The position numbers and the translations under genes are program-made. From Elusimicrobiota bacterium (lineage in GTDB: Bacteria > Elusimicrobiota > Elusimicrobia > Elusimicrobiales > UBA9959), in NCBI GenBank assembly GCA_016209085.1, contig JACQWV010000036.1, positions 1-34,097 of the forward strand: a stretch of 34,097 nt of DNA, read 5' to 3'. Positions 1 through 34,097 of the stretch are shown piece by piece. Below the pieces are notes generated by a model. It did not search any database. It was not told the DNA's origin and worked only from the letters and a program-made list of their open reading frames with translations. Numbering within the stretch: position 1 is the first letter of the stretch; each line of letters opens with the position of its first letter.

Positions 1-380
1 ATGTCTTCCATTGCCTGCCCCTTCATTAAAGTTGAGATGCCGGCCATCACCTCCACCACTTCTATGGCACGCCTGACCTCGCCTCGGCTTTCTTCCAGGG
101 TCTTGCCCACCTCCATGGTGCAGAGTTTAGCGGCTTCGTCAAAACGCTCCTCCAGGGCCTGCTTTAACTTGAACATGTACCTTGAGCGCGTGACAGGCGG
201 GGTTGTCCTCCATTCAGGAAAAGCCGCCCGCGCAGATTTCACTGCCGCATCCACTTCTACGTCCGTGGAAAAAGTTACATTGCCCAGAACCTCGCCGGTA
301 GATGGATTGAACACGTCCTGCGAATGACCACCCTGCGGGACGCTCCATTCGCCATTGATATAATTTTTAACAATTTTCAT
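1..380 (-). CDS. mmsA: (Methyl)malonate-semialdehyde dehydrogenase, N-terminal part (cut by window edge)
   Basis: Reading the minus strand from the ATG at 380 gives 126 residues without a stop, beginning MKIVKNYINGEWS and continuing with VFNPSTGEVLGNVTFST, AAFPEWRTTPPVTRSRYMF and EVGKTLEESRGEV. This is the N-terminal coenzyme-binding part of CoA-acylating methylmalonate-semialdehyde dehydrogenase (ALDH superfamily). The ATG follows a GAGAGGA ribosome binding site. The catalytic cysteine lies outside the window. After a beta-alanine aminotransferase this enzyme would turn malonate semialdehyde into acetyl-CoA and CO2, which fits the dihydropyrimidinase and ureidopropionase genes upstream. The family is clear from sequence; the substrate is inferred from the neighbours. 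Confidence 0.9.
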   Translation of the reverse strand, partial: MKIVKNYINGEWSVPQGGHSQDVFNPSTGEVLGNVTFSTDVEVDAAVKSARAAFPEWRTTPPVTRSRYMFKLKQALEERFDEAAKLCTMEVGKTLEESRGEVRRAIEVVEVMAGISTLMKGQAMED

Positions 381-416
381 TTTATCCTCTCGTTGAACCG
401 CAACCCTTCTCTGAAG

Positions 417-477
417 TGTAGGGGTTTGATTTATCAAACCCGGTATCAAATCGGGTCGGATAAATCCGACCCCTACA
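417..477. repeat. TGTAGGGG palindromic repeat, copy A (two stem-loops)
   Basis: The 61-bp unit starts TGTAGGGG and ends CCCCTACA. It contains two adjacent hairpins: GGGTTTGATTTATCAAACCC and GGGTCGGATAAATCCGACCC. It fills the gap between the broken aminotransferase and mmsA. The second hairpin plus CCCCTACA recurs exactly at 4582-4606, and a variant of the whole unit lies at 3622-3688. Confidence 0.85.
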
Positions 478-491
478 AATATTTATTTCTT

Positions 492-1663
492 TTACACCTT
501 CTCAAATGCTTCTTTTAAAATTGAGATCGCTGCGTCTACCTGCTCTTTGGTAACTGTCATGGGCGGGCTGATCCTCAACACGTTTCCGTAAAGGCCGCCT
601 TTTCCGATGAGAAGTCCCTGCTTCTTTGTTTCCTCAAAGAGCCGCAGAACTGCCTGAGGATCCGGCGTTTTGGATTTCCTGTCAGCCACGAGTTCCACAC
701 CTAACATCAACCCCATCCCGCGCACATCGCCTATTTTTGGATAGACATTCTGAAGTTCCAAAAGGCGTCCGCGGAAATAGTCTCCGAGTTTAGAAACCTT
801 ATCAAGCAGATTTTCCTCTTCAATGAATTCAATGGTCGCGTGAGCGGCCGCGCATGAAACCGGATTTCCTCCGAACGTGGAAATGGTCAGGCCTTTAAGA
901 CTGTCTGCGATTTCTGGCGTGGTAATGGTCCAACCGATGGGAATGCCGTTGGCCATGCCCTTGGCTGATGTCATGATGTCCGGGACCACCCCGAAATGCT
1001 CAATGCCGAACCAACGGCCGCCTGTCCGTCCCCACCCAGTCTGAACCTCGTCCGCAATGAAAAGCGTTCGTCTAAATCGCGGGCACACGCCATATCGCAG
1101 GACGGATAGTTCAGATGGAACGGACACCGGTAGCAGTAGGGCGCGGGAGCGTGATGGATTCCAGGCACAAGGGTTCTGGATATTTTCCAGGAAGAATGTG
1201 CGGTCAGATTCATAGCCAGCGCTGAGCGGCCGCTGTAGCAGTGCCTGAGCGCTATAATTTCCTGTTGCCCGGTATAATGCTGCGCGAGCAGGACTGCGGT
1301 CTCGTCTGCCTCGGTGCCGCTGTTGGTGAAAAAACTTTTTTTCAGGTTTCCAGGCGCAAGCCCCGCTAATTTCTCAGCCAATTCCCCGGCAGGCGCTGTC
1401 GGGTAGAGCGTTGAGACGTGCTGAAGCTTGCTTGCCTGCTCAACGAATCTGTCAGTGACGAACTTGTTGCAATGGCCGATGGAAACCGTAAGGATACCTC
1501 CGAAGAAATCCATGTATTCCCGTCCTTCTGCGTCGTATACGCAGCAGCCTTTGCCCGAAACAAGCGCCAGGGGCTCTAGGTAATAAGTGATGACCCCTGG
1601 TATAAGAAATTCTTTGTATTTTTTTGTTATTTCCGCGTTAGTTACTGTCATCCGTTCTGTCAT
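492..1663 (-). pseudogene. Class III PLP aminotransferase (AGXT2 / beta-alanine type), broken by deletion plus frameshift
   Basis: Two overlapping minus-strand frames each carry half of one aminotransferase. The first (from the ATG at 1663, after a GGGAG site) has the N-terminal half with GGILTVSIGHCN, FFTNSGTEADE and CDMACARDLDE. The second (about 1070 down to 492) resumes at LFIADEVQTGWGRTG and has the PLP-lysine motif SAKGMANGIPIG and an intact C-terminus. Family members have roughly 40-45 residues between CARDL.E and FIADEVQ, including the EPIQGVGG segment; here they are missing and the frame shifts (total length is not a multiple of three). The junction is near 1060-1075. An intact enzyme would move the amino group from beta-alanine to pyruvate or glyoxylate. 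It is either a recent pseudogene or an assembly collapse. Confidence 0.85.
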
Positions 1664-1744
1664 TTTTTTATCTCCCATTTGCTTTGTAATAAAGCAATCT
1701 CACAGCAAGACCGCCGCTTTGCGCTCGCGGTGACACAACTGCGT

Positions 1745-2102
1745 GTCGTTGCGAGCGCAGCGAAGCAATCTATAAAGCGCTGTATAAATCTTTCCACTCA
1801 GGATTCATTTTACTTATCAAATCTATCTTTTTTTGTCTTGAGCCGCCTTTTATTTGTTTTTCTCGTCCTATTGCAGTATTAACATCCGGCGTAGTCTCAT
1901 AATAAACAAGCTTGGTGATATTATATTTTGATGTAAATCCCGGTACAAGTTTTTGCTTGTGCTCATAAACCCTTCGCATGAGGTTATTTGTAACGCCTGT
2001 GTAAAGAACTATGTTACTCCAATTTGTCATGATGTAAATGTAATACTCTTTGGAATACATGTTTTATGGATTGCTTCGGGCAAACAACGCCCTCGCAATG
2101 AC
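1745..2102. mobile_element. Inverted-repeat cassette around the GIY-YIG gene
   Basis: The left arm (1745-1773) reads GTCGTTGCGAGCGCAGCGAA followed by GCAATC. The right arm (about 2066-2102) contains GATTGCTTCGGG and CTCGCAATGAC, the inverted counterpart with a short internal difference. The only gene between them is the GIY-YIG nuclease. A further degenerate piece (AAGCAATCTCACAGC ... CTCGCGGTGACA) lies just left, at about 1692-1734. The arrangement resembles a small homing cassette, but no target duplication was found. Confidence 0.6.
1770..2060 (-). CDS. GIY-YIG superfamily endonuclease (small, UvrC-N-like)
   Basis: The product is 96 residues. It starts MYSKEYYIYIMTN and has the GIY-YIG signature as YYIYIM ... 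VLYTGVTNNLMRRVYEHK, followed by the family C-terminus AIGREKQIKGGSRQKKIDL and NPEWKDLY. Length and motifs match the single-domain GIY-YIG proteins scattered through many bacterial genomes, so it looks intact. It lies on the same strand as the catabolic genes, between dihydropyrimidinase and the broken aminotransferase, and is flanked by inverted repeats. That suggests it is an inserted selfish or repeat-associated gene rather than part of the pathway. Its biological role is unknown. Confidence 0.9.
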   Translation of the reverse strand: MYSKEYYIYIMTNWSNIVLYTGVTNNLMRRVYEHKQKLVPGFTSKYNITKLVYYETTPDVNTAIGREKQIKGGSRQKKIDLISKMNPEWKDLYSAL

Positions 2103-2126
2103 AGTCTCTTAATTCGCGCCATTCAT

Positions 2127-3575
2127 TTACTCAAATCCCCACCCGTGGACGTCGAATCTCTTTCTACTCAAATACCTTCCATAACCTTTTTCGCCTGTGA
2201 ACTTGTTGTATTCAGATGCCACTTTTCCCCTGGAGATTACGAAAGCGGGAAGCCCCTCTAATTTGAATCCCTCAAACGCGGAGTAGTCCACATTGTGTTT
2301 AGAAGTTTTAACTGAGACCTCTCCTGTTTTGCCCGGGTCAAATATGACTAAATCAGCATCCGAGCCAACTGCCACGGTTCCTTTTTCCGGATACAGTCCA
2401 AATATTTTTGCGGCATTGGCGGAAATTGCGGCCGCGAACTGGTTGCGGCTTATTCTGCCACAACGCACTCCGTAGGTGTAGAGCAGATTGACCCTATCAC
2501 CTACTGCGGGAATGCCGTTCGGTATCTTCAGAAAATCATCTTTTCCCATGTCCTTCTGGCCCTTGAAATTAAAGGAGCAATGATCCGTTGATACGCTTTG
2601 AATGAAACCATCGCGCAGTCCGGCCCAGAGCCTGTCATGGTTTGACACGTGACGCAGCGGCGGAGACATAACCCACTTGGCGGCCTCAAATCCGTTCTTG
2701 CGATACAGTTCGTCTGAAAGAAGCAAATATTGCGGGCACGTTTCCGCAAGCACGAGCTGGCCGCTGACCCTGGCTGCCTGAACCTCCCGCAAGGCCTCTA
2801 CGCAACTCATGTGCACGATGTGCAGAGGGGATTTTGCCATTTCCGCAAGGACTATGGCGCGGTGAACTGCCTCGCCCTCTGCATCTGCCGGATGAGCAAG
2901 CGGGTGATACTCGGGCCCGGTCTTTTTTTCCCCGGCAAAGCGCTTCATCAAATGAGCGAGCATATCTCCGTTCTCGGCGTGCACGGAAACAAGAGCTGAT
3001 TGTTCTTTGGCCGCGCGCAGGACTTGCAGAAGCTGGTCGTCGTCTATCATCAGCGCCCCTTTGTATGCCATGAAGCACTTGAAACTGGATATCCCTGCTT
3101 TAACAATGCCCGGTATGTCCGCTAACACTTCCTTATTGACATCCACCAGCGCCAGGTGGAAGCCATAATCCACGGCCGCTTTTCCATCTGCCTTCTCATG
3201 CCAGGCAGATACGGCTTCAGATAGTTTCTGTCCCTTGCCTGGTATGACGAAATCTACAACAGTGGTGGTGCCTCCGCATGCGGCAGCAATTGTGCCCGTC
3301 TCAAAATCGTCCGCTGATATTGTTCCCATGAAAGGGAGAGCGAAATGCGTGTGAGCATCTATCCCGCCCGGGTATATCTCAAGGCCCTGCGCGTTAATAA
3401 CCTTATCCCGGTCAGCGGGCTCTATACCGCGGCTGATTTGACAAATCTTTCCGTCCTCAATCAGAATGTCTGCGGCGAAAGAATCAGACGCGGTGAAAAT
3501 GGTTCCATTTTTTATCAGCATCCTCGCTTCCGATGCGGGTTTAATATCTTTGCGTTTCGTATTTCTTTGTGTCAT
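2127..3575 (-). CDS. hydA: Dihydropyrimidinase / D-hydantoinase
   Basis: The 482-residue amidohydrolase hydrolyses the ring of dihydrouracil or dihydrothymine to the N-carbamoyl-beta-amino acid. The binuclear metal site is complete: GGIDAHTHF (His75, His77), the carboxylatable lysine in SSFKCFMAYKG (Lys166), SVHAENGD (His199), HIVHMS (His255) and STDHCSF (Asp331). Length is normal for the family. The ATG at 3575 follows GAGAGGATATT; a second in-frame ATG at residue 19 has a site too close to use. It lies downstream of the ureidopropionase-type gene in the same direction, which supports a reductive pyrimidine degradation role over a general hydantoinase. No dihydropyrimidine dehydrogenase is visible in the window. 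Confidence 0.93.
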   Translation of the reverse strand: MTQRNTKRKDIKPASEARMLIKNGTIFTASDSFAADILIEDGKICQISRGIEPADRDKVINAQGLEIYPGGIDAHTHFALPFMGTISADDFETGTIAAACGGTTTVVDFVIPGKGQKLSEAVSAWHEKADGKAAVDYGFHLALVDVNKEVLADIPGIVKAGISSFKCFMAYKGALMIDDDQLLQVLRAAKEQSALVSVHAENGDMLAHLMKRFAGEKKTGPEYHPLAHPADAEGEAVHRAIVLAEMAKSPLHIVHMSCVEALREVQAARVSGQLVLAETCPQYLLLSDELYRKNGFEAAKWVMSPPLRHVSNHDRLWAGLRDGFIQSVSTDHCSFNFKGQKDMGKDDFLKIPNGIPAVGDRVNLLYTYGVRCGRISRNQFAAAISANAAKIFGLYPEKGTVAVGSDADLVIFDPGKTGEVSVKTSKHNVDYSAFEGFKLEGLPAFVISRGKVASEYNKFTGEKGYGRYLSRKRFDVHGWGFE

Positions 3576-3621
3576 AATATCCTCTCTTGTCTTTGTTAGG
3601 TGTCCATGAAAACACGACCTG

Positions 3622-3688
3622 TGTAGGGGCTTGATTTATCAAGTCCGATTTATACATTCTTGCGGGTTGCATAAATGCAACCCCTACA
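3622..3688. repeat. TGTAGGGG palindromic repeat, copy B
   Basis: The 67-bp unit starts TGTAGGGG and ends CCCCTACA. It contains the imperfect hairpin GGCTTGATTTATCAAGTCC and the hairpin GGGTTGCATAAATGCAACCC. Outer ends match copy A but the inner stems differ while staying self-complementary. It lies between the ureidopropionase-type gene and dihydropyrimidinase. Confidence 0.82.
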
Positions 3689-3691
3689 TTT

Positions 3692-4564
3692 TCAGGGCAG
3701 AAGTTTGACTATATCGCCGTAAGTCTCGGGGCGCCTGTCTCTATAAAACTGCCAGACATTGCGCACATTGTCAATCTTATCAAGATCAATGTCCGCTACC
3801 ACGAGTTCATCCAAGTTTCCGCTCCCCTCAGCAAGTATCTCTCCGCGGGGATTGACAAAATAACTGTGGCCATAAAATTTTCCAACCTTCCACGGCATTT
3901 CTATCCCTATGCGGTTGATACAGCCCATAAAATAGCCGTTGGCAACTGCGTGTGCCGGCTGCTCTAATTTCCAGAGATGGTCAGACAGGCCGGCAACCGT
4001 GGCTGAGGGATTGAACACTATCTCTGCCCCGCCAAGACCCAGGATTCTGGCGCCCTCCGGGAAGTGCCTGTCATAGCAGATGTAGACTCCGACCTTAGCG
4101 TATTTGGTCTCAAAAACCGGGTAACCTAAATTTCCGGGTTTAAAGAAAAACTTTTCCCAGAATCCAGCTACCTGCGGAATATGGTTCTTCCGATATTTTC
4201 CGAGATATTTTCCCCCGGCGTCCACCACTGCTGCTGTATTGTAATAGACCCCGGCTGTTGCCCTCTCATAGAGCGGAATCACAATGACCATATTGTATTT
4301 TTTCGCGTATTTAGACAACAACTTTGTTGTCGGACCCGGCACTGCTTCAGCAGTCTCGTACCATTTGGCGTCCTGTGAAGGACAGAAATAAGGGGTTGAG
4401 AAAATCTCCTGGAGGCAAAGGACCTGCACGCCTTTTTTGCCTGCCTTGTCTATCCATCCAAGGTGCTTTTTTATCATTGCTTCCTTAATCGCCTTAACGC
4501 TCCCTTCCCCCTCCTGCATCGGAAGGTAACATTGAATCAGTCCGCATTTTACCAATCTTGACAT
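3692..4564 (-). CDS. Carbon-nitrogen hydrolase, probable beta-ureidopropionase
   Basis: The 290-residue nitrilase-superfamily protein has the full Glu-Lys-Cys triad: LCLQEIF (Glu53), KYRKNHIP (Lys126) and YICYDRHFPE (Cys163). It starts at the ATG at 4564 behind AAGGAG. In the context of dihydropyrimidinase the expected reaction is hydrolysis of N-carbamoyl-beta-alanine to beta-alanine, CO2 and ammonia. N-carbamoylputrescine amidase is the main alternative within the family; the neighbours favour the pyrimidine role. The repeat copies flank it on both sides. Confidence 0.88.
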   Translation of the reverse strand: MSRLVKCGLIQCYLPMQEGEGSVKAIKEAMIKKHLGWIDKAGKKGVQVLCLQEIFSTPYFCPSQDAKWYETAEAVPGPTTKLLSKYAKKYNMVIVIPLYERATAGVYYNTAAVVDAGGKYLGKYRKNHIPQVAGFWEKFFFKPGNLGYPVFETKYAKVGVYICYDRHFPEGARILGLGGAEIVFNPSATVAGLSDHLWKLEQPAHAVANGYFMGCINRIGIEMPWKVGKFYGHSYFVNPRGEILAEGSGNLDELVVADIDLDKIDNVRNVWQFYRDRRPETYGDIVKLLP

Positions 4565-4581
4565 ATAATTCTCCTTTTAAC

Positions 4582-4606
4582 GGGTCGGATAAATCCGACC
4601 CCTACA
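4582..4606. repeat. TGTAGGGG palindromic repeat, half copy C
   Basis: Only the right hairpin is present: the 20-bp palindrome GGGTCGGATAAATCCGACCC followed by CTACA. It is identical to the right half of copy A and lies immediately upstream of the ureidopropionase start, overlapping the 3' end region of the ferritin-like gene (which stops at 4602). Confidence 0.8.
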
Positions 4607-5006
4607 ATTGTTTGTATTCAAGTATCAACCGATCTTTTTTGTCTGCCAGTTTTTCAAAAGTTCTCTTAACTTCTTTAAGGTTCACTGATTTCGCTGCATC
4701 ACGAAGAAAATCCCGCTGTTTTTCTATAATGGCAATAGAAAATTTCCAGTCTTCTACGTTGGAAGTCTCCATCAGATAGGATTTCTCGTCTATGCTCGCA
4801 CAGGGTTCCATTACCATTTCGGTGACATTCTCTTTTAATACGGTATTCAGCAGCCGGATGTTTTTTTCAGCCTCGTCCTTGAATCTGCATAAAGCGTCGT
4901 GCTCTTGTCCGCTAAGTTTCTCCATTGAGCGGCTGAAAAAATTCAGGCCGGAATTTTCCAGCCTGATGGCGAAATCCAGAAACGCGCTGAAAGTGTTGAG
5001 ACTCAT
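4602..5006 (-). CDS. Ferritin/rubrerythrin-like helical protein
   Basis: The 134-residue product starts at the ATG at 5006 behind AAGGGGG, reading MSLNTFSAFLDFAIRLENSG. It is all alpha-helical in character, with a pattern (FLDFAIRLENSG, FFSRSME, then FKDEAEKNIRLLN and FEKLADKKDRLILEY) resembling two-helix-pair rubrerythrin/ferritin-like domains. The usual second ExxH metal pair appears degenerate (ADKKDRLI), so di-iron binding is doubtful. The frame stays open upstream to 5240 only because it runs through a repeat element; the ribosome site and family-like start argue for 5006. It may be first in the catabolic transcript. Role unknown. Confidence 0.65.
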   Translation of the reverse strand: MSLNTFSAFLDFAIRLENSGLNFFSRSMEKLSGQEHDALCRFKDEAEKNIRLLNTVLKENVTEMVMEPCASIDEKSYLMETSNVEDWKFSIAIIEKQRDFLRDAAKSVNLKEVKRTFEKLADKKDRLILEYKQL

Positions 5007-5017
5007 ACCGCCCCCCT

Positions 5018-5292
5018 TAGGGACCGTAAAGAAATTATTGACATATTTGGCTGAGCTGACCCCGCACATGATGCGGGGCAAGGAGCGAGAAGCGAGCATA
5101 TCGTTGATATGTAAGCGACGAGCGACGCAGTTGCAGCCAAAAAGCAGCCAGCCCCTTCGGGGGAAGCCGATATGCGGCCATCTGCTGCGTTGCTCCTCAC
5201 TCACATACCACAGGGTATTCTCATTCGTCGCGCCTTGCATCTGACCTCATCTCGGCTTCCCAAATGTATCACTAATTTCTTTACGGTCCCTA
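5018..5292. mobile_element. 275-bp MITE-like element, copy 1 (structured core, TAGGGACC ends)
   Basis: The ends are inverted repeats starting TAGGGACCGTAAAGAAATTA, perfect for 20 bp and then imperfect to about 33 bp. The interior (about 5050-5240) is highly palindromic. Its reverse complement matches the element at 27614-27894 closely over about 200 bp (for example GATGCAAGGCGCGACGAATG, GAGGAGCAACGCAGCAGA and GGCTGCAACTGCGTCG). No transposase is present, so it would need one in trans. It fills the gap between the GAF-PAS gene and the ferritin-like gene. Confidence 0.82.
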
Positions 5293-5297
5293 CGCTC

Positions 5298-6155
5298 TTA
5301 TACGTTCGTTATGTCCTGAAAAATCATGCCCGCGCCTATCATGTTTCCGTCAACGCCTTTCATGGTTATTGAACTGTATCCTATTGTTTTTGTTTTCCCG
5401 TTCACAACGCATTTAAATTCTTGTCTTCTCACAGTCTTGCCGTTTTTCAGCACTTCTCCTATTATGTTTACCGCATCCGGACACGCCTTGTAAAAGTCTA
5501 TGATGCCTTTGTTCAGATATTCCTCGCCTACTTCAAATATCTCGCGGGCTTTCGGGTTAAAAAAAGTTATCTTTAAATCAAGGTCAACCCCTATAAATCC
5601 GCCTGAAAGATTGTTTATGGTGTTTTCTCCCTTGAGGCTCATCTGCTTCAGAGCGGATTCAAGCTCTTTTATGGCTACAGCCTGGCAGATTATGAGGCAA
5701 AGAGTCCCGACAAGTTTCAGGTCGTCTTCCGTGAAAGCGCCGACTACAGGATTTATTAATTCAACAATTCCGTATAATCTGTCTTTGTAAACGCATGGCA
5801 CGGCTATTATGCTTTTGGTTTTAAAACCCGTGCCGTAATCCACGTTTTTGGAAAAACGGGGGTCTTTTTCAACCTCGTTGGCTATAATGGGCTCCCTGGT
5901 TTCCGCGCACCAGCCGACTATGCCCTGATAGCCGAAGCTTATTCTGCTTATGTCTTTTGCCACCGGCCCGATGCTTTTTTTTATGGAAAGATTCTTTTTG
6001 GCTTCATCCGCTTCAAAGAAAGTGGCGGCATGGCAGCCTATGATTGAAGACGCTTTTCTTATGAGAAAATCCCATATTTCGTCGGGAGTTTCAAACTTTT
6101 CTCTCTTAAAACCTGAAACAAAAATATGTATCTGTTCAAAATATTTTTCTTTCAT
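5298..6155 (-). CDS. GAF-PAS sensory protein
   Basis: The 285-residue soluble protein starts at the ATG at 6155, behind AGAAGG (a GTG two codons earlier overlaps that site). Residues about 20-165 form a GAF domain (ATFFEADE, GIVGWCAETREPIIANEVEKD, SIIAVPC, GIVELIN). Residues about 175-285 form a PAS domain (GFIGVDLDLKITFFNPKARE, GAGMIFQDIT). There is no kinase, GGDEF, HD or DNA-binding output domain, so it is a stand-alone sensor module that probably signals by protein contact. The ligand cannot be told from sequence. Its upstream gap is filled with AAGGTGATAAGG-type repeats. Confidence 0.88.
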   Translation of the reverse strand: MKEKYFEQIHIFVSGFKREKFETPDEIWDFLIRKASSIIGCHAATFFEADEAKKNLSIKKSIGPVAKDISRISFGYQGIVGWCAETREPIIANEVEKDPRFSKNVDYGTGFKTKSIIAVPCVYKDRLYGIVELINPVVGAFTEDDLKLVGTLCLIICQAVAIKELESALKQMSLKGENTINNLSGGFIGVDLDLKITFFNPKAREIFEVGEEYLNKGIIDFYKACPDAVNIIGEVLKNGKTVRRQEFKCVVNGKTKTIGYSSITMKGVDGNMIGAGMIFQDITNV

Positions 6156-6161
6156 TATCAC

Positions 6162-6364
6162 CTTCTCACCTTATCACCTTTTGTTATCTTCTTGTCTTAT
6201 TCTTTAAATTTCCAATTTCTTTTTTTTACTCTCTCCCCTGCACCCTCTACCCTTTCTTCAACCCACTCTTATTTTTTACTACACGCTCTACTACATTAGG
6301 CAGAGCTTTGCTCTGCAGCTACTCTCCCCTATACCCTAATCTTTATACCCTACACCCTAACTTA
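6162..6364. repeat. Low-complexity intergenic repeat block with GCAGAGC hairpin
   Basis: On the minus strand the gap is a mosaic of short near-repeats: AAGGTGATAAGGTGA units at both ends and TAGGGTATAGGGGAGAG units in the middle. A perfect hairpin GCAGAGC-TTT-GCTCTGC lies at 6300-6316. The AAGGTGA units run into the last codons of the amidase gene. No gene is visible in this stretch. Confidence 0.7.
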
Positions 6365-8164
6365 TCACCTTGTCACCTTATTACCTTTTTTTCCTGTTTT
6401 CTTTTTTTTAGGTTCCGGCTTCGGTCCTATTCTGAAAAAATCCAGAATTCCCCCTGTTATCGTGTCCGCAAGTTTTGCCTGAAAATCCGGGTTATTCAGC
6501 ATTTCCTCCTGCTCCGGCAGAATCATGTACGCGTTCTCAACCAGAATTGAAGGCATGTAAGTCATTCTGGCTACGAGATAATCGCCGTATCTGAGACCTT
6601 CGTCGGCAAGATTGATGTTTTTCAGATACGAGGCGTGAACCGCCTTTGCCAGCTCAAAACTGTGCTGATGATAATGATAAACCGAAAAGCCGCGCCCCGC
6701 CGCAAACGGGTTTTCCCCGTCCGCTATCGCGTTGTTGTGAATGCTTATGAAAATGTCGCCTCCGGCTGCTCTGGCGATTTTCGGCCTCTCTACAAGAGCC
6801 ACGTTTTCCTCTCCGTACCTTGTCATGTAAACCGTGGCTCCCGCTTCCAGTAATTTTTCCGCGAGTTTCTGAGCTATTTTAAGGTTGACCTCGTACTCAA
6901 AACTTCCGAGCGGGCCGACTGCTCCGTCGTAAGGCGGGTCGTTTTTCGGGGAATGTCCCGGGTCAACGACAACTTTAAGACCGCCAAGGGGCGCGGGCCA
7001 TTTGGCGGCAATGGCCGGAGCATGTTTAAGCTCAAGGACGAGGGATTTCGTGGAATAATAAACGTCGTATCCCCATAATTTTTCCGTATCCCGCAGGGCC
7101 ACGTCTATTCTTGAAACTTCCGAGCCGACCTGCCTGAAAGAAACCCTGTCCACGAAAACGTCGGAGGAATCGTACACAATCCAGTTGGTATGCAGTTTTG
7201 AATAGTAGAGAAATAAACTTAAAACCCTTCCGCTTTCCTCAATCGCATAAGGAATTTTTTCAGACCCTGAAATTGAAACAGAAGTATACTTCCCTTCGTT
7301 TTTTACTCTTATGGTTCCAGTTTCATTAACCGGAGCAAACGTGTCGGACGGCATGGTCCTGACTTTTGATTCGTCAACCCAGGCTGACTCCGAATTATTC
7401 AGGCGTATTCTTCTCATCCCGGCGGCTTTTCCGTCGGAAACGAGCTTTACCCCTTCGGGCAGGAACATCGTATATCCCATGCCGGGCCCGCTTCTCAATA
7501 TTACGGTCTCGGTTGAGGTTTCAACAATATTCCACTTCTTCATCGCGCTGACTTTTCCCTTTGAAACTCCCATTGCCGTTCTTGAAAAAGCGCTTGTTCT
7601 GAACTTGGCTTTCACCGGAGAACCTGAAAATAAATCCAGGGGACCTACCTGGTATGTTCCATAATATCTTCCAGAACCTCCTGGAATTTCCGACATTTTC
7701 ATGTTTTTAACAGCGTCATCTATGGAGAAAACGGCATTTTTTCCCGGCGTTCCCGCAGCATACACGTTTATCCAGTCTCCGGGCATAAATTCCGCGTCGC
7801 CTGAGGGCAGGATTACTTCAATAGCGATGGTAGCGGTTGAAACCTGTCTTGTTGCTGAAGGTTTGACCGAAATGTTCCTGATATAGAATACCGAGGCGGC
7901 GTCTTCTTTAAGCTCGCAGTTAAACGCAAAATTGCCCTCGGAAACAGGCAGATACGCTATAAACCCTCCGTTTTGATGAACGGTAATGGAAGAGCCGTTG
8001 ATGTAAAACGGAGCCGTTGAAGGAACGATGCTTCCGAACAGAAAAGTTGAGCTTACTGAAGGGATGACCAGTCCCTCATATGGATACACCACCTTGATTT
8101 CTCCCCCAGCGGCGGTCTTAACGCAAAAAACGCAGAGAATCCCGTGCAGAAAGAATTTAATCAT
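6365..8164 (-). CDS. N-acetylmuramoyl-L-alanine amidase (Amidase_3) with SH3 and AMIN-like domains
   Basis: The 599-residue secreted cell-wall hydrolase has an N-terminal signal-like hydrophobic segment (residues 1-20). A beta-rich region and an SH3-like segment (about 215-270, VILRSGPGMGYTMFLPEG) follow, then an AMIN-like region (about 290-385). The catalytic Amidase_3 domain runs from residue 395: VVVDPGH (His404), GSFEYEVN (Glu423), SIHNNA (His476) and LVENAYM (catalytic Glu543). It cuts the amide bond between MurNAc and L-Ala, in the periplasm. The C-terminus is a basic tail KPEPKKKKTGKKG ending NKVTR, and those last residues are encoded by an AAGGTGACAAGG intergenic-type repeat. It is divergent from the beta-barrel/LysM gene, suggesting a shared envelope function. 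Confidence 0.93.
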   Translation of the reverse strand: MIKFFLHGILCVFCVKTAAGGEIKVVYPYEGLVIPSVSSTFLFGSIVPSTAPFYINGSSITVHQNGGFIAYLPVSEGNFAFNCELKEDAASVFYIRNISVKPSATRQVSTATIAIEVILPSGDAEFMPGDWINVYAAGTPGKNAVFSIDDAVKNMKMSEIPGGSGRYYGTYQVGPLDLFSGSPVKAKFRTSAFSRTAMGVSKGKVSAMKKWNIVETSTETVILRSGPGMGYTMFLPEGVKLVSDGKAAGMRRIRLNNSESAWVDESKVRTMPSDTFAPVNETGTIRVKNEGKYTSVSISGSEKIPYAIEESGRVLSLFLYYSKLHTNWIVYDSSDVFVDRVSFRQVGSEVSRIDVALRDTEKLWGYDVYYSTKSLVLELKHAPAIAAKWPAPLGGLKVVVDPGHSPKNDPPYDGAVGPLGSFEYEVNLKIAQKLAEKLLEAGATVYMTRYGEENVALVERPKIARAAGGDIFISIHNNAIADGENPFAAGRGFSVYHYHQHSFELAKAVHASYLKNINLADEGLRYGDYLVARMTYMPSILVENAYMILPEQEEMLNNPDFQAKLADTITGGILDFFRIGPKPEPKKKKTGKKGNKVTR

Positions 8165-8227
8165 TTGTATTTAAAAAAACGGAAACTTAAATTTAATACC
8201 TTTTAAGTATTATAATAACATTATTGT
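8165..8227. promoter_or_regulatory. Divergent promoter region between amidase and LysM/beta-barrel genes
   Basis: The gap is 63 bp and AT-rich. TATAAT lies on plus at 8211-8216, 11 bp before the ATG at 8228. The overlapping ATTATA at 8209-8214 reads TATAAT on minus. Neither start has a ribosome binding site, so short or absent leaders are likely. No convincing -35 is visible. Confidence 0.5.
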
Positions 8228-9526
8228 ATGAAAAAACTGGCGTTTTTGGCATTATTAAATTTATTTGCGGCAAAAGCAGAGGCTGTTGATTTCACATATC
8301 TTTATCCGGGAGCAAGGCAAAACGCGATGGGAATCGCTTTCGCCGGCGTTGCGGACGACCCCTATACGATTTTTTACAACCCGGCCGGCCTCTCCTCTCT
8401 CAGGTACGTTGAAGTTACAGCCGGACTTTCAAGAAGATTCTCGCCCATTGCTCCCGCAGGAGAATTTTCAGCCGTGTACATCAGGCCCATACCGGATGCG
8501 AGAAGCAAAACCGCAGGCCTCGGCTATCATGCCATAAGGCAATCCGGCGCGGGAGACAGGGACGTCATTATAGGGGGGCTCAGCGACACTTTTACCCTGA
8601 AATATTTTCAAAAACCGATTCAGTGGGGCGGAAATTTCAGGATAATAAGCCTGAGGTTCCCGCAAAAAAGCCATTTCGGAGCGGCGGTTGACGGAGGAAT
8701 TCTGCTTGACTCCATACAGGGTTTGAAAACAGGGCTTGTCGTTTCGGATCTGGGATTAGGTCTCGGAAAATCCTATCTCACCATAACTCTCGGCAACTCT
8801 TACCGGCGCAAAGACACTTTATTCGCTCTTGACTGGAAAATCCGCGGCGGGCACCATGAGATATTCGCAGGCATTGAACAGTCTTTTTTCAACGGCCTTG
8901 TTCATGGCCGCGCAGGCAGGGGAATTGCCTTGGACGGGGAAAGCATTCTTTCGCTCGGTCTGGGCGTGAATACCCTGCCGTGGATAATAAACATGAATTA
9001 TTCAATTCCCATAAAAGGCTTTCATAAACACGCTGGACATTATGAAATGAATATCGGATACAGGTTCAACGCTCCTGGTTTCATAGAGAAATTCGTCGGA
9101 GACGCGGCGGCTAAATCCGAAACCATAAGAAAACAGATAGAAGACCTCAGATACCAGAAAGCGAACCTTGAAACCGACATAGCAAAATACCAGGTGAATA
9201 AAGGCATTCTCCAGTCCGAATTGACCCTTCTGCAAACAAGACTCAGGGAGCTTGAGGCAAGAATCAAGAATCTTGAATTTGACATGCTTGACGCGGAATA
9301 CAGGAAAGACAAGCCTCGGCTCAAAAGAACGGCACCGCCGAAAATTGAAAAATGGCCCAAACAGCATAAAGTGGAGACCGGCGACACCCTGCGCTCAATT
9401 GCCTCAAGATATTACGGCAATCCGAATCTCTGGGAAAGGATATATGAGGCAAACGAGAAGAAGATAAAGAGGGGACTGCCAGTTGAAGGAAGCATTCTGG
9501 AAATACCCGCGCCGAAACAGCAGTAA
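8228..9526 (+). CDS. Outer-membrane beta-barrel protein with coiled coil and C-terminal LysM
   Basis: The 432-residue protein has a signal peptide (MKKLAFLALLNLFAAKAEA). A PorV/PorQ or UPF0164-like barrel follows, with ARQNAMGIAFAGVADDPYTI and FYNPAGLSSL near the N-terminus and alternating strands to about residue 290. About residues 295-355 are a charged coiled coil (RKQIEDLRYQKANLETDI). A LysM domain ends the protein (about 378-428, HKVETGDTLRSIASRYYGN). The layout would anchor an outer-membrane barrel to peptidoglycan. The exact role of the barrel is unknown. It is the first plus-strand gene, divergent from the amidase. Confidence 0.85.
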   Translation: MKKLAFLALLNLFAAKAEAVDFTYLYPGARQNAMGIAFAGVADDPYTIFYNPAGLSSLRYVEVTAGLSRRFSPIAPAGEFSAVYIRPIPDARSKTAGLGYHAIRQSGAGDRDVIIGGLSDTFTLKYFQKPIQWGGNFRIISLRFPQKSHFGAAVDGGILLDSIQGLKTGLVVSDLGLGLGKSYLTITLGNSYRRKDTLFALDWKIRGGHHEIFAGIEQSFFNGLVHGRAGRGIALDGESILSLGLGVNTLPWIINMNYSIPIKGFHKHAGHYEMNIGYRFNAPGFIEKFVGDAAAKSETIRKQIEDLRYQKANLETDIAKYQVNKGILQSELTLLQTRLRELEARIKNLEFDMLDAEYRKDKPRLKRTAPPKIEKWPKQHKVETGDTLRSIASRYYGNPNLWERIYEANEKKIKRGLPVEGSILEIPAPKQQ

Positions 9527-9601
9527 AGGCAGATTAAGATTAAGGTTAAGAAAAATCTTTACTTAATCTCAATCTAAATCTTAATCTTTCTGTTATTATT
9601 T
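9527..9601. repeat. Low-complexity dyad (AAGATTAAG / CTTAATCTT)
   Basis: Left-arm units (AGATTAAGATTAAGGTTAAG) face right-arm units (CTTAATCTCAATCTAAATCTTAATCTT), so the transcript could form a long imperfect hairpin. It fills the whole gap between two genes and may act as a weak terminator or spacer. Confidence 0.6.
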
Positions 9602-10732
9602 ATGAATACAATTCTGATAATTTCTTCAAATGAAAAAGACAAAAACCTGCTCTCGGAAATTTTCAGGAATTTAGGGGCTGAGGCGGTCTTTTCCCAGACA
9701 TTGAATGATGCGCTGGCCATATTTGAAAAAACAAGGCCCAAAGCCGTCTTTATCTGCGACGAAGAGAACGCTTCCACAAACGTAAAAATAAGGGAAATTC
9801 TGAGAATAGCCCCGTTTATGCCGATAATAGTTTTATTGAAAGAAAGGGACGCTTCAAAAGCAGTGGCATACATGAGGATGGGAGCTTTTGACTGCGGCCA
9901 GCCCCCGTGGACCGAGGAATCAATCGCCCCCCTCTACAAGAAATCCCTTAACATAAGCGGAACGGCTCTTGACCTTTCAAAACCGGTTTCAGCAAAGGAA
10001 AGAATTTTAATTTATTTCTTTGTCGTCTCAATTTCCCTTTTCGCCGGATTTATGATAGGCAGGCATTACGTCCTGCGGGATATGGAAAAGCGCCGGATGC
10101 CGGACTTGATTGAACTTCCTTATTCCCATCCGTCCGGCATAACTTTTGACAAGAAAGGAATTCTCATAAGCGACTGGTTCACGCAGTCAATCTACAGCCA
10201 CAACATTTCCGATTTTAAAATTTCAAAAGTCGTCAATTTTCCGGACATAACTCCTGCTTCCATTGCCGCCGCGGAAAGCAACCTCTGGATTCTTACGGCA
10301 GGAGGCGCGGCGGAAAAAAGACTTCTGGATAAAAAATTCACTCCTGTTTCAAAAACAAAAACCGCAAACCGGAACATGGCCGGAATCTGCTTTGACGGGC
10401 TATATTTCTGGACCGCTGACTTTAAAAACAATCTGATAAAAAAACATTACAATAACGACGAGCTTACCGAACTGGAAACTCACAAATATCCGGGAAAGAC
10501 GATAGCGGCTTTTACCTGCGATTCAAGGTTCCTCTGGATAGTGGACGAAAATCTAAAAGAACTCGTGAAATTTCCCCTTGATTCTCCCGGAACTCCTGTC
10601 TCAAAAAAAGAAATCAAGGAGTATGCTTCAAGAACCCTGCGTATAACGGCAATTGCGTCAAAAGACGGGACAATATGGCTTGCGGGCGAGGACAGGGAAA
10701 AAGGAGTATTGTTCAGACACAACGCGGAGTAA
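9602..10732 (+). CDS. Degenerate receiver - TM - beta-propeller protein
   Basis: The 376-residue protein has a receiver-like domain in residues 1-115: TILIISSNEKD, a possible phosphoacceptor Asp53 in VFICDEE, and IIVLLKERD. The invariant Lys-Pro is replaced by Gln100-Pro101 (GAFDCGQPPW) and the switch Ser/Thr is lost, so normal phosphotransfer is doubtful. One TM helix follows (about 134-154, ILIYFFVVSISLFAGFMIG). The C-terminal half has repeated blades (SGITFDKKGILISDW, MAGICFDGLYFWTADF, FTCDSRFLWIVDEN, IASKDGTIWLAGED) of an NHL/SMP-30-like propeller, predicted periplasmic. A PilZ-like gene follows after 3 bp. This fusion is not one I recognise. Confidence 0.75.
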   Translation: MNTILIISSNEKDKNLLSEIFRNLGAEAVFSQTLNDALAIFEKTRPKAVFICDEENASTNVKIREILRIAPFMPIIVLLKERDASKAVAYMRMGAFDCGQPPWTEESIAPLYKKSLNISGTALDLSKPVSAKERILIYFFVVSISLFAGFMIGRHYVLRDMEKRRMPDLIELPYSHPSGITFDKKGILISDWFTQSIYSHNISDFKISKVVNFPDITPASIAAAESNLWILTAGGAAEKRLLDKKFTPVSKTKTANRNMAGICFDGLYFWTADFKNNLIKKHYNNDELTELETHKYPGKTIAAFTCDSRFLWIVDENLKELVKFPLDSPGTPVSKKEIKEYASRTLRITAIASKDGTIWLAGEDREKGVLFRHNAE

Positions 10733-10735
10733 TCT

Positions 10736-11047
10736 ATGCCCTTTAAACCAAGGACCAAGGAATTCATACCAACAGTCATTAAACTTTCAAGAGAGGATCT
10801 GTTTTACTGGGGAAGGATTCTTGAAATACATCCGGATTCCTGCAGATTCCTGTCGCAATTTGAAATGTTCAAAGACAGGATAATAGCGCTCTCGTTTGAA
10901 ATTAACGGAGCGGAAATTGAGGACCTGCGGGGAAATATCCAAAAAACAGCCAGAGATTCCGAAGGATATTTCGTTTATGAAATGTTTCTCACGGACGAAA
11001 CCCAGAAATCCAAAATAAGAAATATACTGCTTGATGTCCTCTCTTAA
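10736..11047 (+). CDS. Small PilZ-like domain protein
   Basis: The 103-residue protein starts 3 bp after the previous stop, with GGAG 8 bp before its ATG, so the two genes are cotranscribed. The pattern WGRILEIHPDSCRFLSQFEM, IIALSFEINGAEIEDLRGNI and YEMFLTDE resembles the PilZ beta-barrel. The RxxxR motif and the D/NxSxxG motif that bind cyclic di-GMP are not clearly present (HPDSCRF in place of DxSxxG). It could be a non-binding PilZ adaptor acting with the receiver-TM-propeller protein. Family assignment is tentative. Confidence 0.5.
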   Translation: MPFKPRTKEFIPTVIKLSREDLFYWGRILEIHPDSCRFLSQFEMFKDRIIALSFEINGAEIEDLRGNIQKTARDSEGYFVYEMFLTDETQKSKIRNILLDVLS

Positions 11048-11170
11048 CCCAAATTCCTCAGTTGGAATTTGGGAATTATAAATTTTGAATGTTGAATTTT
11101 GAATTATTCTTAAAACTAAGAATTTATAATTTAAAATTTATAACTCCGAAAAATTTAAATTTTTCGGGTT
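11048..11170. repeat. Low-complexity dyad (TTGAATTTTGAA / TTTATAATTTAAAA)
   Basis: The gap holds GGAATTTGGGAATTATAAAT, units of TTTTGAATGTTGAATT and their inverted counterparts AAGAATTTATAATTTAAAAT, then CCGAAAAATTTAAATTTTTCGG, a near-perfect palindrome at about 11146-11167. The last hairpin could serve as a terminator, though no clear T-run follows. Confidence 0.6.
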
Positions 11171-11179
11171 AATAGTCTT

Positions 11180-11207
11180 TTGAAGTCCTTACAAACTTAT
11201 CTATAAT
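11180..11207 (+). promoter_or_regulatory. Sigma-70-type promoter giving a leaderless transcript
   Basis: TTGAAG (11180-11185), a 16-bp spacer and a consensus TATAAT (11202-11207) are followed by only 7 bp before the ATG at 11215. No ribosome binding site is present. Transcription would start at or next to the A of the start codon. Confidence 0.7.
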
Positions 11208-11214
11208 AATTGTC

Positions 11215-12438
11215 ATGAGTAAAAGAAAAACCGCCATTTTTGCCGCTGCATTGGTCCTTGTCTGCGCCGCCGGCTATTTTTATTTCAAATACATGAAACT
11301 GGGGAATGTTCTGGCTGAAAAGCTGAAATCAGAGTTTGCGCAGAAGCTCAAAAGGCAGATATCTTTAAAAAGCATGAAATTTTCCGCAATGGAAGGCTTT
11401 GTCATATCAAAAATGGAACTCTCCGACGTGGGCGGTTTTTCAAAAGGAAAATTTTTTGTTTCTGAAAAAATAACGCTCAGGCCCGAGATCATCCCGCTCA
11501 TTAGAAACCGCCTTGTCTTTAAGAGAATCTCTCTGCGAAACCCCGAATTTAAAATAAAAAGAAATCCTGCGGGAAAATGGAATTTTGCCGACCTTCTTGC
11601 CCTTCTGCCTCAGGATTCCAAAGGCCTGCATCTGGCATGGAACGCAAAAGAGGTTATTGCATCAGACGCAAAACTGGAATTTGACGACGAAACGAGCGGG
11701 CATTCTATTTCCATGGAAAACGCAAGCCTGGAAATATTTCATTATTCGTCTTTCGGCGGCAATTTTTCCGTTGAGCTTGAGGGGAAGCTGAAAACTGCCC
11801 TCTACGGCAGTCTGTTCGCGGCTGACGCCGCTCTGGATGCCGAACTGAATTTTGAATATGCGGGGCTTTCATCATCTTTCGGAAAACTGAACATGGCAAA
11901 CGCCTCTTTCGGCGAGATTTCAATAGAAAATACGGATTTTGAATTTGAATTCTTCGGGCTTAATAAAGACATGGGAGACGCCAAACATAACATAAATCTT
12001 AAAATAGAAGGACTTCTTGCGCCGGGTCAGTCAAAAACAGTCAGGCAAAACATCTTCAGGCCGGTTAAGGCTTTCTTCACGGTAATAGGCAAAAAACCGC
12101 CTGAAATAGACGACCTGAGGGTTGAAAATATCTCTTTCAACGCCTCTCTTGACGACCGCATATTGAACATAAACGGGCTGAACTTAAATTCAAATCTTTT
12201 TAATTCGGCAGGCAGCTTTAAAATAGACGGCAATACCGGTCTTGTAGAACTTCAGACGAATCTGGAAATCGGCGGAAGCCGCATGGATATAAAACTGAAA
12301 GGTCCGCCTGCCAATCCGGACATCAAGCCTGAATTGTCCCAGACTGCGAGGGAAAACCTGATATCCCTGCTGAAAACTTTAAACAAATACGCCGGCAAGC
12401 TCCTGGAAAGGAAACAAGGCGATAAGGTTACAAGGTAA
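11215..12438 (+). CDS. AsmA-like envelope protein
   Basis: The 407-residue protein has a single N-terminal TM anchor (about 5-24, TAIFAAALVLVCAAGYFYF) and a long beta-rich periplasmic part. The segment LRNPEFKIKRNPAGKWNFADLL is the AsmA-type signature, also present in the protein at 29144 (IELIKSEDGNWNFSDI). AsmA/TamB-type proteins bridge inner and outer membrane and are linked to phospholipid or outer-membrane homeostasis. It ends QGDKVTR, whose codons (GATAAGGTTACAAGG) belong to the intergenic repeat that follows, as in the amidase at 6365. Confidence 0.78.
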   Translation: MSKRKTAIFAAALVLVCAAGYFYFKYMKLGNVLAEKLKSEFAQKLKRQISLKSMKFSAMEGFVISKMELSDVGGFSKGKFFVSEKITLRPEIIPLIRNRLVFKRISLRNPEFKIKRNPAGKWNFADLLALLPQDSKGLHLAWNAKEVIASDAKLEFDDETSGHSISMENASLEIFHYSSFGGNFSVELEGKLKTALYGSLFAADAALDAELNFEYAGLSSSFGKLNMANASFGEISIENTDFEFEFFGLNKDMGDAKHNINLKIEGLLAPGQSKTVRQNIFRPVKAFFTVIGKKPPEIDDLRVENISFNASLDDRILNINGLNLNSNLFNSAGSFKIDGNTGLVELQTNLEIGGSRMDIKLKGPPANPDIKPELSQTARENLISLLKTLNKYAGKLLERKQGDKVTR

Positions 12439-12511
12439 CAAGCGATAAGATTATAAAGATTGGAGGTTTTTTACTTATCATCTTATCAACTTATCATCTT
12501 ATAACCTGCTG
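12420..12511. repeat. Low-complexity dyad (GATAAGGTTACAAGG / CTTATCATCTTATCA)
   Basis: GATAAGGTTACAAGGTAACA and GATAAGATTATAAAG face ACTTATCATCTTATCAACTT and ATCATCTTATAACC. The left arm starts inside the last codons of the AsmA-like gene. The block belongs to the same AAGGTGATAAG family as 6162-6190 and 6360-6385. Confidence 0.65.
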
Positions 12512-12526
12512 TTGCAGGGAGGAAAA

Positions 12527-14200
12527 ATGGCAAAAAAAGTCGTAGTAATCGGCTCCGGACCCGGCGGTTATCCGGCCGCGCTTAAACTCAAAGCATTGGG
12601 AGCCGAAGTCTGCATAATAGAAAAGCTGGATTTCGGCGGAACCTGTCTTAACAGGGGCTGCATACCTTCCAAATCATTTCTTGATGCTGCCGGCAGAATC
12701 CGCTCGTCTGAAATCCTTAAAACCCTGCTTAAAGACGGTAAATTCTTTGATTTCAATCCCGATATGCTTTCATGGGATAAGATAAAAGAACGGAAAAACT
12801 CCGCGATAAAAAAAATAAAAAATTCCCTTGAAAAACTCTTTGAATTGAACAAGATAGAAATAATAAAAGGCGCGGCGTCTTTCGCGTCAAAAAACGAAAT
12901 AGCGATACGGACGGAACGGGAGGAAATAAGGAAAAATTTTGATTTTGCGGTGATAGCAGCCGGGACGGTTCCTTTCTTCCCCCCGCCTTTTATAGATTAT
13001 AAAAACGAACTGCTTGATTCCGACAGAATTTTTGACGTTCCCGGATGCCCGGCTTCAATCATCATCATAGGGGCCGGAGCCATAGGCCTTGAATTCGCAT
13101 GTTTCTTCAATGCCCTGGGAGCGAAAACGGACGTTGTCGAAATACTTCCGGAAATTCTTCCCGGAGAAGACGAAACAGTTGCAAGAACCGCCAGGAATTC
13201 TTTTGAAAAAAGAGGCATAAAATTTCATCTCAGCCGCAAAACCGTAAAAATAACGATATCAGAAAATGAAAAAACTCTGGAACTTGACAACGGCTTGAAA
13301 ATAACGGCCGCAGAAATCCTTGTCGGAGCCGGAAGAGCGGCCGAACTCTCGGAATTAGGACTTGAAAATGCCGGCCTGAAATGGGACAGGAAAGGAATAA
13401 GAGTAAACGAATATACGCGGACTGAAATTGAAAACATTTATGCCGTAGGCGACGTAAACGGCATTTCAATGCTCGCTCATTCAGCGACAAGGCAGGGCGA
13501 AATAGCGGCTGAAAACATTTTCGGAGCGCAAAAAAGATTTGATTTGAATCTCGTCCCTAAATGCGTTTATACGCGGCCTGAAATAGCGAGCATAGGATTA
13601 AACAGGAAGCAGGCCGAGGCGCAGGGTTTGAATCCTAAAACCTCAAGAGCGTATTTCCAGTCTTCAGGCTTCGCCATAACCCATGACGAAACGGACGGCT
13701 TCGTGCAGATTGTCTATCATGCGGATAACGACGCTATTTTAGGCGCGCAGATTGCAGGCGGCCCTGCGACCGAACTGATTCACCTCTTCTCTATCCCGGT
13801 TCAATTAAAACTGAAAAGAAAAGACCTGCTTGAAGCCATATACGCACATCCGACAATGGCCGAAACCCTCCTGGGCAGGAGAAATATTTTAAAATGCTAT
13901 AATAAAACCATGACCGACCGGGAAATTATTATGGAAGTAAAAAACATAATCCGACGTCATCTACCTGAAAAAGAATTTAAAATATTTCTTTTTGGTTCTA
14001 TCGCAAAATCCAAAGCCTCCAAAAATTCTGATATTGATATAGGAATTTTAGGCCGAAAAAAAATTAACTTATTGCTTCTGCACAGAATAAAAGAAGAGAT
14101 AAAAGGCATTCCGACTTTGAAAAAAGTAGATGTGGTGGAATTAAGCAACTCTGCTTGTAACTTCACAAAAAAAGTCTTAAAACATGCTAAAAAAATATAA
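12527..14200 (+). CDS. lpd: Dihydrolipoamide dehydrogenase (glycine cleavage L protein) fused to an MNT nucleotidyltransferase
   Basis: The ATG at 12527 follows GGGAGGA. Residues 1-461 are Lpd, which reoxidises the dihydrolipoyl arm of GcvH. It has FAD motif GSGPGGY, redox pair Cys40/Cys45 (GGTCLNRGCIPSK), NAD motif GAGAIGLEF, second FAD motif YAVGDVNG and catalytic His in YAHPTMAETLL. Without a stop the frame continues from Met462 into a minimal nucleotidyltransferase with FLFGSIAKSKASKNSDIDIG, the GSx...SDxD signature. Lpd ends slightly shorter than usual. An extended -10 promoter sits inside the junction just before Met462, so the MNT may also be made alone. The HEPN partner overlaps the 3' end by 17 bp. 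The fusion looks like an insertion that removed the lpd stop codon. Confidence 0.9.
   Translation: MAKKVVVIGSGPGGYPAALKLKALGAEVCIIEKLDFGGTCLNRGCIPSKSFLDAAGRIRSSEILKTLLKDGKFFDFNPDMLSWDKIKERKNSAIKKIKNSLEKLFELNKIEIIKGAASFASKNEIAIRTEREEIRKNFDFAVIAAGTVPFFPPPFIDYKNELLDSDRIFDVPGCPASIIIIGAGAIGLEFACFFNALGAKTDVVEILPEILPGEDETVARTARNSFEKRGIKFHLSRKTVKITISENEKTLELDNGLKITAAEILVGAGRAAELSELGLENAGLKWDRKGIRVNEYTRTEIENIYAVGDVNGISMLAHSATRQGEIAAENIFGAQKRFDLNLVPKCVYTRPEIASIGLNRKQAEAQGLNPKTSRAYFQSSGFAITHDETDGFVQIVYHADNDAILGAQIAGGPATELIHLFSIPVQLKLKRKDLLEAIYAHPTMAETLLGRRNILKCYNKTMTDREIIMEVKNIIRRHLPEKEFKIFLFGSIAKSKASKNSDIDIGILGRKKINLLLLHRIKEEIKGIPTLKKVDVVELSNSACNFTKKVLKHAKKI
13895..13903 (+). promoter_or_regulatory. 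Internal extended -10 promoter for the MNT module
   Basis: TGCTATAAT, an extended -10 (TGn-TATAAT), ends 6 bp before the ATG at 13910. That ATG begins the nucleotidyltransferase part (MTDREIIMEVKNI). No -35 is needed for this promoter class and none is seen. A leaderless MNT transcript from inside the lpd 3' end would result. Confidence 0.55.
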
Positions 14201-14570
14201 TTCAGATATTTTTAATTCATTTATCAAATCAATTAAACGATTTAATGAAATATTAAACGCTCCCCAGACACTGGCTAACAGGGATTCTGCCATAAAACGG
14301 TTTGAACTGACTTTTGAATTAGCCTGGAAAAGCATAAAAGAATATTTAGACTATAAAGGTATCATATCCCGCTCACCAAGGGACTGTTTTGAGCAGGCTT
14401 TCAGCATTGGAATCATTCAGGATGATCCAGCGTGGATTAAAATGATAGAAGACAGAAATTTATCTGTCCATACATATAATGAAAAATTGGCAATGGATAT
14501 TTATCGCAGACTCGGCAAATATCTTAATCTTTTCAAAAGTCTTTCAAAATCCCTTCGTGCAAAAAAATAA
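14184..14570 (+). CDS. HI0074-type nucleotidyltransferase substrate-binding / HEPN protein
   Basis: The 128-residue all-helical protein has FELTFELAWKSIKEYLDYKG and the HEPN signature EDRNLSVHTYNE (Arg91-Asn92 ... His96). It overlaps the upstream MNT frame by 17 bp, the usual arrangement of MNT/HEPN pairs. Characterised pairs of this type act as toxin-antitoxin systems, where the MNT chemically modifies and silences the HEPN RNase. The catalytic Rx4H pair is present, so it may be an active toxin. The unusual feature is that its MNT partner is fused to Lpd. Confidence 0.88.
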   Translation: MLKKYNSDIFNSFIKSIKRFNEILNAPQTLANRDSAIKRFELTFELAWKSIKEYLDYKGIISRSPRDCFEQAFSIGIIQDDPAWIKMIEDRNLSVHTYNEKLAMDIYRRLGKYLNLFKSLSKSLRAKK

Positions 14571-14659
14571 CCGGCACCGCATATCTACTCTATTTCATCT
14601 AATCAGAAATATTCCACCCGACAATGTCTGAAACAATATATGAAGCCCTGAATAAATAA

Positions 14660-14722
14660 TTTTGCCTATAAGCAAAAAAAATTATGTAAAAATTTGCTTT
14701 CAAGCAAAATTTTATATATATT
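14660..14722 (+). promoter_or_regulatory. Promoter with two TTTGC-N6-GCAAA dyads upstream of the DUF4143 ATPase
   Basis: TTGCTT (14694-14699), a 17-bp spacer and TATATT (14717-14722) end 6 bp before the ATG at 14729, with no ribosome site, so the transcript is probably leaderless. Two dyads share the pattern TTTGC-N6-GCAAA: 14661-14676 and 14693-14708. Their centres are 32 bp apart, about three helical turns, and the second overlaps the -35. They look like operator sites. Confidence 0.6.
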
Positions 14723-14728
14723 ATAAAC

Positions 14729-15901
14729 ATGCTAAAAAACCGCTATCTCGTATCCTCTGTAGTTGAAGATTTAACAAGTAAAATGGTTTTTGTCAGCGGC
14801 CCCAGACAGGTTGGAAAGACAACACTCGCCAAATCGCTTATTGGAATAAAATTCAGAGAAACAGCGTACTTTAACTGGGATAAGCAGCATGATAGAAAAC
14901 AAATAATGTCTGCCCAATGGCCGGGTTCTGCAGAGTTGATTATTCTTGATGAAGTGCACAAGTTTAAAGGATGGAAGCGTTTTATCAAGGGTGAATACGA
15001 TGTTTATAAAGATAAATATAAATTTTTAATCACCGGAAGTGCTCGTTTGGATATTTACCGCAAAGGCGGAGATTCTCTGCAAGGTAGATATCATTATTAC
15101 CGACTGCATCCATTCACACTCACAGAATTATCAAATGGAAAATCTAAACCTGAACCATTTAAAGAGATTATTTTTGAAATGAAAAATAATAATCGGAATT
15201 TAGAAATTTTAGAAAAATTTGGCGGATTCCCAGAGCCCCTTTTCTCACAAAATGACCGTACTTTAAGGCGATGGCACAATGAACGTAATGAGCGTTTATT
15301 CCGCGAAGATATCCAGGACATAGAGATAATTTATGAATTAGGCAAAATGAAGATATTAAGTGATATGTTGTCCTCCAGAGCAGGAAATCTTCTCTCCATT
15401 AATAATCTCAGAGAAGATCTTGAAGTAAGTCACCGTGCTGTCTCACACTGGCTAAACATTCTTGAGTCATTTTATTACCATTTCCGAATATATCCATTCT
15501 CAAAAACTTTCTTTAGATCTTTAAAGAAGGAACCAAAGTTATATCTGTGGGATTGGTCAGAAGTGCAAGATGATGGTCACCGTTTTGAAAACATGGTTGC
15601 CTCTCATCTCCTGAAACTCGTTCACTGGCTCTATGACCGGGAGGGTTACAAGGCAAATCTTCATTTCCTGCGTGATACTTCTAAACGCGAAGTGGATTTT
15701 TTAGTTACTGTTGATGAAAAACCATGGTTTGCTGTAGAAACAAAAATTCAGGATGAAAATCCTGCACCATCTCTGAAATATTTTCAAAAAAAATTAAAAA
15801 TTCCTTTCGTTTACCAAGTAATTAAAAAAGACGGCATTGATAAAATTGCTGACAGAATCAGGATTGTATCAGCAAACAAATTCCTTTCCGCTTTAATATA
15901 A
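14729..15901 (+). CDS. AAA-family ATPase with DUF4143 C-terminal domain
   Basis: The 390-residue protein has Walker A VSGPRQVGKTT, Walker B LIILDEVHK, sensor LITGSARLDIY and family element LQGRYHYYRLHPFTLTEL. The C-terminal DUF4143 region includes EDLEVSHRAVSHWLNILE (winged-helix-like) and HFLRDTSKREVDFLV ... FAVETKIQ, a PD-(D/E)XK-like nuclease pattern (D/E..E-x-K). Such ATPases are abundant in mobile and conflict regions of anaerobes and archaea, but their function is unknown. Start ATG at 14729 is fixed by the promoter. Confidence 0.88.
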   Translation: MLKNRYLVSSVVEDLTSKMVFVSGPRQVGKTTLAKSLIGIKFRETAYFNWDKQHDRKQIMSAQWPGSAELIILDEVHKFKGWKRFIKGEYDVYKDKYKFLITGSARLDIYRKGGDSLQGRYHYYRLHPFTLTELSNGKSKPEPFKEIIFEMKNNNRNLEILEKFGGFPEPLFSQNDRTLRRWHNERNERLFREDIQDIEIIYELGKMKILSDMLSSRAGNLLSINNLREDLEVSHRAVSHWLNILESFYYHFRIYPFSKTFFRSLKKEPKLYLWDWSEVQDDGHRFENMVASHLLKLVHWLYDREGYKANLHFLRDTSKREVDFLVTVDEKPWFAVETKIQDENPAPSLKYFQKKLKIPFVYQVIKKDGIDKIADRIRIVSANKFLSALI

Positions 15902-16014
15902 GCATTCCCTTTTTTTCTTGCCTAAACCCTGTTGCAAGATAATAGAAATGTCATAGTCGTAGTTTTTTTTGCTTCTTTTTTCTTTTTGTTAATTCCGTGG
16001 ATACTGTTTATATC

Positions 16015-16146
16015 TGTGATTCAGACACTAAAAGACTCTTACCCCACCACCTGCTTGCCCGAAAACGGGCATTCTGCCCGAAGCAGGTGGTGGGGTAAAA
16101 CCCATTTCTTCATGGCAGAGCAAGCTCTGCAGCTGTCTGAATCACA
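16015..16146. repeat. 132-bp nested palindromic element with TGTGATTCAGACA ends
   Basis: Outer perfect inverted repeats TGTGATTCAGACA (16015-16027) and TGTCTGAATCACA (16134-16146) enclose a strong hairpin: TTACCCCACCACCTGCTT (16039-16056) pairs exactly with 16081-16098. Inside that is GCCCG-AAAA-CGGGC. A separate hairpin GCAGAGC-AA-GCTCTGC lies at 16115-16130. It fills most of the gap between the DUF4143 gene and the MNT fragment. The frame open across it (15932-16189) looks spurious. Confidence 0.8.
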
Positions 16147-16207
16147 AAAAAAATTTGTTAAAATTAAAATATACTTGACGACATTTTAAAAACATTCTTT
16201 AATTGGT

Positions 16208-16360
16208 ATGAATATTAATTTAAGCAGGCAAAAAATCCGAAAATATTTTAAATTTATCCGCGATGTTACCGCAGTCTATGTTTTTGGCTCGCATGCAGAC
16301 GGAAAAGCGAATCGTAAATTTTTTAAAAAAACCGCGATGAACGACACTTTGAAATTTTAA
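16208..16360 (+). pseudogene. Truncated MNT nucleotidyltransferase fragment
   Basis: A 50-codon frame starts MNINLSRQKIRKYFKFIR and continues VTAVYVFGSHADGKANRKF. This is the N-terminal start and GSxxxGxA part of an MNT nucleotidyltransferase, which then breaks off into KKTAMNDTLKF and a stop, before the SDxD metal-binding residues. It is a remnant of a second MNT gene, ending 6 bp before the helicase ATG. Confidence 0.72.
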
Positions 16361-16366
16361 ACGACA

Positions 16367-17953
16367 ATGCATGGAAATTCTATTGAAATAAATAACGAAT
16401 TTAAAAAAGCCCTTGAATTAGCTGAAAATACCTCTAAACATATCTTCATCACAGGTAAAGCCGGCACTGGTAAGTCCACTTTTTTAGAATATTTCCGCGA
16501 TAACACTTCTAAGAAAGTGGTAGTTTTGGCTCCTACCGGCGTAGCTGCCTTGAATGTAAAAGGTGAGACTATCCATTCATTTTTTAAATTTAAGCCTGAT
16601 ATTACCCTTGAGAAAATAAAAAAACATAAAGGCAAATCCGCAAACATTTACAAGAAGATAGATGCTATTGTCATTGATGAGATATCTATGGTGCGGGCAG
16701 ATTTGCTGGATTGTATTGATAAATGCCTGCGATTAAATGCTAAAACCTCTGGCATGGCATTTGGCGGTGTACAAATGATTTTTGTCGGCGACCTTTACCA
16801 ACTTCCGCCTGTTGTAGTTGGCAAAGAAAAAGAAATTTTTAGATTTTATTACCAAAGTCCATATTTTTTTGACGCCCGGATATTTGATGGTTTGCCAATG
16901 GAATTTGTGGAATTTGAAAAAAACTACCGCCAAAAAGATGAGCAGTTTATTAACCTGTTAAATAAGATCCGTAACAACTCAATAAGCGATAGAGAACTAT
17001 CTATAATCAACACAAGACTCAATGCGCCAGTCCCCGAGAATAAAAATTTATCATACACAGTTATTCTAACAACTACCAATCAAACAGCAATGCGGATAAA
17101 TGAGGCGCATTTGGAAAAATTAAGTGCCAGAATGTATACATATAAAGCTTTGGTAATGGGCAGTTTTGAAAAGAGCTCTTTTCCTACGGATGATTTACTT
17201 AAGGTAAAAGTCGGGGCACAGGTGATGCTTCTTAATAACGATGCCCAGGGCAGATGGGTTAATGGGACAATGGCTAAAATTGTAGATATCAAAAGCAACA
17301 AAGAAAGAGACATTATTTTCGTAAAGTTAGCCGGAGGCGAAATTGAAGAGGTTCTTCCTTATAAATGGGAAATTTTCCATTTCCGTATCAATGAAGAGAC
17401 AGGAAATCTTCAGACTGAAGTTGCAGGTAATTTTATACAATATCCCTTAAAACTTGCATGGGCAGTAACCATACACAAAAGCCAGGGAAAAACTTTTGAC
17501 CGTGTCATAATTGATTTGGAACGACCAACCTTTGCTTCTGGGCAGATGTATGTGGCTTTGAGCCGGTGCCGCTCGCTGGACGGAATAGTATTAAAACAAC
17601 CTGTAAAGAAAAGCCATATCCTGATGGATTGGCGCGTAGTGCGATTCTTAACCAAATATCAATATGAATTATCAGAAAAAAGCCTCCCGCTCAAAGAAAA
17701 GATTAACATCATCACACAAGCAATCAAAAACAGGGATTTACTGGAAATAATTTATTTAAAATCAAATGATGAAAAATCCAAGCGGGTTATTAAACCGCAG
17801 AATGTTGGCGAAAAGATGTATCTGGATAAGACATTTATTGGCGTAGAAGCATTCTGCCTTAAAAAGAAAGATAATAGAGTATTTAGAGTAGATAGAATTT
17901 TAGAAATGAAAGTTTCTCAAAGTAAAACCTCATTAAACCACATGGTTTACTGA
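16367..17953 (+). CDS. PIF1/RecD-like DNA helicase with C-terminal WYL-like domain
   Basis: The 528-residue superfamily 1 helicase has FITGKAGTGKST (Walker A), APTGVAALNVKGETIHSFF (Ia), IVIDEISMVRADLL (II), FVGDLYQLPPV (III), EKNYRQKDEQF, and the PIF1 signature WAVTIHKSQGKTFDRVIID with MYVALSRC (V/VI). Residues about 440-515 (AIKNRDLLEIIYLKSNDEK ... VEAFCLKKKDNRVFRVDRIL) match a WYL-type ligand-sensing domain. The last codons (KTSLNHMVY) and stop come from a partial MITE, so the natural C-terminus may have been replaced. It sits 34 bp upstream of an ERCC4 nuclease, suggesting a DNA-processing pair. Confidence 0.88.
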   Translation: MHGNSIEINNEFKKALELAENTSKHIFITGKAGTGKSTFLEYFRDNTSKKVVVLAPTGVAALNVKGETIHSFFKFKPDITLEKIKKHKGKSANIYKKIDAIVIDEISMVRADLLDCIDKCLRLNAKTSGMAFGGVQMIFVGDLYQLPPVVVGKEKEIFRFYYQSPYFFDARIFDGLPMEFVEFEKNYRQKDEQFINLLNKIRNNSISDRELSIINTRLNAPVPENKNLSYTVILTTTNQTAMRINEAHLEKLSARMYTYKALVMGSFEKSSFPTDDLLKVKVGAQVMLLNNDAQGRWVNGTMAKIVDIKSNKERDIIFVKLAGGEIEEVLPYKWEIFHFRINEETGNLQTEVAGNFIQYPLKLAWAVTIHKSQGKTFDRVIIDLERPTFASGQMYVALSRCRSLDGIVLKQPVKKSHILMDWRVVRFLTKYQYELSEKSLPLKEKINIITQAIKNRDLLEIIYLKSNDEKSKRVIKPQNVGEKMYLDKTFIGVEAFCLKKKDNRVFRVDRILEMKVSQSKTSLNHMVY

Positions 17954-17977
17954 GGTTTTACCCAGGCAAAATTTGGC
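17922..17977. mobile_element. GTAA...TTAC MITE, partial copy 1 (left end only)
   Basis: This copy has the left terminal palindrome (GTAAAACCTCATTAAACC ... GGTTTACTGAGGTTTTAC, one mismatch) and the inner CCCAGGCAAAATTTGG, then stops matching. It is nearly identical to the left end of the copy at 21236. It supplies the last codons and stop of the helicase gene and abuts the start of the nuclease gene. Confidence 0.85.
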
Positions 17978-17987
17978 TTGCATAAAA

Positions 17988-18695
17988 ATGATGGACAACG
18001 AACAATCAAAACACAATAACCTTTCTATCAAAATAGACTTCCGTGAAAAAGATTCCAATGTTGGGAAAATTTTGGCAGAACTTTACGGATTCCAGATAAT
18101 AGAGGATAATCTAAAAATTGGTGATTACCTTATTGGTAATGATGTGATTGTGGAGAGAAAAACAGCGATTGATTTTTCGCAATCAATTATTGATGGCAGG
18201 CTTTTCCGCCAGGCAAAAATAATGCAGCAGGTTTTCAATTTGCCATTATTTATTATTGAAGGAAAAAATGTTTTTGATACTTCCGTAAATATCCATCCAA
18301 ATGCTGTTAAAGGCGCCTTGGTGAGCCTAACTTTAGCATGGAGAATACCTGTGCTTTTTTCCACTGATTATACAGATACTGCTTTGCTGCTCTGGCTAAT
18401 TGCAAGTCAGAACTATGACTTTCACGCTGACATATCTGCTCGTCCCGGAAGAAGACCGAAGAGATTGCTTGGCCGGCAGCTTTATATTTTACAAGGTTTA
18501 CCCGGAGTTGGACCAAAATTGGCTGAAGCCCTGCTTAACCATTTTGGCAGCATTGCAAAGGTAATCACTGCTTCCGACAAAGAACTTACAGACATCCATG
18601 GATTGGGCAGAATAAAGGCACAGAAAATCAAAACGATAGTGAACTCGTTTGCGTATAAAACTCCTGGTAACAATTCAGTGAACAGTGTTCACTGA
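17988..18695 (+). CDS. XPF/ERCC4-type structure-specific nuclease with C-terminal helix-hairpin-helix
   Basis: The 235-residue protein has the XPF family active site: IKIDFREKDS (Asp17), IGDYLIGNDVIVERKTAIDF (Gly45-Asp46, Glu56-Arg57-Lys58, Asp62), i.e. GDx(n)ERKx3D. The C-terminal tandem HhH is clear (LQGLPGVGPKLAEALLNHFG and IHGLGRIKAQKI). XPF nucleases cut branched or flapped DNA and are mainly archaeal and eukaryotic; short forms occur in some bacteria. No ribosome site precedes the ATG. A MITE inserted after codon 227 replaced the last residues: removing it restores an ending TPENS in place of TPGNNSVNSVH. Partner is probably the upstream PIF1-WYL helicase. Confidence 0.9.
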   Translation: MMDNEQSKHNNLSIKIDFREKDSNVGKILAELYGFQIIEDNLKIGDYLIGNDVIVERKTAIDFSQSIIDGRLFRQAKIMQQVFNLPLFIIEGKNVFDTSVNIHPNAVKGALVSLTLAWRIPVLFSTDYTDTALLLWLIASQNYDFHADISARPGRRPKRLLGRQLYILQGLPGVGPKLAEALLNHFGSIAKVITASDKELTDIHGLGRIKAQKIKTIVNSFAYKTPGNNSVNSVH

Positions 18696-18819
18696 ATTGT
18701 TACCAGGGCAAAATTTGGTAATTTTTAGTTTTTTAAAAGAATTTTTAATTAAAACACCTAAAACAGACCAAATTTTGCCTAGGTAAATACTCACTGACAG
18801 AAGTTCAGTGAGTATTTAC
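18667..18819. mobile_element. GTAA...TTAC MITE, copy 2, with 8-bp target duplication
   Basis: The 153-bp element is flanked by perfect direct repeats AACTCCTG at 18659-18666 and 18820-18827. Each end is itself a palindrome (left GTAACAATTCAGTGAAC ... GTTCACTGAATTGTTAC; right GTAAATACTCACTGA ... TCAGTGAGTATTTAC). Inside is a second inverted pair GCAAAATTTGG / CCAAATTTTGC. GTAA termini with 8-bp duplications are known for the IS66 family, so mobilisation by an IS66-type transposase is inferred. It lies in the 3' end of the ERCC4 nuclease gene. Confidence 0.9.
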
Positions 18820-18925
18820 AACTCCTGAAAATTCTTAATACTTCCCTTCAAACAAATCAACTTGTTAATTCGTAAGATTTATTGTAACATTTCAATTATA
18901 TAAAAAAAACCTGTAAATTTAAAAT

Positions 18926-20464
18926 ATGGAAACAGAAGAAAAAATAGAGACAATACCTGTAACAATTGAAAAAAGTCATATAGTAACAATAGGTGAAAGG
19001 CTTTATAGCGAAGCTGTTGAATTGATACGAGAATTGGTCAACAACGCTTATGACGCTGACGCAACTGAAGTTTATGTGACACTCTCTACTGAAAAAATAG
19101 TTATATCAGACAATGGCTCTGGCATGGATAAAGAGGGATTGAAACAGTATTTTACCATAGGTTCAACTTTTAAAAAACATCATCGCAAAACACCGAAATT
19201 TGGGAGGGAAAGAATAGGCGAATTTGGAATAGGAAAATTTTCATCTCTTTCAGCCTGCCAGAAATTTGAGTTGCATACCAGAAGGGCGAATTTTGCCGCA
19301 ACTGTTATATTTGACAAATCAGAATGGAATAAATCCGAAGAACACTGGCATCTACCGATGAAAATTGAAACGGCTGCCCCAAATGTCCCTGATGGAACGC
19401 GAATAATCTTATACGAGCTGAATAAAGTGTTTGAGCCTGAAATAGTGGAAAGAAGACTTCAGGAAAGCGTCCCATTAAAAGCCCCTCAATTCTCGGTATT
19501 TTTAAATGGCAAAAAAATCCATCCACGATTTCTTGCCGGGAAAAGAATTCCGTTTATGGAAGGAACACCGTTTGGCATAGTGCACGGAGAAATAATAATC
19601 GCGCCACAAAGTTTGGCTGACCCTCAGGATTGTGGAATAGAATGCAAGATAAGGCAGGTAACAATCAAGAGGGAGTTTTTTGGCCTTGAAAATTTAATTG
19701 GAAGCGATATGTATAGAATATCAGGGGAAGTTCACGCTGACTTTTTGCAGGTTTCCTCTGACCGCTCAAATTTTATCATGGATTTACCCGAATATTTAGC
19801 ATTTCTGGAAATAATGAAACGGATATGCGAAAGAATAACTAAAGAGATGTTGGCATTAAAAGATGAAAAGGAAAATAGAAGAGTCGGCAGATCTCTTAAG
19901 GAAATGATAAACAAAATACAAGATGCTTTGTTAAAAAACATAGAATGGTGCCCGCCCGGATTTATCCCAGCTGAAGAACACAAGAAGAAAACAGGCGCTG
20001 CGCAGGAATTAGCAGAAAAGAAAACAGAATCTCAAATTCAACGCCAAACTCAAAAGAAAAAAAGAATAAGAAGACCAAAATTAAAACAATTGTCTCCAAG
20101 CGCATTTATAAAAAAGCTAAAAATTGGAACCAAAGGTCTGGCTCTTGTTATGGACCATTTTGGGCCATCAGCGCCTGAATCTTTCACAGAAAGTGAGATA
20201 ATTTACATTAATAGGGATCACCCTTTGTTTATCAGAGAAGCAAATAATAGAGAAAGACACATTATGCATGTTGCAAGGCTTATAACCCAGGAAATAGCTC
20301 TTATGAGCAATCCCAAAAATCCAAGACAGGCATTTGAGAGGCAATCAAAACTTTTGAAAGATTCTTTTTCTGATAAATCCGCTCATAGTGAAAATACTAC
20401 CCAAGAGACTAACGCCGAAGGACAGAAAAATCAAAATATAGACCAACAAGAAATGAAAATATGA
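18926..20464 (+). CDS. GHKL (Hsp90/MutL/MORC-like) ATPase
   Basis: The 512-residue protein has the Bergerat ATP-binding fold in its first 200 residues: ELIRELVNNAYDADATEV (Glu36, Asn40), SDNGSGMD, and RIGEFGIGKFSSLSA. A transducer-like middle region follows, then a charged linker (about 345-390, KKKTGAAQELAEKKTESQIQ and KKKRIRRPK). The C-terminal domain has EIIYINRDHPLFI and HVARLITQEIALM, a segment seen in MORC/Hsp90-like bacterial proteins of defence and repair loci. It heads a unit with a small protein (4-bp ATGA overlap) and a nucleotidyltransferase. No ribosome site precedes the ATG; TAAATT 6 bp upstream may be a -10. Function unknown. Confidence 0.85.
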   Translation: METEEKIETIPVTIEKSHIVTIGERLYSEAVELIRELVNNAYDADATEVYVTLSTEKIVISDNGSGMDKEGLKQYFTIGSTFKKHHRKTPKFGRERIGEFGIGKFSSLSACQKFELHTRRANFAATVIFDKSEWNKSEEHWHLPMKIETAAPNVPDGTRIILYELNKVFEPEIVERRLQESVPLKAPQFSVFLNGKKIHPRFLAGKRIPFMEGTPFGIVHGEIIIAPQSLADPQDCGIECKIRQVTIKREFFGLENLIGSDMYRISGEVHADFLQVSSDRSNFIMDLPEYLAFLEIMKRICERITKEMLALKDEKENRRVGRSLKEMINKIQDALLKNIEWCPPGFIPAEEHKKKTGAAQELAEKKTESQIQRQTQKKKRIRRPKLKQLSPSAFIKKLKIGTKGLALVMDHFGPSAPESFTESEIIYINRDHPLFIREANNRERHIMHVARLITQEIALMSNPKNPRQAFERQSKLLKDSFSDKSAHSENTTQETNAEGQKNQNIDQQEMKI

Positions 20465-20685
20465 GTCACATCATAAAATTTCAATCCTTTGAAGAGATGA
20501 ATAATTATGTATTCAAAGGTTTTTATAAAAAAAAATTCGTTCCAGAAAAATTTGAGGAGTTTTTAGAGGGATTTTCAGGGCATATTAAAAACCCATATAA
20601 ACCCGGGGTTTATAAATTTAAAACCTTTGAAGAAGCAAGAAAATTTGAGATTAAATTAAAAATAAAGAATGGTAACTTTAAATAA
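20461..20685 (+). CDS. Small hypothetical protein of the GHKL-nucleotidyltransferase unit
   Basis: The 74-residue lysine- and phenylalanine-rich protein starts MSHIIKFQSFEEMNNYVFKG and contains two similar segments: FQSFEEMNNYVF and FKTFEEARKFEI. Its ATG overlaps the stop of the GHKL gene (ATGA) and its end overlaps the next start by 17 bp, so all three are translationally coupled. I do not recognise the family. Position and coupling suggest an adaptor between the ATPase and the nucleotidyltransferase. Confidence 0.7.
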   Translation: MSHIIKFQSFEEMNNYVFKGFYKKKFVPEKFEEFLEGFSGHIKNPYKPGVYKFKTFEEARKFEIKLKIKNGNFK

Positions 20686-21151
20686 ACTTGCTAAGGTTTG
20701 CAGCAGCCTTAATAAATATGCCGTAGAATACATCATTATTGGAGGATGCGCGATTTTTATCCATGGCTACGAGAGAATGACACAGGATATAGATGTGCTC
20801 ATAAATGCAAACGATAAAAATATTGAAAAATTTAAAATGGCTTTAGGTGAATTTCTACCAGAAGCATGCAAAGAACTCACAAACAATGATATAAAAGAAA
20901 ATGCAGTCATCAGAATGGTAAGCGAAGACCTGATTATTGACGTGATACATAGGATTGGAGATTTTGACTATAAAACAATAAAAAACGATATTATCATTGA
21001 AGAAATATATGGCGTAAAAATACTTGTTGCAGGACTGAATAGCATGTTAAAGTTAAAACAGGGCGTAAGGGAAACTGACAAAAAGGATTTTCTGTTTTTG
21101 CTCGGCAAGAAAAAATATTTAGATGAACAAAAAAACGACAAGAGCGCCTGA
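20669..21151 (+). CDS. Nucleotidyltransferase-fold protein (DUF6036 / AbiEii-like)
   Basis: The 160-residue protein has YIIIGGCAIFIHGYERMTQD followed by IDVLI, the GG ... DxD arrangement of the nucleotidyltransferase fold (Gly25-Gly26, Asp40, Asp42), then DLIIDVIHRIGDFDY with a possible third carboxylate. The C-terminus (GLNSMLKLKQGVRETDKKD) matches small NTases of the AbiEii/DUF6036 type, many of which are toxins or defence proteins. It is the third gene of the GHKL unit, with its start inside the previous gene. Substrate unknown. Confidence 0.78.
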   Translation: MVTLNKLAKVCSSLNKYAVEYIIIGGCAIFIHGYERMTQDIDVLINANDKNIEKFKMALGEFLPEACKELTNNDIKENAVIRMVSEDLIIDVIHRIGDFDYKTIKNDIIIEEIYGVKILVAGLNSMLKLKQGVRETDKKDFLFLLGKKKYLDEQKNDKSA

Positions 21152-21235
21152 CAGGCATCTGTCTATAAGCGGAATATCTTTTGACCTGCTGAAAAACCAT
21201 TCTCAAATTTCATCTCCGCACAAACCCAAATAAAC

Positions 21236-21390
21236 GTAAAACCTCAGTAAACCACATGGTTTACTGAGGTTTTACCCAGGCAAAATTTGGCGATTTTTAG
21301 TTCTTTAAAAGAATTTTTTATAAAAGAACCTAAAATAGACCAAATTTTGCTTAGGTAAATATTCACTGACGGGGTTCAGTGAATATTTAC
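21236..21390. mobile_element. GTAA...TTAC MITE, copy 3, with 8-bp target duplication
   Basis: The 155-bp element is flanked by perfect AAATAAAC at 21228-21235 and 21391-21398. The left end is an 18-bp-arm palindrome (GTAAAACCTCAGTAAACC ... GGTTTACTGAGGTTTTAC); the right end is GTAAATATTCACTGA ... TCAGTGAATATTTAC. The interior, with GCAAAATTTGG / CCAAATTTTGC, matches copy 2 closely. It marks the right boundary of the accessory island, directly before the gcvT promoter. Confidence 0.92.
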
Positions 21391-21398
21391 AAATAAAC

Positions 21399-21426
21399 TT
21401 GCTCATTTGATTTAATTTTTTATAAA
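21399..21426 (+). promoter_or_regulatory. gcvT promoter, near-leaderless
   Basis: TTGCTC (21399-21404), a 16-bp spacer and TATAAA (21421-21426) are followed by 9 bp before the ATG at 21436. No ribosome site is visible. The -35 starts right after the MITE target duplication, so the island insertion may have created or moved this promoter. Confidence 0.55.
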
Positions 21427-21435
21427 GTGGTTTAT

Positions 21436-22455
21436 ATGGATAACACTCAGACCTTGAAAAAAACCGCATTAAACGGGACATTGAAAAAACTGGGCGGAAA
21501 GATGGTTGATTTTTTCGGTTGGGAGTTGCCTATTCAGTTTGAGGGAATAATAAAAGAACATACAGCCGTAAGAAACTCAGCCGGTATTTTTGACGTTTCC
21601 CACATGGGTCAGATTTTCATAAGGGGCGCCAACGCCTTCAAGCTTCTTCAAAAGACCAATTCAAACGATTTGAAGAAAGCAATCATAGGAAAAGGGGTTT
21701 ATTCTCATCTTCTTAACGAAAAGGCCGGCGTGGTTGACGACGTGATAGCTATGAATCTGGACGTTCAAAACAAAAGCCCGGAATATTCAATGCTTGCGCT
21801 TCAGGGTCCCAAAGCGCCCGACATGATGAAAGTCTTTGCTCCTGAAGCCGAAAAACTGCCGCGATTCGGAATAATTGAAAAAAAATTATTTAATGCCGAT
21901 TCTTTTATAAACAGAACTGGATATACGGGCGAGGACGGGTTTGAAATAACCGCTCCCCACGGCGCGATAAATGCAATCTGGGAGAATTTGATGGAAATCG
22001 CCAAAGACATACCTCTAACCCCGTGCGGGCTCGGAGCGAGGGACACCTTAAGACTTGAAGCCGGTTATCTCCTGTACGGACAGGACATTGACGACAACCA
22101 CACCACGCTTGAAGCGAATTACGGCTGGGCTGTATGTTTTGACAAAGGCGAATTTATCGGAAGAAACGCTCTTTTAAAGCAAAAGCAAAACGGCATTGAA
22201 AGGAGACTTACCGGCATAGCTCTCGCGGGACCGGGCGTGCCGAGGCGCGGTTGCAAGGTTTTTAAGGACGGCAGGCAGATAGGCGAGCTTGCGAGCGCGA
22301 CTTATTCCCCCACTCTTAAACGAGGCATAGGGACCGGATATCTGTCTGAACCGAAATTAAAACCAGGCGAGGAACTGGAAGTTGAAATCCACTCAAAAAT
22401 GCTTAAAGCAGCAGTGCATCAGGTGCCGTTTTACAAAGGAACAGCGTTTAAATAA
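21436..22455 (+). CDS. gcvT: Aminomethyltransferase (glycine cleavage T protein) with internal deletion
   Basis: The 339-residue protein transfers the methylene unit of aminomethylated GcvH to tetrahydrofolate. It has MVDFFGWELPIQF, GIFDVSHMGQ, VVDDVI (Asp101-Asp102, catalytic Asp), SMLALQGPKAP, NRTGYTGEDGFEI, CGLGARDTLRLEAGY and FIGRNALL. Between VVDDVIAMNL and SPEYSMLALQGP the family normally has a strand-helix segment with a VVNA.N motif lining the folate pocket; about 28 residues of it are missing in frame here (junction near 21757-21765). Activity is therefore doubtful unless the deletion is an assembly error. A GTG three codons upstream is an alternative start. Confidence 0.9.
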   Translation: MDNTQTLKKTALNGTLKKLGGKMVDFFGWELPIQFEGIIKEHTAVRNSAGIFDVSHMGQIFIRGANAFKLLQKTNSNDLKKAIIGKGVYSHLLNEKAGVVDDVIAMNLDVQNKSPEYSMLALQGPKAPDMMKVFAPEAEKLPRFGIIEKKLFNADSFINRTGYTGEDGFEITAPHGAINAIWENLMEIAKDIPLTPCGLGARDTLRLEAGYLLYGQDIDDNHTTLEANYGWAVCFDKGEFIGRNALLKQKQNGIERRLTGIALAGPGVPRRGCKVFKDGRQIGELASATYSPTLKRGIGTGYLSEPKLKPGEELEVEIHSKMLKAAVHQVPFYKGTAFK

Positions 22456-22677
22456 AATAGAGGTAGAAGCAAAGCAGGAAAGTAAAAGCAAGGTAAAGGT
22501 ATAGTTTTAAGGATTACCTCTTCGGGAGGTTCAGTGCAGCGAACAAGCAAAGTGCAGTGAGCAAACGACGATGAAATGGAGGGCAGAGCCCTCCTTGTGG
22601 AGCACCGAACGGAGAAGATACCTTACGAAGTGAGGCTTTAGTGGCGCCAAGAGCGCCATGCGACAGAGGGAGGTATT
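22456..22677. other. Structured gcvT-gcvH intergenic region
   Basis: The 222-bp gap starts with purine-rich near-repeats (AGGTAGAAGCAAAGCAGGAA). Several hairpins follow: ACCTC-TTCG-GGAGGT (about 22515-22529, UUCG loop), GGAGGGCAGAGCCCTCC (about 22578-22594) and TGGCGC-CAAGA-GCGCCA (about 22641-22657). The 5' arm TTACCTC could alternatively pair with the gcvH ribosome site (GGGAGGTATT). It does not match the glycine riboswitch consensus as I know it. It is either a cis-regulatory leader or an interspersed repeat. Confidence 0.5.
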
Positions 22678-23067
22678 ATGCCAAAAGCAGAAGAACTTAA
22701 ATACACGAAAACCCACGAATGGCTGTTTATTGAGGGCAATACGGCTGTTGCAGGGCTTTCAGAACACGCCCAGAAAGAAATAGGCGACGTGGTTTTTGTG
22801 GAGCTTCCCAAAAAAGGCCGGAAAGTTGAAAAAGAAAAACCATGCGCGGTCGTTGAATCGGTAAAATCCGCCTTTGACATTTATGCTCCCGTAAGCGGAG
22901 AAATCACGGAACTCAACGAGTCTTTAAACTCCGAACCCGCATTAATCAACCAGTCTCCCCTGGAAAACGGCTGGCTTTTTAAACTGAAAATTTCAAACCC
23001 GGACGAGACTGATTCCTTGATGGATTATTCCTCTTATCAGGAATTCATAAAACAAAACGTGCATTAA
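22678..23067 (+). CDS. gcvH: Glycine cleavage H protein
   Basis: The 129-residue lipoyl carrier shuttles the aminomethyl group between P, T and L proteins. The lipoyl lysine is Lys63 in VVESVKSAFDIYAPVSG. N-terminal KYTKTHEWL and C-terminal ENGWLFKLK are typical, and length is normal. The start is fixed by a strong GGGAGGTATT-ATG site. gcvPA follows 10 bp downstream. The lipoate ligase at 26048 is the likely enzyme that loads it. Confidence 0.96.
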   Translation: MPKAEELKYTKTHEWLFIEGNTAVAGLSEHAQKEIGDVVFVELPKKGRKVEKEKPCAVVESVKSAFDIYAPVSGEITELNESLNSEPALINQSPLENGWLFKLKISNPDETDSLMDYSSYQEFIKQNVH

Positions 23068-23077
23068 CGGGAAAGAC

Positions 23078-24568
23078 ATGTACATCTCCAACACCGACAA
23101 AGAACGGGAGGAAATGCTCAGAGCCATCGGCGTCTCCTCAATAACAGAACTTCTCAGTCAAATTCCGCAGAAATATCTGTATCCTGAATTCAGCCTGCCG
23201 CACGACCGGAATAACGAGCCTCTGGCTCATCAAGTGTCGGGCGCTCTGCCGCACGACTCATTGGACGAGATGGAACTCCGCTCCGCGCTGAAAAAATCAG
23301 CGGCAAAAAATACGGGGCTTTTGAGCTTTGTCGGAGCCGGCGCATATGAAAGATACATTCCGGCTGCAGTTAAGGCCGTGACAGCCAGGGGAGAATTTTT
23401 AACCGCCTACACCCCTTATCAGGCAGAAGCAAGCCAGGGAATTCTGCAGTCTATTTATGAATATCAGAGCCTCGTCTGCTCGCTTTTTGAAATGGAAGCG
23501 TCAAACGCGTCCATGTACGACGGAGCATCCGCTCTCGCGGAAGCCGCAAGAGCCTGCGTAAGAATTACTTCAAAAAAACAGATACTCTATTCCGGAGCCG
23601 TTCATCCGCACTGCCTGGAGACATTAAGAACGTACTTGGGCGGTTCCGGGGAAGTCGTCGGCATAGCCTCCGACACCTGTGGCAGGGGGACAGAGCCCCC
23701 TGCACTTGATGAGCCAGAGGCTCGTTGTTCCGGCCGCAGTGCGGCTGTTCCGTATGAATTCATAAAAATCCGAGTAAAAAACGGAAAAACGGATTTATCC
23801 GTTCTTGAAAAAACCATCGGCTCCGATACGGCATGCGTGATAGCCCAGAGTCCCAATTTTTTCGGCGTGATTGAGGATATGGAAGAAATTTCAGGAATAG
23901 TTCATAAAAACGGGGCTCTTTTTGCAGCGTCAGCCGATCCTGTCAGCCTTGGAATTCTTGCGCCTCCGGGCTCTCATTCGGCAGACTTTGCAGTCGCCGA
24001 GGGCCAGAGCCTGGGACTTCCTTTAAATTACGGAGGGCCTTATCTTGGAATATTTACATGCAAAAAAGATTATATAAGGCAAATGCCCGGAAGAATAGCG
24101 GGCATGACCAGAGACAAAGACGGAAAAAGAGGTTTTGTTCTGACCATACAGGCAAGAGAACAGCACATAAGAAGAGAAAAATCCGCTTCCAATATTTGTT
24201 CAAATGAGGCTCTTTGCGCCCTGGCCGCAGCCGTATATCTGACTCTTTTGGGCCCGGACGGCATAAAAGAGCTTGCCCTGTTAAACGCCGCAAAAGCTTC
24301 TTTCGCGGCGGACAAACTTTCCTCAATAAAAGGGATTTCACTAAAATTCAAAGAACCTTTCTTTAATGAATTTGCGCTTGAACTGCCTGTGAACGCGGAA
24401 AATCTGAGGAAAGCCCTTATTAAATCGGAGAAAATAGATATAGGCCTGCCTTTGGGATTATTTTTCCCGGAAATGAAAAATTCTCTTCTTGTCGCGGCGA
24501 CTGAAACGAAAACCGAAGAAGATATTTTAAGGCTTGAATCCGCAATTAAGAGATATATATGTCAATAG
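23078..24568 (+). CDS. gcvPA: Glycine dehydrogenase (decarboxylating) subunit 1, with two in-frame repeat insertions
   Basis: The 496-residue N-terminal subunit of split P protein has SFVGAGAYERYIP, TAYTPYQAEASQGILQ, MYDGASALAEA, ADPVSLGILAPPG, GGPYLGIFTCKK, MPGRIAG and QAREQHIRREKS. Normal length is about 445-450. The excess lies in two places. Residues 44-60 (RNNEPLAHQVSGALPHD) interrupt the usual YPE..LP...SEMEL segment and are bounded by a 12-bp direct repeat CTGCCGCACGAC. About residues 200-224 (CGRGTEPPALDEPEARCSGR) interrupt the strand before VKNGKTDLSVL. The two insertions share a 32-bp core in opposite orientation. Both are surface-loop positions, so function may be kept. It overlaps gcvPB by 10 bp. 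Confidence 0.94.
   Translation: MYISNTDKEREEMLRAIGVSSITELLSQIPQKYLYPEFSLPHDRNNEPLAHQVSGALPHDSLDEMELRSALKKSAAKNTGLLSFVGAGAYERYIPAAVKAVTARGEFLTAYTPYQAEASQGILQSIYEYQSLVCSLFEMEASNASMYDGASALAEAARACVRITSKKQILYSGAVHPHCLETLRTYLGGSGEVVGIASDTCGRGTEPPALDEPEARCSGRSAAVPYEFIKIRVKNGKTDLSVLEKTIGSDTACVIAQSPNFFGVIEDMEEISGIVHKNGALFAASADPVSLGILAPPGSHSADFAVAEGQSLGLPLNYGGPYLGIFTCKKDYIRQMPGRIAGMTRDKDGKRGFVLTIQAREQHIRREKSASNICSNEALCALAAAVYLTLLGPDGIKELALLNAAKASFAADKLSSIKGISLKFKEPFFNEFALELPVNAENLRKALIKSEKIDIGLPLGLFFPEMKNSLLVAATETKTEEDILRLESAIKRYICQ
23195..23257. repeat. Coding palindromic element 1 in gcvPA
   Basis: A 51-bp insertion is flanked by direct repeats CTGCCGCACGAC (23195-23206 and 23246-23257). Its core, 23206-23237, starts CCGGAATAACGAGCC, contains the palindrome GAGCC-TCT-GGCTC and ends CATCAAGTGT. 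The reverse complement of 23702-23733 matches it at 30 of 32 positions. Confidence 0.88.
23671..23748. repeat. Coding palindromic element 2 in gcvPA (inverted relative to element 1)
   Basis: The insertion holds three hairpins in a row: GCAGGGGG-ACAGAG-CCCCCTGC, GAGCC-AGA-GGCTC and GCCGCA-TGCGGC. The core 23702-23733 (GCACTTGATGAGCC ... TTGTTCCGG) is the inverted copy of the core at 23206-23237. It keeps the reading frame open, like the protein-coding palindromic elements known from Rickettsia. Confidence 0.88.
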
Positions 24569-26043
24569 CAGGAGAAAAAATAAATCCGGCGGCTCAGACC
24601 ATGGAGACAGAACCCCTGAGCATTGAAAAGTCCGTTGACAAAAGACGGGCGATAGTATTTAAAAACAGGTTTAAGGATAAAGCCGGACCCGGAATACCTG
24701 AAAAATATTTGAGAAAAACCCCTCCTAATCTGCCTGGCATGAGCGAGCTTGACGTAATAAGACATTTCACAAGATTGTCTAAATTAAATTATTCGGTGGA
24801 TTCCAATTTTTACCCTTTGGGCTCCTGCACCATGAAATACAATCCGAAAATAAACGAGGATATCGCCGGATTTGACGAATTTGCGAATCTCCATCCGCTT
24901 GCCGACGACTCATCGGCCCAGGGAACGCTTGAATTTCTGCACCGCTTTGAACAAATGCTCATAGAGTTGTGCGGTATGAGCGCTTTCACCCTCCAGCCGG
25001 CGGCGGGGGCGCATGGAGAATTTACAGGCATAATGATAGCTAAAAAATATTTTAAAACAAACGGCGCCGGACAAAGGAACGAGATAATAATTCCTGATTC
25101 CGCTCACGGCACCAATCCGGCGACCGCCTCCATGCTCGGATTTAACCTTATAAACATCAAATCAGGCGGAGACGGCAGGATAGACATTCAGACGCTTAAA
25201 AACACGCTGAACCGGAAAACCGCGGTCGTAATGCTGACCATACCCAATACGCTGGGGATATTTGAATCCGGCATAGAGAGCATCGTAAAAATCTCGCACG
25301 AGGCAGGCGCTCTTGTATATATGGACGGCGCCAATTTTAACGCTCTTACAGGCATCCTTAAGCCCGGCATGCTCGGAATCGACATAATGCATCTGAACAT
25401 GCATAAAACATTTTCAACCCCGCACGGCGGAGGCGGACCCGGAGCAGGAGCCGTAGGGGTTGGAGAGAAACTCAAAGGGTTTCTGCCTGTTCCCAGGATA
25501 AAACAGGAAAACGGAATGTACGGACTTGATTTCAATCTTCCGGATTCAATAGGCAGGGTAAAATCATTTTTCGGCAATACAGGAGTGCTCCTGAAAGCCT
25601 ATTCATACCTTTTAATGCATTCTGTTCAGGAACTGGCGCAGATAGCGGAAAACGCCGTAATCAACGCAAATTATGTGAAAGAAAACCTCGCCCGATTATA
25701 TCCGCCTTATTCAAAGGAGCGCTGCATGCATGAATGCGTCCTGCAGCCGCACCCGAATCTCCTGAAAAACGGGATACGGACGATTGATATAGCAAAAAGG
25801 CTGCTTGATTACGGATTTTACGCTCCGACGATATATTTCCCTCTTATCGTTCCGGAGGCCATAATGATTGAACCTACGGAGACGGAATCAAAAGAAACCC
25901 TTGACAAATTCATTGAGGCGATGAAAAAAATATATCAGGAATCCGTTGAGACCCCCGAAACCGTGAAAAACGCGCCGCATACAATGCCTGTTAAAAGGCT
26001 TGACGAAGTGGAAGCCGCAAGGAAACCGAATCTGAGATGGTAG
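24559..26043 (+). CDS. gcvPB: Glycine dehydrogenase (decarboxylating) subunit 2
   Basis: The 494-residue C-terminal subunit of the split P protein carries the PLP site. The PLP lysine is Lys283 in HLNMHKTFSTPHGGGGPG. Other marks are LGSCTMKYNPK, LQPAAGAHGEF, IPDSAHGTNPATA and MIEPTETESKE. With GcvPA it decarboxylates glycine and passes the aminomethyl group to GcvH. It starts inside the end of gcvPA (10-bp overlap) and the lipoate ligase follows after 4 bp, so this is one transcript. No anomalies were seen. Confidence 0.96.
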   Translation: MSIAGEKINPAAQTMETEPLSIEKSVDKRRAIVFKNRFKDKAGPGIPEKYLRKTPPNLPGMSELDVIRHFTRLSKLNYSVDSNFYPLGSCTMKYNPKINEDIAGFDEFANLHPLADDSSAQGTLEFLHRFEQMLIELCGMSAFTLQPAAGAHGEFTGIMIAKKYFKTNGAGQRNEIIIPDSAHGTNPATASMLGFNLINIKSGGDGRIDIQTLKNTLNRKTAVVMLTIPNTLGIFESGIESIVKISHEAGALVYMDGANFNALTGILKPGMLGIDIMHLNMHKTFSTPHGGGGPGAGAVGVGEKLKGFLPVPRIKQENGMYGLDFNLPDSIGRVKSFFGNTGVLLKAYSYLLMHSVQELAQIAENAVINANYVKENLARLYPPYSKERCMHECVLQPHPNLLKNGIRTIDIAKRLLDYGFYAPTIYFPLIVPEAIMIEPTETESKETLDKFIEAMKKIYQESVETPETVKNAPHTMPVKRLDEVEAARKPNLRW

Positions 26044-26047
26044 GATT

Positions 26048-26749
26048 ATGAATCAGGGACTTGTAATAGAAACCCCCCCGCTGGACGTTTATGAACAGAT
26101 GGCTGCGGATGAAGTCCTTTGCGGGGAACTTCCATGCCGATACATTTTAAGGTTTTACAACTGGAAAAATCCCGGCATAACCTTCGGCTACAGCCAGCGT
26201 TATAAAACCATCTACGGCTCGGTATCAAAAGAAATTTCCCGGTATTTAGAGATGGCAAGACGGCCCACGGGCGGAGGCATTGTGTTCCACGAATCAGACG
26301 TCACTTTTTCGCTTATATTTCCCTGGCCGCGGGAGTTTAAACCCATGAAAGCATACTCCATGCTTCATACGGCCGTAAACGCGGCATACAGGGAATCCGG
26401 GATAAAATCCGAAATTTCAAACGCCGCCGCGGCGAATTATGACATCAATCATCCGGCTGCCATGAATTGTTTCTCTAATCCGGTAGACAGGGATATATTA
26501 TATAACGGCAAAAAAATACTCGGAGGCGCTCTGAGAAGTTTCGGCGATTATATGCTCTACCAGGCTTCCATTCAGGCTGAAAACGCAAGAACCGAATGCT
26601 CTTTTCACAGGGAAATAATAACAAAAGCATTCGCCGGAGAATTTAATGTAATCTGGGTAAAAACCGAGTTATCGGAAAGCCGGCTTGAAAAAACAAAAGA
26701 GCTGGCTCTTTTGAAATATAGAACGGTTCAGTGGAATGAAAGAATATAA
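26048..26749 (+). CDS. lplA: Lipoate-protein ligase A family protein
   Basis: The 233-residue biotin/lipoyl ligase-fold protein has RRPTGGGIVFHESDVTFS (residues 71-88) and the catalytic lysine region YNGKKILGGALR (Lys155/156). The C-terminal domain of full-length LplA is absent, as in LipM/LplA-N type enzymes. It would attach lipoate or octanoate to Lys63 of GcvH. It lies 4 bp after gcvPB, consistent with supplying lipoylation for this system. Octanoyltransferase activity cannot be excluded. Confidence 0.88.
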   Translation: MNQGLVIETPPLDVYEQMAADEVLCGELPCRYILRFYNWKNPGITFGYSQRYKTIYGSVSKEISRYLEMARRPTGGGIVFHESDVTFSLIFPWPREFKPMKAYSMLHTAVNAAYRESGIKSEISNAAAANYDINHPAAMNCFSNPVDRDILYNGKKILGGALRSFGDYMLYQASIQAENARTECSFHREIITKAFAGEFNVIWVKTELSESRLEKTKELALLKYRTVQWNERI

Positions 26750-26820
26750 ATAGTGGTCAGTGGATAGTGATAAGTGGCGAGTCAAAAAAAACTAACCACT
26801 ATTCACTCGTCACTATCCAC
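26750..26820. repeat. Low-complexity dyad (AGTGGATAGTG / CACTATCCACT)
   Basis: AGTGGTCAGTGGATAGTGAT and AAGTGGCGAGT face ACTAACCACTATTCACTCGT and CACTATCCACT across an A-rich loop. The unit is a heptamer-like GTGGATA. It follows the gcv operon and could act as its terminator. Confidence 0.65.
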
Positions 26821-26838
26821 TAAAGTTATGGAGGTTCT

Positions 26839-27069
26839 ATGATAGCGTTTGTGTTGTGCAAACTTGTCGCAGGGCTTGAGCAAAAGGCGATAAATCAGAT
26901 AAAGAACATTCGCGGGATAAAAGACGTATACCTTACTTTCGGCGGCTGGGACGCAATTCTGGTAGCCGAATCCGACACGATTGATAAGCTGAGCACTCTG
27001 ATAGTGCGGGAGATAAGAGGAATTCACGGCGTACAGAGCACCGAAACCCTTGTTACCACCAACTTGTAA
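26839..27069 (+). CDS. Stand-alone AsnC/Lrp ligand-binding (RAM) domain protein
   Basis: The 76-residue protein starts behind GGAGG and reads MIAFVLCKLVAGLEQKAINQ, then GIKDVYLTFGGWDAILVAES and GVQSTETLVTTNL. This is the effector-binding and oligomerisation domain of Lrp/AsnC regulators without the DNA-binding HTH. Such proteins bind amino acids and may modulate full-length Lrp proteins. Its position after the glycine cleavage genes suggests amino-acid sensing, but that is an inference. Confidence 0.88.
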   Translation: MIAFVLCKLVAGLEQKAINQIKNIRGIKDVYLTFGGWDAILVAESDTIDKLSTLIVREIRGIHGVQSTETLVTTNL

Positions 27070-27123
27070 AGTTTTACAAAATTTTGTAAACTTAAAATTT
27101 ACTGAGCTTTGCTCAGTAAATGG
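27066..27123. other. Two palindromes between the AsnC-like and response-regulator genes
   Basis: A near-palindrome AAGTTTTACAAAATTTTGTA ending AACTT (about 27067-27091) is followed by a perfect hairpin ATTTACTGAGC-TTT-GCTCAGTAAAT (about 27097-27121). The second has no T-run after it, so a classical terminator is uncertain. Confidence 0.55.
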
Positions 27124-27160
27124 GGTGGCATTCCCGTTATATTTGAAGGTTTTTTTATTT

Positions 27161-27583
27161 ATGGAAAATATCAGCGATTCAAGCCCGTCCCAGAAACTCG
27201 TCATGATTGTCGACGACGATGAAAGCGTAAGGGAGCTTCTGGAATTCATAGTAAAAAAAGAAGGATTTAAGGTTGAAACCGCCAAAGACGGCGAAGAAGC
27301 TCTGAAAAAAGCCCGTCAGGTTACGCCCGACTTGATTTTACTGGACCTGATGCTGCCGAAATACGGAGGATTCGAAATATTAAGGGAGCTTCAGATTGAA
27401 GATACTTTATCCATACCGATAATAATAATAACCGGCAGATATACGGACAGGTCTACTTCAGACATGATAAAGCAGGAAGCGAATGTCAAAGATTTCCTGG
27501 AAAAACCGGTAAAACCCGCTGTTCTTGCCTCGTTGATTCATAAAATTCTTAAAACTCAGCCTCCCCAGACAAGGCCCAGCTGA
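27161..27583 (+). CDS. Single-domain response regulator (CheY-like)
   Basis: The 140-residue receiver has all conserved residues: acidic pocket VDDDES (Asp18-20), phosphoacceptor Asp62 in LILLDLMLP, Thr91 in IIITGR and Lys115 in LEKPVKP. There is no output domain. It starts MENISDSSPS, 12 bp after GAAGG. No histidine kinase lies in the window, so its partner is unknown. It contrasts with the degenerate receiver at 9602. Confidence 0.92.
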   Translation: MENISDSSPSQKLVMIVDDDESVRELLEFIVKKEGFKVETAKDGEEALKKARQVTPDLILLDLMLPKYGGFEILRELQIEDTLSIPIIIITGRYTDRSTSDMIKQEANVKDFLEKPVKPAVLASLIHKILKTQPPQTRPS

Positions 27584-27585
27584 CA

Positions 27586-27625
27586 AAAATGCTACTGAGG
27601 CAAACAAAATGCTACTGAGGCAAAC
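27586..27625 (+). repeat. 20-bp tandem duplication at the left MITE end
   Basis: AAAATGCTACTGAGGCAAAC occurs twice in direct succession. The second copy runs into the left inverted repeat of the element at 27614. It could be a duplicated end left by repeated insertion or slippage. Confidence 0.85.
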
Positions 27626-27894
27626 ATAAATAATGTCCTACTTTGGAGGCTCAGATTTGGATTGGATGCAAGGCGCGACGAATGAGCATAGCGTCTGCTA
27701 TGTGAATGAGGAGCAACGCAGCAGACGGCCAAATATGAGCCTCCCCTTTCCCGCAGGGGAAAGGGGCTGGCCGCTTTTCGGCTGCAACTGCGTCGTTCAT
27801 CGCTTACATATCAAAAGATATGCTCGCTCCTTACTCCTTGTCTCGCTCAAAAATCGGCTCAGCCAAAGCGGACATTATTTATGTTTGCCTCAGT
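27614..27894. mobile_element. 281-bp MITE-like element, copy 2 (same core, ACTGAGGC ends)
   Basis: Perfect 25-bp inverted ends start ACTGAGGCAAACATAAATAA (27614-27638 and 27870-27894). The core matches the reverse complement of 5018-5292 over about 200 bp, yet the ends are unrelated to the TAGGGACC ends of that copy. Internal sequence is palindromic (for example TATGTGAATGAGGAGCAACG against TGCGTCGTTCATCGCTTACA). The right end contributes the start codon of the gene at 27881. Confidence 0.85.
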
Positions 27895-28318
27895 AAACCG
27901 CATATTGATTATAAAAATTTTATCCGGTTTTGTTTTCATCGCAGCCATAGCAGGAATAGACGTCGTACTGAGAGCAAGAAACGCGCACATGAAAGCCGAA
28001 CGGTACATGAGCTGGCATCTCAATCCGACTCTGAAAGTTGAATCTATTGAGGCGGAATATGCGGCAAAAATAAAACGCCTTGAAAAACAGCTGGAAAAAG
28101 ACTCCGTCTCCAGACGGGAATTTGAAACTGCCGTGTCTGAACTCCATTCTGAAAAAGCATTCAAGATGAAAGACAGCGCCATAAAAAACGCCTATTACTG
28201 GTACCAGACGGCTGCGGAATGTTTTCCGCCTCCTCTTTCCAAATGGAGCAGGGATGCAAAAGAAAAACTGCCGCTTGCAGAAAAACTGTGGAAAGAGGAG
28301 TCAGACTCCCTGAAATGA
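27881..28318 (+). CDS. Small membrane-anchored coiled-coil protein
   Basis: The 145-residue protein has an N-terminal TM segment (about 8-28, ILIIKILSGFVFIAAIAGID) followed by a charged coiled coil (about 50-85, KVESIEAEYAAKIKRLEKQL). I do not recognise the family. The ATG and first four codons (MFAS) lie in the right inverted repeat of the MITE, so the start has been supplied or replaced by the element; the next in-frame ATG is after the TM helix. The stop overlaps the next gene (ATGA), indicating coupling to the HELAH protein. Confidence 0.68.
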   Translation: MFASVNRILIIKILSGFVFIAAIAGIDVVLRARNAHMKAERYMSWHLNPTLKVESIEAEYAAKIKRLEKQLEKDSVSRREFETAVSELHSEKAFKMKDSAIKNAYYWYQTAAECFPPPLSKWSRDAKEKLPLAEKLWKEESDSLK

Positions 28319-29001
28319 CACGCGGACAAAAAAATTCGGCGAAGGCTGCGGCGGTCGTTATCCTCTCACCCCTTATATTTTCAACCCTTCTCTCTACCAT
28401 AAAATTCTTCAGTCATATCTTTCTGAAAGCCGCCATTACGTTCCCCTTTATAATCGGTTTTCTGGCCTACGTGCCGGTTTATTTTCGGTTTCCCGACAGC
28501 GGTTACGGATATGTCCTCTCCCACGAACTCGCCCATGCCGCCGCCGCCGTGGCAAGCGGGATAAAAATTAAAAAAATCTCGGTGCGCAGAAACAGCGGGC
28601 ATGTAACTCTGGCGGGAAATAATATCTTTATATTGCTGGCTCCTTATTTCATTCCTTTTTACGCCTTAGCCGCAGGCATTCTTTACGCGACTCTTTCGTG
28701 TTTTTACGACGTCTCTGATTACAGGCGGATTTGTATCGGCATCATCGGCTTTCTTATCTCACATCACATAATGAACACCGCAAACGTTTTGTTCGGCCCG
28801 GTGCAAAGCGATATTAAAAAGGCAGGGGGCGTCGTATTTTCCTTTCTGACCGTTGTTTTTTTAAACAGTCTTTTTCTGATGGCAATACTCAAATTCATTT
28901 TTCCGGACATCATTTCCCTCTCTGTATTCGGCAAAGACATCGCGCTCCGGACGCAAGGTTTTATTGCGGTATTCTCACGCTTTATACTCAGCAAGTGGTA
29001 A
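28315..29001 (+). CDS. Multi-pass membrane protein with HELAH motif, probable M50-type metalloprotease relative
   Basis: The 228-residue protein has about five hydrophobic segments. GYVLSHELAHAAAAVASG contains HExxH (His70, Glu71, His74) next to a membrane segment, as in intramembrane site-2-type peptidases and their relatives. A clear NPDG motif carrying the third zinc ligand was not seen; SDIKKAGG is in the expected region. It could therefore be a divergent or inactive member. It starts at the ATGA overlap with the coiled-coil gene. Terminal codons abut a MITE. Confidence 0.7.
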   Translation: MTRGQKNSAKAAAVVILSPLIFSTLLSTIKFFSHIFLKAAITFPFIIGFLAYVPVYFRFPDSGYGYVLSHELAHAAAAVASGIKIKKISVRRNSGHVTLAGNNIFILLAPYFIPFYALAAGILYATLSCFYDVSDYRRICIGIIGFLISHHIMNTANVLFGPVQSDIKKAGGVVFSFLTVVFLNSLFLMAILKFIFPDIISLSVFGKDIALRTQGFIAVFSRFILSKW

Positions 29002-29129
29002 ACCCCGTTAGAGATAGGTCGTGCTTGCACGACCGTACATTTTTAAGACTTTTAGTTTAATGCTATTATGAATATAGATATACCTGCATCTTAGGTTTAA
29101 GCTTTGATTGGTATATCTCTAAACGGGGT
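29002..29129. mobile_element. 128-bp MITE-like element with ACCCCGTTAGAGATA ends
   Basis: ACCCCGTTAGAGATA (29002-29016) and TATCTCTAAACGGGGT (29114-29129) are inverted ends with one inserted base. Just inside the left end is a strong hairpin GGTCGTGC-TT-GCACGACC (29017-29034) followed by GTACATTTTT, which could terminate transcription of the upstream pair. No gene lies inside. Confidence 0.78.
29017..29045 (+). terminator. Possible intrinsic terminator inside the 29-kb MITE
   Basis: The 8-bp GC-rich stem GGTCGTGC / GCACGACC with a TT loop is followed within a few bases by TTTTT. It lies 15 bp after the stop of the HELAH gene. Confidence 0.5.
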
Positions 29130-29143
29130 AAAATATATTTAAG

Positions 29144-31363
29144 ATGAAACTTTTTTACAGGCACATTCTTCCCAGAATCATATTTCTTCCCTTGATTTTT
29201 ATCATTCTGCTTTTTGCAGCAGGCACCTTCGCAATAAAGTTAATGTTTAAGCCGGAAGACCTGAGGGACATACTGACAGGCCAGCTTCAGACAATTTTCA
29301 ACAAACCGGTTCAGATACAATCGGCCGACATATCTCTGGACGGAAAGATAAAATTAAAAGGCCTGAGAGTTCTGGAGCCTGGCGCCAAATTCGGCATAGA
29401 TTTCATGCAGGCGGATTATCTTTACGCCGAATACAGAATACCCGCGATCATAACGGGGAAAATAACTATAGACAAAATCATAATAATATCTCCGAAAATA
29501 GAGCTTATAAAATCCGAAGACGGGAACTGGAATTTTTCAGACATCGTCTCCGGCTACAGCGGGAAAGAAGGCAGACAGAAACTTAAAAAAATAATCTCGG
29601 CGCAGATAAAAGACGGAACTCTCAACTTGAGAGACATGCGGAACAAACGTTCATTTTCAATGGAAAACGTCAATATAAACTTCAGCGATTTCAGGCCGGA
29701 CGGCGAATTTCCGTTCTCAGCTTCCATATTTTTCACCAACGATATGCGCCGCAACGGCGACTCAGGCGCTGTGAGCTATGCGAACAGCCGCAACGCCGCC
29801 TCCGGCCCCGGACAAATTTTCAGAAAATACCCGAGCGGACGCCTGTATTGCGAAGGGCTGCTGAATCTTAAAGATTTTGACTGGGAACAAGCCGCCGCAA
29901 AAGACATTTCCGTAATTCTTAAAATTTTAAATAAATCCGTCAAAATAGCCGGAAGTCTGAACAATTTCAAAACGCCTGCTTTGAAGCTGAATTTTTTTCT
30001 GCCTGAACTTTCCGCCAGGGACCTCCCCGGTCTGAAGATTCCGCGCGAACTGCGCATCGGCCAATCGGAATGGAACATTGAAGCGTCTTTGAATGGAAAA
30101 GACGCGATGGAAATAACGAGACTTGACGGTAAAGCAGGCGGAATATCGGCAAACATTAAAGGCAGGATTGGCTTCGGCGGCGGATTCAAACCGGATTTGT
30201 CCGTTTATTTGCCCCCGTTTGAAACAAGACAGATATCAAAAACGTCGCCGGGCCTGGCTTTTAAGAATTTTTCCGGAAAAGCGCAGATAAAACTGGCCGT
30301 CGGCGGGAACACGGGAGGAGGCATATCGAAAATATTTTTTAATCTTGACAGAACGGGCTTCACGCGTGAAGATATGCGTTTTTCAAATCTTGTTCTTACG
30401 GGCTTGATTTCCAGGGATTTTAAAAATAATTACATCAGGATTAAAAACGGCCAGATCCTGCTCCAAAACCAGGAATTAAGCGGCTTATATCTCAAAACAG
30501 AAGTTTCGCCGCAGAGCATTACGGCGGAATACTCGGCCAAATGGAACAGACATCCGATTAAAGGGACTTTAACCATAAATTCTTATCTTGCAAAAGACAA
30601 AAACCTGAAATTTTCCGGAAGCGCCAAAAAGATAAAGACAAGCGATTTAAAGCTCCTGAAAGATAAAATCGCTCTTTTTAAAAATCAAAAACCCTCAGAA
30701 CCGAAAACGCCTGGAATTGAATGGATACAGCAGATAAAGAATTCAATCCCCGAAGGCTATTCAAAAATAAAGGGGACATATCTTATTGAGGAGATGGAAC
30801 ACGACTACTTCAAAAGCAGGAATTTTCACTTCTCATGCGATCTTAAAAATATATCTTCGGGCGCGGCCGGGCTCAACGGAATAATCGCGATAAAGAGCGG
30901 GGAAGGCGTATTTTATCAGGTGCAGGAAACCGCTGAAAAAGACAAAATGTATAAAATACTTTCAATGCCGATTCTTTTCATACACAACATGAACAAAATA
31001 GGCGCGCTGAAGCTTGACAAAGAGCTCAAAGACGTGGCTTTTAACTCAGCCGGAGCCCTGTATCGGCTTGAATCAGGCAGAATGCTGATAAAAAATTTTT
31101 TTATCAGCGGCAAGGACATTTCCATGTATTCAACCGGCTGGATAGACCTTGTCGGCGAGACTATCAGCTTAAAAGTTTATACAATATTCAGTAAATATTA
31201 CGCTATGGGAGGACTGCCCGAACGGTTTACCGACTCAAGCGGGAAACCTGCTTTAGCGTTCCAGATTGAAGGCTCTGCCAATAAGCCTTCTTTTCAACTG
31301 CTAAGTTCCCAGGAAAGCAGCAATATAATAGATAAAGCAGTCAAAGAAGGCATAAAATTTTAG
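29144..31363 (+). CDS. Large AsmA-like envelope protein
   Basis: The 739-residue protein has an N-terminal TM anchor (about 12-32, IIFLPLIFIILLFAAGTFAI) and an extended beta-rich periplasmic region. The AsmA-type N-terminal pattern is clear: FNKPVQIQSADISLDGKIKL, IISPKIELIKSEDGNWNFSD. The C-terminal part (ISMYSTGWIDLVGETISLKV, FQIEGSANKPSFQLL) matches AsmA-like C-terminal domains. It is a longer paralogue-type relative of the protein at 11215. Its promoter is probably just inside or right of the MITE end (TAAAAT at 29129-29134, 9 bp before the ATG). No strong ribosome site is seen. Confidence 0.82.
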   Translation: MKLFYRHILPRIIFLPLIFIILLFAAGTFAIKLMFKPEDLRDILTGQLQTIFNKPVQIQSADISLDGKIKLKGLRVLEPGAKFGIDFMQADYLYAEYRIPAIITGKITIDKIIIISPKIELIKSEDGNWNFSDIVSGYSGKEGRQKLKKIISAQIKDGTLNLRDMRNKRSFSMENVNINFSDFRPDGEFPFSASIFFTNDMRRNGDSGAVSYANSRNAASGPGQIFRKYPSGRLYCEGLLNLKDFDWEQAAAKDISVILKILNKSVKIAGSLNNFKTPALKLNFFLPELSARDLPGLKIPRELRIGQSEWNIEASLNGKDAMEITRLDGKAGGISANIKGRIGFGGGFKPDLSVYLPPFETRQISKTSPGLAFKNFSGKAQIKLAVGGNTGGGISKIFFNLDRTGFTREDMRFSNLVLTGLISRDFKNNYIRIKNGQILLQNQELSGLYLKTEVSPQSITAEYSAKWNRHPIKGTLTINSYLAKDKNLKFSGSAKKIKTSDLKLLKDKIALFKNQKPSEPKTPGIEWIQQIKNSIPEGYSKIKGTYLIEEMEHDYFKSRNFHFSCDLKNISSGAAGLNGIIAIKSGEGVFYQVQETAEKDKMYKILSMPILFIHNMNKIGALKLDKELKDVAFNSAGALYRLESGRMLIKNFFISGKDISMYSTGWIDLVGETISLKVYTIFSKYYAMGGLPERFTDSSGKPALAFQIEGSANKPSFQLLSSQESSNIIDKAVKEGIKF

Positions 31364-31376
31364 TTAGGAGGTTACG

Positions 31377-31982
31377 ATGTCCAAACTCGGAAAACTTGAC
31401 GTTGTGGGACTCCTTCAGGAGCACGGGGCCATATTAACCGGACACTTCCAGCTGCCTACCGGATTTCATACCCAGACCTATATTCAAACTTCTCTTGTTC
31501 TTCAATATCCCCATCTTGCGCAGAAAATAGCGAAAGCAATGGCTTCTAAATTTCCCCAGGAAGTAAATGTGGTGGTCTCTCCCTCTCTCGGCTCCGTCGT
31601 AATAGGCCAGGAAGTAGCCAGGGTTAAAAAGGCGAGATCTATTTTTACCGAGCGCGTGAACGGGGTAATGATCCTGAAAAGAGATTTCAGAATATCAGAA
31701 GGCGAAAAAGTCCTCATCGTTGACGACGTGCTTAACAGCGGGAAACTCACGGGAGAAGCAACCGCGCTGGCGCAGGGCTACGGCGCAAAAGTCATGGGCG
31801 TAATAGCCATAGTAGACCGTTCAGTCAATCCATTGCCGCTGAACGTGCCTGTAAGAGCTCTTATTTCCTATCCCCTTCAGTTCTATGCGGCTGAGAACTG
31901 CCCGTTGTGCAGCCAGAAAATACCGATAAGCATACCCGGACTCAAATCCCATCAGCCGCCTTTTAATATTGAAAATATATAA
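31377..31982 (+). CDS. pyrE: Orotate phosphoribosyltransferase
   Basis: The 201-residue type I phosphoribosyltransferase joins orotate to PRPP to make OMP. The PRPP-binding loop is VLIVDDVLNSGKLT (residues 112-125), and AILTGHFQLPTGFHT is the N-terminal hood typical of PyrE. The C-terminus has CPLCSQKIPISIPG, seen in the thermophile-type subgroup. The start is fixed by AGGAGGTTACG-ATG. The next gene appears to start inside its stop codon. Biosynthesis of pyrimidines here contrasts with the degradative cluster at the left end. Confidence 0.9.
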   Translation: MSKLGKLDVVGLLQEHGAILTGHFQLPTGFHTQTYIQTSLVLQYPHLAQKIAKAMASKFPQEVNVVVSPSLGSVVIGQEVARVKKARSIFTERVNGVMILKRDFRISEGEKVLIVDDVLNSGKLTGEATALAQGYGAKVMGVIAIVDRSVNPLPLNVPVRALISYPLQFYAAENCPLCSQKIPISIPGLKSHQPPFNIENI

Positions 31983-32764
31983 AAACAAAAACCATAGCTC
32001 TTCTTTCCGATTTCGGCCTGAACGACCCCTTTGTAGGAATCATGAAGGGAGTCATGCTTTCAAGCGCTCCCGGCATCAGCATAATTGACATCACTCACAA
32101 CGTTCCCCCCCAGGACATACAAACAGCAAGCTTTTATCTGATGATGAGTTTTGAATATTTTCCGAAGTCCACTCTCTTTATCGCGGTGGTAGACCCGATG
32201 GTCGGGACAGGAAGAGGAATTATATGGGCCAAAACCGAAAACTACCAGTTTATATGCCCGGACAACGGCATAATAAGCTGGGTGGAAGAAAAGGAAAAAA
32301 TAACGGAAGCCCGATTCATAAAAAACGTCGGCTTGTTCCTGCCGAAAGTCAGCTCGACTTTTCACGGCCGCGACATCATGGCGCCGGTTGCGGCGGCTCT
32401 CGCGAAAGGACTTTCCGAAAAGAAATTAGGCCCTGTTTTCGCCAGCTACAGGAAAAACCAGTTTCCCCATCCCGCCAGGATCGGCAACAGGGTCTTGGGG
32501 CAAATCATAGCGGTTGACCGCTTCGGCAACGCAACGGCCAATATTACCAAACAGCATATAAACGCAAAATCAATATTTATCGTATCCGACAAAATTATAA
32601 AAGGCCTTAAACTGACTTATGCCTCGGTGCAGGAAGGAGAGCCTCTCGCCTTAATCGGTTCCTTTGGTTTTCTTGAATTTTCCGTCCGCAACGGCAATTT
32701 TGCAAAAACCTTCAATGTAAAAACCGGGCAGGAAATAGAAGTCATGGTGTCATTAGATGAATGA
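31979..32764 (+). CDS. SAM hydroxide adenosyltransferase (DUF62), apparent AUA start
   Basis: The family's N-terminal motif, here ALLSDFGLNDPFVGIMKGVM, begins upstream of the first ATG (32042). Going back, the frame is open to a TGA at 31970 but has no ATG, GTG or TTG before 32042. ATA at 31979 gives MKTKTIALLSDFG if read as start, the normal family N-terminus, overlapping the pyrE stop. An ATG start would lose the conserved Asp residues that bind SAM. Later motifs: IAVVDPMVGTGRG, ICPDNGIISW, TFHGRDIMAPVAA and VDRFGNATANI. The enzyme converts SAM plus water to adenosine and methionine. It overlaps the next gene by 8 bp. Confidence 0.85.
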   Translation: MKTKTIALLSDFGLNDPFVGIMKGVMLSSAPGISIIDITHNVPPQDIQTASFYLMMSFEYFPKSTLFIAVVDPMVGTGRGIIWAKTENYQFICPDNGIISWVEEKEKITEARFIKNVGLFLPKVSSTFHGRDIMAPVAAALAKGLSEKKLGPVFASYRKNQFPHPARIGNRVLGQIIAVDRFGNATANITKQHINAKSIFIVSDKIIKGLKLTYASVQEGEPLALIGSFGFLEFSVRNGNFAKTFNVKTGQEIEVMVSLDE

Positions 32765-33941
32765 CCTGAAAATCATAAAACTCAAGCCATACGGCGAAAA
32801 AAGGGCATTATCCGGACACCCCTGGATTTTTTCCAACGAACTGGAAAAGCCGGACAAAGACATTGAGCCGGGTTCCATATGCCGAATAGTCTCATCCTCA
32901 AATCTGCCGGTCGGCACGGGTTTTTTCAATCCTCACAGCCTGATTTCCATAAGATTGCTTGCAAACGGAACAAAAAATCTTGAACCGGATTTCGTGCAGA
33001 GAAGGATTTCACAAGCCATAGCAGCCAGACATGAGCTCGGCATAGCGGAAAGCGGCAGGATGTTTTACGGCGAATCCGACGGAATCGGCGGATTAATAAT
33101 AGACAAATACGCCGGCATCGTCGTGGTTGAAATGCTTTCCGCAGGCGCTGAAAAATTGAAAATAGAGATTGTCAAAACCATCATGGAAAAACTTGCGCCT
33201 GAAGCCGTATTCCTGAAAAATTCCCATGAATTCAGAAAGTTAGAGAATCTTGAACTTTATGAAGAAACCGCGTTCGGAAAAGTTCCTGATACCGCGCTCA
33301 TAACCGAAAACGGCATTAAATACGAAGTTCCTGTTAAAAGCGGGCAAAAAACCGGGCATTTTTTTGACCAGAGGGAAAACCGGGCATTCCTTGCGCCGTA
33401 TTTCAAAAGCAGAAAAGTCCTTGACCTTTACTGCTACACAGGCTCTTTTGCCCTGACAGCCGCCGGAGCCGGCGCAAAAACAGTCTGGGGGGTTGATTCC
33501 TCCCGGAATGCGCTTGATTTCGCGGTCAGGAACGCAGCTTTAAACAATCTTGCGGATAAAGTGATTTTTAAAAAAGAAGACGCTGAAAAAATCCTGAAGG
33601 CAATGCTTGCAGACGAACTGCCCGAGAAACCCGATTTCGCGCTTTTGGACCCGCCGAACTTCGTAAGAAGCAAAAAGAACATTTCCCAGGCGAGAAGACT
33701 TTATATCAAACTAAATGCTTTTGCCATCGGAGCTCTACCGCCGGACGGATATCTCGCAACCTCTTCATGTTCACGCCACATCTCCAGGGAAGATTTCGTA
33801 AATATTCTCAGCGCGGCAGCGGCTCAAGCCCGGCGGAAAGCCATACTGGTGGAACTCCGCGGCCAGGCAAAAGACCATCCGATACTTCTAAACATGCCTG
33901 AAACAGAATACCTGCACTTTGCACTATTAAGAGTCCTTTAA
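32757..33941 (+). CDS. Class I SAM-dependent rRNA methyltransferase, RlmI family
   Basis: The 394-residue protein has an N-terminal PUA domain (residues 1-70, LKPYGEKRALSGHPWIFSNE), an RlmI-like linker domain (GLIIDKYAGIVVVEML) and a Rossmann methyltransferase. SAM motif I is VLDLYCYTGSFAL, motif IV is LLDPPNFVRSKK, and the conserved cysteine is in TSSCSRHIS. RlmI makes m5C in 23S rRNA; other PUA-MTases of this family exist, so the target base is inferred. Last gene of the pyrE transcript, ending 10 bp from a convergent gene. Confidence 0.9.
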   Translation: MNDLKIIKLKPYGEKRALSGHPWIFSNELEKPDKDIEPGSICRIVSSSNLPVGTGFFNPHSLISIRLLANGTKNLEPDFVQRRISQAIAARHELGIAESGRMFYGESDGIGGLIIDKYAGIVVVEMLSAGAEKLKIEIVKTIMEKLAPEAVFLKNSHEFRKLENLELYEETAFGKVPDTALITENGIKYEVPVKSGQKTGHFFDQRENRAFLAPYFKSRKVLDLYCYTGSFALTAAGAGAKTVWGVDSSRNALDFAVRNAALNNLADKVIFKKEDAEKILKAMLADELPEKPDFALLDPPNFVRSKKNISQARRLYIKLNAFAIGALPPDGYLATSSCSRHISREDFVNILSAAAAQARRKAILVELRGQAKDHPILLNMPETEYLHFALLRVL

Positions 33942-33951
33942 CCCGAATTCC

Positions 33952-34097
33952 TCATCTATAAAACGACTTATCTTTATGCACCAGAAAAATATTTTCTTTT
34001 TTTGCTGATTTCAATAAATCATCAGTAAAACCGCTTTTGCTAAACAAAATAAAATATTCCTTTCTGCCATTTTCAAAATATTTAACAGTTTTGGATT
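33952..34097 (-). CDS. C-terminal end of a DUF234-type AAA ATPase (cut by window edge)
   Basis: The minus strand carries 47 residues ending at 33952. They include VKYFENGRKEYFILFSKSGF and TDDLLKSAKKENIFLVHKD. The FSKSGFT segment is the end of the DUF234 nuclease-like domain found at the C-terminus of archaeal-type AAA ATPases, a relative of the DUF4143 ATPase at 14729. Only the tail is visible, so intactness cannot be judged. Confidence 0.68.
   Translation of the reverse strand, partial: SKTVKYFENGRKEYFILFSKSGFTDDLLKSAKKENIFLVHKDKSFYR

Follow-up and report, generated by a model that had tools for sequence, protein, structure and literature searches.

Probable stepwise growth of an accessory island at the lpd-gcvT junction of an uncultured Elusimicrobiota bacterium

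Islands carried by tyrosine recombinases use the 3' ends of genes as attachment sites. Foreign DNA may also be gained by homology-facilitated illegitimate recombination, or additive integration (PMC3240628). Toxin-antitoxin loci, to which the HEPN-MNT type VII modules belong, have been described as mobile two-gene modules (PMC2701414, PMC11586414), and in the Pif1 helicase of Thermotoga elfii the C-terminal WYL domain binds single-stranded DNA (PMC9964779). Here we analyzed a window of 34,097 nt from an uncultured Elusimicrobiota bacterium (GCA_016209085.1, contig JACQWV010000036.1, positions 1 to 34,097, forward strand), in which lpd and gcvT are separated by about 7.5 kb (Table 1). We propose that this interval is probably a composite accessory island at an operon junction that tolerates insertions, and that it was put together in more than one separate event.

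Table 1. Features of the lpd-gcvT interval and its borders (positions in the window).
Feature	Coordinates	Strand	Basis
lpd (dihydrolipoyl dehydrogenase) body, to the duplicated HPTMAET segment	12527..13866	+	TIGR01350, 431 bits; native composition
Upstream copy of the lpd 3'-end repeat, CATCCGACAATGGCCGAAAC	13847..13866	+	Direct repeat, 17/20 to 14615-14634
Predicted MNT-HEPN cassette, 748 bp, inside the lpd 3' end	13867..14614	+	Bounded by the duplicated lpd segment
mntA-like nucleotidyltransferase (antitoxin type), lpd frame	13910..14200	+	Polbeta/NTP_transf_2; GSx10DxD
HI0074-type HEPN protein (toxin type)	14184..14570	+	NTase_sub_bind, 108 bits; RNLSVH = RX4H
Displaced native lpd C-terminus, HPTMSETIYEALNK, and stop	14615..14659	+	12/14 to the tail of relatives
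AAA_14-DUF4143 ATPase	14729..15901	+	Pfam; PADLOC PDC-S01 only
Nested inverted repeats (arms 16008-16027/16134-16153 and 16030-16056/16081-16107)	16008..16153		Repeat search
Truncated MNT gene, ending after GSHADGKAN	16207..16321	+	Sequence
gcvT 5'-end-like remnant, FKKTAMNDTLK	16322..16354	+	Direct repeat, 26/33 nt to 21454-21486
PIF1-WYL helicase	16367..17953	+	PIF1 and WYL domains
MITE fragment, left hairpin and start of core	17922..17977	+	97% to right-edge MITE
Short XPF/Hef-type nuclease, ERCC4 + HHH	17991..18695 (listed ORF from 17973)	+	Hef profile, 206.8 bits
Full MITE, 8-bp duplication AACTCCTG at both ends	18667..18819	+	Repeat family; target duplication
Predicted GHKL (MORC/Hsp90-like) ATPase	18926..20464	+	HATPase_c_3
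74-aa small protein, GVYKFKTFEEA, overlapping GHKL and NTase genes	20461..20685	+	Motif recurrence
Minimal nucleotidyltransferase, DUF6036/DUF2204-like	20669..21151	+	Domain search
Full right-edge MITE, AAATAAAC duplication at 21228-21235 and 21391-21398	21236..21390	+	Exact 8-bp repeat
gcvT, intact, first of gcvT-gcvH-gcvPA-gcvPB-lplA	21439..22455	+	GCV_T; relatives; native composition

The preliminary description of this stretch had pointed to about 7.5 kb of AT-richer DNA between lpd and gcvT. GC and tetranucleotide profiles, which it had suggested as a check, bear this out when run across the region. The GC content of 13.87-21.4 kb is 0.35 as against 0.46 for lpd and gcvT (0.32-0.39 within the island and 0.43-0.50 in the flanks), and tetranucleotide usage departs from the flanks by 3-6 standard deviations (z) over 13.5-21.7 kb. 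The composition shift is limited to 13.87-21.4 kb. Both lpd and gcvT have native tetranucleotide composition along their full length, and on composition a chimeric origin of either gene was rejected.

To compare gene order, we used 38 Elusimicrobiota relatives of the same family in which lpd and gcvT share a contig. The distance between the two genes ranges from 0.14 to 10.7 kb and is 1.25 kb or less in 15 of the 38. The exonuclease III gene xth was found in 35 of them (one partial), usually 18-25 bp 3' of lpd, and the variable slot is the xth-gcvT gap (0.08-9.8 kb). In these relatives the slot holds ordinary genes (a GreA/GreB-like factor, GTP cyclohydrolase-like, carbamoyltransferase-like and DJ-1); no conflict-type gene was recognized within it, and none of the island genes lies in the lpd-gcvT interval of any of the 38. 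Relatives with lpd next to gcvT and no island had been named as support for insertion; in the relatives the island is absent, but in most of them xth stands between the two genes. The order lpd-(xth)-gcvT without island genes, together with the foreign composition, supports the earlier view that DNA was inserted here. In this genome no xth was found by a search that was positive in 27 of 41 genomes, and a remnant of Xth within the block was rejected for want of a convincing match. The family ancestor would have had the order asmA-like - lpd - xth - gcvT - gcvH - gcvPA - gcvPB, with the xth-gcvT gap open to gene gain, and the lineage of this genome would have lost xth, with AT-rich DNA in its stead. 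The searched set included no further member of this genus against which the successive events could be dated.

The left edge was said to have removed the lpd stop; instead, the native tail and its stop codon are intact. In relatives lpd ends in HPTM[AS]Exx.EA.xK followed by a stop, and the tail HPTMSETIYEALNK agrees with them at 12 of 14 residues and the stop, while no other stretch of 14 residues, in any of the six frames across the window, scored above 7 of 14. The native stop is displaced by about 750 bp to a position 3' of the MNT-HEPN pair, and lpd now runs in frame into mntA as a single open frame of 557 aa from 12527. Judged from these borders, the MNT-HEPN pair is a 748-bp cassette lodged within the last codons of lpd. 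The two genes are adjacent and overlap by 17 bp, and their catalytic motifs read as intact. The HEPN protein passes the HI0074 subfamily model (110.2 bits against a cut-off of 55.8), and the pair stays below the cut-offs of 60 for the type VII MntA/HepT models (45.8 and 22.3 bits). No MNT/HEPN homologue was found in any relative's interval. It is quite unlikely that the cell makes a working fusion protein from the lpd::mntA frame, in which a putative AMPylating antitoxin would be the C-terminal domain of a core enzyme. If it did, the HEPN toxin would be set free once lpd was lost or silenced, binding the cassette to the gene that it invaded. The frame can serve to test whether an antitoxin has become joined to a housekeeping enzyme. 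Equally unlikely is the wider reading that MNT-HEPN pairs in general travel as small cassettes that need no integrase and lodge at the very 3' ends of core genes, in their final codons.

Further into the island, the truncated MNT gene has no catalytic DxD and is followed by the gcvT-like remnant. The profile score of the remnant is 16.4, with the runner-up in the window at 8.4, and such a score was reached in 2 of 300 simulated islands. The remnant suggests a second junction; it is short, and it could be of chance origin (roughly 1%).

All the genes named in the preliminary description were found (NTase/Polbeta, HEPN, AAA_14+DUF4143, PIF1+WYL, ERCC4+HHH, HATPase_c_3, the 74-aa protein and the DUF6036-like NTase). 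It had read the cargo as conflict- or DNA-processing-type throughout; not all of it is conflict-type, as PIF1-WYL is a common gene of the phylum (188 of 341 genomes) and not a conflict gene. As in other bacterial Pif1-WYL helicases (PMC9964779), a PIF1 core is joined to a C-terminal WYL domain, and full-length identity to the relatives is mostly 52-62%; unlike in these, the C-terminus finishes in a MITE fragment, into which the last codons run, and the genomic location differs from that of relatives. PIF1-WYL may be either vertically inherited or transferred, as its tree did not separate the two origins: a clade with family members was not rejected (AU p = 0.275). The XPF nuclease, whose stop codon is provided by a MITE, is rare in the phylum (6 of 341 genomes). 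It resembles Hef/XPF 3'-flap nucleases in its ERCC4 domain with GDx9ERKx3D and its C-terminal HHH, but the Hef helicase domain is missing. A conserved pair of PIF1 and XPF was also discarded, since XPF relatives do not adjoin PIF1.

A structure model of the GHKL protein (mean pLDDT 79) has its best PDB matches in MORC3/TRAP1, and the protein is predicted to be a MORC/Hsp90-like ATPase. It occurs in 4 of the 341 phylum genomes and at 53 solitary loci across many phyla, with no fixed partner conserved across the 53; viral carriers yielded weak ATPase-domain matches only. A motif like that of the small protein adjoins 14 of 29 NTase loci as against none of 11,225 control ORFs, and the minimal NTase itself is present in 53 of 341 genomes. 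GHKL, small protein and NTase do not form a single system: the two full-length GHKL relatives in the phylum have other neighbors, an HTH gene and an AbiEii-like NTase in one and a coiled-coil-like ORF in the other. XPF, GHKL and the small-protein-NTase pair occur apart elsewhere and make up no fixed defence system. PADLOC found no complete known defence system in the island; its output was limited to partial domain matches and to PDC-S01 and PDC-S09, both of them candidates of a single gene. Promoter and terminator scans returned site numbers not above those of shuffled sequence.

Three copies or fragments of one MITE family lie in the island, at 17.92, 18.66 and 21.24 kb. The elements are short (~155 bp), non-coding and multi-copy, with inverted ends and exact target duplications; 8 copies have the full core, and exact 8-bp duplications border 5 of the 6 that retain both hairpins. 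The closest known elements are IS-derived MITEs with IS66-like ends. Like these, the island MITEs have 5'-GTAA ends, inverted repeats, an 8-bp target duplication and no coding capacity, but no IS66 transposase domain was detected in the genome (PF03050 absent, controls positive), and IS66 was rejected as their mobilizer. The MITE claimed for the right edge is real, with an exact 8-bp duplication of AAATAAAC. It is a separate late insertion that has no partner on the left, no MITE copy being found near 13.9 kb. A composite transposon between MITE/IS copies was rejected for the same absence of a copy at the left outer edge.

Direct repeats of the lpd 3' end that flank the insert, together with a displaced tail, are usual marks of islands integrated at gene 3' ends, and a site-specific integrative element could have used the lpd 3' end as its attachment site, with the MNT-HEPN cassette being what was left once the integrase had gone and the element had decayed. 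We regard this as unlikely. Genomic islands at protein-gene 3' ends likewise have the end of the target gene duplicated and displaced, but the annotated ORFs of this island include no integrase or recombinase, the cassette measures only 748 bp, the repeats are 85% identical, and the new lpd end reads into mntA without its stop restored. In addition, in none of the 38 bridged relatives was an element with an integrase recognized at the 3' end of lpd, and no RNA element or tRNA was found as an integration target.

It is very unlikely that the block took the place of xth in a single acquisition, as a defence island or a piece of plasmid that was already assembled. The low GC is uniform across it and several conflict-type genes stand side by side, but the lpd tail inside the block weakens such an account, the MITEs have target duplications of their own, the cargo genes differ in distribution, PIF1-WYL is widespread in the phylum, and no complete known defence system is present. 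An assembly or binning artefact, with the contig misjoined via MITE repeats, would be conceivable in a genome of 140 contigs with a repeated family in the block; it is rendered extremely improbable by the exact matching target duplications on either side of two MITEs, by an internal lpd tail that fits the lpd of the family, and by the intact synteny of the flanks with relatives.

We favor stepwise assembly because the cassette lies inside lpd, the MITEs lie within older island DNA, and the cargo genes are separate elsewhere. Of the earlier suggestion of a stepwise defence or selfish island, the stepwise part therefore stands, but not a coherent defence or selfish unit. In the proposed assembly, MNT-HEPN entered the final codons of lpd, where a ~20-bp lpd copy now flanks it on either side, and the native tail was moved downstream. 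Given 3 mismatches over the 20 positions of the repeat, the duplication is either old or derived from a different allele. The PIF1-to-NTase block would have joined at the gcvT 5' end, leaving the 33-bp gcvT-like remnant. MITEs of ~155 bp inserted into the island with 8-bp target duplications, and the PIF1 and XPF frames now end in MITE sequence. Because no integrase is present, we infer entry by additive recombination via partial lpd or gcvT homology on the incoming DNA. The cargo may have been kept as it is harmless at gene ends, with MNT-HEPN, and perhaps the small-protein-NTase pair, being addictive.

The locus gives a base-pair view of integrase-free island growth at an operon junction, with a displaced gene end kept as a fossil beside a toxin-antitoxin cassette that sits in the final codons of a core gene. 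Gene callers miss displaced tails of this length, yet the tails can help to establish the order in which an island was assembled.

The interval is otherwise an ordinary variable one. Like HEPN-MNT type VII modules, it has an overlapping gene pair with NTase GSx10DxD and HEPN RX4H motifs; unlike them, the pair is of HI0073/HI0074 type, below the MntA/HepT cut-offs, and is lodged in lpd, in the lpd frame. For this locus additive integration (PMC3240628) is a putative mechanism, and no donor was found; the process would likewise duplicate part of the anchoring gene and would couple the gain of foreign DNA with the loss of a resident gene.

The lpd-gcvT interval spans 7.56 kb of the window, a 34,097-bp contig of a draft genome (2.35 Mb, 98% complete, 140 contigs), and the domain content of its open reading frames agrees with the gene list of the preliminary description. 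The interval has a GC content of 0.35, against 0.46 in each flanking gene, and the GC3 of the island genes is 0.26-0.36, against 0.44-0.52 in the genes around the island. Across 13.5-21.7 kb the tetranucleotide distance is 3-6 sd from the flanks. This contrast is well beyond chance: the island is AT-rich, as had been proposed, and foreign in composition.

A search of the 41 nearest genomes found gcvT in every one and lpd in 40, and a family-wide search returned 38 members besides the window's own with both genes on the same contig. In 35 of these 38 bridged relatives (one partial), lpd is followed by xth (Exo_endo_phos/exonuclease III), mostly at a distance of 18-25 bp, and gcvT lies 82 bp to 9.8 kb beyond xth. 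In one genus, many species have a GreA/GreB-like factor in the slot between xth and gcvT; other relatives have GTP cyclohydrolase-like, carbamoyltransferase-like, DJ-1, TPR or glycosidase-like genes there, some of these names being assigned by reading the sequences only. Because the slot content varies, the junction is one that has been expanded recurrently, but it is no defence hotspot. Neither MNT nor HEPN had a match in 2.5 Mb of fetched loci outside the window's own, the sole exception being one weak MNT match in another phylum. In the window's genome xth had no match; since the same query matches 27 of the 41 genomes, this blank is meaningful, and xth has been lost there, although it is also missing from several other family members. 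Comparison with relatives thus bears out that the interval is an insertion.

At the left edge, Lpd of relatives ends in HPTM[AS]Exx.EA.xK and a stop, and in the window lpd continues in frame from HPTMAET into the MNT gene. The preliminary description had the left edge remove the lpd stop. A direct-repeat search of the window, however, paired the end of lpd with a downstream copy (D19) that reads HPTMSETIYEALNK and then a stop. Of its 14 residues, 12 agree with the best relative, against 7 for the runner-up in the window's six reading frames; therefore the true lpd terminus is still present about 750 bp downstream, and MNT-HEPN is a cassette inside lpd. Since the upstream part holds the Lpd dimerisation domain in full, with its HPT..E motif, the enzyme probably retains its function. 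Directly 5' of the mntA ATG lies TGCTATAAT, an extended −10-like sequence from which mntA could be transcribed without a leader; taken over all sites, the promoter scan did not exceed shuffles.

A second junction, marked by a remnant resembling the start of gcvT, is probable. The direct repeat D3 matches the gcvT start at 26 of 33 bp (FKKTAMNDTLK versus LKKTALNGTLK in frame) and directly follows an MNT gene truncated after GSHADGKAN. With a profile of relatives' gcvT starts it scores 16.4, compared with 25.6 for gcvT itself and 8.4 for the next place in the window, and 2 of 300 simulated islands held an equally good match.

The window's genome has eight full-core copies and a few fragments of a MITE family (L083-L090), built of an inner inverted repeat between two terminal hairpins. 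An 8-bp duplication is exact in five of the six both-hairpin copies (AAATAAAC, AACTCCTG, GCTATCGC, GATGAAAC, CTTGCTTT). The 18.66-kb copy inserted into the final codons of XPF, and the sequence joined across its duplication gives ...YKTPENS and a stop. The right-edge copy, which had been described as the island's right edge, entered DNA already lying 5' of gcvT and therefore does not define that arrival. The MITEs in the island are separate insertions. No transposase mobilising the family was identified, and no IS66 transposase domain was found in the window's genome. The terminal hairpins vary between copies and stay palindromic via two-arm changes (ACCTCAG/CTGAGGT versus ACATCAG/CTGATGT). 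The genome also contains solitary 36-43-bp palindromes of the GTAACTATTCACTGAA...TTCAGTGAATAGTTAC type that are related to the MITE ends, and one (L097) also retains the core start GCAAAATTTGG. Two ORFs outside the island share the peptide MQGATNE..YV.EEQRSR.P...GCNCV..RLHI, which is probably a translated intergenic repeat.

Coordinates of features in the window and at other loci
Feature	Location	Strand
ORFs with common peptide	4602-5240	-
	27633-27896	+
D19, upstream copy	13847-13866	
D19, downstream copy	14615-14634	
Inverted repeats 5' of DUF4143 gene	14660-14713	
D3, gcvT-like start	16322-16354	
MITE copies/fragments	17922-17977; 18667-18819; 21236-21390	
GHKL ATPase	18926-20464	
Small protein + NTase	20461-21151	
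Solitary palindrome L105	G000:C137:22311-22356	
Solitary palindrome L106	G000:C49:192-232	
Solitary palindrome L097	G000:C60:2756-2825	
GHKL gene, middle deleted	G002:C126 (L125:3101-3541)	
DUF4143 fragment	G047 (L332:9524-9832)	

The cargo genes are independently distributed elsewhere. PIF1-WYL is found in 188 of 341 phylum genomes (E ≤ 1e-40), as a single copy in the window's genome and, in several relatives, about 4-15 kb from lpd on its other side; its tree is compatible with both vertical descent and transfer. Proteins of the Pif1-WYL type have been described before; in Thermotoga elfii Pif1 the WYL domain binds ssDNA (PMC9964779). XPF, with Hef as best model, occurs in 6 of the 341, the nearest (53-54%) belonging to a distant family within the phylum. 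GHKL occurs in 4 of the 341, with near full-length relatives at 53 loci (among L127-L187; ~40-57% identity) in many phyla, across which no neighbours are conserved. Its AlphaFold model (mean pLDDT 79) resembles MORC3 and TRAP1. The GHKL family is a sporadic, stand-alone MORC/Hsp90-like ATPase of ~480-500 aa with strongly conserved C-terminal NRDHPL/QE motifs; in another family member, a GHKL gene whose N-terminal start is joined to its C-terminal part is a decaying relative of the island's.

Directly 5' of the DUF4143 gene, the short inverted repeats TTTTGCCTATAAGCAAAA and AAATTTGCTTTCAAGCAAAATTT look like an operator; inspection of the two other DUF4143 genes showed no such repeats 5' of them. 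In a genome from another family of the same class, a C-terminal DUF4143 fragment with 64% identity to that of the island is found ~1 kb from PIF1-WYL. The small protein, for which Pfam has no entry, carries the motif PGVYKFKTFEEA. In 14 of 29 phylum loci (L269-L297), the NTase is adjoined or overlapped by a small ORF whose motif is of the type [KR]G(V/I)xxx(K/N/H)(T/S)x(E)EA (also written G[VI][YW]xFKTxEEA), against 0 of 11,225 control ORFs. The small protein and the minimal NTase are a candidate two-gene, toxin-antitoxin-like module.

Taken together, the cassette in lpd, the separate MITE insertions and the independent distribution of the cargo bear out the stepwise assembly suggested earlier; a defence island is not supported. 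If the gcvT remnant is real, 14615-16354 (lpd tail, DUF4143, MNT fragment, gcvT start) would be an older lpd-gcvT interval, with the MNT-HEPN cassette and the 5.1-kb PIF1-to-NTase block added on either side. We propose that entry may have been by additive or homology-assisted recombination, and that the cargo may be retained by addiction. In E. coli, partial gene duplications resulted when circular DNA of partial homology integrated, and illegitimate recombination facilitated by homology couples gain with loss (PMC3240628).

Follow-up and report, generated by a model that had tools for sequence, protein, structure and literature searches.

In the window, that is, the whole stretch of 34,097 nucleotides from an Elusimicrobiota bacterium that was analysed, three open reading frames follow each other on the + strand at 18926-20464, 20461-20685 and 20669-21151, and encode proteins of 512, 74 (P0002) and 160 (P0003) amino acids, respectively. 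As stated in the original prediction, the first two frames overlap by 4 bp (ATGA) and the last two by 17 bp. Since the frames overlap, the three genes are probably co-transcribed and translationally coupled at this locus; a scan of the region for consensus promoters and terminators yielded promoter-like sites that did not exceed the level of shuffled sequences. The trio and the two repeats that flank it are as follows.

18667-18819, no strand assigned: three-hairpin MITE left of the trio, with the 8-bp target-site duplication AACTCCTG at 18659-18666 and 18820-18827 (supported by genomic repeat copies)
18926-20464, + strand: solo GHKL-S5 ATPase whose C-terminal domain is conserved (Pfam, 45-sequence alignment, AlphaFold model)
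20461-20685, + strand: small 74-aa partner of the nucleotidyltransferase (profile of 18 partner proteins)
20669-21151, + strand: minimal nucleotidyltransferase (NTase), DUF6036/DUF2204-like, GG...D40-x-D42...D91 (Pfam, conserved residues)
21236-21390, no strand assigned: three-hairpin MITE right of the trio, with the 8-bp target-site duplication AAATAAAC at 21228-21235 and 21391-21398

The trio belongs to an AT-rich island of about 7 kb (14184-21230) located between lpd and gcvT, the genes of which have a measured GC content of 25-39%, versus 46-48% in the gcv (glycine-cleavage) genes. Whereas lpd and gcvT are separated by these 7 kb in the window, the distance is only 0.1-0.9 kb in four relatives (L178, L180, L182 and L187); in the other relatives read, no lpd was visible within 1.5 kb. 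Apart from the trio, the island contains a HEPN/MNT pair, an AAA-DUF4143 ATPase, a PIF1-WYL helicase and an ERCC4 nuclease. At its left edge (12512-14200), the frame of lpd (dihydrolipoyl dehydrogenase) continues without a stop codon into an MNT-type NTase, giving an apparent Lpd-MntA fusion; a HEPN-like NTase_sub_bind gene (14184-14570) comes next.

The flanking MITE is an intergenic element of about 155 bp made of three consecutive hairpins with GTAA...TTAC ends, the right-hand copy having a folding z-score of -13. A half copy is found at 17919-17977 and further copies elsewhere in the genome (C49, C40, C139, C114, C59 and C95). The copies are bordered by 8-bp target-site duplications (AACTCCTG, AAATAAAC, GATGAAAC, GCTATCGC and CTTGCTTT), and the arms of their first hairpin vary while pairing is retained. 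The element has no match in Rfam, no autonomous parent of it was found, and a search of 21 genomes of the class, run without a positive control, returned no copy. The two flanking repeats were considered as possible boundaries of a cassette, and this was rejected: each has its own target-site duplication, and these separate duplications therefore point to independent MITE insertions rather than to cassette ends. IS66-like non-autonomous elements also have GTAA ends and 8-bp target duplications; the MITEs resemble them in both respects and differ by their three consecutive hairpins and by the lack of an identified autonomous parent. The ERCC4-HhH nuclease gene (17973-18695) and the PIF1-WYL gene (16367-17953) terminate within MITE sequence, so the insertions provide their stop codons. 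Two other kinds of repeat were seen in the window: within the gcvPA coding frame, inverted repeat copies at 23203-23248 and 23691-23736 encode EPEARCSGR-like peptides and resemble a palindromic repeat that was inserted in frame, and long inverted repeats lie 22 kb apart on opposite strands at 5104-5241 and 27665-27814 (82 nt, 85%; 54 nt, 93%).

The 512-aa protein matches Pfam HATPase_c_3 (E=2e-20), and its ATP-binding residues E36, N40, D62, G64, G66, G101, G103 and K104 are invariant or nearly so in an alignment of 45 homologues. Its AlphaFold model has a pLDDT of 82. The ATPase and S5/transducer regions occupy residues ~13-311, a helix spans 288-337, and a linker leads to a C-terminal domain (394-480) and a 31-residue tail. 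The nearest solved structures are the ATPase modules of MORC3 and MORC2 (Z 22-24 over ~287 residues), followed by Hsp90 and TRAP1 (Z ~20), which bears out the earlier description of an Hsp90/MORC-like ATPase, both in terms of Pfam family (GHKL) and of predicted fold. S5-like strands are present in the model, and the protein thereby combines GHKL motifs with an S5 region, as is expected of MORC. Iyer, Abhiman and Aravind (2008; PMC2292703) define MORC proteins, in addition, by the sequence GhXhhpXXRhl within the S5 domain, a motif that was found in none of the 45 homologues. Besides, the 25 neighbour families met most often at the ATPase loci include neither methylases, SFII helicases nor restriction nucleases. 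Because the motif is missing throughout and restriction-modification genes are not frequent neighbours, the ATPase is termed here MORC-like rather than MORC.

The C-terminal domain (~residues 394-480) is strongly conserved, with N429, H432, P433, R451, Q455 and E456 as its main positions, and no Foldseek match to it reached E <0.001, leaving it with no clear solved relative. Several identities were considered for it and rejected. A zincin of the YbeY/selecase type gave VIA-align Z scores of 7 at most, and HExxH occurs in 0/45 homologues. The weak VIA-align match to the HtpG C-terminal domain (Z 5.7) was not taken as a sign of membership. As for the RE-fold nuclease of paraMORC3, a loose E-D-ExK regular expression fits 26 of the 45 sequences, but the invariant or nearly invariant columns contain no ExK, and hence no invariant E-D-ExK set exists in the family. 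Pfam likewise gave no match to DUF4263 (PD-(D/E)xK nuclease) in the 45 homologues.

The ATPase could alternatively be a paraMORC whose partner restriction-modification or nuclease system lies at another, unlinked locus. Such a reading would fit the GHKL-S5 architecture, the MORC2/3 modules as best fold match, and the fact that, of the named sequence models, the nearest to the protein represents the N-terminus of BbrUII/HgiDII restriction enzymes (residues 20-199 only, E=1.5e-31); stand-alone paraMORC3 genes are, moreover, on record (PMC2292703). The missing MORC motif, the C-terminal domain devoid of an invariant E-D-ExK set and the neighbourhoods without frequent restriction-modification families all weigh against it, and we consider it rather unlikely.

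When 84,980 species genomes were scanned with a three-sequence alignment, full-length homologues of the ATPase with 39-57% identity were recovered from many phyla, a good number of them from the Nitrospirota and deltaproteobacterial lineages. In all, about 55 near-complete or full-length homologues (39-72% identity) are known besides the one in the window. Scans of genomes and viral contigs with a single sequence had returned no relatives, probably owing to peptide patterns in poorly conserved stretches, and the genome relatives emerged with the three-sequence alignment; in viral contigs, the ATPase query gave domain-level GHKL matches only. Within the phylum, the gene is intact in 3 of 341 genomes, and a fourth Elusimicrobiota genome (G002, L003 1369-1809) retains a remnant in which the ATPase domain has been deleted in frame, so that ~22 N-terminal residues are joined to the C-terminal domain. 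The ATPase tree follows the phyla in part. As the window protein groups there with other Elusimicrobiota, the sequences suggest an old gene that has been retained patchily, as opposed to a defence cassette that became mobile only recently.

Clustering of the neighbours revealed no conserved family at the ATPase loci, apart from a few Nitrospirota that share local synteny. Within the lists of the 25 commonest families, those linked to toxin-antitoxin modules comprise PIN (6), Phd (3), NTP_transf (3), AbiEii (2), HEPN (2) and BrnT (2) beside the ATPases, versus PemK (3) and PIN (2) at more than 2.5 kb. Since such families are thus somewhat commoner nearby than farther off, a loose association of the ATPase with toxin-antitoxin modules is possible. 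The nearest orthologue (G146, L009) has an AbiEii-type NTase 0.6 kb downstream, with an HTH gene ahead of that NTase.

P0003 scores above the Pfam cut-offs for both DUF6036 (E=3e-6) and DUF2204 (E=1e-4). Among 24 NTase homologues, G25, G26, D40, D42 and D91 are conserved, D40 and D42 being present in 24/24 and D91 in 23/24, and P0003 shows the GG/GS...DxD...D catalytic signature of the NTase superfamily. The 160-aa product is therefore a small NTase, as had been proposed, with its catalytic residues kept. By contrast with these two families, AbiEii (DUF1814) scored 17.2 bits, below its cut-off of 22.5, and no AbiEi match was present. Relatives of P0003 occur in 95 of the 341 genomes of the phylum, with seven matches in the window's own genome, and none was detected in viral contigs. 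The literature searched nowhere names DUF6036, and DUF2204 is mentioned in passing by one paper.

P0002 belongs to no family of Pfam, NCBIfam or PADLOC, and it carries two copies of F-x-[ST]-F-E-E, at residues 6-11 and 53-58; the original prediction of an unrecognised protein with an internal repeat is in agreement with both observations. Used as a sole query, P0002 found no convincing relative in the genomes of the phylum or in plasmids. More information was gained from the NTase loci, 30 of which (window included) were read ~1.5 kb to each side. Most of them adjoin some small ORF, and these neighbours include a group of partners of 60-110 aa with a C-terminal P-x-G-V-[YWH]-x-F-K-[TS]-[FH]-E-E-A motif, a variable N-terminus and no recognisable catalytic motif. 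The second F-x-[ST]-F-E-E copy of P0002 falls in the conserved KPGVYKFKTFEEA motif, and two partners (L112 and L124) have copies of the motif at both ends, in the same way as the internal repeat of P0002. A profile of 18 partner proteins, from which P0002 was left out, retrieved P0002 with 29.0 bits (E=8e-7 among 14,607 ORFs), versus 9.5 bits for the best of 2,000 shuffled P0002 controls. Matches to this profile adjoin the NTase at 18 of the 29 other loci of the phylum (19/30 with the window counted). Among the loci without a profile match and the same-genome paralogues, several have other small neighbours, for instance of a 'SFEEAERFNDxYYLSMTPEERL' type or a 'RGFxYYxSxxxLxxYK' type.

Among plasmids, the NTase has a single relative, on the conjugative Azospira plasmid pAZI09, in another phylum, where it is preceded by a 75-aa protein that overlaps it by 1 bp and shares 40% identity with one of the partners. 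The ATPase is absent there, and both genes are annotated 'hypothetical protein'. On the strength of the profile recovery, the 18/29 adjacent partners and the pAZI09 pair, P0002 and P0003 form, as judged from their sequences, a real two-gene module; the guess that P0002 would be the partner of the NTase is thus substantiated by pairs that are common in the phylum and by one on a plasmid of another phylum.

The original prediction had gone further and joined the three genes into a single system. In a genuine system of this kind, whether for defence or as a toxin-antitoxin, a target would be sensed or remodelled by the ATPase, which would license the NTase, while the small protein would serve as adaptor or antitoxin. 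The frames of the trio do overlap on the same strand, and GHKL ATPases are known in defence, as in the Shedu-type VcSduA (PMC12137116), and in restriction-modification loci (PMC2292703). However, the order ATPase-small protein-NTase was seen nowhere else: a tblastn of P0002 and P0003 against the ATPase loci detected a relative of either at 0 of the ~55 full-length loci, the sole P0003 match (L065) being weak (34% over 100 aa) and ~3 kb from an ATPase fragment, and the ATPase is found at 0 of the 29 other NTase loci within the ~1.5 kb read on each side. In the same line, a genome whose ATPase is 57% identical to that of the window (G332) is absent from the list of NTase genomes. The co-occurrence check set beforehand thus found ATPase homologues routinely without the other two genes and, since these homologues are full-length without either partner, the three-part unit is refuted. 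The NTase pair by itself, moreover, accounts for P0002. The three-part system is consequently regarded as highly improbable, and we conclude, with a probability of roughly 87%, that the segment consists of two independent units that became neighbours through an accreting island and do not constitute one machine.

The 4-bp overlap itself is in line with two units. Beyond the last conserved position of the family, the window ATPase extends by 31 residues, the longest such tail of the 45 homologues (median 4), and the ATGA shared with the small protein sits at the end of this non-homologous stretch. Because of this extension, the overlap looks secondary. Accretion and the loss of a stop codon would explain the layout without a three-part machine. 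As the overlaps imply likely co-transcription and coupling, a local functional link between the ATPase and the pair at the window is nonetheless conceivable.

Regarding function, the predicted fold suggests that the ATPase would close as an ATP-bound dimer and clamp like MORC, Hsp90 or MutL, and that it would act on DNA or on a protein complex via its conserved C-terminal domain; its solo occurrence across genomes indicates that no genetically linked partner would be needed. In the light of its layout, its abundance and the analogy with MenAT, AbiE and MntA/HepT, we interpret the two genes as an NTase module of toxin-antitoxin-like type, named neither in Pfam nor in the literature searched. 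The NTase would most likely be the active component and would transfer a nucleotide to RNA or protein, an RNA target being, by analogy with MenT, tRNA 3' ends. The small protein, the pairing of which is observed, would bind and restrain the NTase as antitoxin to toxin; the chance that the NTase is the toxin is about even. The polarity could also be reversed, the NTase neutralising a toxic small protein as MntA neutralises HepT by adenylylation. In PMC7641770, the minimal NTase MntA is described as inactivating its partner through polyadenylylation, and a HEPN/MNT pair is present in the same island as the trio; yet the small partners have no HEPN match (none was found for P0002 or its relatives) and lack a recognisable catalytic motif, which makes this arrangement distinctly unlikely. 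Whatever likelihood these two polarities leave goes to a role of the pair outside toxin-antitoxin systems.

Taken together, these data remove a false three-part defence candidate and illustrate that frames which overlap within an accreted island can mimic an operon. Left standing are a prolific small protein/NTase pair, in the single annotated copy of which both genes are labelled 'hypothetical protein', and a family of solo MORC-like ATPases that occurs in many uncultured phyla. It is tempting, though still tentative, to propose that small FEE-motif proteins paired with DUF6036/DUF2204-like NTases represent an undescribed, widespread NTase toxin-antitoxin class, and that the solo ATPase represents a new branch of MORC relatives in prokaryotes, independent of restriction-modification genes.

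Compared with known systems, the ATPase shares with MORC and paraMORC (PMC2292703) a GHKL and S5 module with intact motifs, MORC2/3 as best structural neighbours and a sporadic distribution across phyla, but differs by the S5 motif absent from 45/45 sequences, by the lack of restriction-modification families among its frequent neighbours and by its own C-terminal domain (N429, H432-P433, R451, Q455-E456), which bears no RE-fold signature. With Hsp90/HtpG and MutL it has in common the ATPase superfamily and the transducer, as well as the weak C-terminal likeness to HtpG (Z 5.7), whereas it scores far under their cut-offs and has another C-terminal sequence and length. From the Shedu type with GHKL (VcSduA) the family is set apart by the absence of the C-terminal DUF4263 nuclease. 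The pair, for its part, resembles MenT/AbiEii (DUF1814) in that a protein of NTase fold shares its operon with a paired regulator, although P0003 is a single 160-aa domain with DUF6036/DUF2204 as best Pfam families, and P0002 is no AbiEi-type protein. Finally, while P0002 is not a HEPN protein and P0003 falls in a different Pfam family, the pair is akin to MntA/HepT (MNT-HEPN) in that a minimal NTase is joined to a small protein in modules that are abundant and often present several times per genome.
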